From Prochlorococcus sp. AG-347-J19 (GTDB taxonomy: Bacteria; Cyanobacteriota; Cyanobacteriia; PCC-6307; Cyanobiaceae), in NCBI GenBank assembly GCA_003279015.1, contig QCBV01000009.1, positions 1 to 63,965 of the forward strand: 63,965 nucleotides of DNA, in the 5' to 3' direction. The notes under the pieces were generated by a model, which was not told where the DNA came from, did no database searches, and saw only the letters and a program-made list of their open reading frames with translations. Shown here piece by piece: positions 1-63,965 of this stretch (the first letter of the stretch is position 1; every line of letters starts with the position of its first letter). Position numbers and translations under genes: made by a program.

Positions 1-78
1 AGATGAAGCTATTAATCTTCCCGCCTTGCCAGAATCAGAAAGTATTTTTTTCGCATCCTCAAAGTTTGTCTTTTTCAT
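1..78 (-). CDS. Partial CDS, N-terminal 26 residues of an unknown protein
   Basis: An ATG at 78-76 opens a frame that runs off the left edge. The visible N-terminus begins MKKTNFEDAKKILSDSGKAG and is hydrophilic, with no signal peptide or membrane segment. I do not recognise the family. The start is supported by a copy of the island promoter-like motif whose downstream half lies about 33 nt upstream (111-114). The gene therefore probably belongs to the same regulon as its right-hand neighbours, and it shows that the island continues beyond this window. Confidence 0.55.
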   Translation of the reverse strand, partial: MKKTNFEDAKKILSDSGKAGRLIASS

Positions 79-110
79 AATTTAGAAATTTGCTATTACA
101 AATTTCTTTA

Positions 111-138
111 GTTCTGAAAAAGTTATTTAGATTCCATT
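111..138 (-). promoter_or_regulatory. Island promoter-like motif, copy 1
   Basis: On the minus strand, GGAATC (135-130) is followed after 15 nt by GAACTA (114-109), about 33 nt before the ATG of the gene starting at 78. The upstream flank is AAAAT rather than TTTTT, making this the least conserved copy on that side. The spacing is identical to four of the five other copies in the island. Confidence 0.65.
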
Positions 139-200
139 TTGTAGTTAATTTTTTAATTATTCCTCAAATATTTAAGGCAAAATAATTTTTTTTATTACTC

Positions 201-232
201 AAAAAAAAAGAGAATCTATTATGGACTCTCTT
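201..232 (-). terminator. Rho-independent terminator after the TPR gene
   Basis: On the minus strand a hairpin (AGAGAGTC, loop CATAATA, then GATTCTCT) is followed directly by nine T residues. It lies about 40 bp past the stop codon of the TPR gene ending at 271. Confidence 0.7.
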
Positions 233-270
233 ACTTTCGAATGGCAGAATTCATAAACTTAAAATTTTTG

Positions 271-1203
271 CTAATAATTTTGAGATGATAAAAGACTATT
301 TATGCTCTTTTTAACATTCCCAGCATTACTGCATTCATTGGCTTTTTTATTTGCCTTCTTATATCCAAGATCAGAAGCCTTTATCCAGTCCTCGCAAGCC
401 TGATTATAATTCCCTTCGAGATTGTTATAGATTGCTCTTCCAAAGAATGCAAATCCATCATCCGAATTAATTTCAATGGCGTTTGAAAAATCATTTATTG
501 CCCCATTATTGTCTCCGATCTGACCTTTTGAATATGCTCTTCCAATAAATGAATAATCATCTTCTGGATCAATTTTTATCGCTTTAGAATAATCTGATAT
601 GGCTGCATAAAAATCCCCTGCTCTTTCTTTTACATAACCCCTAGCACTATATGCATATGCATCTTCTGGATTAATTTCAATGGCAGAAGTTAAATCTTTA
701 ATTGCTCCTTGATGGTCACCAATGTCAGACTTTGCATAGCCTCTACTTATAAATGCTTTCTGATGCTGATCATCAATTTCAATTGCTTTGTTGAAATCAG
801 ATATGGCACCGTAGGAATCTTTTAATTTATCTTTAGATAATCCACGATTATAAAAAGCTGAAGCTTTTTCAGGGTTTATTTGAATAGCTCTTGTATAGTC
901 CTGAATCGCACCTTCATGATCATTCAGATAACTTTTTGAAAGAGCTCTTTGAAAAAGTGCATAATAATCATTGGGATTATTTAAAAGAATTTTTGAATAA
1001 TCAGTGATCGCTCCTCTATAGTCTTTTGAGGAATATTTTTTATCTCCACTTTCCAAAAGAGATTCATTATGGTTGTTGTGGCTGATATTTTTAGCGATAA
1101 CAGTTTCAGTATTTTTGATAAAAGTTTGATTCTGTTGAGCGAATAAATTACCGACTGGAATTAAAGATAAACTTGCAGCGATAATAAGAAGTTGTTTTTT
1201 CAT
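271..1203 (-). CDS. Exported TPR-repeat protein
   Basis: The 310-residue protein has a clear N-terminal signal peptide (MKKQLLIIAASLSLIPVGNLFAQ, cleavage expected after about residue 22). It then carries seven consecutive 34-residue tetratricopeptide repeats from about residue 50 to 285, each with the pattern A-x3-R-G/A-x-S-K-x7-GAI-x-D. TPRs are protein-protein interaction scaffolds; no catalytic domain is visible, so the partner is unknown. The repeats closely resemble those in the TPR-CHAT protease at 10479-14105, suggesting shared ancestry or a common binding partner in the periplasm. It is monocistronic: a motif-type promoter lies at 1239-1263 and a terminator at 201-232. Confidence 0.85.
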   Translation of the reverse strand: MKKQLLIIAASLSLIPVGNLFAQQNQTFIKNTETVIAKNISHNNHNESLLESGDKKYSSKDYRGAITDYSKILLNNPNDYYALFQRALSKSYLNDHEGAIQDYTRAIQINPEKASAFYNRGLSKDKLKDSYGAISDFNKAIEIDDQHQKAFISRGYAKSDIGDHQGAIKDLTSAIEINPEDAYAYSARGYVKERAGDFYAAISDYSKAIKIDPEDDYSFIGRAYSKGQIGDNNGAINDFSNAIEINSDDGFAFFGRAIYNNLEGNYNQACEDWIKASDLGYKKANKKANECSNAGNVKKSINSLLSSQNY

Positions 1204-1235
1204 GATTTTGTACGCTTTATTTGAACTGTTTTCTT

Positions 1236-1700
1236 TTAGTTCTCTTTTCTTTTTTTTGATTCCTCTAGAAGATTATTGATAAATTTCTGACTTGCCTCAG
1301 GGATATCAAAATCACCAAAAATATCTCTTATTATTGTTGCTGCTATTGCATTGACATGGACTACATTTTTCATATCAAGAATCTCATTAAATTCCCTTAC
1401 ATGAGCAAAGCCATCATGATCGACTGTGTACCAACAGGAACAACCTTTTACTGATTCAAGATTATTAGGATCGCCGTCAACATAACTGAAATTTGCAGTT
1501 TTATCATCATTAATACTGACAAGAATGATCGGCACATTTTGGTTGTACTTATGAGGTGTACATTCCCAATAGAGAAGGAAGATATTATTAAAGTTTTTAA
1601 CTAAATCTTCTGGAGAGACGCCCTTAAATAGGTTCCACTTATTATCAGTAGCATAGTTATGAGAAGCTACTTTTGAATTCTTAAAGAACAGGTTTTTCAT
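1236..1700 (-). CDS. Hypothetical protein, 154 residues
   Basis: I do not recognise the family. The protein is soluble-looking, without signal peptide or membrane segment. It has a central region with aromatic and cysteine residues (YWECTPH; KGCSCWYTVDHDG) and a charged, lysine-rich C-terminus. Its last codons and stop form the downstream half (GAACTA) of the promoter-like motif for the next gene, so the two units are packed without any intergenic promoter region. It has its own motif copy at 1730-1757. GC appears a little higher than in neighbouring genes, consistent with acquired DNA. Confidence 0.65.
   Translation of the reverse strand: MKNLFFKNSKVASHNYATDNKWNLFKGVSPEDLVKNFNNIFLLYWECTPHKYNQNVPIILVSINDDKTANFSYVDGDPNNLESVKGCSCWYTVDHDGFAHVREFNEILDMKNVVHVNAIAATIIRDIFGDFDIPEASQKFINNLLEESKKRKEN
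1239..1265 (-). promoter_or_regulatory. Island promoter-like motif, copy 2, embedded in a coding 3' end
   Basis: GGAATC (1263-1258) and GAACTA (1242-1237) are separated by exactly 15 nt, and GAAC lies 36 nt before the ATG at 1203. The element overlaps the last codons and the stop of the gene at 1236-1700. The intervening 15 nt are almost pure A/G because they encode a lysine-rich tail. Confidence 0.65.
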
Positions 1701-1729
1701 GAGTTTGTAAATTAATCTATTAATGCTTT

Positions 1730-1758
1730 GTTCTGAATTATCTAGACTGATTCCAAAA
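1730..1758 (-). promoter_or_regulatory. Island promoter-like motif, copy 3
   Basis: TTTTTGGAATCAG begins near 1759 and is followed by GAAC at 1733-1730, with 15 nt between GGAATC and GAAC. GAAC lies 30 nt upstream of the ATG at 1700. The eleven-base upstream half (TTTTTGGAATC) is identical to copy 6. Confidence 0.7.
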
Positions 1759-1764
1759 ACTTCA

Positions 1765-1794
1765 TAAAAAAAACCACTAAAAGTGGGCTTTTTT
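1765..1794 (-). terminator. Terminator downstream of the small membrane gene (possibly bidirectional)
   Basis: CCACT / AGTGG form a stem (1774-1778 with 1782-1786), flanked by eight T on the minus strand and six T on the plus strand. It lies 16 bp past the stop of the gene ending at 1811, and upstream of the promoter motif of the next gene. Confidence 0.75.
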
Positions 1795-1810
1795 ATCGAA
1801 AAAATTAAAA

Positions 1811-1999
1811 TTATATTGTAAAATTTTTTGAAAAATTTTTATTATTTATATTCGATTCAAATTGAGTTTTTGACTGAATTTCACTAGTTGACCAAGTTGT
1901 CGAATTCCTAATTGAACGAATTACGTATCTAGTTGTAAATGCAGAAGCAAAGGCAACTGTATAAATAAGTAGACCTCTGCCAAATTTTTGAATTGTCAT
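1811..1999 (-). CDS. Small membrane protein, 62 residues
   Basis: A single hydrophobic segment near the N-terminus (about residues 8-25, LLIYTVAFASAF) is followed by a polar, Ser/Asn/Lys-rich tail. The family is not recognised. It sits directly behind the TPR-CHAT gene with a 72-bp gap that contains its own promoter-like motif, and it is closed by a terminator. It can therefore be expressed separately from the CHAT operon but in the same regulon. An accessory or membrane-anchor role for the CHAT protein is conceivable but not shown. Confidence 0.6.
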   Translation of the reverse strand: MTIQKFGRGLLIYTVAFASAFTTRYVIRSIRNSTTWSTSEIQSKTQFESNINNKNFSKNFTI

Positions 2000-2043
2000 G
2001 TTTTTTTGAATAGTGGAGATTATTCTCCGTGCAATTATTTTTA

Positions 2044-2073
2044 GTTCTTGAATAATTTTTCTGATTCCAAATT
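2044..2073 (-). promoter_or_regulatory. Island promoter-like motif, copy 4
   Basis: AATTTGGAATCAG (starting near 2073) and GAACTA (2047-2042) are separated by 15 nt. It lies in the short gap between the CHAT gene stop at 2072 and the ATG at 1999. The first bases of the motif touch the CHAT stop codon. Confidence 0.7.
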
Positions 2074-5000
2074 AGAAATCTATTGGTCTCCAGTCTCCAC
2101 TTAATTGAAATGCTGCCCATACATTTGGATGACGCCATGCCTTTATAGGGTGCATTCTGAATTCTTTTTGAGTGGCTCGAAGTGCATTTGCACGTCCTTC
2201 TTTATTTCTTAATTTGGTATAGAAGCTTTCCATAAAAGCTGCAGTCGCATTATCATTGACTTTCCAAAGAGATAATAAACTTGATCTTGCTCCTGCTACT
2301 GCAATTGCTCGTTTAAGACCATATACACCTTCACCTGATTGAATTTCACCTTTACCTGATTCACAACCTGAAATTACTGCCATCTCAGTTCCTTGCCATT
2401 CAAGTTTTGCAACTTCTAAAGCTAATAAATAGCCATCATCATTTGGATTTAAGTCAGGTTGGTTTGCTCCTGCCAAAACAATTCCACTTCTTAATAATGG
2501 ATTTTCTAGTCCTTTTTTATCAGGCATAAAATAAGCATGACTGGCGATATGAATAATTTTCGGGGAAATTTTTTTTTGAACTGCTAAAGATGAAGCTTTA
2601 TCTTCCATAAGTAATTCAGCATTTGTTATTTTTGCAATAATTTGACCTTCTTTAGACGTTCCCGGTAAAGGATTCCAGGATTGAAATGTAAAGTCACCTG
2701 AGCGTTGTTGAGTTTTACTAGCTTTTAAAGCTATTGAATAATTTTTGTTAGATGTATTGATTCTCTTATCAAAATTAGGATTAGCAACTACTAGAGATTC
2801 TTCATTTGAATTGTTTGATTTATTAGCTAGCTTTAGTAAATCTCTTCCAGTAGTCAATAAACGTAAATCCACGACCTCTCCAAGTAAATTTGAACCTTTA
2901 TGAGAATTAATTGCTGCAAATGGGATTCTATTCAGTTCTGCGTCGGGAGAAATAAATATAGTTTTGTTATCTTCAATAAATTTATCCAATGGCTTAATAA
3001 CTAAATTTCCAACTTCGTTCCATAATTCTTGCGCATCACTTAGAAATTGTTCAGATGCTATTAGAGCTTTTTGGATTTTATTTTCTATCAGTTCAGCTTC
3101 TCCAAGATCAATAGCATCTATATCACCATTATTATTAAGTGTTAGGGCTAAATATCTTTCTTTACCCCATTTTTCTTCATCGATATTTGAACCACTATAT
3201 GGAGAATATTTTATAAATTCAATTAATAAACTTTTTTTAGGAATTAATTTAGCTATTTGCGAAACTGTAACTATTCTTGGCTTAAGTTCTGGTAGAAGAC
3301 GATAAAGTTTACGCTCTAAATTTTGTTTCTCTTCTAATAAATTTTCACGCTCTTCATCAGATATATCTCTAGATGAAACTTCTTGAGTGATTTTTTTCAA
3401 TTGATTGGCAACTTTTTTTTGTGGTCCTGGCAATACTGAAAGTTTTGCCTGACGTCTCTCAATTTCTTCAAGAAGACCTTGTTTATTTAGTCTCGAAAAT
3501 AAAGCAATATTTTTGCCAGTTTCTCCTTGGAATGCGTAGGAAAAAACTCTTTCATATGTATATCCAAAAGACTCACTAAATAGATTTCTCTCACTTAAAG
3601 CTAAATAAGGAGCTTCTCTTTGGATTAATGTGAAGTCAATTTCTAAGGTTTTCCTCGCATAGAATTCCGCTTTTTTATATAAACCCTGATCCTCATATAA
3701 AATTGCTAAATTACCCGCTGCAATTCCTACCTTTTGATTCATTTTGCCAAAAACTTTTTCATCAATATCTAGTGCTTTTAATAAAAGGGGCTCAGCTTTT
3801 TTATATAAACCTTGCTCAAGATAAAGTAAGCCAAGATTATTTAAATTTGTAGCGATTTTTGTGTTGTTTGGTTCATAAATTTTTTCTGTTATTTTCAAAG
3901 AACGTTTAAAAAGTTTTTCCGCTTTTTTATATAAACCTTGATCCATATAAAGCGAAGCAAGATTATTAAGTTTGACAGATATACTGGGATGATTTTCTCT
4001 GAAATTTTTTTCATCAATGGATAAAGCTCTTTTGAATAAAGGTTCAGCCTTTTCATATAAACCTTTTTCTTGATAAAGAGAGGCTAATCTATCAAGACTA
4101 TTAGAAGTATTTGGATGATTATGTCCTAAAGTATTTTCATTTATTTTTAAAGCCCTTTTTAAATGTGGTTCTGCTTTATCTAAAAGTCCTTGATCCATAT
4201 ATATCATACCTAATCTCTGTAAATTAAGACTTAGATCAGGATGATTAGGTCCTAAAGTATTTTCATTTATTTTTAAAGCTCTTAGAAGATAATTTTCTGA
4301 TTTACTAAATAAACCTAGATCAAAATAGATCGCGCCCAGATTATAAGAAGTTAAAGCAATTACAGGATGCTCATAACCTAAAGAGTCTTCATCCAAAGAT
4401 AGAGCTTTTAAATAAAAATCCTCTGCTTTATTAAAAAGATCTTGTTCATGATAAAGCAAAGCTAAATTGTTAAATCTTATTGATAACATAGGATGATCAA
4501 GACCATATACTCCTTCATCTATTTTTAATGCGCGAAGCAGCATTTGTTCAGCCTTATCAAAAAAACCTTGATCCTTATAAAGTATTCCTAGGTTATTGAG
4601 ACTTGAAGCTGTTGCAGGATGATTGGGTCCTAATATTTTTTCATTTATGTTTAATGCGCGAATAAAAATAGTCTCAGCTTTATTATATAGACCTTGATCC
4701 TGATAAGTCTCTCCCAGACTACTAAGAGTTACTACAGTTTCAGGATTGTCATATCCTAGTATTTTTTCTTCAATCTCTAAAGCCTCAATAAACAAAATTT
4801 CAGCTTTCTTATATAGGCCCTGATTTTTATAAATATATGCCAAATTATGCAAAGCTAAAGATGTTCCGGGATGATTTTGTCCAAGAGCTTTTCTTGTAAT
4901 TTCAAGAGCTTCTTTAAATTTAGATTCGGCCTTTTTATACAGGCCCTTATACTGGTAATTTAAGGCAAGATTATTTAGAACAATTGCATAATCAGGATGA

Positions 5001-5896
5001 TCTGTTCCTAAATTATTTTTATCAATTTCTAATGCTTTAAGAAATAAAGGTTCAGCTCTATCATATAATCCTTGATCCTGATAATTTAGTCCAAGATTAT
5101 TTAAGTTTTTAGAAGTATCAGGATGATTATTTCCTAATTTGTTTTTATAAATTTTTGAGGCTCTAATGAATAGAGATTCGGCTTTTTTATATAAACCTTT
5201 CGATCTATAAATCAAAGCTAAATTATCAATTGTATAAGCTGTATCTAAATGTTTAGTACCTAATTTTTTTTCATCAATTTCTAATGCTCTAATAAGCAAA
5301 GACTCAGCTTTATCATATAAACCTTGGTCATTATATATTAATGCTAGATGATTAAGAGTTGTAGATGTATCTATATGATTAGCACCTAATATTTTTTCAT
5401 CAATTTCTAATGCTTTTAAAAGTAGAGGTTCAGCTTTTTTGTATAAACCTTGATCCTGATAAATTAAGGCAAGATTTATCATGCTATTTGATGTCTCTTT
5501 ATGATTAATCCCAAATAAGCTTTTTCTAATTTCTAATGCTTTAATACTGGAAGCTTGTGCTTTCTGATATAAATTTAGATATCTATATATTTCTGCAAGC
5601 CAAGAATATGTATCTGCTAAATCACTATTAAGTTCTCCAAGAAATTTTTTTTCTAATCTTAAAATCTTTTCTAAATATAAAATAGCATCATTAAAATTTT
5701 TACTATCTTCTGCTTTTTCAATTAATTTAATTAACCTTTTAATTTCTTTTTTTGCTTGACCTTTATTTAATATATTTTCTATTGCTTCAATTTTTTCTTT
5801 ATTTTGTGCTGCTAATAATTCAAAATTAGGATAGATAGGCATTAAAAAAGTTAATGCGAAAGCTAAATATCTTTTAGAGTTTTTAATTGTTTTCAA
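2072..5896 (-). CDS. Exported TPR-CHAT caspase-like protease (1,274 residues)
   Basis: A hydrophobic N-terminal segment ending in LLAAQ (about residues 10-30) looks like a signal peptide. It is followed by a degenerate repeat and sixteen regular 42-residue kinesin-light-chain-type TPRs (about residues 90-770, core GLYKKAEPLLLKALEIDEK), then a charged coiled segment, then a C-terminal CHAT domain. The catalytic pair is intact: His1120 in IASHAYF and Cys1178 in SGCESGKG. CHAT domains are caspase-like cysteine proteases; TPRs usually sense or recruit substrates. It is the last gene of a tightly packed block, 8 bp after the DUF1822-like gene. The substrate is unknown. If the signal peptide is used, proteolysis occurs outside the cytoplasm. 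Confidence 0.9.
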   Translation of the reverse strand: MKTIKNSKRYLAFALTFLMPIYPNFELLAAQNKEKIEAIENILNKGQAKKEIKRLIKLIEKAEDSKNFNDAILYLEKILRLEKKFLGELNSDLADTYSWLAEIYRYLNLYQKAQASSIKALEIRKSLFGINHKETSNSMINLALIYQDQGLYKKAEPLLLKALEIDEKILGANHIDTSTTLNHLALIYNDQGLYDKAESLLIRALEIDEKKLGTKHLDTAYTIDNLALIYRSKGLYKKAESLFIRASKIYKNKLGNNHPDTSKNLNNLGLNYQDQGLYDRAEPLFLKALEIDKNNLGTDHPDYAIVLNNLALNYQYKGLYKKAESKFKEALEITRKALGQNHPGTSLALHNLAYIYKNQGLYKKAEILFIEALEIEEKILGYDNPETVVTLSSLGETYQDQGLYNKAETIFIRALNINEKILGPNHPATASSLNNLGILYKDQGFFDKAEQMLLRALKIDEGVYGLDHPMLSIRFNNLALLYHEQDLFNKAEDFYLKALSLDEDSLGYEHPVIALTSYNLGAIYFDLGLFSKSENYLLRALKINENTLGPNHPDLSLNLQRLGMIYMDQGLLDKAEPHLKRALKINENTLGHNHPNTSNSLDRLASLYQEKGLYEKAEPLFKRALSIDEKNFRENHPSISVKLNNLASLYMDQGLYKKAEKLFKRSLKITEKIYEPNNTKIATNLNNLGLLYLEQGLYKKAEPLLLKALDIDEKVFGKMNQKVGIAAGNLAILYEDQGLYKKAEFYARKTLEIDFTLIQREAPYLALSERNLFSESFGYTYERVFSYAFQGETGKNIALFSRLNKQGLLEEIERRQAKLSVLPGPQKKVANQLKKITQEVSSRDISDEERENLLEEKQNLERKLYRLLPELKPRIVTVSQIAKLIPKKSLLIEFIKYSPYSGSNIDEEKWGKERYLALTLNNNGDIDAIDLGEAELIENKIQKALIASEQFLSDAQELWNEVGNLVIKPLDKFIEDNKTIFISPDAELNRIPFAAINSHKGSNLLGEVVDLRLLTTGRDLLKLANKSNNSNEESLVVANPNFDKRINTSNKNYSIALKASKTQQRSGDFTFQSWNPLPGTSKEGQIIAKITNAELLMEDKASSLAVQKKISPKIIHIASHAYFMPDKKGLENPLLRSGIVLAGANQPDLNPNDDGYLLALEVAKLEWQGTEMAVISGCESGKGEIQSGEGVYGLKRAIAVAGARSSLLSLWKVNDNATAAFMESFYTKLRNKEGRANALRATQKEFRMHPIKAWRHPNVWAAFQLSGDWRPIDF
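3640..5640 (-). repeat. Tandem 126-bp (42-codon) TPR-coding repeats
   Basis: About sixteen in-frame units encode near-uniform 42-residue TPRs without insertions. At DNA level the stretch encoding DQGLYKKAE recurs with only a few substitutions. This gives a strong 126-bp periodicity that favours slippage or recombination between units. Confidence 0.8.
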
Positions 5897-5904
5897 ATTA
5901 AAAT

Positions 5905-7098
5905 TTACTCACATTTAATATTTTCAATAATTTCTTTCTTGGCTTTTTCTAATACCTTCGAATCTGGTACCTTTTCTGATAGAAGTAAAGAAAGAGAGGT
6001 ATTTCTATTATCCTCTAAATTTTTGTCTATAAACTTAATCCAGGATCTTTTTGATTTTCCTAGCTTATTTTCTATTTGACTGGTTTTTAAGAAAGTTTTC
6101 TTTTCGTCTATTTTTAGATTAATGATTACATTAGATCCAATTCCAGATCCTGATGGTCTCATTGATATCTTATAGTTATTATCTTTATTAATTTCTTTAA
6201 TAGGCCAATTTATTGGTCCCTCAATTTTATCTTTTGATGAGGCTGTCTTACTCCAAACAACATTTCCATTTTCAGAAATTTTGATTTCATTAAGAGGTTT
6301 CAATGGATAAATTACAGGTTTATCAATATTGATTAATGCTTCAAGTTGATCATTTGCATTTGTTTCGGCAAGAGGCGTAAGAAGGCATACTTTATTTTTT
6401 TGGCTTGTAAAGCTTCTTGTAAATGAAGTGACTTCATAAGATACAGGAGACAATGTTGCTATGCCTCCAATCAACTTTGGCCTAAATATTTGAGGACCAA
6501 ATAATGCAACTACAACAGCACCAGTAATAACGGAACTGGAAACTTTTAATCTGTTTTTGATTTTATTTAAATTAATTAAAGGTGATTCTTTTTCTATAAA
6601 AGTTCGCTCAATGGAATCAGAACTTAAAAGTCTCACAAATCTAAATAGCCTATCAATGCCACCTTTGAAATCATCTGTTAAAAGAGTTATTTCATTATTA
6701 TTTATTTTTTTGTTCTTTATTAATTTCATAAATTCGTCACTCTTTAATACCCCCTTAAAATGAACAATATTTAATTCCTCTTCAACTTGTACTGCTAAAA
6801 ACAATTGTGGACCTTTTTTCTCAATTCTTGAGTTTTTCAATGGAATAGATATTTCCTCGGAAATCATTCCTGTTGATACGATCTGTATATCAAATTTATT
6901 AAGAATTATCGATCGTTCTGGATTATTTAAATCTAATGATGGTCCCAGAGGTAAATCTAATTTTTTTTCTTTAAGAACTTTTTGTAAACCTTTTATGATT
7001 AACTCTCTATTAGAAAGTTTTAATTCTTGATCTAAATATATTGAGTCCTCGGGGATTGGAAGCGCCTGTGGAATATTATTCATATTTGATTGATTCAT
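5905..7098 (-). CDS. DUF1822-like protein with a central membrane segment
   Basis: The 397-residue N-terminal half (P-rich start, then ..VSTGMISEEISIPL..GPQLFLAVQVEEELNIVHFKGVL..) matches my memory of the cyanobacterial DUF1822 family, whose members often neighbour CHAT-domain genes. A hydrophobic stretch at about residues 187-204 (VITGAVVVALFGP) could be one membrane span. It would separate a cytoplasmic N-terminal domain from a C-terminal beta-rich domain. Its ATG overlaps the upstream sigma-like gene stop (ATGA, 7095-7098), implying translational coupling. The CHAT gene follows after 8 bp. A membrane partner or anti-factor for the upstream regulator is an inference. Confidence 0.6.
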   Translation of the reverse strand: MNQSNMNNIPQALPIPEDSIYLDQELKLSNRELIIKGLQKVLKEKKLDLPLGPSLDLNNPERSIILNKFDIQIVSTGMISEEISIPLKNSRIEKKGPQLFLAVQVEEELNIVHFKGVLKSDEFMKLIKNKKINNNEITLLTDDFKGGIDRLFRFVRLLSSDSIERTFIEKESPLINLNKIKNRLKVSSSVITGAVVVALFGPQIFRPKLIGGIATLSPVSYEVTSFTRSFTSQKNKVCLLTPLAETNANDQLEALINIDKPVIYPLKPLNEIKISENGNVVWSKTASSKDKIEGPINWPIKEINKDNNYKISMRPSGSGIGSNVIINLKIDEKKTFLKTSQIENKLGKSKRSWIKFIDKNLEDNRNTSLSLLLSEKVPDSKVLEKAKKEIIENIKCE

Positions 7099-8402
7099 TT
7101 ATTTATTTCCTCCTTAATGATTTTCCTGAGAATAGATCCCTCTTCTTGTAGTTCCGGATTTAATAAATGATTCTTTAATCCATCTACAAATCTTTCAATT
7201 CCATCGGGATCATTTTTTAATGATGAAAAATCATTAATTTTTAAAAGTTCAAATGCAGCATCCTGAGCAATTTCTTCTGAAATTTTCTTTTCAGGAATTA
7301 ACTTGCTAACCCATGCCTGTTTATGGTCGCATCTGCTTGCTATATCTCTTTGACTATAACCCTCGCCATATAATTCCCATGCATCTTTTCTTGAAATATC
7401 CTTTTCCCATTTCTTTTTATCATTTTCAATAAGATTCTTAATTGTTTTTGAAGAATAAATCTTTAATATTTGATCAACTTTTTTTGCAATCTCTTTACCT
7501 GAAAATTCATCATCATTCTCCTGAAAACTTTCTAACTGAGATTCTTCATTATTCTCAAAATTGCGCGCATTATCAGCACCAGCAATATATTGCCTTAAGG
7601 CCTTATCTATAAGAAGTAAATTTTTAATGTTTTCTTGGGGAGGATCTAGTGAAAGCAGGAAATTTTCATCTGGATACCATCCTGAGATTTTCCCTGTTCG
7701 ATTTTTATAATCCTCTTTTTCTTTTTTATAAATTTTTATATATGAGTCATATATTTTCTCAACTTCTCTTAATTTCAATTCACCCTCTCCGCATCTATTC
7801 CATGAATTAATTATTCTGGTTTTGGAACTATCTGCAATTAATGCCCAGGGACTAATTAAGAGAAGTCCACAACTTTTTAAATATGATTTAAGTTCGTAAT
7901 TTCCTTGAACTTTATTTTTAGTCCACGTAGATAAATTCGATAATTTAGGATTGAATTCTGAGATTATTTCAGCACTGAATGGTTTTATAAATTTTCTTTC
8001 TTGCATATTCTTTACTGTATTCCAACAGAAAACTTTTTTTAAAAACTTTCTTGGATTTTCTGCTTCTGAAGGCAGGCGAAGAAAATTTTCTCCACTATCA
8101 TCAAGCAAGATTATCAACATTTCATTTAAATCAATCTCATATCCATTTGAGAACTGTTTATATATCAAATTAATTTTTTCATAAATTGGAAAACTAACTC
8201 TACATCTGAGTGCTAGAAGCGGATCTTTTGAATCCGGTTCTTTTTTAGTTATGGTTAAAAGTTCCTTATCAAAAGTATCAGAATATTCTTTTGATAAAAG
8301 TTCATGTTCTCTCTCAAAATTTGGATCAAAAGCTAATTCCTTTCTCTTCACTTTCGAGGAAAAAGAATCAAGGAAATATATGTTGCAGTAATCCTTTGAC
8401 AA
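7095..8402 (-). CDS. Sigma-factor-like regulator with C-terminal HTH
   Basis: The 435-residue protein resembles the poorly characterised cyanobacterial sigma-70-like proteins found beside DUF1822 and CHAT genes. The shared block is LSTWTKNKVQGNYELKSYL followed by a segment containing LLLISPWALIADSS. Near residues 343-368 a helix-turn-helix pattern (GYSQRDIASRCDHKQAWVSKL) could be a region-4-like DNA-binding helix. No classical sigma region 2.4 is obvious to me, so it may be a divergent ECF-type factor or another DNA-binding regulator. It overlaps the DUF1822-like gene by 4 bp and follows the ATPase gene by 31 bp. It is the best candidate to recognise the six-copy island motif (inference). Confidence 0.55.
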   Translation of the reverse strand: MSKDYCNIYFLDSFSSKVKRKELAFDPNFEREHELLSKEYSDTFDKELLTITKKEPDSKDPLLALRCRVSFPIYEKINLIYKQFSNGYEIDLNEMLIILLDDSGENFLRLPSEAENPRKFLKKVFCWNTVKNMQERKFIKPFSAEIISEFNPKLSNLSTWTKNKVQGNYELKSYLKSCGLLLISPWALIADSSKTRIINSWNRCGEGELKLREVEKIYDSYIKIYKKEKEDYKNRTGKISGWYPDENFLLSLDPPQENIKNLLLIDKALRQYIAGADNARNFENNEESQLESFQENDDEFSGKEIAKKVDQILKIYSSKTIKNLIENDKKKWEKDISRKDAWELYGEGYSQRDIASRCDHKQAWVSKLIPEKKISEEIAQDAAFELLKINDFSSLKNDPDGIERFVDGLKNHLLNPELQEEGSILRKIIKEEINK

Positions 8403-8433
8403 AACGAGATTAAACTACTGGTAATATTTTAAT

Positions 8434-9327
8434 CTAAATTGCAAGATTTCTAAATCTTGTATATTGAGGCTCAAATAATAATTTGACCGTACCAACTGGC
8501 CCATTACTCTGTTTGGTAACAATGATTTCTGTTATACCTCTATCCTCAGTTTCAGGGTTATAGTATTCATCCCTATAAATAAAAGCTATCAAATCAGCTT
8601 TATTTTCAATTACTTCTGAGTCCCGAATATCACTGAGCATAGGCCTTTTGTTTAGTCTTGTTTCTAATTCTCTGTTTAATTGAGATGTAATTATTACCGG
8701 TACTTCAAGATTTATAGATAAATTTTTTAAATCGTTCAGGATTTTTGAAAGCTCATCTTCTCTAGAAATATTTTGACCTAAAGTCCTATCTTCTAATAGT
8801 TGAAGAAAATCAATAACTATTAAACCAAGATTTTTTTTATGATTATTTTTTACCTCCTCACAAAATTGGTAAATTTCTGAAACTTGTATCGTTGATTTAT
8901 CAATTAGATATATTGGGTTCTTACTATATAAATTTATTGCTTCTCCTAAAAATGGCCATTCATCCTGAGTTAATCTTCCTGTTCTAAGTCGACCAGATTC
9001 TATTCCAGTATCCATTGAAAGTAATCTATAAGAAAGCATTTTTTTGCTTGTCTCCAGAGAGAAAAAACATACTGGTAAATTATGAAATTGGCCTATATTT
9101 TTTGCAATATTTAATACAAAAGAGGTCTTACCCATTGCTGGACGTCCTCCAATAATATAAAGATTCCCTGAAGATAGTCCTTGAGTCATCGCATCTAAAT
9201 CATAAAAATTCATGGCTTTTCCAGCTTCTGAATTGCCAAGTGATCTTGATTCAATTTCTTCAAATACTTTGGTTAATAAACCATCTATTTTTGATTCATC
9301 AGTATTGAGTGATTTTTTGTTTTTCAT
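8434..9327 (-). CDS. DnaB-C-like RecA-fold ATPase lacking the DnaB N-terminal domain
   Basis: The 297-residue protein contains the DnaB helicase C-terminal domain only. It has Walker A GGRPAMGKTS (60-69), FFSLETS, Walker B LIVIDFLQLL (Asp173), VPVIITSQLNRELETR, and a terminal VKLLFEPQYTRF. The roughly 150-residue primase-interacting N-terminal domain of replicative DnaB is missing; only about 45 unrelated residues precede the core. It could be an element-encoded replication helicase or a RecA-like regulator. It is co-transcribed with the sigma-like, DUF1822-like and CHAT genes (28-31 bp gaps), so a role in that module is possible. Short DnaB-like ATPases are also plausible components of integrative elements. 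Confidence 0.85.
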   Translation of the reverse strand: MKNKKSLNTDESKIDGLLTKVFEEIESRSLGNSEAGKAMNFYDLDAMTQGLSSGNLYIIGGRPAMGKTSFVLNIAKNIGQFHNLPVCFFSLETSKKMLSYRLLSMDTGIESGRLRTGRLTQDEWPFLGEAINLYSKNPIYLIDKSTIQVSEIYQFCEEVKNNHKKNLGLIVIDFLQLLEDRTLGQNISREDELSKILNDLKNLSINLEVPVIITSQLNRELETRLNKRPMLSDIRDSEVIENKADLIAFIYRDEYYNPETEDRGITEIIVTKQSNGPVGTVKLLFEPQYTRFRNLAI

Positions 9328-9355
9328 CTTTAAAGTGCAAATTTTAAGTTAATTT

Positions 9356-9541
9356 TTACCCAAGCCATTCTCTAAACGAATAAAGAGTTGCTGGTATCCA
9401 AAATAAAAATAAATGTGGAATAAAAATGCAAGGAATTAATCCAATAATTAAACTAAAAGTAATTAAAAGAAAGTTATTTTTTTTGTAAGAGGTCTTTCTT
9501 TTTGAATATTCCTTTAAATATTCGTTAAATTCTTTTTTCAT
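9356..9541 (-). CDS. Small membrane protein, 61 residues
   Basis: After a basic, Lys/Tyr-rich N-terminus (about 23 residues), a hydrophobic stretch of about 30 residues (FLLITFSLIIGLIPCIF..FLFWIPATLYS) suggests one or two membrane spans. No family is recognised. It is the first gene of the ATPase/sigma-like/DUF1822/CHAT block, 28 bp before the ATPase. No motif copy lies directly upstream; expression may depend on read-through of the terminator at 9561-9586 from the promoter at 9964-9990. Confidence 0.55.
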   Translation of the reverse strand: MKKEFNEYLKEYSKRKTSYKKNNFLLITFSLIIGLIPCIFIPHLFLFWIPATLYSFREWLG

Positions 9542-9560
9542 GATTTTTATATATGAATTT

Positions 9561-9586
9561 TATTTTTAGGCTCCATTATTGGAGCC
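9561..9586 (-). terminator. Terminator or attenuator between the DUF4177-like gene and the CHAT block
   Basis: A GGCTCC / GGAGCC stem (9581-9586 with 9569-9574, loop of 6) is followed on the minus strand by TAAAAATAAAA. The T tract is poor, so termination is probably partial. That would let transcription reach the downstream block. Confidence 0.55.
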
Positions 9587-9596
9587 CTTTAAATAT

Positions 9597-9917
9597 TTAA
9601 TTAAGAGGTCGCTTGAAATTGTAATAGTGAAAAGTAACACCATTTGAAGAAACATCTTGATTAACTACATGACTTACTAATTCCCATCCTGCAGCACCCA
9701 GCTGATTAAGCATTTCGTGAAGAGTTGGAACAATCACATCATCACCAAAATTATTTCTCCAGGACCGTATTCTTTCTCCATCAATGTCTAAGAGATTTAT
9801 TTCTTGAGTAATTCCTCTGCCTTTGTAGTCAAGACGAATATGTTTATATTCATAAGTAGTTAAACCTTGAATATTCTTTTGATCATTAGGGATCAAATCT
9901 AAAGTTGAGTTTGTCAT
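9597..9917 (-). CDS. DUF4177-like small protein, 106 residues
   Basis: The layout fits small DUF4177-type proteins: an N-terminal strand YEYKHIRLDYKGRG, a middle segment with LHEMLNQLGAAGWELVSHVV, and a C-terminal strand HYYNFKRPL. Its function is unknown. No signal peptide is present. It is transcribed from a motif-type promoter (9964-9990) and is followed by a weak hairpin terminator, then by the operon that encodes the sigma-like protein. Confidence 0.6.
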   Translation of the reverse strand: MTNSTLDLIPNDQKNIQGLTTYEYKHIRLDYKGRGITQEINLLDIDGERIRSWRNNFGDDVIVPTLHEMLNQLGAAGWELVSHVVNQDVSSNGVTFHYYNFKRPLN

Positions 9918-9963
9918 AATTTAATTTGGTTGTTGAGCATTTTGCTCTTTACAAATACATATA

Positions 9964-9992
9964 ATTCTCAAATTTTTTTATGATTCCAAATT
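9964..9992 (-). promoter_or_regulatory. Island promoter-like motif, copy 5 (14-nt spacer, GAAT variant)
   Basis: AATTTGGAATCAT is followed by GAATTATAT. The spacing between GGAATC (9987-9982) and GAAT (9967-9964) is 14 rather than 15 nt. It lies 47 nt upstream of the ATG at 9917. It is the only copy deviating in spacing and in the fourth base of the downstream half. Confidence 0.6.
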
Positions 9993-10071
9993 ATTAGTTA
10001 TCTAATATTTAATAAATCTTTTTTAAAAATAGATACTCTATTAAAGTGTCAACTAAATAAAAAATTCCAAA

Positions 10072-10392
10072 ATGAATCTAAAAAATAATTTAATAAGTAA
10101 ATTAATAATTCTGCCTATATTTTTGTTTCACCCTAAGTTATCTGCAGAAAAGAATGAACTTGATTTGAGAAATTTTTATCATGCTCAAGGTTGGATACAT
10201 GCAACATGTTACTTTTATCAAGAAAATTTATTAAAAGCTATTCCTGCCTCTGAAATTATTGATATACAAATGAATAGGGTAATTAATAACTATCCTTATT
10301 ATCTTTTATCCAATAGCCTTAAAATTTTAGAGGATAAATTCCCATCATGCACAAAGGAATTATTTCTTAAAGAACAATATTTAAATAATTAA
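10072..10392 (+). CDS. Small exported hypothetical protein, 106 residues
   Basis: This is the only confident plus-strand gene of the island. The N-terminus (KLIILPIFLFHPKLSAEK) looks like a signal peptide with an SA-type cleavage site near residue 25. The mature part has two cysteines (ATCYFY and PSCTKE) that could form a disulfide. No family is recognised. It is divergent from the DUF4177-like gene and converges on the second CHAT gene. No copy of the island motif lies on its strand upstream, so it is probably regulated differently. Confidence 0.6.
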   Translation: MNLKNNLISKLIILPIFLFHPKLSAEKNELDLRNFYHAQGWIHATCYFYQENLLKAIPASEIIDIQMNRVINNYPYYLLSNSLKILEDKFPSCTKELFLKEQYLNN

Positions 10393-10478
10393 ATAAAATT
10401 TTGCACAATTTTAAAATATATATTTCTTAATTCTTTTTCTATTATTAGGGATTTAGTGAGTTAATTTATTTAATTGAA

Positions 10479-13400
10479 TTACCAATTAATTGGTCTCCAA
10501 TCTCCATTTAATTGAAATGCAGCCCATACATTTGGATGTTGCCAAGCTTTAATAGGATGCTCTCTAAATTCTTTTTGAGTATTTGATAATGCTTTTGATC
10601 TGCTCTCTCCTGATTTAAGTTTTAAATAAAAACTTTCCATAAATTCTGCGGTTGCCTTATCATCCACTTCCCAGAGCGAAAGTAAGCTTGATCTTGCACC
10701 TGCAACTGCAATTGCTCTTTTAAGTCCGTAAACTCCTTCCCCAGATTGCAGATCACCCTGACCTGATTCACAACCAGAAACGACTACTAATTCTGTGCCA
10801 TTCCAATTTAATTTACTTACCTCTAGAGCAGTAAGATATCCGTCGTCCTTTAAATTTTTATCAGGATAGTTTGCTCCTGCTAAAACTATTCCACTTCTTA
10901 ATAATGGATTTTCTATTCTTTTATTGTTGGTTATGGAATTTGAAAATATATTTTCTGAAAATAAATTATCATCTTTATTATCACCGATGTAAAAAGAATG
11001 GGTCGCAATATGAAGGATTTTTGGAGATTCTTCCATTTGAATATTTAAAGCAGATGCTTCATTCTCTAGGAATAATTTGGCATTAGTAATTTTTGATATG
11101 ATATCTGCTTCTTTTTTTGTTCCTGGTAAGGAAAGCCAGATTCGATTTTTTTGATCAAATGATCTTTTTTGTACATTAAAGTTTTTTGATGTTAACTCTT
11201 TTCTGCTATTGCTTGAGTTTTCCCCAGATAAGTTGAAATTTGGATTTGCAACAACTATTGATTGTTTATTACTTAAATTCTTTTCTTTATTTAAAGTTAT
11301 AAGTTCTCTTCCAGTGGTTAGAAATCTTAGTTTAAAAATATCTCCCAATAAATCTGTTTTATTAAAGCTTCCAATTGCAGCAAATGGCACTTTATTTAGT
11401 TCACTATCAGGGGAAATAAATAAGGTTTTTTTATTTTTAATATATTTCTCTAGGGGCTTGATAATTTTTGAACCTAATTCATTCCAGATATCTTGTGCAT
11501 CAATTAAAGATTGTTCAGAGGAAACTAAGCCAAGAGATATTAACTGATCGATTTCAGCCGCCTTACCTAAATCTACGCTTTCTACCTTGTTATTTGGAAA
11601 TAATATAAGAGCTTGATACTTGGCCTCTCCCCAAGTAGTCTCGTCCATACTTTGATCAGGATCGATAAAAATATAAGGTCTATATTTTTGAAATTCAATA
11701 AGTACTGCATCTTCAGGTATTTCTTTTGATATGTCATTCAAGCTGTATATTTTTGATTTTAGTTGTGGAAGTGATTTATATAATGCCAACTCTAATTTTT
11801 CTTTTTCAAGTTTCAATTTATCCAGAGATTTTTTATTATCTTGATTTGTTGAAGATAGCTGATTTGTTAAGTCTTTAATCTTTTGCATTAGTTCTTTATC
11901 AGAACCTTTTAGGCTGGCTAATGTGATTTGTTTTTTTTCAATATCCTCTAGTAATCCATGTCTATTTAATCTCGCAAATAATGCTAGATTCTTGCCTTGT
12001 GGATCAATATCCGTAGCTGTAAATATTGCTTGGTATGAAATTCCTAATGTCTTAATAAACTGGTTCCTTTTTGAAATTGGCAAGAATGGAATTTGATCTT
12101 GAATATATTTAAATTGAATGCCTAAACTTCTTCTAAGGTAGTAATCAGTTTTTTTGTAATTTTTTTCATTAAAATAAACCATCGCAACATTCAGTAGAGG
12201 TTGTATAAGATAATGACTTTCATCCCCAAAAATTTCTTCATATCCCTTTAAAGCCTGCTCATGATAAATTTTTGCTTCATCATTTTTCTTGTCCCACCAA
12301 TATGCGTAACCAAGCATTTCTGATAAAAGATAGTCTGGTTTGGCGAGTTTATTTTCCTTAAGATGCCTATCATATAGACGTTGCAAAATTTTCTGTGCTT
12401 TAGAATAATTTTTTTCTTTAAATGCTATTTGAGAGCGAATAATTTGGCCATCTAAAGATCTGAATTTAAAAAGTTTCTTTGCCTCTTTAAAATCTTTTGA
12501 ATCATAGATAAGAATATTAGCTAAATATTTTTTGCACTCTATTGTGTTAAAGGAATCTATTAAATTAAATCTTTCAGATTCAAATAAACATTTATTTAAG
12601 CTTTTCTTGGCTTTATCATTATCACCAATAGATCCATAATATAGAGCTTCTTTGTAAAACAAATCTAAATAATCATCATTTTTATTTATGATTTTTTTAG
12701 ATATTGATTTCCCTTTTTTTATTAAGGGCAGAATTTCTTGATAGATTCCATTTGATAGATAGGTTCCAGTTAAATTATTAATAGTTGATAATATTTCTTG
12801 ATCATCGCCAACATCAAAAACTCTTTTATAGTCTGAAACTGCACCCTCTATATCACCAAGCTGTCCTTTTATTATTGCTCTGCTATTGAAACTAAATGCA
12901 TGATATGGGTCAATTTCAATTGCTCTAGAATGATCAATTAATGCTCCTTTGAGATCATTAATTTTAGTTTTGTAGAAGCCCCTAGAATTAAGTGCATAAA
13001 CATTTGGTTTTATTTTAATAGCTTTATCAAGGTCTTTTATCGCTGAAATAAAATCACCAATTTTATAATAGAAATAAGCTCTTCTTTCATATGCTTGATG
13101 GTCTTTATTATTTAGGGTTAATAACTTGGTAAGGTCCTCAATAGCGCCTGTCATATTATCTAATTCACTCTTAGATAAAGATCTATAAAAAAATGCGTCT
13201 TCGCGTTTTGGGTTTAATTTAATTACCTCTGAAAAGTCTTCAATCGCTCCCTTGTTATCTTCAATTAAAAATTTGGTATAGGCTTTGAAAAAATATGCAT
13301 CCTCATACTTTGGATTAATATTTATCGCAGATATATAATCTGAAATTGCACCCTCATAATCCTTTAATCTTCTTTTGGCCTGACCTCTGTTGAAGTAGGC

Positions 13401-14105
13401 AGAATCATCATCGGGATATAATTTTAAAAGTTTTGAATAATCTTCTACAGCTCCATTGAGATCATTTAATTCCGCTTTGAGAAAACCTCTGTAGAAAAAT
13501 GCATCCTCATACTTTGGATTAATATTTATCGCAGAATTATAATCTGAAATTGCACCCTCATAATCCTTTAATCTTCTTTTGGCCTGACCTCTGTTGAAGT
13601 AGGCAGAAGCATCATTAGGAGCTAATTCTATAAGCTTTGAATAATCATCTACAGCTCCATTAAGATCATTTAATTCTGCTTTTAGAAAACCTCTGAAGAA
13701 GTAAGCATCTTCGTAATTTGGATTAATATTTATCGCAGAATTATAATCTGAAATTGCATCTTTAAAGTTCCCATTTTTTTTATGGGAATAACCGCGTCTG
13801 AAAAAAGTTTTTTCCCAGGGATTTGGATTTAATTCAATAGCTTTTGAATAATCATCAATAGCACCTAAATAATCGCCAAGATATTCTTTACTTAGTCCTC
13901 TATTATGAAATGCTTCCCAACTTCCCGGGTTTGATTTTATATAGTTGTTAAAGTCACTTAAAGCATCTGAATATTTTTTGTTAGTGAAATTATCTTTGCC
14001 GCTTTCAAAAAAAGATTCCTTGGTTTCCGCTTCAAGAGCTTTAAAACTGAAAATATTTGCAGGACTGGAAATGAATAAAAATAATAATAAAAGATACTTA
14101 GTCAT
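10479..14105 (-). CDS. Second exported TPR-CHAT caspase-like protease (1,208 residues)
   Basis: A signal peptide (MTKYLLLLFLFISSPANIFS) is followed by about eleven 34-residue TPRs (residues 30-430, consensus A-x3-RG-x-A-K-x7-GAI-x-DY), then an irregular helical region, then a C-terminal CHAT domain. The catalytic residues are intact: His1036 in IATHSFY and Cys1112 in SGCESGQG. The CHAT domain is strikingly similar to the one at 2072-5896 (shared GEGVYGLKRAIAVAGARSSL and a GDWRPI ending). The TPR arrays are of different classes: 34-residue here, 42-residue there. It lies 5 bp behind the zinc peptidase gene, so the two are surely co-transcribed. Two adjacent TPR pairs are nearly identical in DNA. 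Confidence 0.9.
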   Translation of the reverse strand: MTKYLLLLFLFISSPANIFSFKALEAETKESFFESGKDNFTNKKYSDALSDFNNYIKSNPGSWEAFHNRGLSKEYLGDYLGAIDDYSKAIELNPNPWEKTFFRRGYSHKKNGNFKDAISDYNSAININPNYEDAYFFRGFLKAELNDLNGAVDDYSKLIELAPNDASAYFNRGQAKRRLKDYEGAISDYNSAININPKYEDAFFYRGFLKAELNDLNGAVEDYSKLLKLYPDDDSAYFNRGQAKRRLKDYEGAISDYISAININPKYEDAYFFKAYTKFLIEDNKGAIEDFSEVIKLNPKREDAFFYRSLSKSELDNMTGAIEDLTKLLTLNNKDHQAYERRAYFYYKIGDFISAIKDLDKAIKIKPNVYALNSRGFYKTKINDLKGALIDHSRAIEIDPYHAFSFNSRAIIKGQLGDIEGAVSDYKRVFDVGDDQEILSTINNLTGTYLSNGIYQEILPLIKKGKSISKKIINKNDDYLDLFYKEALYYGSIGDNDKAKKSLNKCLFESERFNLIDSFNTIECKKYLANILIYDSKDFKEAKKLFKFRSLDGQIIRSQIAFKEKNYSKAQKILQRLYDRHLKENKLAKPDYLLSEMLGYAYWWDKKNDEAKIYHEQALKGYEEIFGDESHYLIQPLLNVAMVYFNEKNYKKTDYYLRRSLGIQFKYIQDQIPFLPISKRNQFIKTLGISYQAIFTATDIDPQGKNLALFARLNRHGLLEDIEKKQITLASLKGSDKELMQKIKDLTNQLSSTNQDNKKSLDKLKLEKEKLELALYKSLPQLKSKIYSLNDISKEIPEDAVLIEFQKYRPYIFIDPDQSMDETTWGEAKYQALILFPNNKVESVDLGKAAEIDQLISLGLVSSEQSLIDAQDIWNELGSKIIKPLEKYIKNKKTLFISPDSELNKVPFAAIGSFNKTDLLGDIFKLRFLTTGRELITLNKEKNLSNKQSIVVANPNFNLSGENSSNSRKELTSKNFNVQKRSFDQKNRIWLSLPGTKKEADIISKITNAKLFLENEASALNIQMEESPKILHIATHSFYIGDNKDDNLFSENIFSNSITNNKRIENPLLRSGIVLAGANYPDKNLKDDGYLTALEVSKLNWNGTELVVVSGCESGQGDLQSGEGVYGLKRAIAVAGARSSLLSLWEVDDKATAEFMESFYLKLKSGESRSKALSNTQKEFREHPIKAWQHPNVWAAFQLNGDWRPINW
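13296..13404 (-). repeat. Near-identical internal repeat, unit A (204-bp period)
   Basis: About 109 bp are identical to 13500-13608 apart from a few mismatches. The offset is 204 bp, exactly two 34-codon TPRs. A shorter third match begins near 13712. This indicates a recent in-frame duplication or gene conversion of a TPR pair. Confidence 0.8.
13500..13608 (-). repeat. Near-identical internal repeat, unit B
   Basis: This is the partner of 13296-13404, at an offset of 204 bp (68 codons). It encodes a TPR stretch including INPKYEDAFFYRGF, compared with INPKYEDAYFFKAY in the partner unit. Confidence 0.8.
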
Positions 14106-14110
14106 TCATT

Positions 14111-14872
14111 TCAGAATCTGAATCTTGTATCAACTTTTGAGGTTTTTAGATTTATGCCCAGAAGACCGGAAGCATCTTTTTTGTATGGTGAGGATTCAAG
14201 ATCGACTGATTTACCAGATCCCCTTGTTCTTGTGAATGCTTTATAAAGAGGATCATCTATATCTCCCTTAACTAATTTTTCTATGGAAGCGTAGGAACAA
14301 TCAGCATCAACTCTCCCCATCCCTGATAAAAGTGCATAGGTTCTTTGAGCTCCCGTTCCATGAGTTTTATCTCCTATTGAATAAGCAACAGATGACATTT
14401 CCAGAATATTTTCTCTGGTGACTCCTAATTCTTTATTTCCTTTTTGAATAAAATAACCTGCAAGACAATCAGCCTGAAGTTCATGATTGGGATCCTGTAA
14501 TCTTATCTCCAGGGCATTTTGCAAGGCATGGGCGAATTCATGAGCGACTACATATGCAACGCTGGAGTTTCCGAAAGCCTTTATAAAAGTTTTAAGTTGA
14601 ACAGGGTCAAGAACTATTGTGTGATCGGGTGGGCAATAATAAGATCCGGCGACATCAAACCCCTCATTTGAGCCTTGACATCCTCCACCAAATAATCTCG
14701 TTCCACTTGGCACCGTAATTACTTGAGGAGGAAACCAATTCTTCAGATTCTCATCATCATTCCATGTCTTAATTAAATAAACTGTTGTTTTTTCAATTAA
14801 ATCTGGAATGTTGGAAGCTTTTGCTTCATAGGGAAAAATTAAAATAAATATTGCTATAAGTAACTTCATCAA
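14111..14872 (-). CDS. Exported zinc metallopeptidase, YpfJ-like neutral peptidase family
   Basis: The 253-residue protein starts with a signal peptide (MMKLLIAIFILIFPYEAKAS). The zincin motif is AHEFAHALQ with His111, Glu112 and His115; the third ligand region is HELQADCLAG, with Glu131/Asp135. This matches the putative neutral zinc metallopeptidase family (PF04228 type). Four further cysteines (GGGCQGS, SYYCPPD, ADC, ADCSY) suggest disulfides outside the cytoplasm. It is directly followed by the CHAT gene (5 bp), giving a cell-envelope module with a metallo- and a cysteine peptidase. An RBS-like GGAGG lies just upstream of the start codon. Confidence 0.85.
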   Translation of the reverse strand: MMKLLIAIFILIFPYEAKASNIPDLIEKTTVYLIKTWNDDENLKNWFPPQVITVPSGTRLFGGGCQGSNEGFDVAGSYYCPPDHTIVLDPVQLKTFIKAFGNSSVAYVVAHEFAHALQNALEIRLQDPNHELQADCLAGYFIQKGNKELGVTRENILEMSSVAYSIGDKTHGTGAQRTYALLSGMGRVDADCSYASIEKLVKGDIDDPLYKAFTRTRGSGKSVDLESSPYKKDASGLLGINLKTSKVDTRFRF

Positions 14873-15051
14873 GGAGGCAAAGCATTGCTCTTTATATTAG
14901 TTATTTAATTTTTTGAGTTGTAAGAAATTAAGAAATCATAATAATAGATAAGATCAATTGATTAAATTAGTTTTAATTTGGGAAAAATTCTTCTCTCCCT
15001 TTAATACGACTTATCAACTATTTATTCCCCCCAGAGGGTTTTAAATCCTTC

Positions 15052-15234
15052 TTAGTAAGGATCAAAACATTGCCAAACTGGTACACCTAAACTCGTTGTG
15101 CCCATCTGATAGCAATTTAATAAATCTGGATTTGTCCAGGAAACAATTTGATAACCTCGTCCTGCCATTGCTGCAGTTGGTACTAGAAGGGATAATCCAA
15201 GAAATACACAAATAGAAAATAATGTTTTTTTCAT
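15052..15234 (-). CDS. Small secreted peptide (60 residues, about 36 mature)
   Basis: The start is the ATG at 15234 (MKKTLFSICVFLG..), not the in-frame one nine codons earlier, which precedes a longer hydrophobic run. The signal peptide ends TAAMA-G, leaving a mature peptide with two cysteines (NCYQMG and WQCFDPY) that could pair. No family is recognised. A motif-type promoter lies at 15271-15298, and the zinc peptidase and CHAT genes follow on the same strand about 180 bp later with no strong terminator between. It may be a substrate or signal for these peptidases; that is only inference. Confidence 0.6.
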   Translation of the reverse strand: MKKTLFSICVFLGLSLLVPTAAMAGRGYQIVSWTNPDLLNCYQMGTTSLGVPVWQCFDPY

Positions 15235-15270
15235 TTTTAAAAACCATATGAAAAGGTACATTCAGATATA

Positions 15271-15300
15271 GTTCCCAAATTAAATTGCTGATTCCAAAAA
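15271..15300 (-). promoter_or_regulatory. Island promoter-like motif, copy 6
   Basis: TTTTTGGAATCAG is followed by GAACTATAT, with 15 nt between GGAATC (15295-15290) and GAAC (15274-15271). It lies 37 nt upstream of the ATG at 15234. Confidence 0.7.
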
Positions 15301-15344
15301 AGATATATTCTTATCAATTCAAGAAAGATATATTTCCTAAGTTA

Positions 15345-16313
15345 TTAAAGTAAAGATAATTCATAGTGACTATATCTCATCAACATTTTTATATCTCTAT
15401 GACCACTGCATGCACTTATTTCAAGAGCATTCATTCCACTACTCCACATTCTGCTTATGGCAATATGCCTTAAGTCATGAAATCTGAGAGTTTGAAGCCC
15501 GGCCCTTTTTCTGGCTTTATCGAATCCATTTCTCGCAGCCCCTTTTGATAGTTCTATGACCTTCCCATTTCTCTCATTTGATTCCTCAAGAATCTTTTCC
15601 GCCTGTTCAGGGAGAGGAACAAGCCTCATTACAGATGCATTATCTGTGGCGGCACAATTCTTTCTATATATATAGATTATTCTTTTCTTGAGATCTATAT
15701 TGCTCCAGTTCAGGCTCAGAAGTTCGGAGCGGCGGAAGCCAGTTGCCAGTGCAAGCTTTGTGAGTCTCAGATGATTTTTATTGGACATCTGAGACAGTTC
15801 ATATAAAAGTCTTTTCTCGTCCTGATCAGTGAAAAATGGAGTTCTGGCATCTCCTGTCCCTCTCACTCTCAGATGCCTTGCGGGGTTATCTTTTATTTCC
15901 GCTCCTCTCTCATCCTTTGCCCAGTCGATCAGTACTCTCAATATCCTCAGTTCCCGCATAACTGTATTTGGTTTGACCTTCAGTAATCGTTCATCTCGCC
16001 AGACCGCAAAGTGCTTTATCTGCAGATCGCTTAGTGGAATATCTCCAAGCCAGCTTTCTGCCGTCACCCTGAGGGGATATTTTTCATTCTCCGCACTGCG
16101 GTGCAGCAGCAGCGGACCATTTATATAGTCATTGATTGCCTCTCCCAGGGTGACGGGGATGTCATTTAAAACCCTTTTTGTTCTCTCTTCCACTGCATCT
16201 GCCCAAGATTCAGCCAGATCTCTGGAAAAAAAATTTCTGGACCTCGGGCCTACATAATTCTTCCTTCTGATAAGGACCTGCCAGCCGCTGCCGCTTCTTC
16301 TGATTGTTGCCAT
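15345..16313 (-). CDS. Tyrosine recombinase / integrase
   Basis: The protein is 322 residues from the preferred start MATIRRSGSGW at 16313; an in-frame upstream ATG at 16340 would add nine residues. The C-terminal catalytic domain shows GFRRSELLSL (first Arg), HDLRHIAIS (His and second Arg), SGHRDIKMLMRY (His) and the nucleophile Tyr in YSHYE near the C-terminus. It is a phage-integrase/XerC-type enzyme. The gene begins about 140 bp past the 3' end of tRNA-Thr and runs in the same direction, the standard layout for tRNA-targeted elements. Its GC content is visibly far higher than that of the surrounding DNA. No excisionase gene is evident nearby. Confidence 0.9.
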   Translation of the reverse strand: MATIRRSGSGWQVLIRRKNYVGPRSRNFFSRDLAESWADAVEERTKRVLNDIPVTLGEAINDYINGPLLLHRSAENEKYPLRVTAESWLGDIPLSDLQIKHFAVWRDERLLKVKPNTVMRELRILRVLIDWAKDERGAEIKDNPARHLRVRGTGDARTPFFTDQDEKRLLYELSQMSNKNHLRLTKLALATGFRRSELLSLNWSNIDLKKRIIYIYRKNCAATDNASVMRLVPLPEQAEKILEESNERNGKVIELSKGAARNGFDKARKRAGLQTLRFHDLRHIAISRMWSSGMNALEISACSGHRDIKMLMRYSHYELSLL

Positions 16314-16367
16314 TTCGGTGTCATCGTTTGTGTGATGCACCTCCAGATATCTGCCTTTAAAACAGAA

Positions 16368-16395
16368 AAGTGGACCCGAAAACGGACTTCCACTT
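16368..16395. repeat. Inverted repeat between integrase and tRNA-Thr
   Basis: AAGTGGA (16368-16374) and TCCACTT (16389-16395) form inverted arms around CCCGAAAACGGACT. The inner CC..GG can extend the pairing. It could be an integrase arm or operator site, or a transcription stop. Confidence 0.45.
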
Positions 16396-16419
16396 CTGAA
16401 TAATTTCTTTGTGCGATAG

Positions 16420-16439
16420 TGGTAATCTCACTGATACCA
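16420..16439. repeat. Short palindrome near the tRNA-Thr 3' end
   Basis: TGGTA (16420-16424) and TACCA (16435-16439) flank ATCTCACTGA, 15 bp beyond the tRNA-Thr 3' end. The minus strand here reads TTGGTATCAG, one base different from the island motif half TTGGAATCAG, but the GAAC half is absent. Confidence 0.35.
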
Positions 16440-16453
16440 AGCTATCCCGCGAG

Positions 16454-16525
<72 letters not shown>

Positions 16526-16535
16526 AATTTTAAAG

Positions 16536-16617
16536 TGGGCCGGGTTGGATTTGAACCAACGTAGGCAGAGCCAGCGGATTTACAGTCCGCCCCCTTTAAC
16601 CACTCGGGCACCGACCC
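16536..16617 (-). tRNA. tRNA-Tyr (GTA)
   Basis: An 82-nt class II tRNA with a long variable arm. The acceptor stem GGGTCGG pairs with CCGGCCC (one T-G pair); the anticodon loop CTGTAAA carries GTA; the T arm is GGTTCAAATCC. It lies 10 bp upstream of tRNA-Thr and is probably co-transcribed with it. Confidence 0.95.
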
Positions 16618-16719
16618 CCACTATTTGAACTTATCAGTTAATGGACACTTTGTGTGAAATTGTTTTGGTTTTTTTGTTTCTTTCTAGATAGCATTTGTAA
16701 AGAAAAGACTTTATTGATG

Positions 16720-17160
16720 ATGAATATTTTATTGATAAATGGACCAAATTTAAATCTTTTGGGCACAAGAGAACCTGAAATATATGGTAATAAAACATTG
16801 AGTGATATAGAAAAAGATTTAATTAAAGTTGCTAAAGAAAAAAGTATTAATCTTGAATGTTTTCAAAGTAATCACGAAGGAGAAATTGTAGATAAAATTC
16901 AGGAGTCTGTAAAAAGTATCCAAGGAATTCTTATAAATGCTGGTGCTTTTACTCATACCTCGATTTCTATTCGTGATGCTTTAATTGGATCGAAAATTCC
17001 TTTTGTAGAGTTACATATTTCAAATATTTTTAGTAGAGAAGATTTTCGTAAAGAATCTTTTCTTACCGATAAAGCTATAGGAATTATCAGTGGATTTGGC
17101 ATATCAAGTTATTCCTTAGCTCTTGAAGGAATAATTGGATATTTAAATAGAAAAGATTAA
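16720..17160 (+). CDS. aroQ: 3-dehydroquinate dehydratase type II
   Basis: Converts 3-dehydroquinate to 3-dehydroshikimate in the shikimate pathway. From [15 protein letters not shown] the length is 146 residues, normal for AroQ. It has the catalytic Tyr in [27 protein letters not shown] and the HISN segment. Two adjacent ATG codons (16717 and 16720) are possible starts; a longer in-frame extension to 16654 would add a non-homologous hydrophobic tail and overlaps the likely promoter region. It is the first gene of the core segment right of the tRNAs, and its stop abuts the miaE start. Confidence 0.93.
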
Positions 17161-17769
17161 ATGCCAGTCGATTTTAAGAGACCCACTTCGCATATTAAAT
17201 ATTTATCTTCATTTACCTCAGATGAGTGGATTAAACTCGCATTATCTAATCCAATAGATATTCTTATTGACCATGCTCACTGTGAAAGAAAAGCAGCAGG
17301 AGTAGCTATTCAATTGATGTTTAGATATCCATCAGAACCAAATCTGGCAGAAGTTCTAAGTCCAATAGCGAGAGAGGAATTAGAGCATTTTGAAAAAATA
17401 CTTTATTTTTTAAAGGATCTTGGACATTCTCTTGAGTCCTTAAAACCGCCTCCATATGGATCTGAATTGTCCAAGAATATAAGAAAGGAAGAGCCTAATA
17501 GAATGCTTGATAGTTTCTTAATAGCAGGACTTATCGAAGCCAGAAGTCATGAAAGATTAAGCTTGCTTGCGCTGAATTCTGAAGATAAATCGTTTAAATC
17601 CCTTTATGAGTCGCTGCTTGAGAGTGAAGCAAGACATTTTGGAGTTTACTGGAAACTAGCGCAAACTAAATTCTCTAAAAATCAAACTTTCAAAAGGTTA
17701 GAGGAATTGTCTGGAATTGAGTCAGCAATACTGGCTGAAACTTTTATATTGCCAAGGGTACATAGCTAA
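17161..17769 (+). CDS. miaE: tRNA hydroxylase MiaE-type
   Basis: This 202-residue ferritin-like diiron protein hydroxylates the isopentenyl side chain of ms2i6A37 in tRNA. The metal-binding Glu/His pattern is visible in four helices: HAHCERKAAG, EELEHFEKI, EARSHERL and EARHFGVYW. The ATG follows the aroQ stop with no gap, so the genes are translationally linked. cobI begins 16 bp downstream. Confidence 0.88.
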   Translation: MPVDFKRPTSHIKYLSSFTSDEWIKLALSNPIDILIDHAHCERKAAGVAIQLMFRYPSEPNLAEVLSPIAREELEHFEKILYFLKDLGHSLESLKPPPYGSELSKNIRKEEPNRMLDSFLIAGLIEARSHERLSLLALNSEDKSFKSLYESLLESEARHFGVYWKLAQTKFSKNQTFKRLEELSGIESAILAETFILPRVHS

Positions 17770-17785
17770 AGTTAATAAAATAAAA

Positions 17786-18541
17786 ATGATAAAAAAAAAG
17801 TTCTTAAGTTTACTTAATCCATATAAAACTGATTTACCAACATTCACCATCGTAGGTGTAGGCCCTGGAGATCCATCGCTTTTAACAATTGCTGCTGTGG
17901 ATGCAATAAAGAAAGCGAAAGTTATAGTTTTTCCAATATCAGATGATAATAAAAAGAGTTTTGCTGCGGAAATAGTCAAGAAATACACCAAATTTAAAAA
18001 AAATATCCCTATCATCTTCCCAATGGCTAGGAAGGATTTTGATCCAGATGAAATATGGTCTAATGCTGTAGAAAAAATTGTGAAATTTATACAAAATGGC
18101 GAATCAGTTGTTCTACTTTGTCTTGGAGATACTTCACTATTTGCAAGTTCTTCTAATATCTTGAGGTTATTAAAAAATAATCATGCTGAAATTATTACCA
18201 AAACCATACCTGGTATTTCCTCTATTTCAGCAGCAGCAGCTTTGAATGATTTTGATTTGGTAAAAAAAGGCGAGACATTGATCATCAAAGAATGCTCTTC
18301 TTCAGAATCTGAATTAACAACCCTAATTCGGGAAAGTAAGGCAAATAGAACGGTATTGGCCATTATGAAAGTTGGCAAAAGATGGAATTTAGTCAGGGAA
18401 ATTTTGAAAAAAGAGGATATCATCAATACAACATTAATTGCTTTAAGTGTTGGGATGCCTGATCAAATTATTCAATATGCATCACAATATAAAAAAGAAT
18501 TTATGCCTTATTTTTCTTTAATTTTGATAAGGTTCGATTAA
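17786..18541 (+). CDS. cobI: Precorrin-2 C20-methyltransferase
   Basis: A SAM-dependent methyltransferase of cobalamin (or pseudocobalamin) biosynthesis that methylates precorrin-2 at C20. The 251-residue tetrapyrrole methylase fold shows VGVGPGDPSLLT near the N-terminus, LCLGDTSLFAS and a PGISSISAAAA segment. The ATG at 17786 starts just after miaE; an upstream frame from 17717 overlaps miaE and carries no conserved sequence. The stop overlaps the next ATG (TTAATG). Confidence 0.88.
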   Translation: MIKKKFLSLLNPYKTDLPTFTIVGVGPGDPSLLTIAAVDAIKKAKVIVFPISDDNKKSFAAEIVKKYTKFKKNIPIIFPMARKDFDPDEIWSNAVEKIVKFIQNGESVVLLCLGDTSLFASSSNILRLLKNNHAEIITKTIPGISSISAAAALNDFDLVKKGETLIIKECSSSESELTTLIRESKANRTVLAIMKVGKRWNLVREILKKEDIINTTLIALSVGMPDQIIQYASQYKKEFMPYFSLILIRFD

Positions 18542-19026
18542 TGTATAAAAAGGAAAAATTAGTTAAAAATCAATTTACATGGCCAATATGTAAAGAACTA
18601 TTATTTCTTATTCTTGAAGATAAGGTTAGTGATGTATTTGTTTGTGAATTAGTTTGGGAAAGACTTTTTTATACTAAAGAACTATCTATAAATGATTGGG
18701 CCTTTAGCACATTAACTCCTTCTTATTGGTCAGAAAAATTTGAAAAAGCTCCGCAAATCATTTCAGAGCGACCAGCCTCAGTGCATTTGACTCGATCAAT
18801 TCCAAAAGAATATAAACAGGGATTGAAAAATTATCTTAATTTTAAAGGTTACAAGATTAATGAACTTTATCCAAGAAGAACTAGAAGAGCGACGGCAGTA
18901 AATTGGTTGATTTATTGGGCGATTGAAAATGATTGTTTTTCAAAAGATAATGGATTAATGCCAAGTCCTAGTTCACCACCTGTTAGTCCAGTTAAAGGAC
19001 ATTTTGGCGATCCAGAAATTAAATAA
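18541..19026 (+). CDS. DUF1823 family protein
   Basis: The 161-residue soluble protein is conserved across cyanobacteria and plastid-bearing lineages; its function is unknown. Recognisable parts are the WERLFYTKELSINDWAF region, a W-S-E-KF segment, and the basic RRTRRATAVNWLIYWAI helix, followed by a low-complexity PSPSSPPVSPVKG tail. It overlaps the cobI stop by 1 nt and precedes der by 74 bp. Confidence 0.75.
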   Translation: MYKKEKLVKNQFTWPICKELLFLILEDKVSDVFVCELVWERLFYTKELSINDWAFSTLTPSYWSEKFEKAPQIISERPASVHLTRSIPKEYKQGLKNYLNFKGYKINELYPRRTRRATAVNWLIYWAIENDCFSKDNGLMPSPSSPPVSPVKGHFGDPEIK

Positions 19027-19100
19027 GTTTTTTTGAAAAAGGTAAATGATTCTATTAAAGGTATAGTTGTAATGGATACTACTTTCTTTGGAGAGAAGAA

Positions 19101-20474
19101 TTGATTCTTCCTACAATAGCAATTATCGGAAGACCGAACGTTGGGAAATCTACCTTAGTTAATCGTCTTTGCCAAAGTAATGATGCAATAGTATTTGATA
19201 AGCCAGGTGTTACAAGAGATAGAACTTATCAAAATGCTTCATGGGGAGGTAAGGAATTTCAAATAGTTGATACTGGAGGTTTAGTTTTTGATGATAATAG
19301 TGAATTTCTCCCAGAGATAAGGACACAAGTTCTCTTGGCTCTAGAAGAGGCTTCACTCGCTTTACTGGTGGTGGATGGGAATCAAGGCGTTACTGATGGT
19401 GATTTATCAATAGCGAAATGGTTAAGAAACTCAAGCTGTAAAACAATTGTTGCTGTTAATAAATGCGAATCGACTACTCTAGGAATATCCCTAGCTTCGG
19501 AGTTCTGGAAATTAGGATTGGGCGAACCTAACCCTGTTTCGGCTATTCATGGTTCAGGTACTGGAGATCTTTTAGATCTAGTTATTGGCGAACTTCCTGA
19601 AAATAATATCAAGGATGATGAAGAAAAGATAATGATGTCAATTATTGGTAGGCCTAATGTTGGTAAATCTAGTTTGTTAAACTCAATCTGTGGAGAAAAA
19701 AGAGCAATAGTTAGTGATATTAGTGGTACGACAACTGATTCAATAGATACGCTTATAAAAAAAGGTGATAATAATTGGAAAATTATTGATACTGCAGGGA
19801 TTAGAAGAAAGAAAAATGTTAAATATGGCACTGAATTCTTTGGTATTAATAGGGCTTTTAAATCTATAGATAGAAGTGATGTTTGTGTTTTAGTTATAGA
19901 TGCTATAGATGGAGTAACTGATCAAGACCAAAAGCTGGCTGGGCGCATAGAAGAACAAGGCAGAGCTTGCATAATTGTTGTTAATAAATGGGATCTTGTT
20001 GAAAAAAATAGTTCAACAATTTATCAAGTAGAAAAAGAACTTAGATCTAAACTTTATTTTTTACACTGGTCAAAAATGATTTTTATATCTGCCCTAACTG
20101 GTCAAAGAGTTGATAATATTTTTGAGCATGCTCTTAATGCTGTAAATCAACATAGAAGAAGAGTTACAACATCTGTAGTTAATGAAGTACTTAAAGAATC
20201 AATCAGTTGGAAAAGTCCTCCAACGAAGAGAAGCGGCAAGCAAGGTAGGCTTTATTACGGTACTCAAGTAAAGAACAAACCTCCCACTTTTACTCTTTTT
20301 GTAAATGACCCTAAATTATTTGGAATAACTTATAGAAGATATATTGAAAAACAAATTAGAGTAAATTTAGGCTTTGAAGGTACACCTATCATTTTACTTT
20401 GGAGAGGAAAACAGCAAAGAGCTTTAAATAAAGAAGTCGAAAGAGAAAATATTGAGTTAATTCAAAAAGATTAA
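19101..20474 (+). CDS. der: Ribosome-assembly GTPase Der (EngA)
   Basis: Two tandem GTPase domains are present: GRPNVGKST with DTGG and NKCES, then GRPNVGKSS with DTAGIRRK and NKWD. A C-terminal KH-like domain rich in basic residues follows. The 457-residue length is typical. Der promotes 50S subunit maturation. The start is TTG at 19101, preceded by a good GGAGAGAAG ribosome-binding site; no nearby ATG fits the N-terminus. The stop overlaps the ecfT ATG. Confidence 0.95.
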
Positions 20475-21388
20475 TGAATTTGCTAACCAAATTTTCTGTT
20501 GGTCAATACGTTCATGGTAATAGGAGTTGGCTAAGAATTATAGATAGTAGATTAAAAATAATTATCGTAATGATATTTTTAATCACTCCAATCTGGGCAG
20601 GTCCAATATGGAGATTGAGTTTAGTTGGTTTTTTACTATTAATTACTTTTTTAAGTTTATTGCCATCTAGAGTATGGTGGAGATCATTATTTTTTCTCTC
20701 ATGTTTGTCACTATTAATTGGATGTATATCAATACTTGCCTCTTCTGATATTCAATCTCTTGATGGCTACTTGAGAAATCCCAATGAGTTGCATGTAGTA
20801 GTGGAAAGCCAAAAAGAATGGAATATTTTGCAAATTCCTTCGCAGAAGATATGGTTTATTAATTTTGGTCCCTATAACTTATCAAGAAAAGCCTTTGAAC
20901 TAGGAATTAAAACCTCCACTTTGATATTTACCGTTATTCATAGTGTGAATTTGATGCTTTTAACCACATTGCAGGAAGATATTGTATGGGGATTAAGTTG
21001 GTTTATGTACCCATTAAGAAAGATTGGATTGCCAACTAGTAAGTGGCTTTTTCAGTTGTTAATTGCATTACGTTTTATTCCTCTAGTGCAGGAAGAACTT
21101 CAAAATATCATTAAATCAGTGTCAGTTAGATCAATAAATTTTCGAAATTTAGGATTAAAGAAATCATTTAATGTTTTGTTAATCTTAGTGGAAAGGTTAT
21201 TTCAAAATATATTTCTGAGAATTGATCATGGAGCAGAATCATTACTCTCAAAGAAAAAAATTATTATAAAAACCAATAGATTTAGAACTCTTTATCCTTC
21301 AAAATCTCTCAATGTAATTGTTAATACATTATCGATTTGTTTTATTTGCATAGCAATTTTTCTTAGAAAACTGTATGGTGCATTATAA
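20474..21388 (+). CDS. Energy-coupling factor transporter T component (EcfT/CbiQ family)
   Basis: The 304-residue membrane protein has several hydrophobic spans in the N-terminal 120 residues and a further pair at 180-215. It carries the family-type conserved start SVGQYVHGNRSWLRIIDSRLKI. EcfT couples ATPase movement to substrate-binding S components, often for vitamins or metals; the substrate cannot be deduced here because no S component or ATPase is adjacent. In cyanobacteria such a gene commonly precedes pipX. It overlaps the der stop by 1 nt. Confidence 0.82.
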   Translation: MNLLTKFSVGQYVHGNRSWLRIIDSRLKIIIVMIFLITPIWAGPIWRLSLVGFLLLITFLSLLPSRVWWRSLFFLSCLSLLIGCISILASSDIQSLDGYLRNPNELHVVVESQKEWNILQIPSQKIWFINFGPYNLSRKAFELGIKTSTLIFTVIHSVNLMLLTTLQEDIVWGLSWFMYPLRKIGLPTSKWLFQLLIALRFIPLVQEELQNIIKSVSVRSINFRNLGLKKSFNVLLILVERLFQNIFLRIDHGAESLLSKKKIIIKTNRFRTLYPSKSLNVIVNTLSICFICIAIFLRKLYGAL

Positions 21389-21407
21389 ATAACACAATAT
21401 TTTAGGT

Positions 21408-21674
21408 TTGAGTTCTGAGCGTTATTTAAACCATCCAACATTTGGTATGTTGTACCAAGTTTCTCCTGGAAATGATGGGAGAGATATTTACGCGACTTTA
21501 TACGCTCAAAAAATGTTCTTCTTGGTAGAAGTTCGACAGAGAGAAGTTTTTTTTGAAGTTATACCTTATTTAGATGCCCGTAATCAGGCCGAATTAAACC
21601 TTCAAAAATCTAGAAGAAAAGGATCTGAAGATCTATCTAAGTGGGAGAATTTATTTTCGCAAACTTTCTTATAA
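21408..21674 (+). CDS. pipX: PII-interacting coactivator PipX
   Basis: The 88-residue protein has the signature start YLNHPTFGMLYQV and TLYAQKMFFLVEVR. PipX switches between the nitrogen sensor PII and the regulator NtcA, acting as an NtcA coactivator under nitrogen limitation. The start is TTG (21408) with TTTAGG upstream. It is followed after 3 bp by pipY, the universal pairing in cyanobacteria. Confidence 0.93.
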   Translation: MSSERYLNHPTFGMLYQVSPGNDGRDIYATLYAQKMFFLVEVRQREVFFEVIPYLDARNQAELNLQKSRRKGSEDLSKWENLFSQTFL

Positions 21675-21677
21675 AAA

Positions 21678-22313
21678 GTGAACCCTGCAAATTATTTAAA
21701 AATAAAAAATAAAATCCCATCAAATGTAAATATTCTTGCGGTAAGTAAGGGATTTAAAAGTCAAGAAATCATAACTATTCAAAATATTGGTCAGAATGAT
21801 TTTGGTGAAAGTAAGTTTCAAGAAGCATTTGAAAAACAATTAATCTTAAAAGACCTTAAACAAATAAATTGGCACTTTATTGGAAGAATACAAACAAATA
21901 AAATAAGAAAGATAGTACAAAATTTTAAATACATTCATTCAGTAGATTCGTTTGAAAAGTTGCAAAAAATTTCTAATATTTCATGTGAGGAGGAGAAAAA
22001 TCCATTCATTATGTTACAAGTTAAGTTAACTAATGACCCTAGTAAAGGAGGTTTTAATCCTGAACTTTTAATAGCGAAATGGGAAGAAATTAAAGAATTA
22101 AAAAATATCATTTTAACCGGATTGATGACTATCAATCCTAAGGGACTTAGCTCTGAAGAAAATTTAGGGTTGTTCAAAAAATGCCGTATCCTCGCTGATT
22201 CTCTTCAACTTCCAGATTGTTCCATGGGGATGTCAGGTGATTGGGAGGAAGCTATTGACGCTGGATCAACTTGGTTAAGATTAGGATCATTGATTTTTGG
22301 AGGTAGATCCTAA
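21678..22313 (+). CDS. pipY: PLP-binding protein PipY (YggS/PROSC family)
   Basis: A 211-residue single-domain PLP protein involved in vitamin B6 and amino-acid homeostasis. PLP lysine motif: NILAVSKGF. Also present are NDFGESKFQEA, WHFIGRIQTNK, LTGLMTINP and CSMGMSGDWEEAI. The start is GTG at 21678, immediately after pipX, implying coupling with nitrogen regulation. Confidence 0.93.
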   Translation: MNPANYLKIKNKIPSNVNILAVSKGFKSQEIITIQNIGQNDFGESKFQEAFEKQLILKDLKQINWHFIGRIQTNKIRKIVQNFKYIHSVDSFEKLQKISNISCEEEKNPFIMLQVKLTNDPSKGGFNPELLIAKWEEIKELKNIILTGLMTINPKGLSSEENLGLFKKCRILADSLQLPDCSMGMSGDWEEAIDAGSTWLRLGSLIFGGRS

Positions 22314-22392
22314 TTAGTTATTTTTTTATAAAAATATTATCTTTAAACTTGCAGTAAAGTTCAACTAACGTTATTTAAGTATAGGTAGTTTA

Positions 22393-22440
22393 TTCATTTA
22401 AAAAATGAATCTATTACTTAAGGTTCTTAAACCTTAGTAA
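22393..22440 (+). promoter_or_regulatory. Two adjacent inverted repeats in the sepF leader
   Basis: ATTCATTT / AAATGAAT (22392-22399 with 22403-22410) is followed directly by TTACT-T-AAGGTT / AACCTT-AGTAA (22414-22440). The second ends 23 bp before the GTG of sepF, so it would fold close to the ribosome-binding region (AAGAGGA). Confidence 0.5.
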
Positions 22441-22463
22441 TCAATTACAAGAGGATTTAAAAG

Positions 22464-23033
22464 GTGTCACTTATTTCTAGATTAAAGGCAGTTGTTGCAG
22501 GTGATGAGTATCTCGATGATGATTTTGATGAGTTGGATTATGCGTCAGAGGATGAATTAAATGACATTAATAATTTTAAACAAAATCCAAAGAATGCAAA
22601 TGCCCTTGCAAATTCAAACCCATTCGATTTTATGAATAACAACAGATCATCAAAAGTGGTTGGTATGCCTGGAATTTCAAATTCTACATCAGAAGTAAGC
22701 TTAATGGAACCAAGAAGTTTTGATGAGATGCCTCAAGCTATACAAGCATTAAGAGAGAGAAAAACCGTAATTCTTAATTTAACTATGATGGATCCTGATC
22801 AAGCTCAAAGAGCAGTTGACTTTATTGCTGGGGGCACATATGCGATTGATGGACATCAAGAGAGAGTCGGTGAAAGTATTTTTCTTTTTGCCCCAAGTTG
22901 TGTAAATGTAACTAGTTCTTCACCAGAGGAAGCTTCTCCTTCTTCTATGCCTACAAAAACACAATATAGTTTGGAAAATAACATTGCTCCAGAACCAGCA
23001 TGGGGTAATTCTAAATTAAGTGCTAATTCATGA
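22464..23033 (+). CDS. sepF: Cell division protein SepF
   Basis: This 189-residue protein tethers FtsZ to the membrane during septation. It has an N-terminal amphipathic helix ([12 protein letters not shown]), an acidic linker, and a C-terminal SepF domain with [20 protein letters not shown] and [20 protein letters not shown]. The start is GTG at 22464 with AAGAGGA upstream. The 150-bp gap after pipY holds two inverted repeats and probably a promoter. Confidence 0.93.
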
Positions 23034-23040
23034 TTAATCT

Positions 23041-23853
23041 GTGACTGAAAAAATCGCGATTATTGGTTTTGGAAATATTGCAAGTGCTATAATTACACCA
23101 CTTTTAGATAACAAAATAATTCAGCCAGAGAATATTTTGTGTCTTGTAAATTCAGAAAAAAGTTTAGAAAATATAAAAAAAAATTATAAATATAATATTG
23201 AAGTTTATAAATCAGGTACTAAAGAGTCCAAAATAATTTGGGATTGTGAATATAAACTTCTTTCGATAAAACCTCAACAACTTAATGATATCAGTGAGCC
23301 CCATCATCTAACAAAAAAGGATAATTTAATAGTTTCAATCCTTGCGGGGGTTTCAATAAATAGGCTTACTCAAAAGTTCCCAAATCATAAATGTGTTAGG
23401 GTAGTGACAAATATTCCAATAACTATAGGAAAAGGTTTAACAGGAATTTCTTGGGGAGAAGAAATTTTAGAAGATCAAAAAAAATTTACAAAAAAATTAT
23501 TTGAAAATACTAGTAGAGTTTATGAATTTACTGAAGATTACCTCGATATATTTTTAGCCTTGACTTCATCAGGACCTGCAATTATTGCTTTAATTATAGA
23601 GGCATTAAGTGATGGAGGATTGAGCGGTGGATTACCAAAAATACTTTCAGAGGAACTCGTCTTGGAAATGATACTAGGGACTACTAGTCTAATAAAAGAA
23701 AGTAAACTAACAACTTCTGAGCTTAAAAATTTAGTAACTTCACCAGGTGGAACAACTATTTCTGCTTTAAGGGTTTTAGAAAAAAAGAGCGTAAGGTCAG
23801 CATTAATTGAATCAATAGTTTCAGCTAGTAATAGAAGTAAAGAGTTTCGTTAG
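23041..23853 (+). CDS. proC: Pyrroline-5-carboxylate reductase
   Basis: Final step of proline synthesis. The 270-residue protein has an N-terminal NAD(P) fold (IAIIGFGNIASAII), SIKPQQLNDI, a middle VRVVTNIPITIGKGL, and a C-terminal dimer domain with TSSGPAIIALIIEAL and TSPGGTTISALRVLE. The start is GTG, 7 bp after sepF. Its 3' end overlaps the convergent glycosyltransferase gene by 4 bp. Confidence 0.93.
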   Translation: MTEKIAIIGFGNIASAIITPLLDNKIIQPENILCLVNSEKSLENIKKNYKYNIEVYKSGTKESKIIWDCEYKLLSIKPQQLNDISEPHHLTKKDNLIVSILAGVSINRLTQKFPNHKCVRVVTNIPITIGKGLTGISWGEEILEDQKKFTKKLFENTSRVYEFTEDYLDIFLALTSSGPAIIALIIEALSDGGLSGGLPKILSEELVLEMILGTTSLIKESKLTTSELKNLVTSPGGTTISALRVLEKKSVRSALIESIVSASNRSKEFR

Positions 23854-25016
23854 TTTGTTAAATTACTTTTTAAGTTCATATAAACTTTTTCAAGTGAATT
23901 TATATTTTTAGTAATTGTATATCTATCAAGGACTCGTTCTCTAGCTTTTTCCCCAAGATCTTTTGTAAATGAGGGATGTTCCACAAGAATTGGGATAATA
24001 GTTTTCAATTGTGCAGCCACATTATCAGTTGAAATCACTATTCCTGCTCCGTTATCTAAAACTTCACCATCAGCACCAGCATCTGTGGCTACACAGGCAG
24101 TACCAGTAGACATGGCTTCTAAAAGAGATAATGATAAACCCTCTACTAAACTTGGTAAGAAAAATACCTCTGCTATTTGCATTATGGCTACCCTAGTTTC
24201 TAAATCTAACTCGGGACCCCACCAAATTAATTTATCATTACCAAAATTAGAAAAACTATTCTCGAGAGTTGGCTTCATTGGGCCATCACCAACAATAACT
24301 AATTTGCAATTATTATTTTTTGTTTGGCGCCAAGAACGTAAAAGTGCTTCGATATTTTTCTCATTGGCAATCCTTCCCATATACAAAAAGATTCTTTCAT
24401 TTCCAAGTTTGTTTTTAACCTGATCATATTTTTTATTTTTTTCGCAAAAGGGTTTCCAAATATTTTCATCAACGCCGTTTGGAATTATTATTTGTTTTTC
24501 ATTAGGTACTCCTAATTTCTCCAGAACATTTTTTTGAGGTTCAGAAAAAATAATTATTTTATCGAACTTTGCTAAAGAAGGAGCATAAAGTTGATAAGTT
24601 AATTGTTGAGTGCTAGCAGTTAAATTTCTATTTTTTTCATCAAATGGTGGGTGAAATGTTCCTACAAGCGGAACATTAATTTCATTGCAAAGCTGTGGAA
24701 GTCTAAAGTCTAAGGGAGATAAAGTTAGACTTGCATGTACTATGTCAGGTTTTAATCTTTCCAAAGATAGCCTTAGCTCTTTTTCTGCTCTTGGCGAGGG
24801 TATTGTGTAAACTTGAGATTTAATTAAATATGGGAGACTTACATCAGGATCATTTGCAAGAAATAATGGTTTTGATAAATTTGTACTAGAGGGATTGTCG
24901 AAATGAATAAAACTAATTTTGTGCCCTCTGGCCTTTAATTCTTTAGTAGTTGAATTACCATAAGTTACATTTCCGCAAAAAGGGGATTTTTTACCCAACC
25001 AGGCAATATGAACCAC
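23850..25016 (-). CDS. GT4-family glycosyltransferase
   Basis: The 388-residue GT-B fold enzyme has an N-terminal acceptor domain starting HIAWLGKKSPFCGNVTYG. The C-terminal nucleotide-sugar domain contains YMGRIANEKN, VIVGDGPM, and an EX7E-like segment EGLSLSLLEAMSTG. The sugar and acceptor cannot be inferred from sequence. It is a single gene facing proC. Confidence 0.85.
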   Translation of the reverse strand: MVHIAWLGKKSPFCGNVTYGNSTTKELKARGHKISFIHFDNPSSTNLSKPLFLANDPDVSLPYLIKSQVYTIPSPRAEKELRLSLERLKPDIVHASLTLSPLDFRLPQLCNEINVPLVGTFHPPFDEKNRNLTASTQQLTYQLYAPSLAKFDKIIIFSEPQKNVLEKLGVPNEKQIIIPNGVDENIWKPFCEKNKKYDQVKNKLGNERIFLYMGRIANEKNIEALLRSWRQTKNNNCKLVIVGDGPMKPTLENSFSNFGNDKLIWWGPELDLETRVAIMQIAEVFFLPSLVEGLSLSLLEAMSTGTACVATDAGADGEVLDNGAGIVISTDNVAAQLKTIIPILVEHPSFTKDLGEKARERVLDRYTITKNINSLEKVYMNLKSNLTN

Positions 25017-25101
25017 ATTAATTGAATTAACTATTTATAAAGTTAACAGTCAGAGGAGTCATGGGCATAATTTTAAAATTTTTTGATGCTTCTTGAAAAT
25101 G

Positions 25102-25887
25102 TTAACTATATATTTCTCTCAACATTTTGAGTGAAGATAGATCCTTCTCTAGTTGAGTAGAGATCCAAGTCTCAATAATAAATAATATTTTAAGCCAGAC
25201 TTTTTTTGGTCCCAACAACTCTCCATTAGATTTTATTGGTAATTCGGGGAATAGAAGTCTCTGTAATAGAGCAACTTCAGATGCATTTATTTTTAGATTA
25301 CTTTGAGGATCTTCCATGGACGAAAACCCTTCACTTGGCAAATAATAACAACTCCATTCCCAATTTCCTAAAGGTGGAATAATAGGTTCTCCAGTTTTAC
25401 AGCAATGATGAATTGGTAAATTTATACCTCCAATGGCTAATAGATGGATTAAAGATTGAATACTCATTGAGAGCATTCTAATATCGTCTTCTTTAGATTC
25501 TTCATATAAATAAATCCTATCTAGATGCGCAAGGACACAAGATAAATAGTTTTGTTGCTTGTCATTATTACCAACTAATAAAAAAGTTAATTCAGTTATT
25601 GCTTGGGCGGCTGCAAGACATTCAATATTTTTCCCTAGACCAGAATAGCTTTTTAATATTTTAATTTGACGTACAGATTTAAGATTTCTTTTTCCAAAAA
25701 TTTGTAGACTTAAATATGTTAATGGAGTAGCTGCGGCAAGACTACTTTTTGGACGCCTAGCACCAGGTACCGCTAAGCGAACAATCCCTTGCGCATCAGT
25801 AAGAATAGTTACTAATCTATCATTCTCGCCTAATGGAGAAGCTTTAATACAGAGACCTTCTAGTCTGCACTCACCAGAACCAGACAT
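25102..25887 (-). CDS. recO: DNA repair protein RecO
   Basis: The 261-residue protein has an N-terminal OB fold (LEGLCIKASPLGENDRLVTILT, then GIVRLAVPGARRPKSSLA) and a C-terminal helical region with a partial zinc-ribbon-like CC-KTGEPI. RecO promotes RecA loading in gap repair. It starts one base after the stop of the DeoC-like gene, so the two are translationally linked, an arrangement retained despite unrelated functions. Confidence 0.9.
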   Translation of the reverse strand: MSGSGECRLEGLCIKASPLGENDRLVTILTDAQGIVRLAVPGARRPKSSLAAATPLTYLSLQIFGKRNLKSVRQIKILKSYSGLGKNIECLAAAQAITELTFLLVGNNDKQQNYLSCVLAHLDRIYLYEESKEDDIRMLSMSIQSLIHLLAIGGINLPIHHCCKTGEPIIPPLGNWEWSCYYLPSEGFSSMEDPQSNLKINASEVALLQRLLFPELPIKSNGELLGPKKVWLKILFIIETWISTQLEKDLSSLKMLREIYS

Positions 25888-26547
25888 TTAAATAACCTTT
25901 ACTTCTTGAAAAATCTCACAAAAATTAGAAGTTCCCACGCAACTAATTCCATTATCAAACAAATCAATAACTTGTGTCAGTTTTTTTATACCACCCACAA
26001 CTTTAATTTGATTTTGGGATCCCGTTATTTTTAGTATTTCCGCTACATCATTTGATGTAATAGTGGGTCCAAAACCGTCCCCGAATTGAAAATTTTTTAT
26101 TCCTAATTCCAAAGATATTTCTATCGCATTGTACAAAACTTCTTTTTGTAGTTTTGATTTATTTATGATTATTGAAACTGGTAATCCAGATAACTTCACT
26201 TGCTCAATTTCAGCAGCGAAAGTTTCTAAGTTTCTTTTTGATAAATTGATAAAGTTTGGGATATATTCAATTCCGTTCGCACCTTTATCTTTTGCAAAAT
26301 TAACTAATTCTTCAATAAACGTAATTGGTAAATCTGCTAGAGGGTAAGAAATGAGTGCGTTTATGTTTGCGCTGTAATTGCTCAAGCGGTTTTTAAAATC
26401 ATCTAAATAATTAAGTGAAGTAGAAATATTCTTGATATTATATTTTTTTATTAAATCGCAATTTGCGCAGAAATCTTCCCAAGTTAGATAGGGGTTAATA
26501 ATAATGGCATGAATTTTTTCGTTTAATTCATATTCAATATTGGGCAT
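25888..26547 (-). CDS. DeoC-like TIM-barrel protein, probably catalytically altered
   Basis: The 219-residue protein has the deoxyribose-phosphate aldolase layout: ALISYPLADLP corresponds to the VIGFPLG segment, and KVVGGIKK corresponds to the KPAGGVRT segment near the C-terminus. However, where DeoC has the Schiff-base lysine (FIKTSTG), this protein reads FQFGDGFGP. It is thus unlikely to be a classical DERA enzyme. It lies between hpf and recO, all on the minus strand with 0-8 bp gaps. Confidence 0.7.
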   Translation of the reverse strand: MPNIEYELNEKIHAIIINPYLTWEDFCANCDLIKKYNIKNISTSLNYLDDFKNRLSNYSANINALISYPLADLPITFIEELVNFAKDKGANGIEYIPNFINLSKRNLETFAAEIEQVKLSGLPVSIIINKSKLQKEVLYNAIEISLELGIKNFQFGDGFGPTITSNDVAEILKITGSQNQIKVVGGIKKLTQVIDLFDNGISCVGTSNFCEIFQEVKVI

Positions 26548-26554
26548 TTAAAAG

Positions 26555-27139
26555 TTATTTAGATTGAATCAGTCCATAACCTCCATGATTCCTCTTATAT
26601 ATGACTTGAAGTTCATTATTTTTTTTATTTCGAAAAACATAGAAATCATGATCTATTAGATCTAATTGTTTTCTTGCTTCTTCTGATGAAATTGGATTCA
26701 TTTCAAAGTATTTATTTTTTATAGATGGCTCAGGCAGACTTGCTTCTATTCCTTCTTTAAGTAAAGTTTCATCTAAAAATCTTGATTCCGTGGTCTCAAT
26801 TGAGAAAGACTCTTTATTTTTAAATTGATTATTATGAATAGTTTTATTGTTTCTTTCTTTGTACTTACGTAATTTTCTACAAAGTTTATTTGAAACTAAA
26901 TCAATGCTTGAGTATAGATTTTCAGTTTTTTCTTCAGCTCTAATTACAGTACCATTTGCAAAAATAGTAACTTCTGCCGTTTGGAACGAGACTCTTGGGT
27001 TCTTCTCTATTGAAAGGTGTATGTCTGCTTCTTTAACGATATCCTTATAGTGATGAGTTGCTTTTTCTATCTTTGCCTCAGTATATTCTTTTAATGCTCC
27101 AGTGAGCTCAAGATTCTTTCCATGGATTAAAATTTTCAT
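26555..27139 (-). CDS. hpf: Long-form ribosome hibernation promoting factor (LrtA)
   Basis: The 194-residue protein has an N-terminal ribosome-binding beta-alpha domain (MKILIHGKNLELTGALKEY, ADIHLSIEKN, VIRAEEKTENLYSSIDLV). After a linker, a C-terminal dimerisation domain follows (MNPISSEEARKQLDLIDHDFYVF). The long form dimerises 70S ribosomes to 100S at night or in starvation; the cyanobacterial homologue is the light-repressed LrtA. It is divergent from lipB with a 44-bp gap holding both promoters. Confidence 0.93.
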   Translation of the reverse strand: MKILIHGKNLELTGALKEYTEAKIEKATHHYKDIVKEADIHLSIEKNPRVSFQTAEVTIFANGTVIRAEEKTENLYSSIDLVSNKLCRKLRKYKERNNKTIHNNQFKNKESFSIETTESRFLDETLLKEGIEASLPEPSIKNKYFEMNPISSEEARKQLDLIDHDFYVFRNKKNNELQVIYKRNHGGYGLIQSK

Positions 27140-27183
27140 AACAAATCTAAAAATATTTACTTACTTTCTAAATCTACTTAAAT

Positions 27184-27834
27184 ATGGTTAATAGAACAGC
27201 AATAATTAAACAACCTGATAAAATTACTTTTTTCAATGATGTTTATAAATTACAAAAAGAATATCAAGAGGCATTGATTTTAGATAACTCTAATCCTGAT
27301 TTTATCTGGATAGGGGAGCATCAACTCTGTTATACCTTAGGTAGAGGATCTAATTACGATAATTTACTATTTTCTCTGAATGATGCTAGATATGACGTTT
27401 TTAAGATTGATAGAGGTGGTGAGGTAACTTGTCATATGCCAGGACAATTAGTGACGTATTTGGTTTTAGATTTGAAAAATTTTAATAAAGATTTAAATTG
27501 GTACTTAAGAAAAATTGAAGAAATTATTATAAAAATCCTTGGAACTTTTAATATTGAATGTTATTCAAGAAAAGGGTTTACTGGTGTTTGGATAGGAAAT
27601 AAGAAAATTGCATCAATTGGAATTGGATGTAAAAGATGGATTACGATAAATGGATTTTCAATCAATATTGACTGCGAATTAGAAAACTTTAATAATATTG
27701 TTCCTTGCGGAATAGAAAATTGTCTTATGGCAAATATGATTGATTACAACAAAAATCTAAATATTCAAGAAGTCAAGAGAATTGTTAAAAAAATCATTCA
27801 GGAAGAATTTAATTTTGATTTTGTATCAAAATAG
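27184..27834 (+). CDS. lipB: Octanoyl-[ACP]:protein transferase LipB
   Basis: Transfers octanoate from ACP to lipoyl domains, the first step of lipoate attachment. The 216-residue protein shows [27 protein letters not shown] (catalytic Lys) and VPCGIEN (catalytic Cys). A target, the lipoyl domain of PDH E2, is encoded about 2.7 kb downstream. Confidence 0.93.
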
Positions 27835-27861
27835 AAATTAAAATTTCAAAATCAATTTAAT

Positions 27862-29805
27862 ATGGGTGATTTAGCATATTGGCCTTCAGCCAAACCTCTT
27901 TCTAAAAAAGATAAATTTGCTAAAAATAGAGATTTTATTAAGAACATTCATCATGTAGATCAAATTTGGGAAAAATTAAAATTTAAATGTGCTGATACTT
28001 TAGCTGTTTGCGATTTAAGAGGGAAATACAAAGAAAAATTTTCTTATTCTGAGCTTGCTGATTTAATAACAAAAGTCTCTTCTTCATTTAAAAATTATGG
28101 TTTAGTAAAGGGTGATGTAGTTACCGTAATATCTGAAAATTCACCAAGGTGGCTAGTCGTAGATCAAGGCTTAATGCGTTTAGGAGCCATTAATGCAGTG
28201 AGAGGTATTAATTCTCCTTCAGTAGAATTAGAATATATTATTGAGCATTCCAATTCAGTAGGTCTAGTAGTTCAATCTAAGGAGATTTGGCTGAAGTTAA
28301 ATAACAAAGAAGAATTAAAAAATAGACTGAAATTTATAATCAATTTAGAAGATGAACAATTTGAAAGTTTAATAAGTTGGAGTAAATTTATAAGTTCAGT
28401 AGAAAAAGAAAATTCACAAAATAATAATCTTGAAAAATTTAATCCAGAAATTGATGACGTTGCTACTATTCTTTACACTTCTGGGACAACAGGAAAACCT
28501 AAAGGCGTCCCCTTGACTCATGCAAATTTTTTGCATCAAATAATCAATTTAGCCTATATCGCTGATCCAGAACCCGGGACCTCTGTACTAAGCGTTTTAC
28601 CTATCTGGCATTCTTATGAGAGGAGTGCTGAATACTTCTTTTTTTCTTGTGGTTGTTCTCAATACTATACAATTCCAAAATTTCTGAAAGATGATATTAC
28701 ACAAGTAAAACCTGTTGTCATGGCTACTGTACCAAGACTTTGGGAGGCAATACATGATGGTTTTTTCCAGGCGTTGAAAAAAATGCCTTCCAAAAAGCAA
28801 AAACTTATTAAGTTTTTGATAGGTAATAGTTCAGTTTTCAAAAGAAGTCTAAGAAAGATAAGAAATTTAGATATCAATCAAACAACTTTTAAATCAAAAA
28901 TACCTTTACTGGGTTCTGTTATTGGCCGATATCCGTTACATAAATTGTCTACTATTTTTTTATGGCCGAATATTCTTAGACAACTATGTGGAGAAAAACT
29001 GAAATTTCCAATTAATGGCGGAGGTGCATTGCCAGAACATGTGGATCTTTTTTTTGAATCTTTAGGTGTAGATGTTTTGGTGGGATATGGTCTCACAGAA
29101 ACTAGTCCAGTATTAACTTGTAGGAGAAGAGAATTAAATGTTAGAGGATCATCCGGTCAGCCTCTAGCATTTACCGAAATCAAAATAGTAAATGATGATA
29201 AAAAAGAGATTCTGAAGTTCAGAGAAGTTGGAAAAATTCTTGTTAAGGGCCCACAAGTAATGAAAGGTTACCTTAATAATGAATTAGCTACAAAAGATGT
29301 TTTGTCCAAGGATGGTTGGTTTGATACTGGTGATTTAGGTTTCCTAATACCAAATGGTTCTCTCTTTATAACAGGAAGAGCCAAGGATACAATAGTTCTA
29401 TCAAGTGGTGAAAATATAGAACCTAATCCGCTTGAGACCGAAATACTCAGTTCTGAATTTATTAATCAGATTCAACTAGTAGGGCAAGACAAGAAATGTT
29501 TAACAGCCCTTGTGGTGCCTAATGTCGAATTGGTTAAAAACAAGTTTTCGGAAGAAGACCTTTCGAAATTAAACCTTAATAAGAATATTGGTACATTTTT
29601 TAAATCAAAAATTAATAATTTGCTTAAAAGTCGATTAGGAGCAAGATCAGAAGAACAAATATTAGACTGTTATTTTGTTGATGCCTTTACTTTAGAAAAT
29701 GGTTTGTTAACACAAACTCTTAAACAAAAAAGAAAAGAAATTGAAAAAAAATATTCATTACAAATAGAAAATATGTATGAAAACAAATTTAGTAAGAAAA
29801 TTTGA
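27862..29805 (+). CDS. AMP-forming acyl-CoA/acyl-ACP synthetase
   Basis: The 647-residue ANL-superfamily enzyme has P-loop LYTSGTTGKPKGVPLTH, motif GYGLTETSPVL, adenine/ribose motif GWFDTGDLGF and hinge GRAKDTIVLSSGENIEP. In cyanobacteria this family member usually acts as acyl-ACP synthetase (Aas), recycling free fatty acids, although it is often named fadD. It starts 27 bp after lipB, linking two acyl-ACP-related functions. Confidence 0.88.
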   Translation: MGDLAYWPSAKPLSKKDKFAKNRDFIKNIHHVDQIWEKLKFKCADTLAVCDLRGKYKEKFSYSELADLITKVSSSFKNYGLVKGDVVTVISENSPRWLVVDQGLMRLGAINAVRGINSPSVELEYIIEHSNSVGLVVQSKEIWLKLNNKEELKNRLKFIINLEDEQFESLISWSKFISSVEKENSQNNNLEKFNPEIDDVATILYTSGTTGKPKGVPLTHANFLHQIINLAYIADPEPGTSVLSVLPIWHSYERSAEYFFFSCGCSQYYTIPKFLKDDITQVKPVVMATVPRLWEAIHDGFFQALKKMPSKKQKLIKFLIGNSSVFKRSLRKIRNLDINQTTFKSKIPLLGSVIGRYPLHKLSTIFLWPNILRQLCGEKLKFPINGGGALPEHVDLFFESLGVDVLVGYGLTETSPVLTCRRRELNVRGSSGQPLAFTEIKIVNDDKKEILKFREVGKILVKGPQVMKGYLNNELATKDVLSKDGWFDTGDLGFLIPNGSLFITGRAKDTIVLSSGENIEPNPLETEILSSEFINQIQLVGQDKKCLTALVVPNVELVKNKFSEEDLSKLNLNKNIGTFFKSKINNLLKSRLGARSEEQILDCYFVDAFTLENGLLTQTLKQKRKEIEKKYSLQIENMYENKFSKKI

Positions 29806-29843
29806 TTTGTTCTATCTATATTGAAAAGGTAATTTAATTTTTT

Positions 29844-30284
29844 ATGGAAACAAAAAACTCAATATCTATAAAGCGCTCAATAGCTATTAAAGCTGTAGTT
29901 ACACCAACTTGGAAGGAAGATGCTGAAAAAGAATTAAGTAAAGCAATTTCAAACATCGACCAACAATTATCTCAACTTGAGCAGGAGGGGCAGCAAATAG
30001 TAAATAATATTAGATCACAATCGGTAAATCCTCTAGATCCAAGAGTTCAAGAACAGGTTAGTCAGGTGCAACAACAAGTCGCAGCAAAACGAAATGAAAT
30101 TGAAGAACAAAAAAGAAATCTACTTCAACAACAGAGTCAAGTTCGCGAATTAAAAATGGACGAAATTGTTGATCAAGGACAAGTGGATAGTTTCTGTGAT
30201 GTCACTGTGGGCGATAATCTTATTGAAAAAATGCAAGTCTCAATTACTGTTAAAGATGGCGTTATTCAATCTATAAATAATTAA
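29844..30284 (+). CDS. YlqD family protein
   Basis: The 146-residue protein is dominated by a Gln/Glu-rich coiled coil (about residues 28-105), flanked by short beta strands (SIKRSIAIKAVVTPTW and VDSFCDVTVGDNLIEKMQVSI). This is the pattern of YlqD proteins, whose function is unknown. It lies 38 bp after the acyl synthetase. Confidence 0.72.
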   Translation: METKNSISIKRSIAIKAVVTPTWKEDAEKELSKAISNIDQQLSQLEQEGQQIVNNIRSQSVNPLDPRVQEQVSQVQQQVAAKRNEIEEQKRNLLQQQSQVRELKMDEIVDQGQVDSFCDVTVGDNLIEKMQVSITVKDGVIQSINN

Positions 30285-30408
30285 AGAAAAGATTTAGCAT
30301 TTTTGATAAAAACAAGTAAATCTGAATTGGCGAAAAGTTTTAAATTCTAATCGATTTAAATTATTACTTTCTTAAGTTTTAAGAGTTTCCACTGAGAACA
30401 TGATTTCG

Positions 30409-30414
30409 TATAAT
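30409..30414 (+). promoter_or_regulatory. Probable -10 element for pdhC
   Basis: A perfect TATAAT within the 220-bp gap upstream of the PDH E2 gene would give a leader of roughly 80 nt. The leader contains a direct repeat GTAGACA (30453-30459 and 30465-30471). No convincing -35 hexamer is visible. Confidence 0.5.
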
Positions 30415-30504
30415 AATAACAAGTGTTTAAAAGGCGTCTAACCTCATAAATAGTAGACACTTTGGTAGACAGTCTTTGAAAACCATTGCTATAACTAATT
30501 TCCT

Positions 30505-31872
30505 ATGTCTCACGAAATATTCATGCCTGCCTTGAGTTCTACTATGACGGAGGGCAAGATTGTGGAATGGTTGAAAAATCCTGGAGATAAGGTGGAAAGA
30601 GGAGAATCTGTCTTGGTTGTTGAATCTGATAAGGCAGATATGGATGTTGAATCTTTTCAAGATGGATATCTTGCAGCAGTTTTAATGCCTGCCGGCAGCA
30701 CTGCACCTGTTGGCGAAACTATCGGTCTCATTGTAGAAAATGAGGATGAGATAGCTTCTGTCCAAGAACAAAATAAAGGAAATCAACCCGAAGCCTCAAC
30801 TTCAGACCAACTTGAATTGGTAAGCAATAAAACTGAAGAAAAACCAGTAGTCCAGTCTGAAAATATCAAGAAAGAAGCTGAAGAAGTCGTCTTAAAGAGT
30901 GAAAAGCCTGTCCCATCTTTTAATGTCGATCAAATTAATGCCGCAACAAATAATGTTTCTTCGAGGATAATTGCATCTCCAAGAGCTAAAAAACTAGCCT
31001 CTCAAATGGGTGTTGATTTAGCAAAAGTTCATGGATCTGGCCCTCATGGAAGGATTCAAGCAGATGATATTTTAAAAGCTAATGGCCAACCTGTTTCTAT
31101 ACCATGGATAGGAGAAGGTGGTTCTCCTGCAAGTATTCCTGGTGCAAATTTGGGAGTTGAAAGTAAACCAGAAACTTCAGGAAATAGTTTTGGTAATCCT
31201 GGAGAAACAGTTCAATTTAATACTCTTCAAAAAGCGGTAAATAAAAATATGGAATCTAGCTTAGATGTTCCATGTTTTAGGGTGGGTTACTCTATCAATA
31301 CAGATAAATTAGATAATTTCTACAAAAAGGTAAAACAGAACGGAGTTACTATGACTGCGTTACTTGTAAAGGCAGTTGCAAAGTCACTAAAGAAACATCC
31401 TCAAGTTAACTCAAGCTTTTCAGAAAATGGAATTTCTTATCCAGAAAATATAAATATTGCTGTTGCTGTTGCAATGGAAGATGGGGGACTAATAACTCCA
31501 GTATTAAAAGAACCATGCAATACTGATTTATTTGAATTATCTAGGGAATGGAAAGATCTCGTAAAAAGATCGAGATCAAAACAATTAGAACCAGATGAAT
31601 ACTCAACGGGAACTTTTACCTTATCTAACCTTGGTATGTTTGGTGTTGATAGATTTGACGCAATACTACCTCCAGGTACCGGTGCGATCTTAGCGATAGC
31701 ATCATCGAAACCAACTGTAGTAGCTAATAGTGATGGTTCAATATCAGTTAAAAAAATAATGCAAGTAAATCTTACAGCTGATCATAGAGTGATCTATGGA
31801 GCTGATGGTGCTTCATTCTTGAAAGACTTGGCTAACCTGATTGAAAATGAGCCAGAGACACTTGTATCTTAA
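30505..31872 (+). CDS. pdhC: Pyruvate dehydrogenase E2, dihydrolipoamide acetyltransferase
   Basis: The 455-residue protein has one N-terminal lipoyl domain (lipoylated Lys in VESDKADMDVESF), a long Glu/Lys/Pro linker, a peripheral subunit-binding domain (SPRAKKLASQMGVDLAKVHGSG) and a catalytic domain ending with TADHRVIYGADGA (active-site His). It makes acetyl-CoA from acetyl-dihydrolipoamide. The isolated E2 gene away from E1 and E3 is normal for cyanobacteria. Confidence 0.93.
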   Translation: MSHEIFMPALSSTMTEGKIVEWLKNPGDKVERGESVLVVESDKADMDVESFQDGYLAAVLMPAGSTAPVGETIGLIVENEDEIASVQEQNKGNQPEASTSDQLELVSNKTEEKPVVQSENIKKEAEEVVLKSEKPVPSFNVDQINAATNNVSSRIIASPRAKKLASQMGVDLAKVHGSGPHGRIQADDILKANGQPVSIPWIGEGGSPASIPGANLGVESKPETSGNSFGNPGETVQFNTLQKAVNKNMESSLDVPCFRVGYSINTDKLDNFYKKVKQNGVTMTALLVKAVAKSLKKHPQVNSSFSENGISYPENINIAVAVAMEDGGLITPVLKEPCNTDLFELSREWKDLVKRSRSKQLEPDEYSTGTFTLSNLGMFGVDRFDAILPPGTGAILAIASSKPTVVANSDGSISVKKIMQVNLTADHRVIYGADGASFLKDLANLIENEPETLVS

Positions 31873-31878
31873 ATTTAA

Positions 31879-33003
31879 TTGATTTCTCAAATTAATAAAG
31901 AAGAAAGAGATTATAGGCTTGAATCTTATGATTATTTACTTGATCCTTCATTAATTGCTAGTAAACCTTCTGCAATTAGGCATGAATCAAGATTGATGAT
32001 AGTTAGAAATAGTGTTTTAGAAGAAGACTGCTTAACTAATAAATTTACCAAGAATCTTTTAGATGAATTTAGAGAAGGCGATCTTATAGTTGTTAACAAT
32101 ACCAAGGTAATGAAAGCTAGGTTAAAAGTTGAATTAGAAAATGGGACGTTAGTCGAATTATTAGTCTTAGAGAGATCCCATAAATGTGTTTGGTTATGTT
32201 TGGCAAAGCCAGCGAAAAAGTTAAAAATAAATAGAAAAATAATATTAAAATCTCCTTCTGCGCAAGATATTAATTTGATGGTTGATGGGGTTGATGAAGA
32301 AACTGGAGGGAGATTTATTAAATTTCCTGAAAATATAACTGATCTCAATTCAATGAATGACCTTCTTGATAAATACGGGGAAATCCCTCTCCCCCCTTAT
32401 ATAAAAAATATAGAAGAAGAATCTTTTCATGAGAATAGTTATCAAACTGAGTATGCAACTAATCCAGGGGCCGTTGCTGCGCCAACTGCTGGTTTACACT
32501 TAAGCAAAAGTCTTATTTCCAATCTAAAAAAAAAAGGAGTAATAATTTTACCGATAACTTTGCACGTGGGCTATGGAACATTCAAGCCAATTGATCAAGA
32601 AGATCTAAGCAACTTAAAACTTCATAAGGAATGGGTAAGTGTTAATAAGGAAGTAGTGGAGGAAATAAAAAAAATAAAGAAAACAGATAGAAGAATAATT
32701 GCTATTGGAACAACTAGCGTGAGAGCTCTTGAAAGTTGTTACTCTGACGAAATTAATGACTATATTCCCATAGCGAAGTACGTGGATTTAGTAATTAAGC
32801 CAGGTTATAAATTTAAGGTAGTTGATGGATTATTAACTAATTTTCATCTTCCTAAAAGTTCATTATTACTTTTAGTAAGTGCAATGATTGGTAGAGAAAG
32901 ATTATTAGATTTGTATAAAAAAGCCATAAAAGAAAAATTTAGATTTTTCTCTTATGGCGATGCGATGTATATTTCACCAGATTCATTACTGGAGAAAAAA
33001 TAG
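31879..33003 (+). CDS. queA: S-adenosylmethionine:tRNA ribosyltransferase-isomerase
   Basis: Makes epoxyqueuosine in tRNA. The 374-residue protein has RDYRLESYDYLLDPSLIA, RHESRLMIV, GDLIVVNNTKVMKARL, the central NPGAVAAPTAGLHLS and LHVGYGTFKP, and the terminal FFSYGDAMYI. The TTG at 31879 is the only start giving the whole N-terminus. Its stop is 2 bp from the convergent cysK stop. Confidence 0.93.
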   Translation: MISQINKEERDYRLESYDYLLDPSLIASKPSAIRHESRLMIVRNSVLEEDCLTNKFTKNLLDEFREGDLIVVNNTKVMKARLKVELENGTLVELLVLERSHKCVWLCLAKPAKKLKINRKIILKSPSAQDINLMVDGVDEETGGRFIKFPENITDLNSMNDLLDKYGEIPLPPYIKNIEEESFHENSYQTEYATNPGAVAAPTAGLHLSKSLISNLKKKGVIILPITLHVGYGTFKPIDQEDLSNLKLHKEWVSVNKEVVEEIKKIKKTDRRIIAIGTTSVRALESCYSDEINDYIPIAKYVDLVIKPGYKFKVVDGLLTNFHLPKSSLLLLVSAMIGRERLLDLYKKAIKEKFRFFSYGDAMYISPDSLLEKK

Positions 33004-33005
33004 AT

Positions 33006-33992
33006 TTAAGCTTTGACTGGTTCTTGAATGATTCCGCTTGGAACTTCAGTAAACATGATTGATGATAAATATCTCTCTGCTAAATCAGGTAGAACAACTA
33101 CAATAGTTTTTCCCGCATACTCATCTTGTTCAGCTAATCTAACAGCAGCAGCAGCAGCAGCTCCACAAGATATTCCGACTAATAGACCTTCTTCTTTTGC
33201 TAATCTTAGAGCCATCTCGATTGACTCGTCATTTGTCACCTGTTCAACCTTATCAACAATTGATAAGTCAAGGTTCTTAGGAATAAATCCTGCTCCAATT
33301 CCTTGAATTTTATGTGGTCCAGATTTAACCTCTTCTCCATTCATTGTCTGTGTAATAACAGGACTATGTGATGGTTCTACAGCTACAGAAGTAATATTTT
33401 TGCCCTTTTCTTGCTTAATGTATCTTGAAACTCCTGTAATTGTGCCGCCAGTTCCAACCCCTGCAACTAAGACATCAATTTCACCATCGCAATCATCCCA
33501 GATTTCTGGTCCAGTAGTTTTGAAATGAATTTCAGGGTTTGCTGGATTATCAAATTGACCTGGCATGAAATATTGAGAAGGATTACTTTCTGCAATTTCT
33601 TTAGCCTTAGCTATTGCTCCAGGCATACCTTTAGATGCTTCTGTTAAAACAATTTCAGCACCCAATACTGCCATAACCCTTCTTCTTTCAATTGACATGG
33701 ATTCTGGCATTGTAAGGATGAGTTTATAACCTCTTGCTGAAGCAGTAAAAGCTAGAGCAATTCCTGTATTTCCAGAAGTTGGCTCAACAATAGTTTTGTC
33801 TTTTGTAAGCTTCCCACTTTTCTCGGCATCCCAGATCATGTTGGCGCCAATCCTGCATTTGACACTATAAGCAGGGTTTCTACCTTCAATTTTTGCAAGT
33901 ACTGTAGCTTTCGCGTTTTTAGTAACTGATTTTAATTTTACTAATGGAGTGTTTCCAATAGCAAAACTATTGTCCTCATAAATTTTTGCCAT
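33006..33992 (-). CDS. cysK: Cysteine synthase (O-acetylserine sulfhydrylase)
   Basis: The 328-residue PLP enzyme makes cysteine from O-acetylserine and sulfide. The PLP lysine is in [11 protein letters not shown]; the asparagine loop is [11 protein letters not shown]; the phosphate loop is [12 protein letters not shown]; it ends with [10 protein letters not shown] and [13 protein letters not shown]. It is next to two transsulfuration-type genes on the same strand, forming a sulfur amino-acid cluster. Confidence 0.94.
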
Positions 33993-34076
33993 TTATATAT
34001 TGAGAAAATATATATTAATACTAACTATTATTCAGAAAAAGAGTATATAAGTTTCTATACGGTAAATACTAGGAAT

Positions 34077-35546
34077 TTAGAAATTATTTAGTGCTTCAGA
34101 AAAGCTTTTCCATAATTGATCTTGGTCTTCTAATCCAACTGATACTCTAATAAGGTGCGAGGGTATACCAAAACTTTCAGCCCAATCCAACTCGTCATAA
34201 TGAGCTAGTAAAACATAAGGACAAACTAGAGTAAATTTTGTACCTAAACTAGGTCCTTTAGATACTTGTAGAGAATCATAAAATTTCTTGGCTTTTTTCA
34301 ATCCTCCATTTAATTCAAATGATAATAAGCAGCCGTATCCTCCATCAGAAGTAAGTAAAGAATTAAAATTTGGACAATTTTCAGGATGGAAAATATTCTT
34401 AATCTCGCTATGGGTCTCTAATCTTTTTTTTAATTCTAAACATGCTTTATTTTGTTCAAAAACTCTTTGATTTACATCTCTACTAACTTTCTCTAGATAA
34501 ACTATATCTCCATCGGAAAGTATTGGAATATTAATCTCGTTTAATGCATTTCTAAACTGATCAATCCATTTGCTTTTTGGATTTAGTATTAATGATCCGG
34601 CAAGAATATCACCACTACCTGAAAAAATTTTTGTAAGTGAAGTAAAAACTATATCTGCATGTTCTATGGAATTTATATTTAAATTCGAACCAATTGTATC
34701 GTCAACAATTAACGGAATATTTAGCTTTTTTGCAATTTTTGAAATTTTTTTAATGTTTACACATTTGAGCATTGGATTACTTGGAAGTTCAATAATTAAT
34801 GCTGATGGATTTATTTTTTTGATTTCTAATTCAATATCCGCGCAATTTTCTTCTGTAATTAACTTTGCTCCGTGAAAGATTTTCATTGGTAATTTAAGTA
34901 CATCTACATATGGAAAACCAACTTGGAGTGTTGGTTTAGCTGGAAATAATTTATATATGATTTCTAATGATGTATGCAATGCAGACATTCCTGATGAAGT
35001 TAAGTGAATATCATTAGAGTCAATTTTTGTAGATTTAGAAATTCTATTTTTTATTCTTTGAGAACATTCATTTACGTAAGATTTTGGAGGGCAATCTTCA
35101 AGACCTAGTTCTATAGCGGCAGCTCTTGAAGATAGACCAAGACCAGTATGTTGCCAAAAATATTTTGCATAAATACTTCCTTCTTTTTCAGTTATTAAGA
35201 AAGCTAAATTATTTCTTTTTTCTATTAACGAGAATTGTTCAGAAGTATTTCTATCAATGTATTTTTTAGCTTTAAAAGCTATTCTTTCATTCGGATATGG
35301 CCAGATACTTTTATTGTTGTAGTAATTTTGTTTTTTTACTTTTTCGCATAATCTTTTCACTATGGGGTTTAGCCCGAATCGTGGGTAAATGGACTTCAAT
35401 AAATTCATACATTCTTGATCTTTTTCCTCGTAATTTATTACATCATTCCAAGTTGGTAATGCTACAGAAACAGCATGAATACTATCAGGAATTGCATATC
35501 CCAACTCTAAATTTTTCCATATAGGTTTTTTAAGTAAATCTCTCAA
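34077..35546 (-). CDS. Cys/Met-metabolism PLP enzyme, long cystathionine gamma-synthase-like
   Basis: The 489-residue protein has a Cys/Met PLP domain in its C-terminal 380 residues (LTSSGMSALHTSLE; PLP lysine in FTSLTKIFSGSGD; HLIRVSVGLEDQDQLW). About 100 extra N-terminal residues are not found in standard MetB; a similar long architecture is seen in fungal-type cystathionine gamma-synthases. It lies 3 bp downstream of the next PLP gene, so the pair is co-transcribed. Together they probably convert cysteine and an activated homoserine through cystathionine. Confidence 0.8.
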   Translation of the reverse strand: MRDLLKKPIWKNLELGYAIPDSIHAVSVALPTWNDVINYEEKDQECMNLLKSIYPRFGLNPIVKRLCEKVKKQNYYNNKSIWPYPNERIAFKAKKYIDRNTSEQFSLIEKRNNLAFLITEKEGSIYAKYFWQHTGLGLSSRAAAIELGLEDCPPKSYVNECSQRIKNRISKSTKIDSNDIHLTSSGMSALHTSLEIIYKLFPAKPTLQVGFPYVDVLKLPMKIFHGAKLITEENCADIELEIKKINPSALIIELPSNPMLKCVNIKKISKIAKKLNIPLIVDDTIGSNLNINSIEHADIVFTSLTKIFSGSGDILAGSLILNPKSKWIDQFRNALNEINIPILSDGDIVYLEKVSRDVNQRVFEQNKACLELKKRLETHSEIKNIFHPENCPNFNSLLTSDGGYGCLLSFELNGGLKKAKKFYDSLQVSKGPSLGTKFTLVCPYVLLAHYDELDWAESFGIPSHLIRVSVGLEDQDQLWKSFSEALNNF

Positions 35547-35549
35547 TTT

Positions 35550-36713
35550 TCAGAATTTATTTAAAGCAAATAAAATGTCCGAGATTAAATCGTTTGTATC
35601 TTCACATCCAATTGATAATCTGACAAGAGCATCATCTATCCCTAGTAAATTTTTTGTTTTATCATCAACAGAAGCATGAGTCATCGTTGCAGGGTGACAA
35701 ATTAAACTTTCAACTCCTCCAAGGCTTTCTGCTAGAGAGAAATATTTGAGAGATTTGCAAAATTTAAAAGTATCCTCTTTATTTAAATTTAATTTTAGGG
35801 TGATCATCGAACCTCCAGATTTCATTTGTGATTTTGCTAAATTAAATTGCGGATGTTCTTGATTAAAAGGGTAAATTACTTTACTAATAATTTTATGATT
35901 ACCTAATTCTTCAGAAATAAATTCTGCACTTTTAGTTTGTTGTTCGATTCTTAAAGGAAGAGTTTTTACTCCTCTCGTAATGAGCCAACTATCAAAAGGA
36001 GATGGTTGAAGCCCGAGAGCTTTTTGAGAGAAAAGCATCTTACTATTCCATTCCTCATTATTTGTAAGTACTGCTCCGCCAAGTGCATCACTATGTCCAT
36101 TAATGAATTTTGTGGTGCTTACAAGCGATAGTGTTGCACCAAGGTCCAATGGTTTTTGAATAAGTGCAGTAGAGAAGGTATTGTCTACAACTACTGGTAT
36201 TTCGAGTTTATTCGCTTCATCACAAATCGCCTTAATATCGAGTACCTTCAAAAGTGGATTAGTTGGACTTTCTAGCCATATCAAGGTTGGCTCGAAGTTT
36301 GAAATCTTTTTGACATTATTTTCGTTTGTAAAATCTGTGTATAAAACTTCTAGTCCAAATTTCTTGAAAACTTTTTCGAACATCCTCACTGTACAACCAT
36401 AGAGATTTGACTCGCAGAGTATCTTGTCACCTGATTTCAGTGTTGATGAAATTGCAGTTACCGCGCTAATTCCAGATCCAAAAACTGTACAGTATTTAGA
36501 ATCTTCTATTGATTTAAGGATGTTTTCTAGAATTCTAAAGTTGGGATTGCCTGATCTGGTGTAGTCGAAATTATCTTTATTTCCATGTTTGAAAGTAGAT
36601 GTAGAAAAAATAGGAGGCATTACACATCCAGTTTCTTCAGCAAATGTTTCCTCATGGTGAATAGATAAGGTCTTAAAACCTGGCTTTTTTATATTATTTT
36701 CCTTATTTCCCAT
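35550..36713 (-). CDS. Cystathionine beta/gamma-lyase-type PLP enzyme
   Basis: The 387-residue Cys/Met PLP enzyme has PPIFSTSTFKHG, DYTRSGNPNFRILE, FGSGISAVTA, the PLP lysine in STTKFINGHSD, and the C-terminal SLGGVESLICHPATMTHA and RLSIGCEDTNDLI. Sequence alone does not separate synthase, beta-lyase and gamma-lyase activities; the partner gene is synthase-like, so lyase is likely here. It ends 3 bp before the partner start. Confidence 0.82.
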   Translation of the reverse strand: MGNKENNIKKPGFKTLSIHHEETFAEETGCVMPPIFSTSTFKHGNKDNFDYTRSGNPNFRILENILKSIEDSKYCTVFGSGISAVTAISSTLKSGDKILCESNLYGCTVRMFEKVFKKFGLEVLYTDFTNENNVKKISNFEPTLIWLESPTNPLLKVLDIKAICDEANKLEIPVVVDNTFSTALIQKPLDLGATLSLVSTTKFINGHSDALGGAVLTNNEEWNSKMLFSQKALGLQPSPFDSWLITRGVKTLPLRIEQQTKSAEFISEELGNHKIISKVIYPFNQEHPQFNLAKSQMKSGGSMITLKLNLNKEDTFKFCKSLKYFSLAESLGGVESLICHPATMTHASVDDKTKNLLGIDDALVRLSIGCEDTNDLISDILFALNKF

Positions 36714-36739
36714 TATTTTTTAAAAATAAGAATTAAATT

Positions 36740-36768
36740 AAATCTCTCATTTTTTAAAAGAGAGATTT
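36740..36768 (-). terminator. Hairpin downstream of rpsD
   Basis: AAATCTCTC (36740-36748) and GAGAGATTT (36760-36768) form a perfect 9-bp stem about 22 bp past the rpsD stop. It is flanked by A/T but without a long uninterrupted T run. Confidence 0.6.
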
Positions 36769-36790
36769 AATAATCCAAAGAAAAGTAGTA

Positions 36791-37399
36791 TTAAACTTTT
36801 CTTGAATAATATTCAACAACTAGTAGTTCATTTATTTCAAGAGCCACCCACTCTCTATCGCATTTCCCATTTATTTTTCCCGTTAATTTAGGCTTGTCTA
36901 AATCAAGATGAGGTGGAACATTTGCTAAGCCAGGGAATTCTATATTACCTTCTACAAGTTTTTTGCTTGCTTTGTTTTCTTTAATTCCGATTACATCGCC
37001 TGATTTGCATTGATAACCAGCAATATCAAGAACCTTTCCATTAACGGTTACATGGCCATGATTTACTAATTGTCTTGAGCCTGGAATGGTACCTCCAAAA
37101 CCCAATCTAAAACAAACATTATCAAGTCTGTTTTCTAAAAGTCTTAGTAGGTTAGTACCTGTAGATCCTTCTTGAGCTCTAGCTTTTTTCACATAACGTA
37201 CTAGTTGTTTTTCAGAAACTCCATAATTAAACCTAAGTTTCTGCTTTTCTTCTAGACGAATTGCATATTCTGATCGCTTGCGACGGGCTTGGCCGTGCTG
37301 ACCTGGAGGATTAGACTTCTTTGAAGCTTTCCTGGTGAGACCTGGTAGTTCTCCCAAGCGACGCGTAACCCTTAATCTGGGGCCGCGGTATCTTGACAT
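36791..37399 (-). CDS. rpsD: 30S ribosomal protein S4
   Basis: The 202-residue protein starts [21 protein letters not shown], followed by [10 protein letters not shown], an S4 RNA-binding domain ([30 protein letters not shown]), and the terminal VVEYYSRKV. It nucleates 16S rRNA folding. It is divergent from yidD with a 95-bp promoter gap. Confidence 0.96.
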
Positions 37400-37494
37400 A
37401 ATTTTAAATTAAATAGAAAATTGCAATAAATTGGATAATTGATTAAATTCAATTAAACTAATTACTACCGGAAATATTATTTTACATCATTAAA

Positions 37495-37731
37495 GTGTTC
37501 AAAACTATTAATAAATCAATTACTTCTATACTTCTTTTTATAATTTCGTTTTATCAAAAGTGGTTTTCTCCTTTTTTTGGACCAAGATGCAGATTTATTC
37601 CAAGTTGCAGCTCTTATGGATATGAGGCAATTACTAGACATGGTCCTTGGAAGGGAGGGTGGTTAACTTTAAAAAGATTAAGCAGATGTCATCCTTTAAC
37701 TCCCTGTGGATGTGACCCTGTGCCTGACTAA
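37495..37731 (+). CDS. yidD: Membrane protein insertion efficiency factor YidD
   Basis: The 78-residue protein has the family core [28 protein letters not shown], then [10 protein letters not shown] and [13 protein letters not shown]. It assists YidC in membrane-protein insertion. The start is GTG. It is 4 bp from the next gene. Confidence 0.93.
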
Positions 37732-37735
37732 ATGA

Positions 37736-38038
37736 ATGAAAATATTTATTTTTGTTAGGCAGGGATGTTGCCTTTGTGATTCATTAAAAAACAAACTGGC
37801 AAAAATAAATCTTAATGAGTTATTCCCTAATCTAGAGGAGCTTAAAGAAATTGATATTGATAGGGTCGATTTATATAAAGATAAATATAAAAAATATGAT
37901 TATGAAGTACCTGTTATTGCTGTTGAAAGAATTAGGTCCGAGGAGATCATAGAATTGCCTCGCATTTCTCCAAGATTAAAAGATGATCAATTAAAGAATT
38001 GGTTTCAAAAAAACATTAGTACCATTCTGGAGAAATAA
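37736..38038 (+). CDS. Glutaredoxin-like (DUF836-type) thiol protein
   Basis: The 100-residue thioredoxin-fold protein has an N-terminal strand KIFIFVRQ, then a cysteine cluster GCCLCD that includes CxxC, and the cis-Pro segment YEVPVIAVE. It is probably a small redox protein of unknown substrate. An ATG at 37732 is in a different frame with an early stop; 37736 is the usable start. Confidence 0.78.
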   Translation: MKIFIFVRQGCCLCDSLKNKLAKINLNELFPNLEELKEIDIDRVDLYKDKYKKYDYEVPVIAVERIRSEEIIELPRISPRLKDDQLKNWFQKNISTILEK

Positions 38039-38045
38039 TTTTTTT

Positions 38046-39581
38046 ATGAGATCTATAAAATTACATAAACTTTTAGATTTGGTAGGAATTATTCCTTCAT
38101 CAAATCTTATGGATCAAGATATCAATAATATATCTTTTAACTCTAAAGAAGTACAAAAAGGAACTTTATTTTTAGGAATGCCTGGTTTAAATGTTGATGG
38201 AGGAAAATTTTGTATTGAGGCAATTGAGAATGGCGCAGAGGCTGCCATTATTGGGCCTGCTGCAAAACAGAAAATTGGATCTATTGATCGAAAAAGGATT
38301 TTGGTTATAGAGGATAATTTAGATTATATTTTTGGTCAAATAGTCGCTGAGTTTTGGAATAGGCCTTCAAGAAAACTTAAACTTATTGGTGTTACTGGTA
38401 CAAATGGAAAAACGACAATTACTTTCTTATTGGAATACCTTTTAAAAAAATTAGGAAAAAAGACTGCATTATTTGGGACCTTGTTTAATAGATGGCCTGG
38501 CTTCTCAGAAGTTGCTTCTCATACAACTGATTTCGCCGATAAACTTCAAAAGAAATTAAATGCTGCTGTTGAGGCAGAATCTGAATTCGCGATATTAGAA
38601 GTAAGTTCTCATTCTATTGCTCAAAAGAGGATATCAGGATGCGAATTTGAGGCGGCTATTTTTACTAATTTAACTCAAGATCATCTTGATTATCACTCAG
38701 ATATGGAATCTTATTTTCAAACAAAAAGAAAATTGTTTTTACCCCCTTATTTAATAGAAAAGGATGGAATTTCTGTATTAAATCACGATGACCCTTGGAT
38801 ATCTAAATTATCATCTGATCTTGAAAAAAGATCTTCATTAGTGTCTACAAAGATTACTGAAAGTGAATTTAAAAATCATGATTTTTTTTTCGTAACAGAT
38901 AAAAAATTTACTGAAAATGGCTCAACCTGCATTTTTCATACACCCAAGGAAAAAATTCAACTTTTTGTTCCACTCGTTGGAGAATTTAATTTAATGAATG
39001 CGATTCAAGCAATAACAATTTTGTATAAACTTAATTTTTCTTTAAAAGATCTATCAAAGTTAATACGATCTTTCCCTGGCGCCCCTGGGCGAATGGAGAA
39101 AATAGAAATTGATAATGATGACGTTTCAAGATCTCTTCCAACAGTAATTGTTGATTATGCCCACACTCCTGATGGATTAAAAAAAGTTTTGCAATCAATT
39201 AAAAAACTTTGTAAGGGAAAACTCATTACTGTTTTTGGCTGTGGAGGAGATCGAGATCTTGGTAAAAGGCCTTTAATGGGATCAATAGCTGAAGAGTTTT
39301 CTGATCAACTTTTTATAACTTCAGATAATCCAAGATCAGAAGAACCCCAAAAGATAGTAAATGATATTTTGATGGGTATAAAAAAAAGAGAAAAAATAAC
39401 AATTGAGATTGATAGATTTAAAGCAATAAATGAATCTATTAAATTTGCCAATAAAGAAGATATTGTTTTAATTGCAGGAAAAGGACATGAAGACTACCAA
39501 ATTCTCAATGATAAAGTTATTAATTTTGATGATAGAAAAATAGCTTATAAATTATTAAAAGAAAAAAGAAAATCCCAATAA
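38046..39581 (+). CDS. murE: UDP-MurNAc-tripeptide synthetase
   Basis: Adds the third peptide residue to UDP-MurNAc-L-Ala-D-Glu in peptidoglycan synthesis. The 511-residue protein has P-loop GVTGTNGKTTITF, HTTDFADKL, EVSSHSIAQKRI, NLTQDHLDYH, VDYAHTPDGLKKVL, and DNPRSEEP, the DNPR motif that specifies meso-diaminopimelate. It starts 7 bp after the glutaredoxin gene. Confidence 0.95.
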   Translation: MRSIKLHKLLDLVGIIPSSNLMDQDINNISFNSKEVQKGTLFLGMPGLNVDGGKFCIEAIENGAEAAIIGPAAKQKIGSIDRKRILVIEDNLDYIFGQIVAEFWNRPSRKLKLIGVTGTNGKTTITFLLEYLLKKLGKKTALFGTLFNRWPGFSEVASHTTDFADKLQKKLNAAVEAESEFAILEVSSHSIAQKRISGCEFEAAIFTNLTQDHLDYHSDMESYFQTKRKLFLPPYLIEKDGISVLNHDDPWISKLSSDLEKRSSLVSTKITESEFKNHDFFFVTDKKFTENGSTCIFHTPKEKIQLFVPLVGEFNLMNAIQAITILYKLNFSLKDLSKLIRSFPGAPGRMEKIEIDNDDVSRSLPTVIVDYAHTPDGLKKVLQSIKKLCKGKLITVFGCGGDRDLGKRPLMGSIAEEFSDQLFITSDNPRSEEPQKIVNDILMGIKKREKITIEIDRFKAINESIKFANKEDIVLIAGKGHEDYQILNDKVINFDDRKIAYKLLKEKRKSQ

Positions 39582-39662
39582 AATTTCCTAATCAAATAAG
39601 AAAGATCTTTACGCAAATCACAGGAAAAGTTTCTTAGAATTGATTGAGTTATTTTTAATAAA

Positions 39663-40367
39663 ATGAAGGGCTTAGCCTTAGTTGTAGGCGCAGGTGGAAT
39701 TGGAACCCAAATAGCTAAAGATCTTAGTGAAAGTGAAAAAGATTTAGAAGTTGTTTTGTGCGGAAGAAAAAGTGAATTTAATTCTTTTTGGGAATTAGAT
39801 ATAGAGGATTCTCAATCCCTTTTGCAGTTGAAAAATAAAATATCAAATCAGCCTTCAAAATTAAGGCTAGTTGTTAATGCTACAGGAAGACTTCATAGTG
39901 ATTCTCTTCAACCAGAAAAAAGATTACAACATCTTGATAAAAAAAATATGATGGAAAGTTTTTCAATAAACGCCTTTTCTCCTATTTTATTAGCTAAAGC
40001 GATTGAAGAATTTATACCAAAAGATTTGGATTTTAATTTTGCAAGTATAAGTGCAAGAGTTGGTAGCATTGGAGATAATCAAACTGGAGGTTGGTATTCA
40101 TATAGAGCTGCAAAATCTGCGCAAAATCAGTTTTTTAAATCTTTAAGTATTGAATGGGCTAGACGTTTCCCAAAGGCTACTATCACATTGCTTCATCCAG
40201 GAACAGTAGATACTGATTTATCTAGACCTTTTCATAAATTTGTGCCAGAACATAAATTATTTAGTAAAGAAAAATCCTCCCAATTTTTGATCAATATTAT
40301 TAAAAATCAATCCCCGGAATGTACTGGAAAATTTATTGCTTGGGATAGCTCAGAAATACCCTGGTAA
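39663..40367 (+). CDS. Short-chain dehydrogenase/reductase
   Basis: The 234-residue Rossmann protein has nucleotide-binding VVGAGGIGTQIAKDL, NATGRLHSD, SINAFSPILLAKAIEEF, active-site Ser in FASISARVGS, and YSYRAAKSA (Tyr-x3-Lys). The substrate is unknown. Its last 18 bp overlap the convergent aminotransferase gene. Confidence 0.85.
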   Translation: MKGLALVVGAGGIGTQIAKDLSESEKDLEVVLCGRKSEFNSFWELDIEDSQSLLQLKNKISNQPSKLRLVVNATGRLHSDSLQPEKRLQHLDKKNMMESFSINAFSPILLAKAIEEFIPKDLDFNFASISARVGSIGDNQTGGWYSYRAAKSAQNQFFKSLSIEWARRFPKATITLLHPGTVDTDLSRPFHKFVPEHKLFSKEKSSQFLINIIKNQSPECTGKFIAWDSSEIPW

Positions 40368-41531
40368 TTTTTTAATTTCTTCAGAAAGTAAATTAATCTC
40401 AGCTTCTGTAGTCATTTGATGTACGCATGCTCTAAACCATTTTGGATCTTCTAAAACTCTAATCCAAATTTTCTTTTCTCCAAGTTTATTTACAAATTTA
40501 TCCTTATCTTTAATATTTTCGATATTAAAACTAACTATCCCATTTAAGTACTTTTTTTCTAAAACTAATTCAACACCCTTTAATTGATTTAATTCATCCC
40601 AAAGTTTCTCACTTAATCTTTTGATATTTTCGCTTTTTTCTTTTTCATGGCAGTCTTTATCCAAAAGATCTATAGAATTACGAAGCCCTGCAAGTAAAGG
40701 AATGCAAGATGTAGCTACTTCAAACTTCCTTGCATCATCATGAAAAAGATTATCTGAAGGCTCATAAATGCCTTGTTCTTTTTTTAATGATTTCCAACCA
40801 ATTATTGTTGGATCTGTTTCATGAATAAATCTATCTGAGACATAAATGGCTCCAAGTCCTTCTGGTCCACATGCCCATTTATGAGAGGTTATTGAATATA
40901 AATCAGAATAAAAAACTTCTTTTTCAATATTTATGTGCCCAAAGGTTTGAGCACCATCAACAATTAAATAAGAATCTTCTCGATTATTTTTTAATTCGAT
41001 AGAAATTTGTTTTAAAGGAATTTTATATCCAAAGTTCCATAAGATATGAGAAATAATTAGGATCTTAGTCTTACTATTTAGATTTTTCAAAATCTCTAAA
41101 ATTATATTTTCGTCGTTTAGATTTTTAAATTTTTGGATCGGCAAAATTTTGAATATTAATTTATTTCTTCTGCAAAATTCTCGACTTGCAGCCACTACTC
41201 CAGGATGTTCACAGTCACTTATTAACAGCTCTTCTCCCTCTTCTACTTTTATTCCCCAAAAGGGCAAAATCATACCGGAAGAGATATTCTCGGTTAAAGC
41301 TACATTCTTTGAATTTACACCTAATTTTTGTGCAATGAGCCTTTTTGTGGTCAATATTTCTTTGTAAATAAAAGGCCACATATTGTTAGTAAATGGTCCT
41401 AAATCTTGGATAATTTCCCACGTTTTAACTATTGCTTCTAAAGAAGATTTTGGTAATGGTCCTTGACCTCCATAGTTGAAATAATACTTATTTTTTAATG
41501 CTGGTATTTGATCTCTTAGATTATTTCTCAT
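40350..41531 (-). CDS. Class V aminotransferase / cysteine-desulfurase-like protein
   Basis: The 393-residue PLP fold-type I enzyme has YYFNYGGQGPLP at the N-terminus, LTENISSGMIL, VDGAQTFGHINIE, and the PLP lysine in TSHKWACGPEGLGAIYV. The catalytic cysteine loop of true desulfurases (NifS/SufS) is not obvious, so isopenicillin-N-epimerase-like or related activities are equally possible. It overlaps the 3' end of the SDR gene. Confidence 0.78.
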   Translation of the reverse strand: MRNNLRDQIPALKNKYYFNYGGQGPLPKSSLEAIVKTWEIIQDLGPFTNNMWPFIYKEILTTKRLIAQKLGVNSKNVALTENISSGMILPFWGIKVEEGEELLISDCEHPGVVAASREFCRRNKLIFKILPIQKFKNLNDENIILEILKNLNSKTKILIISHILWNFGYKIPLKQISIELKNNREDSYLIVDGAQTFGHINIEKEVFYSDLYSITSHKWACGPEGLGAIYVSDRFIHETDPTIIGWKSLKKEQGIYEPSDNLFHDDARKFEVATSCIPLLAGLRNSIDLLDKDCHEKEKSENIKRLSEKLWDELNQLKGVELVLEKKYLNGIVSFNIENIKDKDKFVNKLGEKKIWIRVLEDPKWFRACVHQMTTEAEINLLSEEIKKLPGYF

Positions 41532-41567
41532 GGCAATTTAAGTTATATTTTTAAACTCTTGAATTTT

Positions 41568-42362
41568 TTAAATATTGCCTACTAAAGTTACTGTTCTAAA
41601 TTCTATATCCTCAATTACTTTCCAAGGTTCAGCACTCCTTTCTGCAAATTCTAAATTTTTAAATCCTAGTTCTTTAAAGTCACTTATAAAGTCTGGTTCA
41701 TACCATGCTCCACTAATACATCCTGTCCATAGATCATGATCATTTTGCAATCTTAAAGGAACTTTTTTGTTAGAGACAATATCGCTAATTGCAATTCTTC
41801 CATTATCGTTTAAAACTCTTTTTATATTTCTTAGAAGGTTATTTCTAGATTCTGGACTTACCAAGTTTAAAACGCAATTACTTAAAATAATATCAACTGA
41901 TTTGTCGGCGATTAATGGACTTAAATCTTTATCTAATTCATCAAGTTTTTCAATTGAACCTTCTAGAAATTCTGTATTGTTGTAACCTATATTTTTTGTA
42001 ACTTCTTTAGAGGCTGATCTAGATAAAGAAAGCATATCAGGATTCTGATCAACTCCAATAACTTTCCCTTCTCTCCCAACAATTTGGGCACAAATAAAAG
42101 CATTTTTGCCGCTACCACTTCCAAGATCTAAGACTATATCATTTTTTTGAACATATTTAGTTGGATCCCCACATCCATAGTCTCTTTCTATAACCTCTTT
42201 AGGAATTGCTTCAAGTAAAACGGGATTAAACCCAACTGGTGTACAAAGACAACTTTCTTTTTCTAGTGCGGCTGAACCATATCTTTCTTGAATCGCATCT
42301 TTATGATCGAATTGATTAGATGCTTTATTAGATGTGGTTGTATTACAGCAACTTTCAGACAT
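41568..42362 (-). CDS. ArsM-like SAM-dependent methyltransferase
   Basis: The 264-residue class I methyltransferase has SAM motif VLDLGSGSGKNAFICAQ and VIGVDQNPDML. The cysteine positions typical of arsenite methyltransferases appear present: RDYGCGDPTKYV, LSNCVLNLV, and TGCISGAWYEPDF. A Cys-rich N-terminus (SESCCNTTT, ESCLCTP) could also bind thiophilic metalloids. Arsenite methylation is the most likely role. It is downstream of the DUF4278 gene and separated from it by a strong terminator. Confidence 0.75.
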   Translation of the reverse strand: MSESCCNTTTSNKASNQFDHKDAIQERYGSAALEKESCLCTPVGFNPVLLEAIPKEVIERDYGCGDPTKYVQKNDIVLDLGSGSGKNAFICAQIVGREGKVIGVDQNPDMLSLSRSASKEVTKNIGYNNTEFLEGSIEKLDELDKDLSPLIADKSVDIILSNCVLNLVSPESRNNLLRNIKRVLNDNGRIAISDIVSNKKVPLRLQNDHDLWTGCISGAWYEPDFISDFKELGFKNLEFAERSAEPWKVIEDIEFRTVTLVGNI

Positions 42363-42392
42363 ATTTTTTAAAGGACTCTCGATAAATATAGC

Positions 42393-42425
42393 CCAAAAAA
42401 AAAGCCCCTGAAAAGGGGCTTTTAA
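42393..42425 (-). terminator. Strong bidirectional-looking terminator
   Basis: A perfect AGCCCCT / AGGGGCT stem (42403-42409 with 42414-42420) has nine A on the left (nine T on the minus strand) and TTTT on the right. It lies 20 bp past the DUF4278 stop. Confidence 0.88.
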
Positions 42426-42439
42426 TTTGTTTAATTAAA

Positions 42440-42613
42440 TTATTTAGTGTAATTAACACCTCTATAATTTAATTCTGCTTTTTCATTACTTGAAGAAGCG
42501 TCATCCATTCTATTGGTGTATACGTTTCTTCTGTAGGTAAGTTCAACAAGTTGCTTTTTAGCAGCTTCTTTGTTTTGAACGTAGTTTTTACCTCTGTAAG
42601 TTAAAGTAGTCAT
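42440..42613 (-). CDS. DUF4278 small protein under riboswitch control
   Basis: The 57-residue protein has three copies of the L-x-YRG-x-x-Y pattern (LTYRGKNY, LTYRRNVY, LNYRGVNY), the DUF4278 hallmark; its function is unknown. The correct start is the ATG at 42613. An in-frame ATG at 42649 would add MERGMAVLSHRN, but those codons lie inside the riboswitch core (GGAACGGGGGATGG) and are an annotation trap. A terminator follows. Confidence 0.85.
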   Translation of the reverse strand: MTTLTYRGKNYVQNKEAAKKQLVELTYRRNVYTNRMDDASSSNEKAELNYRGVNYTK

Positions 42614-42630
42614 GTTTCGATGTGACAACA

Positions 42631-42688
42631 CGGCCATCCCCCGTTCCATGGTATGACTCGAACTGCGCCCTCAAATGAGGGTGAACGA
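42631..42688 (-). promoter_or_regulatory. Glutamine-II (Downstream-peptide) riboswitch
   Basis: On the minus strand, CGTTC (42687-42683) pairs with GAACG (42646-42642) as the closing stem. Inside are the hairpin CCCTC-ATTT-GAGGG (42681-42668), the conserved GCGCAGTTCGAGTC, and the downstream GGGGGATGG. This matches the cyanobacterial Downstream-peptide motif, known as the glutamine-II riboswitch, which precedes small-peptide genes. It is far more GC-rich than its surroundings and sits 18-75 nt before the DUF4278 start. Confidence 0.85.
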
Positions 42689-42692
42689 AAAA

Positions 42693-42718
42693 GTAGCGAT
42701 TGCTACCAAATAATTATA
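42693..42718 (-). promoter_or_regulatory. TATAAT -10 and GTAN8TAC palindrome upstream of the riboswitch
   Basis: A perfect TATAAT (42718-42713) puts the likely transcription start near 42706. Exactly there lies GTA-GCAATCGC-TAC, a perfect NtcA consensus that is also a 5-bp hairpin (GTAGC/GCTAC) immediately before the aptamer. Confidence 0.6.
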
Positions 42719-42868
42719 AGCGTATTTTTAACTGCATGTCTAGCTTTTACAAATAGAAACGAAGATTTAATGTTTTTTTAATTATTATCTTAGGTAAATT
42801 TTTTTATAAATAGTCTCTAAAAAGGTTTATGTTTATATTTGGTTTAATCTTCATGTAACTATTTATTT

Positions 42869-43126
42869 ATGACAGGTTTTTTATATTTCTTGGGAAATAC
42901 TTTAAGGTGGCCAGTGTTAAAGCCAAAAGAATTTTTTTCACTACATGCTTATTTTTCAATTATTTATTTGATAACTTTTACTTTGAGTAAATATGATGTA
43001 AGCCAATCAAATTTAGTTTTTACTTTAGGAATTCTTGCACCTCTTTTAATCGCTATTGGTCAAGGACTTCCAATTGATTGCCTTGATATGGAATCATCCT
43101 TGTTGAAGGAATTAAAAACTAAATAA
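42869..43126 (+). CDS. Small membrane protein, 85 residues, unknown
   Basis: Two hydrophobic spans are visible (about residues 25-42, AYFSIIYLITFTL, and 50-66, FTLGILAPLLIAIG). The N-terminus is MTGFLYFLGNTLRWPVLKPKEFF and a conserved-looking loop reads GQGLPIDCLDME. The family is not recognised; it is probably a picocyanobacterial conserved hypothetical. It stands alone and converges on nfu. Confidence 0.65.
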   Translation: MTGFLYFLGNTLRWPVLKPKEFFSLHAYFSIIYLITFTLSKYDVSQSNLVFTLGILAPLLIAIGQGLPIDCLDMESSLLKELKTK

Positions 43127-43148
43127 TATATATTTCAGTTAAAAATTT

Positions 43149-43394
43149 TTATAAAACCTGGACAACTTCGCTTATTTCAGGAATCATTTCTTTTAACTTT
43201 CTTTCAATACCCATTTTGAGAGTCATAGTGCTACTTGGGCAACTACCACATGCTCCTTGAAGTCTGACTTTGACAATTGGACCATCTATTTCTGCAATCT
43301 CAACATTACCTCCATCAGAAATTAAAAAAGGTCTTAGCTCGTCAAGGACTTTTTCTACATTTTCGTTTGTCAGAGAGAGTGTTTCAGTACTCAT
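43149..43394 (-). CDS. nfu: NifU-like Fe-S scaffold protein (Nfu)
   Basis: The 81-residue protein contains only the NifU C-terminal domain: [21 protein letters not shown], then the cluster-binding [16 protein letters not shown]. In cyanobacteria this protein delivers 4Fe-4S clusters, for example to photosystem I. It is divergent from mqo with a 70-bp gap. Confidence 0.93.
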
Positions 43395-43464
43395 AATTTT
43401 GGATTAACTTTATAATAAGCCTAGAAAGAAATCTGATTAATTGCAAAAAAGATAATTTTCTGTT

Positions 43465-44961
43465 GTGACTTCATCTAAAAATCCCACTAATGACAATAAC
43501 TACTTTGATGCAGTCTTAGTAGGAGCAGGGATAATGAGTAGTACTTTAGCCCTCCTAATTTCAGAAGTTTTACCAGATATAAAATTTCTCATTATAGAAA
43601 AATTAAATGCTCCAGGAAGTGAAAGTACTGGTGCTTTTAATAATGCAGGTACAGGACATGCGGCTAATTGCGAATTAAACTATACCCCTTTAGATGAAAA
43701 AGGAAATCTAAAAATAGATAAAGCGCTCTCAATAAATCGTTCTTTTGAAACATCCATGTCTTTATGGGCCTCATTGTATGAAGCAGGGAAGATTGATATT
43801 AACAAGTTTCTAAAATTTATTCCTCATATTAGCTTTGTTTCTGGTCAGGATAATATTTCTTTTTTAAAAAAAAGATTTCAGAAAATGTCCGAAAATCCTG
43901 AATTTATCGATATGGAATTTTCTACATCTTTTGATGAAATTTCATCATGGGCTCCTCTAATAACAAAAGATAGAAATCCATCTACTCAAATTGCTGCTAC
44001 CAGAATAGGTAGGGGAACTGATATCAATTTTGAGGCTTTAACTAAAGAGTATTTGTCATTAGTTTCTTTAAACAAAAATGTTGAAATTAGATACAAAACA
44101 GAATTAGTAGATTTAAAGAAAATTGATAAAAAACAATGGGAACTAGAAATCAGTTCTGAAGGTAGAAAAACTTCAATTAGAACTGGCTACGTTTTTCTTG
44201 GTGCTGGTGGAAAAACAATTAATTATTTACAAAAATCAAAAATTCCAGAAGCAAAAAGTTATGGTGGATTTCCTGTTAGTGGGAAATGGCTTATTTGCGA
44301 GAAAAAGGATCTAACAGAAAAACATAACTCAAAAGTTTATGGTAAAGCTGATATTGGATCCCCACCAATGTCTGTGCCTCATTTAGACACCAGATGGATT
44401 GATAATAAAAAACTTCTTTTATATGGACCTTTTGCTGGATTTACAACGAAATTTCTAAAACAAAGTTCATACTTTGACTTATTTAGTTCAATTAAAAAGA
44501 ATAATATTTTTTCTATGTTAGACGTTGGTTTCAAGAACAACGATTTAATTAATTACCTAATATCACAATCATTAAAGAACCATAACTCAAGAGTTGAGAA
44601 TTTAAAGAATATGATGCCATCAGCTAATCCTTCTGATTGGTATTTAAAGAATGCTGGTCAAAGAGTCCAAATAATTAAAAAAACTGAAGGTGGTGGTTCT
44701 TTGAAATTTGGAACTGAGATTGTAAATTCATCTGATGGAACATTATCTGCTTTGTTGGGAGCCTCTCCGGGAGCAAGTACTGCGGTTTCAATTATGGTTG
44801 AGGTTCTAGAAAAATCTGTTTTATTTTTAAACGATAAGTATAATCTTCAGAAAAAGATAAATGACTTAATTTATCCAGAACTATCAGTCTCTGAAAATTA
44901 CAGTACCTTCATAAAAGAAATTAAAAAAAGAAATAATTCCATTTTTGGTTTCCATCCATAA
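43465..44961 (+). CDS. mqo: Malate:quinone oxidoreductase
   Basis: The 498-residue FAD enzyme oxidises malate to oxaloacetate and passes electrons to quinone. It has the dinucleotide-binding [10 protein letters not shown]-type start, [49 protein letters not shown], and [14 protein letters not shown]. The start is GTG. In an organism with a reduced TCA cycle it can replace NAD-malate dehydrogenase. Confidence 0.93.
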
Positions 44962-45016
44962 TTCTAATTAGCTAATATTAATCAAGATGTAATAAGAGGA
45001 GAATTTTTCTTTCTAT

Positions 45017-46825
45017 ATGACTGATATATCTGTTTCAAAAATTAGAAATTTCTGCATAATCGCTCATATTGACCATGGTAAATCTACACTTGCAGATAGG
45101 TTACTTCAAGATACTGGTACTGTGCAGCAAAGGGATATGCAAGAACAATTTTTGGACAGTATGGATCTTGAAAGAGAGAGAGGAATTACTATCAAGTTAC
45201 AGGCCGCTAGGATGAAATATAAAGCTGACGATTCCCAAGAATATGTTTTGAACTTAATAGATACTCCAGGGCATGTTGATTTCTCTTATGAGGTTAGTAG
45301 ATCTCTTCAAGCTTGTGAAGGCGCCTTACTTGTTGTTGATGCAAGTCAAGGAGTAGAAGCTCAAACCTTAGCTAATGTTTATCTTGCCTTAGAAAATAAT
45401 CTTGAAATAATTCCTGTTTTAAATAAAGTTGATTTACCAGGGGCTGATGCTGAAAAAATAAAACAAGAAATAGAGGAAATTATTGGACTTGATACATCTA
45501 ATGCAATAAATTGTTCAGCAAAAACTGGAGTTGGTATTAAAGATATTTTGGAAGCAATCGTAAGAAGAGTTCCTCCTCCTCAAGATGAAATTAAACTACC
45601 TACAAAGGCACTGATCTTTGATTCTTATTATGATCCGTACAGGGGAGTTATTGTTTATTTCAGGGTGATATCTGGGTCTCTAAATAAGAGAGAAAAAATA
45701 TTATTAATGGCAAGTAAGAAAAATTATGAACTAGATGAGATAGGAATAATGGCGCCTAATCAGCAGCAAGTTGATGAATTACATGCAGGAGAAGTTGGTT
45801 ATTTAGCTGCCTCTATAAAATCAGTTGCTGATGCGAGAGTGGGAGATACGATTACTCTTTTAAATTCACCTGCCAATGATCCTTTGCCTGGATATAAGAC
45901 AGCAAATCCTATGGTTTTTTGTGGCTTATTCCCGACTGATGCTGATCAATTTCCAGATTTAAGAGTATCACTAGAAAAATTACAATTATCTGATGCGGCT
46001 TTAAAATATGAGCCCGAAACTAGTAGCGCAATGGGATTCGGATTTAGGTGCGGATTCCTAGGACTTCTTCATATGGAGATTGTTCAAGAAAGATTAGAAA
46101 GAGAATATGACTTGGATCTAATAGTAACGGCACCATCAGTTATTTATAAAGTTAATTTAAATCAGCAGGAACATATCTTTATTGATAATCCTTCTACAAT
46201 TCCTGATCCACAACTTAGAGAATCAATAGAAGAGCCTTATGTGAAAATGGAAATTTATGCTCCCAATGAATTTAATGGAACATTAATGGGTTTATGTCAG
46301 GAAAGAAGGGGAGTATTTATAGATATGAAATACATAACAACAGATCGAGTTACCTTGATTTATGAAATTCCATTAGCAGAAGTTGTTACAGATTTCTTTG
46401 ATCAAATGAAAAGTAGAACCCAAGGGTATGCATCAATGGAATATCATTTGATTGGCTATAGAAAAAATGACCTTGTTAGATTAGATGTTCTAATAAATTC
46501 AGAAAGAGCAGATCCATTAACTTCTATCGTTCATAAAGATAAGGCTTATGGAATTGGCAGAAGTTTAGTTGAAAAATTAAAAGAACTTATTCCAAAACAA
46601 CAATTTAAAATACCTATTCAAGCATCAATCGGTAGCAGGATTATTGCAAGTGAAAGCATAAGTGCTTTGCGAAAAGATGTTTTATCTAAATGTTATGGCG
46701 GGGATATTTCTAGGAAAAAGAAACTTTTAAAGAAACAAGCCAAAGGTAAAAAGAGGATGAAGGCAATGGGTAAAGTTGAAGTCCCTCAAGAAGCTTTTAT
46801 GGCAGTCTTGAAATTAAACCAGTAA
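45017..46825 (+). CDS. lepA: Elongation factor 4 (LepA)
   Basis: The 602-residue translational GTPase has G1 [10 protein letters not shown], switch [11 protein letters not shown]3 DTPGHVDF, G4 NKVD, and the LepA-specific C-terminal domain ([20 protein letters not shown]). An RBS-like GAGGAGAA lies 12-18 bp upstream of the ATG. It is followed by the permease gene after 43 bp. Confidence 0.96.
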
Positions 46826-46868
46826 TTTCTTTTAATTTAAAATTTATAGCTATTTATTTTTAAAAGAA

Positions 46869-47750
46869 TTGGGTATATTTCATTTATATCTTCAAAAAAA
46901 GATTTTGGATATTAACTCATTTAATCGTGTTGGCGCAAATATTAGAAAAGCTGGATTTTTAATTGTACTTTTTTATCTTCTTGTTGTTTTAATAATGAAA
47001 TTTTTAGAGGCCAATAATTTTTTTGGCTATTCATTTTCAATTTTAAGCAATGATATCTTTGCTCCTCCTTCTCTTAATCATTTTTGTGGCACAGATAGAT
47101 TAGGAAGAGATGTTTGCTTAAGAACTTTGCAAGGATCATCATTAGCGATAGAAGTTGTATTCTTAGCTATTCTTTTTTCATTAAGTTTGGGTTTGCCATT
47201 GGGATTATTAAGTGGATATTTTGGTGGTTTTTTTGATAAATGCTTATCACTAATAATGGATACTATTTTTTCAATACCTGTAATTTTACTTTCAGTTGTT
47301 GTGGCTTTTGTATTGGGTAAGGGTATCCTTAACGCGGCTTTGGCATTGTGTATTGTTTACTCTCCTCAATATTTTAGATTAATCAGAAATCAGACAATAT
47401 TGGTTAAATCCGAAACTTATGTGGAGGCAGCTCAAGTTGCAGGAGCTGATGTTAAAAAAATTATTTTTAAATATATTCTCCCAAATGTAATAACACCATT
47501 GCCTATTCTGCTTACCCTAAATGCTGCAGATGCTGTTTTGGTATTAGGAAGTTTAGGATTTTTAGGCCTTGGCGTTCCTGCAGATGTCCCAGAGTGGGGA
47601 AGTGATTTAAATCTGGCTCTTGCCGCTTTACCTACAGGTATCTGGTGGACGGCTTTGTTCCCAGGTTTGGCAATGTTTTTTTTGGTTTTAGGTCTTTCTT
47701 TTATAGGAGAGGACCTTGAAGAAATTTTTGATAGTCAAAATACTGAATAA
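46869..47750 (+). CDS. DppC/OppC-type ABC transporter permease
   Basis: The 293-residue protein has about six membrane spans and the DppC-family periplasmic loop HFCGTDRLGRDVCLRTLQGS. The ATPase-coupling EAA loop is YVEAAQVAGADVKKIIFKYILPNVITP. Its substrate (peptide, nickel or other) is unknown; no ATPase, binding protein or second permease is adjacent. The start is TTG. It ends 2 bp from the convergent trmH. Confidence 0.86.
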   Translation: MGIFHLYLQKKILDINSFNRVGANIRKAGFLIVLFYLLVVLIMKFLEANNFFGYSFSILSNDIFAPPSLNHFCGTDRLGRDVCLRTLQGSSLAIEVVFLAILFSLSLGLPLGLLSGYFGGFFDKCLSLIMDTIFSIPVILLSVVVAFVLGKGILNAALALCIVYSPQYFRLIRNQTILVKSETYVEAAQVAGADVKKIIFKYILPNVITPLPILLTLNAADAVLVLGSLGFLGLGVPADVPEWGSDLNLALAALPTGIWWTALFPGLAMFFLVLGLSFIGEDLEEIFDSQNTE

Positions 47751-47752
47751 AT

Positions 47753-48424
47753 TTAGTTATCTGTAACAGGATCAAGATCTCCTTGATCATTCAACTTTGG
47801 ATATTCTTTAGCTGATTTTTTATACACCGCAGCTAATTCTGGGTAACACCATTCAAAAAGTGTTTTTTGATATTCATCCATATTTAACCCTTCTCCATTA
47901 ACGGGCAATATACCTTTATTTTTTCTTTGGCGAACAGCTTCAAATAATAATATAGAAGCAGCAACTGAAACATTCAGAGATTGAACCATACCTCTCATAG
48001 GTATAAAAATTGATTGATCAACCATTGATATAAGTTCATTACTTAGTCCCCATTTTTCTGCTCCTAAAACAAAACATGTATTTTGAGAATAATCAAAATT
48101 TCTATAATCTACTGATTCACTATTAAGAGTCGTTCCATATAATTTAAAGCCCTTATTCTTTAAATCAGATATTGCAGTGATAGTGTTTTCATGATTATTC
48201 AGTTTTACCCATTTTTGACTTCCTTGAGCGGTACTATTAAAAGTCTTAACGGCATTCTTTTTGCTAATAAAATTTGCTTCGAAAACTCCTGCCGCATCAC
48301 ATGTCCTTAATATCGCAGATAAATTATGTGGTTTATTGACATCCTCAACTAAAACAGTCAAGTTTTTCATTCTGCAATCTAAAACATTTTTGATTCGTTC
48401 AAATCTTCTCGGCAAAATTGACAT
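47753..48424 (-). CDS. trmH: tRNA (guanosine-18-2'-O)-methyltransferase TrmH
   Basis: The 223-residue SPOUT methyltransferase has LTVLVEDVNKPHNLSAILRTCDAAG, CFVLGAEKWGLSNE, and IFIPMRGMVQSLNVSVAASILL, the knotted SAM site. The C-terminal extension with WCYPELAAVYKK is TrmH-like. It methylates the D-loop guanosine of tRNAs. Confidence 0.9.
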   Translation of the reverse strand: MSILPRRFERIKNVLDCRMKNLTVLVEDVNKPHNLSAILRTCDAAGVFEANFISKKNAVKTFNSTAQGSQKWVKLNNHENTITAISDLKNKGFKLYGTTLNSESVDYRNFDYSQNTCFVLGAEKWGLSNELISMVDQSIFIPMRGMVQSLNVSVAASILLFEAVRQRKNKGILPVNGEGLNMDEYQKTLFEWCYPELAAVYKKSAKEYPKLNDQGDLDPVTDN

Positions 48425-48520
48425 TTATGATTTTTTCACACTTTTAAATTATATTCAAAAAATATTGATTACCTATTAAATCTCTTGGTTTATAATATTT
48501 TGGTAGTTTAAATTAACTCA

Positions 48521-48724
48521 ATGGCATACATAGAATGGGACTATACATTAATAACAAGTATGGTAGAAAAACAAGGATGGGATTTACCTGATCGTGAATC
48601 GGAAGAATGGAATAAATTTAACGATGAATTAGGAGAAAAAATGCGAGGTGTTGGACTTATTTTTGAAAAATATTGTAAATTTACTCCTGACGTAGGAGAA
48701 GGAGTTCATCTTCTAGATGACTGA
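48521..48724 (+). CDS. Small conserved-type hypothetical protein, 67 residues
   Basis: A soluble acidic protein (MAYIEWDYTLITSMVEKQGW..) without recognisable domain. It has a plausible -10 (TATAATATTT near 48490) and is followed by an 8-bp inverted repeat that may stop transcription. Confidence 0.6.
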   Translation: MAYIEWDYTLITSMVEKQGWDLPDRESEEWNKFNDELGEKMRGVGLIFEKYCKFTPDVGEGVHLLDD

Positions 48725-48741
48725 TCATAAATAGTTTTAAA

Positions 48742-48767
48742 CCATTGATGTATCCCTTAATCAATGG
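48742..48767 (+). terminator. Inverted repeat after the 67-residue gene
   Basis: CCATTGAT / ATCAATGG (48742-48749 with 48760-48767) forms a perfect 8-bp stem with a 10-nt loop, followed by CTTATTAATTT. The T tract is weak. The remaining 150 bp up to the next gene hold a second imperfect A/T-rich hairpin (48820-48854). Confidence 0.5.
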
Positions 48768-48921
48768 CTTATTAATTTATAAGATAATGTAATTTCAATA
48801 AATTAGAACTGGAAATTATTAAGGCTTTATAAAGTTTGTACTTTTTAAAGCTTCTTACTAATAGATAATTTTCTTTTTATCTCACAAAAAAGTTATTTAA
48901 ATTCTATATTTGTATAAAAAT

Positions 48922-49314
48922 ATGAAAAATAAATTAACTTTTTTATTCGATGGTGGTTGTCCACTTTGTTTGAGAGAAACAAATTTTCTAAAAAAGAGAG
49001 ATATCTCAAATCAAATTGCATTTATAGATATTAATAGTAAGGAATATGACAAAAGAATGTTTAATGACATTTCATATCCAGAAGCTATGTCAAACCTGCA
49101 TGGGATTATGGAAAATGGTGAAATTATTAGGGGACTAGATGTACTTGCATATTCTTATGAATTAGTTGGTTTAGGTTGGGTTTATTATCCTTTGAAGATT
49201 AAATTTTTATCACCTATATTAAGACTGGCATACAGATATTGGGCAAAATATAGACTTCAAATTACAGGTAGATCCAATATTGAAAAACTTTGTACCTCCC
49301 AATGTGAGAAATAA
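48922..49314 (+). CDS. DCC-family thiol-disulfide protein (DUF393)
   Basis: The 130-residue protein starts at ATG 48922 (MKNKLTFLFDGGCPLC); the TTG four codons earlier is less likely. The family signature DGGCPLC holds a CxxC pair; WVYYPLKIKFLSPI and YRYWAKYRLQ are typical of the C-terminal part. Its function is unknown, probably redox. It is the first of a four-gene run ending in the photolyase-related gene. Confidence 0.82.
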   Translation: MKNKLTFLFDGGCPLCLRETNFLKKRDISNQIAFIDINSKEYDKRMFNDISYPEAMSNLHGIMENGEIIRGLDVLAYSYELVGLGWVYYPLKIKFLSPILRLAYRYWAKYRLQITGRSNIEKLCTSQCEK

Positions 49315-49316
49315 AT

Positions 49317-49553
49317 ATGGAAAATATCGATATAGACAGAATAATAGAAATGTGTTGGGAAGATAGAACACCCTTCGAAGCTATCGAGTACCAATTTGGT
49401 TTGAAAGAGGAAGATGCGATAAAAATTATGCGTCAAAATCTTAAACCCAAATCCTTCAAAGTCTGGAGAAAGAGAGTTTCGGGAAGAAATACAAAACATA
49501 TGGCGCTTAAAGATTCAACTAGATTTAAATCTACTCATAAAAGAAAATTATAA
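49317..49553 (+). CDS. TIGR03643 family protein
   Basis: The 78-residue protein matches the TIGR03643 pattern: IDRIIEMCWEDRTPFEAIEYQFGL, then a Lys/Arg-rich FKVWRKRVSGRNTKH. It is probably a small helix-turn-helix-like protein. Members are typically adjacent to photolyase-related genes and DUF2256, exactly as here. It starts 2 bp after the DCC gene. Confidence 0.82.
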   Translation: MENIDIDRIIEMCWEDRTPFEAIEYQFGLKEEDAIKIMRQNLKPKSFKVWRKRVSGRNTKHMALKDSTRFKSTHKRKL

Positions 49554-49556
49554 ATT

Positions 49557-49688
49557 TTGAAAAATCTTTCTACTAAAACTTGTCCTGTTTGCAATAGGCC
49601 TTTCGAGTGGCGTAAAAAATGGAAAAACTGTTGGGATGATGTTATCTACTGTTCAAAAAGATGTAGTAACAGGAAGTCGCAAAGATGA
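49557..49688 (+). CDS. DUF2256 zinc-ribbon protein, 43 residues
   Basis: A TTG start at 49557 opens a short frame with [26 protein letters not shown] and SNRKSQR: a four-cysteine zinc ribbon typical of DUF2256. The stop TGA overlaps the next ATG (ATGA, 49685-49688), implying translational coupling with the photolyase-related gene. Its small size makes it easy to miss. Confidence 0.85.
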
Positions 49689-51175
49689 AACAAGTTTCAA
49701 TTATTTTCCCGAATCAACTTTTTAGAGAAAGCCCAATCTTGAAAATTAATTGTCAAATTTTAATTTTGGAAGACTCATTATTTTTTGGAAATGATAAATT
49801 TCATAAATTAATTAACCATAAAAACAAGTTAGTTTTCCATAGAGCATCTATGCTGGCTTATAAAAAATATTTAGAAATATCTGGCTTTAAAGTTTTATAT
49901 ATCGAAAACAAGAACAACATTTCTACGGTTGGCTACTTATCGGAATTTATTAAAGATAAATATCAGAAAATAAATCTCATTGATCCTCATGATTTTTTAA
50001 TAATGAAAAGGATTAATAATTTTGTTGAAAGTAATAATTTAGCTTTAAATATTTTGCCTTCTCCGATGTTTATGAGCAGCGAAGAGTTAAAAGAATTATT
50101 TGAATCAAATACAAAAAAACCTCTTATGGGGAGATTTTATGAAAATCAAAGAAAGAGCCAAAAGATATTAGTTAATTTGGATGGCACACCTGAAGGCGGT
50201 AAGTGGAGTTTCGATGAGATGAATAGAAAAAAATTACCCAAAAAGATAAGCATACCTGATACACCCAAATTACCAAAAAATAAATTTGTAATTCATGCCG
50301 AAAAATCATTGGCCAATTTAGATATTGATTTTATTGGAGAAAGTAATAACTTTTTATATCCAACTAATTTTGATGAAGCAGATAAATGGTTAAATGATTT
50401 TTTTAAACATAGATTTTTCTTGTTTGGAGATTATGAAGATGCTATTTCTAAAGAAAATTCTTTTTTATGGCATAGTTTACTTTCTCCTCTTTTAAATAGT
50501 GGCTTACTAACGCCAAATGAAGTAGTAAATAAAGCATTGCTTTATGCCAAAAATAATAATGTTCCAATTAACTCTTTAGAGGGTTTTATTCGTCAAATTA
50601 TTGGATGGAGAGAATTTATTTGCCTTGTCTATAAGAAGTATGGAACAAAAATGAGAAATAGTAATTTTTGGAATTTTGAAGATAAGCCAATTCCAAAATC
50701 TTTTTATCAAGGAAATACAGGAATTGAACCAGTAGACATTGTTATAAAAAATATTATTAAATTTGGTTATTGCCATCATATTGAGCGGCTAATGATTGTT
50801 GGCAACTTTATGCTTCTATGTAGAATTCACCCCAACCAAGTTTATAAATGGTTTATGGAAATGTTTATTGATTCCTATGATTGGGTTATGGTCCCAAATG
50901 TTTACGGAATGAGTCAGTTTAGTGATGGAGGTATCTTTTCAACAAAGCCATATATATCAAGCTCTAATTATGTAAAAAAAATGTCTAATTTTAAAAGTGG
51001 CCCATGGTGTTAAATATGGGATGGCTTATTTTGGAAATTCATTAAAGATAATGAAAGCTTTTTTAGAAAGCAATATCGTCTGGCAATGTTAACCAGAAAT
51101 CTCGATAAAATGTCAGAGGAAAAATTAAATAATCACTTAAAAACCGCCGATGATTTTTTAAAAGATATTCAATAA
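49685..51175 (+). pseudogene. Cryptochrome/photolyase-related gene with an in-frame premature stop
   Basis: The intact frame from 49685 encodes 442 residues (iron-sulfur photolyase-related family, COG3046 type: IIFPNQLF, PLMGRFYENQRKS, GFIRQIIGWREFI, YCHHIERLMI, VYGMSQFSDGG) and ends GPWC with TAA at 51011-51013. The same frame then continues for 53 sense codons with IWDGLFWKFI.., LTRNLDKM and HLKTADDFLKD to a TAA at 51173. Family members normally have this tail (PWCEIWDGLFW..) and are about 500 residues long. A single TAA has replaced a sense codon; the protein may be truncated yet still fold its core, or the gene is decaying. Confidence 0.82.
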
Positions 51176-51277
51176 ATTAAGAGTAATAACCTCATTTGTC
51201 TTTGAAAAATTAAAAGAATATTATGTTATGAAGAAATATTAAGTGCGAATGTTATTTTAGGTTAAATAGATTTTTTA

Positions 51278-51457
51278 ATGAAGATTGGGACACTTTTTTT
51301 AAAAAGTAATTTGACGGGTATCATCACTTTTTCTGAATTGGATTGGATAACTACCCATCAATCTAATTTCACAAGGCTGGAGGAATCCATAGCAATTAAA
51401 TTAGGCAGAATGCTTGATGCAGGATCTATCAATATTGGTTGCCGTTTGAAATCCTAA
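51278..51457 (+). CDS. Small hypothetical protein, 59 residues
   Basis: An ATG at 51278 opens MKIGTLFLKSNLTGIITFSE and continues with LDWITTHQSNFTRLEESIAIKLGRMLDAGSI. Codon use looks coding and the balanced hydrophilic composition argues for a real gene. It has no recognised family. It fills most of what would otherwise be a 500-bp gap before rsmB. Confidence 0.55.
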   Translation: MKIGTLFLKSNLTGIITFSELDWITTHQSNFTRLEESIAIKLGRMLDAGSINIGCRLKS

Positions 51458-51476
51458 TTAAGTTTTTATTTTACTA

Positions 51477-51620
51477 ATGAAGTATCAAAAAGGAAAAAAA
51501 ATATTTTTTCGTGAAAGAATCCATTCTTTAAATATCTTTCTTTTTTTAGGATTTAATATGTCACTTATTTCTATTTTGGGTTTTATTTGGTTAAATTCTG
51601 CAATTGAAAAAGTAGTTTAA
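51477..51620 (+). CDS. Small membrane protein, 47 residues
   Basis: The protein has a basic N-terminus (MKYQKGKKIFFRERIHS) followed by one hydrophobic segment of about 24 residues (LNIFLFLGFNMSLISILGFIW) and a short tail. This is a typical single-span micro-protein. It lies 19 bp behind the 59-residue gene, possibly co-transcribed. Function unknown. Confidence 0.45.
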   Translation: MKYQKGKKIFFRERIHSLNIFLFLGFNMSLISILGFIWLNSAIEKVV

Positions 51621-51670
51621 ATTTTTGAATTTTTTGTATATTAAAGTTATCTTTAAAAATTAATTATATT

Positions 51671-52987
51671 TTGAGCATAGGATATTTACAAAGAAAGGCA
51701 GCTTGGGAAATTTTATTAAAAGTTAGTTCTGGTGATTTTTCTGATCATGCTCTTGAAAAGGTTTTAAAAAATTATCAATTTAATCCTCTTGATATAGCTT
51801 TTATTACGGAATTATCTTTTGGATGCATAAGGTATAGAAAATTTCTTGATCTTTGGACGGATCATACATCAAAAATTCCTCATAAAAAGCAGCCTCCAAA
51901 GTTAAGATGGCTTCTACATATAGGTTTATATCAACTATTAAAAATGGATAAAATTCCATTTCCTGCTGCTATTTCTACCACTGTAGAAGTAGCTAAAAAA
52001 ACTGATTTAAAAGGTTTAGCTGGAACAGTAAATGCGATATTGAGAAATGCATCAAGAAAATTAGAACAAAAAATTTTTCCGGAATTATCTTCTGATAGAA
52101 AAGAAAAAATTTCATATCTTGAATCATTTCCATTATGGCTTGTGAAGGATCTTTATAAATGGGTCGGCAATAGCGAGGGTGAAAATATCATTAAGGCATT
52201 TAATAAAAAACCATTAATTGATTTGAGAATTAACAAATTAAAAACTAATTTAGATAACTTTTTGAAAGTACTTCATGAAAATAAAATTGATGCTGAAATT
52301 ATTAAAGATTTACATAATGGAATTACTTTAAAATCTAATCCAAGATCTATAAAAAATTTACCAGGATATAGTGATGGACTTTGGACAATTCAAGATAGAT
52401 CTTCTCAGTGGATAGCACCTCTCTTAAATCCAAAAGAAGGTGAAAAGATTTTAGATGCTTGTGCAGCTCCAGGAACTAAGTCTACCCATCTTGCAGAATT
52501 AACAAATGATAGTGCTGAAATCATTGCAGTAGATAGATCTGCAAAAAGATTGAAAATATTGCAATCTAATTTAGAAAGGTTAAATTTAACATCTGTTAAT
52601 ACCCTTAAGGCTGATGCTACGAGTTTGATTGAATTAAATCCTAACTTTATATCTTATTTTGATAAGATTTTATTAGATGCTCCATGTTCAGGCATTGGAA
52701 CTCTTTCTAGGAATCCAGATTCTAGATGGTCTTTAAGTAAAGAAAAAATAAAATCTTTAACTTTATTACAGGAAAAACTTTTGGAGAGTATTTTCCCTCT
52801 TTTGAAAAAAGATGGCACTTTAGTTTATTCAACTTGTACTATTTGTCCTGATGAAAATAATCTATTAATTGAACGATTTATTGAAAAAAACAAAACTTTA
52901 AAATTGGTTACCCAAAAGCAAATTTTACCTAGCTTGGATTATCCTGGTGATGGATTTTATTCTGCAATAATTTCTTATAAATCTTAA
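51671..52987 (+). CDS. rsmB: 16S rRNA m5C967 methyltransferase RsmB (Sun)
   Basis: The 438-residue protein has an N-terminal NusB-like RNA-binding domain (AAWEILLKVSSG, FGCIRYRKFLD, GLYQLL) and a C-terminal methyltransferase domain with ILDACAAPGTKSTHLAEL, LLDAPCSGIGTLSRNPD (catalytic Cys) and VYSTCTICPDENN (second Cys). The start is TTG. It ends 9 bp from the convergent PBP stop. Confidence 0.94.
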   Translation: MSIGYLQRKAAWEILLKVSSGDFSDHALEKVLKNYQFNPLDIAFITELSFGCIRYRKFLDLWTDHTSKIPHKKQPPKLRWLLHIGLYQLLKMDKIPFPAAISTTVEVAKKTDLKGLAGTVNAILRNASRKLEQKIFPELSSDRKEKISYLESFPLWLVKDLYKWVGNSEGENIIKAFNKKPLIDLRINKLKTNLDNFLKVLHENKIDAEIIKDLHNGITLKSNPRSIKNLPGYSDGLWTIQDRSSQWIAPLLNPKEGEKILDACAAPGTKSTHLAELTNDSAEIIAVDRSAKRLKILQSNLERLNLTSVNTLKADATSLIELNPNFISYFDKILLDAPCSGIGTLSRNPDSRWSLSKEKIKSLTLLQEKLLESIFPLLKKDGTLVYSTCTICPDENNLLIERFIEKNKTLKLVTQKQILPSLDYPGDGFYSAIISYKS

Positions 52988-52996
52988 AAATATTAC

Positions 52997-54775
52997 TTAT
53001 TTTTTAATTGGAATTTTATAAATTTCAGATATGAATTTCTTCCATAAATAAGCTGCATTTCCACTAGATAAATCAGATTCCTTGTTATCGTCGTAACCTA
53101 TCCAGATCCCTGTTGTAAGGTTATCTATAGAACCAATAAACCAGAGATCTTTATTTCCATCAGATGTTCCTGTTTTCCCATAAATTTTCTTTCCTTTTAT
53201 AGAGGCTGCTTTTGAAGTGCCTTCTTTTACAGATTTTTCAAGAAGTTTATTTATTTTCTTGTTTATTTTTAAATCTAATATTTTCTTGGAAATAGATTTG
53301 TTTTCCCAAATAGGTTCTTTTTTAAATGATTCTATTTTTTCTATAATTTCAGGCTTTTGAATCTTCCCATTATTGTTTATTGCAGAATATGCATTTGTGA
53401 TGTTTAAAAGATTATCTCCGTAGGAGCCAATAGCTAATGATGGGAATTCCTCAAACTCTTGCTTGTAACCTAGTCCAAATGAATTAGCTAAATTAATAAT
53501 ATTTTTTAAGCCGATTTTTTTTGTTATTGATATAGGAACGATATTTGATGAACTTTTAAATGATTCAATCAAAGATATTGAACCTCTATAGTCTTCTGAA
53601 AAATTTTTTGGGCAATAACTTTCCCAGCATATTGGTAAGTCTTCAAATTTATCGCTTAATTTTATTCCTTCAATTAATGCAGCAGCATAAGGGATTATTT
53701 TAAAAGTAGAACCTAAAGGTCTTAAAGATGAAATCACTCTATTGTATTCATTAATTGATGGATTTTTGCTGGTTATCATCGTCCTGATTAGACCTGTGTT
53801 TGATTCGATTGATAACAATGCCATCTCAATTTCTTTAGGCCCAGCATATCTTGATATTTTTTGACCCTTTTCTTGCCAATCTTTGTTGATAGAAGATTTA
53901 ATTCTTAAAAATTTATAATCATTTTTACTTCCAATTCTTTTATCTGCTTCCTGAAGAATAAAGCTTATTAGTAATTTATCATCTAAGAAATTATCAGCTG
54001 TTTGATAATTTAATTTTATTTTTTCTTTAATAGCCTTATTCTTATTTACAAGAGAAATATATCCATCAACATACATTGATTCAAGAACTTTATTTCTATT
54101 TTTTATAGCTAGTTCTAAATTTTGATAAGGTGAATAAATTGATGGAGCTGGAGCTAGTCCTGCAATTAATGCGATCTCTGATAATGTCAATTCTTCTATA
54201 AATTTACCAAAATAAACTTGAGCAGCCTCATCTATCCCGTATGCTCCTGATCCTAGATAAATATTATTTAAATATAATTTTAAAATTTGATTTTTGTCAT
54301 ATCTAAATTCAAGTATGAGTGATATAAATATTTCTTTGATTTTTCTTTGAAAACTTAAATCATTATTTAGAAAAAGTAATCTAGCAACTTGTTGTGTAAT
54401 CGTACTTCCTCCCTCTTTAACATAACCACTTCTAATATTTTGAATAAGGGCACGTGAAATACTTTTTAAATCTATTCCGTTATGTTTATAAAATCTTTTA
54501 TCCTCAGAAGATATAAAAGAATGTTTGAGAAAAAATGGAATTTTATGATAACTATTATCTATTTCAAATTTCCGGCTTAATTTGCTTAGTATCTTATTAT
54601 CAGAAGATGATATTACATAAGAATATTTGGTTCTCCGAAACTTTTCATTTTCAGATATGTCAAATTTTAAAGTACTAAATATTAGACTAAAAAAATAAAA
54701 AGATATTCCAGAAAAAATTAATATTGGAATTATTAAAACAAAAGATTTGAATTTAATCTTTTGCACCTTAAGCAA
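52997..54775 (-). CDS. Class A penicillin-binding protein (GT51 plus transpeptidase)
   Basis: The 592-residue bifunctional peptidoglycan synthase has one N-terminal membrane anchor (residues 12-34) and a glycosyltransferase with SSEDKRFYKHNGID, GGSTITQQVARLLF and LNNIYLGSGAYGIDEAA. The transpeptidase has STFK (active Ser), SSN and KTGTSDG. The TTG start at 54775 overlaps the end of chlG by 8 bp; a GTG at 54766 is an alternative without overlap. Confidence 0.92.
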   Translation of the reverse strand: MLKVQKIKFKSFVLIIPILIFSGISFYFFSLIFSTLKFDISENEKFRRTKYSYVISSSDNKILSKLSRKFEIDNSYHKIPFFLKHSFISSEDKRFYKHNGIDLKSISRALIQNIRSGYVKEGGSTITQQVARLLFLNNDLSFQRKIKEIFISLILEFRYDKNQILKLYLNNIYLGSGAYGIDEAAQVYFGKFIEELTLSEIALIAGLAPAPSIYSPYQNLELAIKNRNKVLESMYVDGYISLVNKNKAIKEKIKLNYQTADNFLDDKLLISFILQEADKRIGSKNDYKFLRIKSSINKDWQEKGQKISRYAGPKEIEMALLSIESNTGLIRTMITSKNPSINEYNRVISSLRPLGSTFKIIPYAAALIEGIKLSDKFEDLPICWESYCPKNFSEDYRGSISLIESFKSSSNIVPISITKKIGLKNIINLANSFGLGYKQEFEEFPSLAIGSYGDNLLNITNAYSAINNNGKIQKPEIIEKIESFKKEPIWENKSISKKILDLKINKKINKLLEKSVKEGTSKAASIKGKKIYGKTGTSDGNKDLWFIGSIDNLTTGIWIGYDDNKESDLSSGNAAYLWKKFISEIYKIPIKK

Positions 54776-55715
54776 TTAAAAAACTATGTCCTATCGCTAA
54801 AGCTGTAACTAGCATCCCAGTTATAAGGAAGGGTTGGGCACTTGCTTGATATTTGACATCAAACTTTAGAGGATCTCTTAGTAACCACATATCTTGAAAT
54901 GTAATTTGTGGAATTACCAATAAAACCAAAATTACAGAGGCTAAATGTTGACCAATAATGACTAATACTACCACCATTGCTAATTGAAAAATGTCAATCA
55001 GTCCTGCACTTATTCTACTTGCATTTTTAATTCCAAATACTACTGGTAGAGAATTTAAGCCTAGCTTTGAGTCTCCTTCCACACTTTTGAAATCATTAAT
55101 CACAGCGATTCCTAGTCCAGAGAGGCTATAAGCAAGTGTTAGTATCGACGTGACGATAGTTAATTTCCCAAACAATGCTTGTCCTGCCCACCATGGTAAA
55201 GCTATATAAGATGCACCTAATGCATAATTTCCAAGCCAACCATTCTGTTTTAATTTGAGTGGTGGAGCAGAATATATATAACTAACAAAGGAACCTCCTA
55301 ATGCCAAAAGTAAGACGGAGGGGAAGCTATGCTTAGCATATAAATCTAATAGAAAAGCAACTATTAAACCGGCTATAAGTAATACCCAGATTTGTATTTT
55401 TACATCTTTAATTGAAATTTTCCCAGAAGGAATTGGTCTATTAGGTTCATTAATTGCATCAATTTCTTTATCAAAAAAATCATTTATGGTTTGGGTATAT
55501 CCAGCCAGAAGAGGTCCACTCATCAACATACATGCTAATGAAGCTAGAACATTACTAAAAGTCCATTCAAAATGACCACTTGCAGCTGCTCCACAAATAA
55601 CTCCCCATATCAAAGGGATCCACGTTATGGGTTTCATTAACTGTATACGGAGTTTCCATATACTTGATGTTTCAGAGGCACCCTTAATTCCTAATAGTTG
55701 TTTTGGATCATTCAC
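54768..55715 (-). CDS. chlG: Chlorophyll synthase
   Basis: The 315-residue UbiA-type prenyltransferase attaches the phytyl or geranylgeranyl tail to chlorophyllide in the thylakoid membrane. It has about eight membrane spans and the Asp-rich prenyl-diphosphate site NDFFDKEIDAINEPNRPIPSG, plus a second site INDFKSVEGDSKLGLNSLPV. In Prochlorococcus it makes divinyl-chlorophyll pigments. It is followed by the PBP gene with overlap and preceded by a DUF2862 gene 8 bp away. Confidence 0.95.
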   Translation of the reverse strand: MNDPKQLLGIKGASETSSIWKLRIQLMKPITWIPLIWGVICGAAASGHFEWTFSNVLASLACMLMSGPLLAGYTQTINDFFDKEIDAINEPNRPIPSGKISIKDVKIQIWVLLIAGLIVAFLLDLYAKHSFPSVLLLALGGSFVSYIYSAPPLKLKQNGWLGNYALGASYIALPWWAGQALFGKLTIVTSILTLAYSLSGLGIAVINDFKSVEGDSKLGLNSLPVVFGIKNASRISAGLIDIFQLAMVVVLVIIGQHLASVILVLLVIPQITFQDMWLLRDPLKFDVKYQASAQPFLITGMLVTALAIGHSFLIA

Positions 55716-55723
55716 TTTATTCT

Positions 55724-55948
55724 TTAACCTTTCTCAATTTCTTCTGGGAAAAACCAATTTTGATCACCATTCTGAAATTTTGCGGTGATTCCAATACTTC
55801 TGCCGTCTGTCATTTTATAGCCTGTTATTACGGCTTTAGGATTTGAGGATATTTGATCGATTAATTTAGCTGGTAGTCTATCTTTTACTTTGTTAATGTT
55901 AATTTTGATTTTACTACCGATTTTGGGTAATAATTTTGTTTCAGCCAT
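55724..55948 (-). CDS. DUF2862-type small protein, 74 residues
   Basis: A small beta-rich protein: IGSKIKININKVKDRLP, VITGYKMTDGRSIGITAKFQNG, and NWFFPEEIE, as in the cyanobacterial DUF2862 family of unknown function. Its location directly before chlG (8 bp) suggests co-transcription. It is divergent from hisF with a 59-bp gap. Confidence 0.72.
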   Translation of the reverse strand: MAETKLLPKIGSKIKININKVKDRLPAKLIDQISSNPKAVITGYKMTDGRSIGITAKFQNGDQNWFFPEEIEKG

Positions 55949-56007
55949 AAGAGGTAAAATGGAAGCTATTATGCAAGATTAACAGCATTTGGACAATTTT
56001 TACTAAA

Positions 56008-56787
56008 ATGGTAGCTCTTCGTTTAATTCCTTGTTTAGATGTCGCCAATGGCAGAGTAGTTAAAGGTGTAAATTTTGTTAACTTGAGAGACTCAGGCGAT
56101 CCTGTTGAGTTGGCTTATAGGTATTCTGAGGAGGGCGCAGATGAATTAGTTTTTTTAGATATTAGAGCAAGTGTAGAAAATAGGAATACATTAGTTGACC
56201 TTGTTTCTAGGACAGCAAAATCAGTAAAAATCCCTTTTACAGTAGGTGGAGGCATAGATTCTGTTTCTTCTATTAATGATCTTTTAAGAGCAGGAGCCGA
56301 TAAAGTGAGTTTGAATTCCTCTGCCGTAAGAAATCCTGATTTAATTTCTGAAAGTTCTCTAGAATTTGGCACTCAATGCATCGTGATAGCAATTGATGCT
56401 AGGAGAAAAGTTAATAAGGTTGATGAATGGGAGGTATATGTAAAAGGCGGACGAGAAAATACTGGAATAGATGTGTTAAGTTGGGCTAAGAACGTTGAGG
56501 AATTAGGAGCTGGGGAAATATTGTTAACTTCAATGGATGGTGATGGAACTCAGAATGGATATGATTTACATTTAACAGAATCTGTTGCCAATATTGTTAA
56601 CATCCCAGTGATTGCTTCTGGAGGAGCGGGTTGTTTAGAAGATATCTATGATGTCTTCAATGAAGGGAGAGCATCTGCTGCACTTTTAGCATCATTACTT
56701 CATGATAAGAAACTTTCTTTAAGAGAAATAAAGACTTTCCTTCTCGAAAAAAAACTTCCAATTAGACCATATGAACAAAAAATTTAA
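56008..56787 (+). CDS. hisF: Imidazole glycerol phosphate synthase cyclase subunit
   Basis: The 259-residue TIM barrel cyclises the histidine intermediate and supplies AICAR. It has the catalytic Asp in [46 protein letters not shown] (second Asp) and IASGGAG. The ATG is preceded by an A/T-rich promoter gap shared with the DUF2862 gene. Confidence 0.96.
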
Positions 56788-56823
56788 TTTAATACCAAAA
56801 AGAAATAAGTTAAAAATTTAAAA

Positions 56824-57525
56824 ATGAAATTCACAAAAACTATTGAAGTCAAAAATATATTTAATAAAATTTCTTATAAATATGATTTTTTAAATAATCT
56901 ATTAAGTTTTGGGCTGCATAGATTATGGAAAAGGAAATTAGTTAATTTATTAGAACCTTTAAATGGTGAAGACTGGGCGGATTTATGCTGTGGAACTGGA
57001 GATTTAGCATTCTTGATTTCTGAGAGAGTTAGTCCAAGGGGTTCAATTACTGGGATTGACAGTGCAGAGGATATCTTAAATATTGCAAAAAAAAAATCAG
57101 AGCTTAAAAAAAATAAATTTATTAAGTGGAAAATTAAAGATGTATTAGAAATTAATGATTTTTCAAAAAATTTTGATGGGATTTGCATGTCATATGGACT
57201 TAGAAACTTGAATAATGTTGAAGAAGGAATAAAAAAAGTTTTTGATCTATTAAAGGATAAGGGAAGGGCAGGATTTTTGGATTTTAATCACTCAACAAGA
57301 AATTCTTTATCCAATATTTTTCAGAAAATTTATTTGAGATTAATTGTAGTAACTATTTCGCGGCTTTTTAATTTAGGTCCAGAATACGCATATATTGAAA
57401 AAAGTATTAGTAATTTTCCAAAGAAAAATGAGCTCATAAATATTGCTAAGGAAGTTGGATTTAAAAAAGCTGAATATAGAACTATTTGGGGGGGGCAAAT
57501 GGGAATACTAATTTTAACTAAATAA
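56824..57525 (+). CDS. menG: Demethylphylloquinone/demethylmenaquinone methyltransferase (MenG/UbiE)
   Basis: The 233-residue class I SAM methyltransferase has NKISYKYDFLNNLLSFGLHRLWKR, SAM motif WADLCCGTGDLAFL, GIDSAEDIL, SYGLRNLNNVEEG and ILTK at the end. In cyanobacteria it completes phylloquinone for photosystem I. It is 36 bp after hisF and 5 bp from the convergent DUF721 gene. Confidence 0.93.
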   Translation: MKFTKTIEVKNIFNKISYKYDFLNNLLSFGLHRLWKRKLVNLLEPLNGEDWADLCCGTGDLAFLISERVSPRGSITGIDSAEDILNIAKKKSELKKNKFIKWKIKDVLEINDFSKNFDGICMSYGLRNLNNVEEGIKKVFDLLKDKGRAGFLDFNHSTRNSLSNIFQKIYLRLIVVTISRLFNLGPEYAYIEKSISNFPKKNELINIAKEVGFKKAEYRTIWGGQMGILILTK

Positions 57526-57530
57526 GGAAT

Positions 57531-58016
57531 TTAGTTTTTTATTTTTCTCCAACAAAAAGAACACTTTCCCCATCTTTTGATTTCGCCCTCAGGAGTAGGG
57601 GAATTACAAAGATTACAAATGCACATATTATTTTGATTGATTCTGCTTGGATGATTTGCCCAAACTATCTTTGCATTAGTATCTTTGATATTTTTATTTT
57701 TAATTTCATAATTTTGCATTATTTTTATTTCATTCAAAGTTATTCCAATTTTCTCGATTCTCTCTTTTAATTTATGCTTGTTATAGATTAAAGCTTGGCG
57801 CCACTGGGGATGATTTACTGCAATAGTAAGTATTTTTTTTTCAATATTTAATGGTTTGCATTCTTGAAATAGTTCTAAGCCGATTAGGTTCTTCCAGTTT
57901 TCGTTGATTTTAGAGAGTTTATCTAAGTCTCCGCAAGATTTTTTGAAATTATCAAGACAATTTTTTAGTGGATATGGATTCCTTCTATTCAATATTGGCA
58001 AATACTTTTTGTCCAA
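57531..58016 (-). CDS. DUF721 (DciA-like) protein with C-terminal zinc ribbon
   Basis: The 161-residue protein has an N-terminal DUF721 core (..WKNLIGLELFQECKPLNIEKKILTIAVNHPQWRQALIYNKHKLKERI..) and a C-terminal four-cysteine motif (CICNLCN..GKCSFCWRK). DUF721 proteins of the DciA type load the replicative helicase DnaB in bacteria lacking DnaC. A helicase-loader role is therefore likely, but the zinc ribbon is an unusual addition. Confidence 0.78.
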   Translation of the reverse strand: MDKKYLPILNRRNPYPLKNCLDNFKKSCGDLDKLSKINENWKNLIGLELFQECKPLNIEKKILTIAVNHPQWRQALIYNKHKLKERIEKIGITLNEIKIMQNYEIKNKNIKDTNAKIVWANHPSRINQNNMCICNLCNSPTPEGEIKRWGKCSFCWRKIKN

Positions 58017-58091
58017 TTTGTAAAATTTACTTATTAAGACTAAAGTTAATCTAATCTTTTAAAAGATGCTCGTTGTTTTAATAAAGAATTT

Positions 58092-58841
58092 GTGAAAGTT
58101 ATTGGACCTGCAGCTAAGACAGTTTTTTATTTAAAAAAAATTCAGAGTCAACATCCAACCTGGACACTTCATTACAAAATAAAATGTAAAAGTACCGAAA
58201 ATGAGCTAACAAACTTACTTGAATATTCTGAAATAAAGAAAAACCAGCCAGTAGCAATAATCGCAAGAGAACAGCTCTCAGGGGTTGGCCAAAATTCAAA
58301 AACTTGGGTTTCTCCAAAAGGCGGGATTTGGTTAAGTGCAGCTTACCCAATATTTTCAAAAGAATTTGAATATCAAATATTTAATTTGTCTTTAGGTATT
58401 AAGTTATGTGAAATGCTTAGACAAGAGAATATAAATGTTTGTTTGAAATGGCCAAATGATATTTTTTTTGGTTCAAAAAAGTTGATTGGATTTTTACCAA
58501 GGGTGATAACAAGAGGCAAAAAAATTATCTATTTAAGATTAGGACTTGGCATGAATTTTTTAAATTACACCCCATCAGAAGGTATTTCATTATCAAAAGT
58601 ACTTCAAACTAAGAATATTAATCAACATTATTGGACAGCCAAAGTTCTTAAAGCTTTTTATGATTCAATCGAATGTAATAAGAAAAAAGAATATGTAATT
58701 AAATCTGCAAATAAGTTTCTTACTAAAAGTTTTTTACCTAGTGGTTATTGTCCTGATTCATGGAAAATTAAAGATATTGATTCGAATGGGAATTTAAGAA
58801 TTGAAAATGAAACTCAACTGAAGGTAATTAGAAGGTTTTGA
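58092..58841 (+). CDS. birA: Biotin--[acetyl-CoA carboxylase] ligase
   Basis: The 249-residue enzyme contains only the catalytic and C-terminal domains; there is no N-terminal HTH, so it is not a transcriptional repressor. It has IAREQLSGVGQNSKTWVSPKGG (divergent form of the GRGRxGRxW loop), LKWPNDIFFGSKKLIGFL (catalytic Lys), and RLGLGMNFLNY. The start is GTG. It ends 2 bp from the ABC ATPase gene. Confidence 0.85.
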   Translation: MKVIGPAAKTVFYLKKIQSQHPTWTLHYKIKCKSTENELTNLLEYSEIKKNQPVAIIAREQLSGVGQNSKTWVSPKGGIWLSAAYPIFSKEFEYQIFNLSLGIKLCEMLRQENINVCLKWPNDIFFGSKKLIGFLPRVITRGKKIIYLRLGLGMNFLNYTPSEGISLSKVLQTKNINQHYWTAKVLKAFYDSIECNKKKEYVIKSANKFLTKSFLPSGYCPDSWKIKDIDSNGNLRIENETQLKVIRRF

Positions 58842-58843
58842 AT

Positions 58844-59530
58844 TTAATTAACTTTTAATTCAACTATTCTTCCATCCTTAAATTTGGCTATTTTTTTTGC
58901 GCGATTTGCAACTTCATCTTCATGCGTAACTAAAACTATAGTTATTCCAGATTCATGCAGTTTGTCAAAAAGATCTAATACATCTTCGGTGGTTTTCGAA
59001 TCTAATGCTCCAGTAGGTTCGTCTGCCAACAAAATTGCGGGGTTATTGATAATAGCCCTCGCAATAGCAACTCGTTGTTGTTGACCTCCGGATAATTGGT
59101 TTGGGCGATTATTCATTCTTTCTGAAAGGCCAACTTTTTTTAAAGCATTCTTACCTCGCTCTAATCTTTGCTCAGGCTCAACACCTGCATAAATCATTGG
59201 CAAAGTTACGTTTTCAAGTGCAGTTGCGTCTGAAAGAAGATGAAATTGTTGAAAAACGAAGCCTAATTTTTGGTTACGTATTTCCGCTAACTCATCATCA
59301 GATAAATTCTCAACAGGGATACCATTTAATTTATAAACACCTTCAGATGGTCTATCTAGACATCCAATAATATTCATAGCTGTACTTTTGCCTGAGCCAC
59401 TAGCTCCCATTACAGCTAAATAATCACCTTTATAAATTTCTAAATTTATGCTATCTAAGGCTTTAACAGTTAGATCATCTTTACCATATGTTTTAGATAT
59501 GCTTTCTAAACTTGCGACTTTCTTAGACAT
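58844..59530 (-). CDS. ABC transporter ATPase, LolD/MacB/DevA type
   Basis: The 228-residue ATPase has Walker A GASGSGKST, Q loop FVFQQFHLL, signature LSGGQQQRVAIARA, Walker B ILLADEPTGALD, and H loop VLVTHEDEV. This subfamily partners with MacB-like permeases for lipoproteins, glycolipids or peptides; in heterocyst-forming relatives it is DevA. No permease gene is adjacent. It is co-oriented with and 16 bp from ndhB. Confidence 0.9.
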   Translation of the reverse strand: MSKKVASLESISKTYGKDDLTVKALDSINLEIYKGDYLAVMGASGSGKSTAMNIIGCLDRPSEGVYKLNGIPVENLSDDELAEIRNQKLGFVFQQFHLLSDATALENVTLPMIYAGVEPEQRLERGKNALKKVGLSERMNNRPNQLSGGQQQRVAIARAIINNPAILLADEPTGALDSKTTEDVLDLFDKLHESGITIVLVTHEDEVANRAKKIAKFKDGRIVELKVN

Positions 59531-59546
59531 TTATTGAAAAATTACT

Positions 59547-61067
59547 CTAGGAAATATTATTTGCTGTAGCAATAATATCTTGTAAGAAAGGAGTTTCTGA
59601 AACTGCTGTATTAGCTAATTTAAAAAGAGGGTTAGAAAGGATTCCTCCGAGAGCTGTTACAGCCACACAAGTATAAAGTGCAATCCTCAATGGAGGTAGT
59701 CCTTCGATGCCCCAGTTTATTTCTGGATATGATTTGACTATTTCTGAAGCTTCCTGTGGTTCTTTGACTACCATCATTTTTATAACTGAAATGTAGTAAT
59801 AAATGGATATAACTGAAGTTACTAATCCAATTATTACTAATAAATATTGATGACTAGCCCAACCTGCAAAGAACAAATATATCTTTCCAAAAAATCCTAA
59901 CATTGGAGGTAAACCTCCAAGAGAAAGAAGACAAAGGCTCAAGCCTAATGTGATGAGAGGATCTTTTTGGTAAAGTCCTGAGTAATCAAGAATTCTGTCA
60001 GAGCCAGTTCTTAGTGAGAAAAGTATTACGCATGAAAATGCCCCTAAATTCATAAACAAATATGTCGCTAAATATAATACGGCAGCTGATAAACCATCTT
60101 GTGTACCAGACACTATTCCAATCATTACAAATCCAGCTTGTCCAATAGAACTGTAAGCTAACATCCTTTTCATTGAGGTTTGAGCTAGAGCTACAACATT
60201 TCCTAAAGCCATGCTCAATATGGCCAAAATGGTAAATAAAAGTTTCCATTCTTCATCGAAAGAAGAGAAAGTAGTGCTCAAAATTCTTATCGCAAATGCA
60301 AATCCTGCTGTCTTTGAACCAACAGATAAAAATGCTACTACAGGCGTAGGTGATCCCTCATACACATCAGGTGTCCATTGATGAAAGGGAACAGCAGCGA
60401 TTTTAAATGCAACAGTTGATAATACAAATACAAGAGCCAGAGAAGTAATGTATGTTGGCTTATTAATAATCTCTAAACCAATTGTCGTTAAGTTTGTTGA
60501 ACCACTTAATCCATAAAGAAAAGAAGAGCCATACAAGTAGACTGCAGCCGCAGCTGATCCAACAAGTAGATATTTTAAAGCTGCCTCTGAACTTCTTGGA
60601 TCTCTTTTCAGATAACCTGATAGTAAATAGCTCGCTACCGATAAAGTCTCTAGAGAAATAAATACACTAATAAGGTCAGTAGATCCACACAAAAGCATTG
60701 CACCAAGAGTCGCTGAAAGAACTATCGCTGCAAATTCTCCAATAGGGCTACCACTTTGTTCTGTATAACGCCAACTTATAAGTAAAGAAATTAAAGTTGA
60801 TAAAGATATTATTGCTCGAAATGCAATTGCTAAATTATCAGAATTAAAGGAGCCAAGAAATGCACTTTCTACTGGATTACTCCATTGCAATGCCAAACTA
60901 ACAAGAGAGCTTCCAATTGATAAATAGCAAATTATTGGTGCCCATTTTGATGCAGTTTTTTCTCCAGCTAAATCTACAAGAAGTGTTCCAACAATACCTA
61001 GTAAAATAAAAGCCTCTGGAATAATGGCTTGAGCATTTAAATTAATTGTAAAGATTTCGTTGGGCAC
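59547..61067 (-). CDS. ndhB: NAD(P)H-quinone oxidoreductase subunit 2
   Basis: The 506-residue thylakoid membrane protein of NDH-1 has about fourteen hydrophobic spans. Family motifs include [81 protein letters not shown] and [16 protein letters not shown]. It participates in cyclic electron flow and respiration. The 174-bp gap to topA should hold both divergent promoters. Confidence 0.96.
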
Positions 61068-61241
61068 TTTATTAAATTGGATTAAATTAGATGTTTGATT
61101 GTAAGGGTCTAAGAGTTAATCTTAACTTGATTATAATTTGTGGGTATGATTTTTGAAATTTTCAGAAGAAATTACTTGAAAAAGCTTCAAATAATCATAA
61201 TATGCCTTAACTGAACAAAAACACCAATTTTGAAATAAACC

Positions 61242-63848
61242 TTGGATCACACACTTGTTATTGTTGAAAGTCCCACCAAAGCAAAAACTATAAGAAAGTT
61301 TTTGCCCTCTAATTATGAAGTTCTCGCTTCAATGGGACACGTTAGAGATCTTCCAAAAGGAGCTGCTGAAATACCTGCTGCGGTTAAAAAGGAAAAATGG
61401 TCAAGGATAGGGGTTAATACAACAGAGGATTTTGAACCACTTTATATAGTTCCAAAAGATAAGAAAAAGGTTGTCAAAGAGTTGAAAGATGCATTGAAAG
61501 GCGCTTCCCAGCTATTACTGGCAACTGATGAAGATAGAGAGGGAGAGAGTATTAGCTGGCATCTCCTGCAAATACTTAAGCCTAAAATACCAACTAAGAG
61601 AATGGTTTTTCATGAAATTACGAAGAAGGCAATTAATAAAGCTTTAGACCAAACAAGAGAAATTGATATGGAACTTGTCCAGGCTCAAGAAACAAGAAGA
61701 ATCTTGGACAGGCTTTTTGGATATGAATTATCTCCTTTACTTTGGAAGAAGGTAGCCCCCCGACTATCTGCTGGTCGTGTTCAATCAGTTTCTGTAAGAC
61801 TTCTTGTGAGGAGAGAGAGAGAAAGAAGATCCTTTAAAAAAGCAAGTTACTGGGGGATTAAAGCTTCCTTAGTAAAAGATAATATTACTTTCGAAACTAA
61901 ATTATTCAGTTTAAACGGTCAAAGAATTTCTAATGGTTCCGATTTCGATGAACAGACCGGCAAATTAAAAGAAGGAAATAAATCTTTAATAATTGGAGAA
62001 GAAAAAGTAAATGATTTATTGAAGACTTTTTCCTCAGAGGCTTGGTTAGTCTCAAAAATCGAAAAAAAGCCATCCACTCGTAAGCCAGTTCCTCCATTTA
62101 CAACTAGCACATTACAACAAGAAGCAAATAGGAAGCTTCGTTTGTCTGCAAGAGAAACTATGAGATGTGCACAAGGGCTATATGAGAGAGGTTTCATAAC
62201 ATATATGAGAACTGATTCAGTTCATCTCTCCGAACAAGCTACAAGAGCTGCTAGAGAATGTGTCAGTTCTATGTATGGAAAAGAATATTTATCTAACTCA
62301 CCAAGACAATTTAATTCAACTGCAAGAAATGCTCAAGAAGCACACGAAGCTATTAGGCCGGCAGGAGAGATATTTAAAACACCAAAGGAAACTAATCTAA
62401 CTGGTAGAGACTTATCACTTTACGATTTAATTTGGAAAAGAACTGTAGCTAGTCAAATGGCGGAAGCTAGGTTAACAATGATTAATGCTGAAATTAGCGT
62501 AGGGGATGGATTATTTAAATCAAGCGGAAAAAGTATTGATTTCGCAGGATTCTTCAGAGCTTATGTCGAGGGAAGTGATGACCCAAGTTCATCCCTTGAA
62601 CAACAAGAAATTATTCTCCCAAACTTAACAACTGGAACATGTCTTGAAGTTACTAATAAGGAATCTACTTTTCATGAAACTAAACCTCCTGCAAGATATA
62701 CAGAAGCCGCGTTAGTTAAAGTTCTTGAAAAAGAAGGGATTGGAAGACCTTCTACCTATGCCAGCATTATCGGGACCATAGTTGATAGAGGTTATGCGAA
62801 TATATCTTCCAATACTTTGGCTCCAACTTTTACAGCTTTTGCTGTTACTGCTCTATTAGAAGAACATTTTCCTGATCTTGTTGATACTACTTTTACTGCA
62901 AAAATGGAATCATCATTGGATGAAATATCTTCAGGCAATCTTGAGTGGCTACCATACCTCGAAACTTTTTATAAAGGTAAAAATGGCTTGGAGGTAAAGG
63001 TTCAGAAAACAGAGGGTGATATTGATGGTAAAGCTTATAGACAAGTTGATTTCGAAGACCTTCCTTGCGTAGTCAGAATAGGCTCTAATGGACCTTGGCT
63101 AGAGGGTACAAAAATTGATGAATCTGGTAATGAAATTCAGGCTAAAGGTAATCTTCCAATGGATATTACTCCTGGAGATTTAGACATAAAACAAGTTGAT
63201 CAAATCTTAAGCGGCCCATCGGATCTTGGAACTGATCCAAAAACTGGGGAAAAAGTCTTTTTAAGATTTGGCCCTTATGGACCTTACGTTCAATTGGGAA
63301 ATAATGATCAAGATAAAGCTAAACCAAGGAGAGCTTCATTACCCAAAGAGTTGAAAACTGATGATCTAACCCTAGATGAGGCTCTTGTACTTTTAAGTTT
63401 GCCTAGATTGTTAGGAGTCCATCCTGAAGGAGGAGTTGTTGAGGCTGATAGAGGAAGATTTGGCCCGTATATCAAATGGATTAAAAATGAAAATGAATCT
63501 GAAAACAGATCCTTAAAGAAAGAGGATGATGTTTTTACAGTTGATATAGAACGAGCATTAGAAATTCTTGCGATGCCAAAAATGGGTAGAGGTGGTCAAG
63601 AGGTACTTAAAGACTTTGGAAAACCAAAAGAATTTAAAGAAAAAATTCAAATATTAAATGGAAGATATGGCGTCTATTTAAAATGTGGTAAAACTAATGT
63701 TTCGATTGCCAAAGATACTGACATAGAAAAATTTACCATAGATGATGCAGTATCCCTTTTAGAAGAAAAACTAAAAGATAAAAAAGGCGCAATTTTAAAA
63801 AAAACAAAGATTAGTAATAAAAAAACTGTAAGGAAAAAGAAAAGTTAG
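61242..63848 (+). CDS. topA: DNA topoisomerase I
   Basis: The 868-residue type IA topoisomerase relaxes negative supercoils. It has TOPRIM start LVIVESPTKAKTIRKFL, ATDEDREGESISWHL, LSAGRVQSVSVRLL, and the active-site region FITYMRTDSVHLS (catalytic Tyr). Instead of zinc fingers, the C-terminus carries repeated GPYGPYVQLG-like modules (three) and a Lys-rich end, as is typical of cyanobacterial TopA. The start is TTG at 61242. Confidence 0.95.
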   Translation: MDHTLVIVESPTKAKTIRKFLPSNYEVLASMGHVRDLPKGAAEIPAAVKKEKWSRIGVNTTEDFEPLYIVPKDKKKVVKELKDALKGASQLLLATDEDREGESISWHLLQILKPKIPTKRMVFHEITKKAINKALDQTREIDMELVQAQETRRILDRLFGYELSPLLWKKVAPRLSAGRVQSVSVRLLVRRERERRSFKKASYWGIKASLVKDNITFETKLFSLNGQRISNGSDFDEQTGKLKEGNKSLIIGEEKVNDLLKTFSSEAWLVSKIEKKPSTRKPVPPFTTSTLQQEANRKLRLSARETMRCAQGLYERGFITYMRTDSVHLSEQATRAARECVSSMYGKEYLSNSPRQFNSTARNAQEAHEAIRPAGEIFKTPKETNLTGRDLSLYDLIWKRTVASQMAEARLTMINAEISVGDGLFKSSGKSIDFAGFFRAYVEGSDDPSSSLEQQEIILPNLTTGTCLEVTNKESTFHETKPPARYTEAALVKVLEKEGIGRPSTYASIIGTIVDRGYANISSNTLAPTFTAFAVTALLEEHFPDLVDTTFTAKMESSLDEISSGNLEWLPYLETFYKGKNGLEVKVQKTEGDIDGKAYRQVDFEDLPCVVRIGSNGPWLEGTKIDESGNEIQAKGNLPMDITPGDLDIKQVDQILSGPSDLGTDPKTGEKVFLRFGPYGPYVQLGNNDQDKAKPRRASLPKELKTDDLTLDEALVLLSLPRLLGVHPEGGVVEADRGRFGPYIKWIKNENESENRSLKKEDDVFTVDIERALEILAMPKMGRGGQEVLKDFGKPKEFKEKIQILNGRYGVYLKCGKTNVSIAKDTDIEKFTIDDAVSLLEEKLKDKKGAILKKTKISNKKTVRKKKS

Positions 63849-63855
63849 AAAAAAT

Positions 63856-63965
63856 ATGATTTTTAAAAAAAAAGAATTTTTTTTATTAATTTTTTTAATT
63901 TTCTTGCAATCATGCTCTGGAGGGAGGATTGGAAATTTTCTTGAAAGTAGTTTTAATGATTTAGA
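63856..63965 (+). CDS. Partial lipoprotein gene (N-terminal 36 residues)
   Basis: An ATG at 63856, 7 bp after topA, opens MIFKKKEFFLLIFLIFLQSC, a lipoprotein signal with lipobox LQSC-S, continuing GGRIGNFLESSFNDL and running off the right edge. The family cannot be determined from this fragment. Its position suggests co-transcription with topA. Confidence 0.7.
   Translation, partial: MIFKKKEFFLLIFLIFLQSCSGGRIGNFLESSFNDL

Follow-up and report, generated by a model that had tools for sequence, protein, structure and literature searches.

The portion of Zhu et al. (2016; PMC5074805) used here describes recently amplified cyanobacterial TPR arrays whose units are unusually alike and whose unit number differs among orthologues, amplification having proceeded separately in each orthologue and to differing extents. 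Two-unit duplication has likewise been published: in the corresponding portion of the survey by Bjorklund et al. (2006; PMC1553488), which covers many domain families with mainly eukaryotic repeats, several domains are reported to be copied together, two being the commonest number overall, and frequently mid-array. As for CHAT proteases, excerpted accounts exist of Craspase, which combines the TPR-CHAT protein Csx29 with Csx30 and CASP-sigma (PMC10028731), and of the HetF/CHAT proteins of heterocyst formers (PMC8406250, PMC10811720), with which the present protein shares the cyanobacterial CHAT family. HetF is set apart by its description in the excerpt of PMC8406250 as a divisome and developmental factor.

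We analyzed a 63,965-bp stretch of DNA from Prochlorococcus sp. AG-347-J19 (the window), which encodes on its minus strand a 1208-aa TPR-CHAT protein (10479..14105). The open reading frame, Pfam matches, unit count and a structure model assign to it 12 TPRs of about 34 aa, a helical linker and a C-terminal CHAT (caspase-like) domain. In contrast to the arrays in the cited part of PMC5074805, only 4 of the 12 units are closely alike (in pairs of 84% and 97% DNA identity), the duplicated unit comprises two TPRs and the array belongs to a CHAT protein. The copying of two units mid-array is as described in the excerpt of PMC1553488, here in a bacterial protease.

A two-TPR repeat in the middle of the array

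The 12 units occupy 12795..14018 (minus strand), as delimited by self-comparison, unit count and the structure model, in which the array scored mostly above pLDDT 90. Self-comparison of the gene revealed two 110-bp tracts that were equal at 108 of 110 bases, one at CDS 498-607 (unit 5 and the start of unit 6; 13499..13608, minus strand) and the other at CDS 702-811 (unit 7 and the start of unit 8; 13295..13404, minus strand). Their offset of 204 bp corresponds to two 34-residue TPRs, one unit being 102 bp. The best 109-bp self-match within the gene reached 107 identities and the best across 60 codon-order shuffles reached 59; the near-identity of stretches of about 109 bp pointed out by an earlier sequence-only reading is therefore real and beyond chance. 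The same reading had described the other repeats of the gene as strongly diverged, and indeed, apart from units 5/7 (97% DNA identity) and units 4/6 (84%), every other pair of units was 23-68% identical.

The homology extends further than the near-identical tracts. TRF reported a period of 204 bp at 13286-13758 (2.3 copies, 91% matches), and in combination with self-comparison this defined a two-TPR unit present 2.3 times from the end of unit 3 to the start of unit 8 (13295..13758, minus strand), with 260 bp (CDS 348-607) related at offset 204 and 21 mismatches in total. The interval originally proposed, 13296-13608, thus captured the near-identical tracts and fell short of the full extent of homology. 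Along CDS 348-607 the mismatches were distributed as 0/42, then 19/108, then 2/110, so that 19 of the 21 fell in the 108 bp immediately preceding the near-identical tract. This uneven spread gave a permutation p of 0.012, and a Fisher test on the 19/108 segment, whose boundaries were picked after looking, gave a p of 5e-5.

A plain recent 204-bp duplication should leave its copies uniformly near-identical over 204 bp or more. We rejected it because, of the 260 bp related at this offset, the near-identical tract accounts for just 110. In-frame copying of two TPRs, as originally suggested, is retained, while the notion of a simple recent event is not. An older two-TPR duplication, later partly re-homogenized, fits the mosaic best, and the uneven divergence fits, with moderate strength, either gene conversion or a further recombination event. 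A donor elsewhere for the 464-bp stretch was considered and dismissed: across 266 genomes of the genus there was no close copy, any match at E 1e-5 being confined to 22 of them (own genome included), with non-self matches either short or 65-89% identical and the longer ones 65-67% identical.

Unit number among orthologues and related genes

A comparison of repeat number in homologues, which the sequence-only reading had proposed as a check, yielded 12, 10, 7, 7, 7, 6, 6, 5 and 5 TPRs across nine orthologues. The orthologues thus differ by whole TPRs, and the repeat in the window is a two-TPR internal expansion mid-array. Unit number shifted within each of three fully supported clades (12 versus 7, 7 and 7; 10 versus 6; 6 versus 5 and 5), and the alignment gaps between orthologues measured exactly 170, 136 and 34 residues. 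With counts from 5 to 12, the homologues do not show the uniform number, order and divergence of repeats that would have argued against rapid turnover.

These numbers also bear on the possibility that the tandem copy is an assembly or amplification artefact of a draft genome. The genome is in 20 contigs and several related genomes carry titles that mark them as single-cell or metagenome assemblies (we take the AG- and SCGC names to denote single cells). However, a misassembled copy would not carry the 21 in-frame differences that separate the copies over 260 positions; the five extra units relative to the closest orthologues exceed one miscopied 204-bp unit; and similar repeats occur in other genomes, all of which makes an artefact very improbable.

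Near-identical whole-TPR repeats were present in 9 of 59 TPR-CHAT ORFs of 700 aa or more, the window's gene among them, and in all nine the offset was a multiple of 102 or 126 bp. The 59 ORFs were drawn from 49 stretches: 9 chosen earlier, plus 40 taken from the top portion of the CHAT list (long open frames). Among TPR ORFs without CHAT such repeats occurred in 2 of 31 (Fisher p 0.32), a count that sets aside 16 ORFs cut by locus ends; within the 49 stretches, the repeats in non-CHAT ORFs were in L162 (409 aa) and L168 (760 aa). An expansion specific to CHAT genes is therefore unsupported, and the behaviour belongs to TPR arrays, since TPR genes without CHAT show it as well. A wider scan of 131 records, many of them overlapping, additionally turned up a non-TPR repeat in a pilin-like ORF (L117) and another repeat in L068, both in records outside the 49 stretches. 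Carriage by viruses found no support either: the 109 candidate stretches from viral contigs contained no gene for a relative.

Collectively, the changes in whole units and the recurrence of near-identical repeats in related genes support the ongoing expansion and contraction or gene conversion envisaged by the first reading, conversion being moderately supported by the permutation result. We infer that the array gains and loses units through slippage or recombination among TPR units that resemble one another, and growth would stay in frame because the units are 102 bp long. Part of the duplicate would then have been homogenized by conversion between units 5 and 7.

Such turnover may instead be neutral, with cyanobacterial TPR arrays gaining and losing units by slippage and unequal recombination without selection for diversity, and with the near-identity being a remnant of an unevenly diverged duplication. 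This is possible, if on balance rather unlikely. The repeats in TPR genes without CHAT speak for it, as do the known behaviour of recently amplified arrays and the predominance of two-domain duplications (PMC5074805 and PMC1553488, as excerpted) and a dN/dS of 0.25-0.27 against the three closest orthologues, which carries no sign of positive selection. A diversity-generating retroelement or invertible cassette system, of the kind that diversifies putative conflict proteins in bacteria including cyanobacteria (PMC10907252 and PMC7517822, in the parts cited), is already contradicted and its probability is close to nil: no reverse transcriptase (PF00078) was matched in the window's genome, which is 96% complete, against 3 of 14 control genomes that were positive; the differences consist of whole units; and these retroelements are reported in the excerpt of PMC7517822 to be absent from Prochlorococcus.

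Divergence, recombination and selection

Between the window's genome (W) and G147, dS of the gene was 0.50, compared with 0.08-0.32 in six of seven cassette neighbours (the seventh, p154, had 3.1), a difference that neutral unit turnover alone leaves unexplained. Across aligned codons 61-420, which cover TPRs and linker, pS between W and G147 was 0.54-0.76, dropping to 0.07-0.17 in the final three alignment windows. For G124 versus G107, two TPR windows had a pS of 0.62-0.69 and no other exceeded 0.33. These values would be inflated if TPRs that align are not genuinely equivalent, which may be the case. Moreover, the second TPR-CHAT protein was 44% identical between W and G134, the first 79% and p154 71%, while the Zn-peptidase, DnaB-C, p435, p397 and TPR-only proteins were 92-98% identical.

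These patterns would suit diversifying recognition, in which arms-race or frequency-dependent selection (by phage, grazers, kin or envelope ligands) keeps TPR number and sequence variable and alleles are swapped by homologous recombination. A phage-resistant Nostoc strain in which a CHAT gene is one of two mutated loci points in the same direction, although the authors connected the CHAT mutation with the loss of nitrogen fixation (PMC10811720, in excerpt). Nevertheless, core genes close by also had high dS between W and G147 (cobI 0.61, DUF1823 0.39), and recombination is therefore regional. The TPRs of G145, G073 and G202 lacked such a pS peak, the high pS may in part be inflated as stated above, dN/dS stayed below 0.3 and PADLOC gave no defence match for the protein. 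We consider this explanation unlikely. Judged by eye, the residues that differ between units 4 and 6 were not concentrated at the TPR positions presumed to face the ligand.

The immunity or self-recognition role initially suggested for the gene gained no support. The TPR-CHAT protein had no defence-family match in PADLOC at E 0.01, and the only results for the ten window proteins searched were generic TPR models for the second TPR-CHAT protein and, for the DnaB-C protein, a weak match to mad8 (4.7e-5). In addition, reverse transcriptase went unmatched in the genome, dN/dS was low and TPR genes without CHAT behaved alike.

The CHAT protease, its neighbours and a possible signalling module

The CHAT domain (10500..11486, minus strand) was identified by Pfam (PF12770, 5.7e-59, profile positions 4-289 of 289, several TPR families also matching) and by a search for the motifs HIATH and SGCESG, a presumed His/Cys dyad. 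The presumed catalytic motifs HIA[TS]H and SGCESG were conserved in 9/9 orthologues, and 47 of the 59 TPR-CHAT ORFs carried both motifs, the other 12 not both. An N-terminal hydrophobic segment (about residues 1-26; 14028..14105, minus strand), recognized by hydropathy only, is a probable signal peptide, and the protein is probably exported; with start codons uncertain, the threshold for a hydrophobic N-terminus was passed in 33 of the 59 TPR-CHAT ORFs and in 6 of the 9 orthologues. The structure model was poor in its CHAT part (pLDDT below 50 over 908-1127), which was excluded from use. Among the 50 matches listed in a PDB search with the whole model, we saw TPR or other helical-repeat proteins by look and no CHAT protease by title. 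A C-terminal profile against PDB sequences gave 17 rows, mostly kinesin light chains; Csx29 was absent from them, and kinship is still compatible with this.

All neighbouring protein genes discussed here lie on the minus strand. Just upstream is a Zn-metallopeptidase (PF04228; 14111..14872) with an N-terminal hydrophobic segment by hydropathy, and tRNA and family searches located a tyrosine integrase (15345..16340) beside tRNA-Thr/tRNA-Tyr (16453-16617). On the other side are a 106-aa protein with no family above cut-off (9597..9917), a 297-aa protein with a DnaB C-terminal ATPase domain (8434..9327; PF03796, 2e-83), p435 (7095..8402), p397 (5905..7098), the second TPR-CHAT protein, with TPRs of a 42-aa type by repeat and family search (2072..5896), the 154-aa p154, which matched no family and had dS over 2 against both G147 and G134 (1236..1700), and a TPR-only protein found by family search, with an N-terminal hydrophobic segment by hydropathy (271..1203).

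Structure comparison weakly suggests that p435 is possibly sigma-70-like. Of the first 30 rows obtained with its model, 28 bore titles of sigma factors or of RNA polymerase/initiation entries, at Z 4.9-7.3, where values under 8 may mean only a shared arrangement; matches below these rows were unrelated (Z 4.5 or less). Superposition on sigma domain 2 (3ugo) gave an rmsd of 3.6 over 108 and that on 1rp3 gave 2.9 over 81, and full-length matches had an rmsd of 16-19 A. The best Foldseek E was 0.52, Pfam and NCBIfam returned no family, and the possible C-terminal helix-turn-helix matched LsrR weakly (E 0.084). By hydropathy and locus comparison, p397 consists of an N-domain, one transmembrane-like hydrophobic segment near residue 186 and a C-domain; the segment lies at about residue 183-190 in 14/14 whole p397 proteins, and in 7/7 distant loci compared the halves are separate genes. 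By eye, the N-terminus of the C-part looks signal-like in L130, among others. In L123, a protein encoded between the halves scored 18.8 bits for CHASE2 (Pfam cut-off 26.3) and 40.3 for CHAT (cut-off 24). A p397 profile found no match among PDB sequences at E 5 or better, and the candidate Pfam families DUF1822 and DUF928 gained no support, with no match at E 5 for the window protein or at E 0.5-1 for the distant halves.

At E 1e-5, p435 was found in 38 of 400 genomes searched, and at the best place per genome its stretch also contained p397 in 34/38 and CHAT in 25/38 (14 of the first 15 examined). Five of the 13 stretches without CHAT are 12-19 kb long (L172, L181, L182, L184 and L187). Conversely, p435 was absent from 25 of 40 CHAT-chosen stretches, with L132 scored as a miss where the stretch ends just short of the p435 gene that L128 contains. 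The module is therefore not obligate.

From this anatomy we propose that the TPR superhelix of the probably exported protein would control the caspase-like protease by binding a ligand, which may be located at the cell envelope. The presumed one-span membrane protein p397 and the sigma-like p435 would be its likely partners, with cleavage of p397 outside the membrane freeing or activating p435, and a sensing arm with a different number of TPRs would differ in reach and specificity. Although weakly supported, this protease-to-sigma reading has a precedent in layout: DegS-RseA-sigmaE comprises an outer protease, a one-span membrane protein and a cytoplasmic sigma factor. The window would have the same three-part arrangement for transmembrane release, with a CHAT protein bearing a TPR arm as the protease. 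DegS-RseA-sigmaE has been cited as a parallel to Craspase in the excerpt of PMC10028731, and the window resembles Craspase, as described there, in encoding a TPR-CHAT protein together with a possible sigma-like factor and a third one that might restrain it. It differs in that no cas gene appeared among the PADLOC matches of the ten window proteins, the TPR-CHAT protein and p397 seem placed to act across the membrane, and p397 has no sequence match to any solved chain.

The account as a whole, comprising two-TPR expansion, partial conversion and an exported TPR-CHAT protein acting through p397 and p435, is tentative, and we would put it a little short of even. A bolder version, which we regard as quite unlikely, would have picocyanobacteria possess a CRISPR-free counterpart of the Craspase switch, in which the exported TPR-CHAT protein cleaves p397 to release the divergent sigma factor p435 and the TPR arm is diversified by copying of TPR pairs and by whole-allele swaps between cells, giving populations with many sensing specificities. 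The repeat itself is ordinary TPR turnover, a kind of growth already known; it points to a gene whose unit number varies within three close Prochlorococcus lineages and whose neighbours suggest a protease-to-sigma module, through which the part played by CHAT proteins in free-living cyanobacteria would become open to testing.

A two-unit repeat within the TPR array

The TPR-CHAT gene (10479-14105, minus strand) encodes a protein of 1208 residues that matches TPR families and, at its C-terminus, the CHAT domain. Its coding positions 498-607 (window 13608-13499) and 702-811 (13404-13295) are identical at 108 of 110 positions, and Tandem Repeats Finder detected the same repeat. The best 109-bp self-match of the gene had 107 identities, compared with at most 59 of 109 in 60 codon-order shuffles, which bears out the near-identical copies noticed in the sequence-only reading. 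The 204-bp offset is certainly in-frame and spans whole TPR units.

That reading had also called the duplication recent, which holds only in part. The homology at this offset covers coding positions 348-607 with 21 mismatches, which fall in three successive stretches as 0/42, 19/108 and 2/110. Codons for the same amino acid differ in 8 of 28 cases in units 4/6, whereas all 35 such codons of the near-identical tract agree (boundaries chosen post hoc), and permutation of the mismatch positions yielded p = 0.012 for an equally long stretch with at most two mismatches. Because of these three observations, the best fit, of moderate strength, would be an older two-TPR duplication in which one unit was homogenised later. 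Two-domain duplication (PMC1553488) and recently amplified cyanobacterial TPR arrays (PMC5074805) have been described.

Unit number and frequency of repeats

We searched all 266 genomes of the genus with the C-terminal 763 residues of the protein; 21 genomes, the window's own included, contained a match at 1e-100, and nine places matched the full or almost full query at 55% identity or more. A wider contig search returned seven loci, six of the nine Prochlorococcus places and one from Planctomycetota, the latter match being weak (23% identity, residues 4-243). The window's gene carries 12 TPR units, while its orthologues carry seven (genomes G147, G178 and G134), ten (G124), six (G107 and G202) or five (G145 and G073). 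The tree of the C-terminal part comprises three clades, all fully supported; gaps between aligned orthologues measure 170, 136 and 34 residues. The proposed expansion and contraction of the array is thus supported, with unit number changing within each clade. Since every relative has fewer units and the window's extra block contains the near-identical repeats, units were most likely gained in the window's copy.

Near-identical repeats (at least 95% identity over 90 bp, offset 60-900) were present in 9 of 59 TPR-CHAT ORFs (193,176 bp), always at multiples of 102 or 126 bp, whereas beyond CHAT ORFs (585,642 bp) they occurred in 2 of 49 stretches; a binomial test by bases, pooling ORFs and stretches alike as events, gave p = 1.2e-4 (3.5e-4 with the window gene set aside). 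In whole TPR genes that lack CHAT, their frequency (2/31) did not differ from that in TPR-CHAT genes (Fisher p 0.32), and the near-identical repeats therefore belong to TPR arrays generally. TPR-CHAT genes at L133 (G400), L151 (G414) and L131 (G303) contain long runs of near-identical 252-bp units, each of two 42-residue TPRs, exceeding the window's in extent. In the window's own genome, near-identical 186-bp in-frame repeats also occur in a helicase/nuclease protein (L068 7509-10568) that bears six helicase-associated (HA) domains.

Divergence along the cassette

Between the window and G147, dS was 0.50 for the TPR-CHAT gene. Within the surrounding cassette it was 0.083 for the Zn-peptidase, 0.079 for the 106-aa gene, 0.096 for DnaB-C, 0.101 for the TPR-only gene, 0.183 for p397, 0.316 for p435 and 3.1 for p154. 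Outside the cassette, dS was 0.273 for aroQ, 0.265 for miaE, 0.608 for cobI and 0.393 for DUF1823; high divergence is therefore not limited to the cassette. Inside the TPR-CHAT gene, pS for this pair reached 0.54-0.76 across the TPRs and linker and dropped to 0.07-0.17 over the final three windows; as the linker is non-repetitive, misaligned repeats are insufficient to explain the whole peak. G124 and G107 likewise showed a peak in the TPRs, and mutual comparison of G145, G073 and G202 revealed none there. A second TPR-CHAT gene (2072-5896) shares only 44% identity with the corresponding G134 gene, compared with 92-98% for five neighbours, and is absent from this place in G147. Allele replacement through recombination is likely. 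Against the three closest orthologues, dN/dS was 0.25-0.27, with no sign of positive selection on the TPR-CHAT gene. The family-less 154-aa protein p154 (1236-1700) shares 71% identity (dS over 2) with its counterparts in G147 and G134, and those two agree at 98%. An exchange of alleles similar to that of the TPR-CHAT genes is apparent here.

Gene context and a possible membrane switch

The order Zn-peptidase, TPR-CHAT, 106-aa, DnaB-C, p435, p397, TPR-CHAT 2, 154-aa, TPR-only is largely kept among relatives; no ORF resembling the 106-aa protein is among those listed for G134. The tRNA-Thr/Tyr genes and aroQ adjoin the Zn-peptidase end in the window, G147, G178 and G202. A tyrosine integrase (15345-16340) adjoins tRNA-Thr/tRNA-Tyr (16453-16617); an integrase remnant lies at the corresponding place in G202 (L066 16290-16613), and the ORFs listed for G147 and G178 include none that is integrase-like.

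No Pfam or NCBIfam family matched p435 (7095-8402, minus strand). Its structure model (mean pLDDT 85) gave a best Foldseek E of only 0.52, and a second structure comparison matched it chiefly to sigma factors, at Z-scores that may reflect chance arrangements. p397 (5905-7098, minus strand), with one transmembrane-like segment, lies within one stretch with p435 in 34 of 38 p435-bearing genomes of the family (window 5905-8402; loci L116-L130, L171-L189). CHAT occurs in 25 of the 38 p435-bearing stretches and, in the reverse direction, p435 in 15 of 40 stretches chosen by CHAT. At all seven larger-genome loci compared, different ORFs encode the two halves of p397, with a further ORF of about 710-760 aa between them; the one intervening ORF scanned scored above the cut-off for CHAT and below it for CHASE2.

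In Craspase, the TPR-CHAT protease Csx29 cuts Csx30, which when uncut inhibits CASP-sigma (PMC10028731). The cassette resembles this in its anatomy, with a TPR-CHAT protease, a putative membrane protein and a possibly sigma-like protein, in an arrangement that seems turned to act across the membrane. By analogy, we propose a Craspase-like switch in which an outer TPR-CHAT protease would act on the membrane protein p397 and, through it, on the sigma-like p435. Titles and abstract openings of the papers listed, with subscription literature mostly outside their scope, describe no such module in picocyanobacteria. The explanation as a whole, combining TPR-pair expansion, partial homogenisation and an exported protease acting on p397/p435, is tentative, at slightly below an even chance, given that the export test was passed by 6 of 9 orthologues and that the sigma-factor Z-scores carry the caution above. 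The immunity or self-recognition role earlier suggested for the repeat was not borne out; the gene context of the TPR-CHAT repeat is interesting and, as a possible switch, still a proposal.
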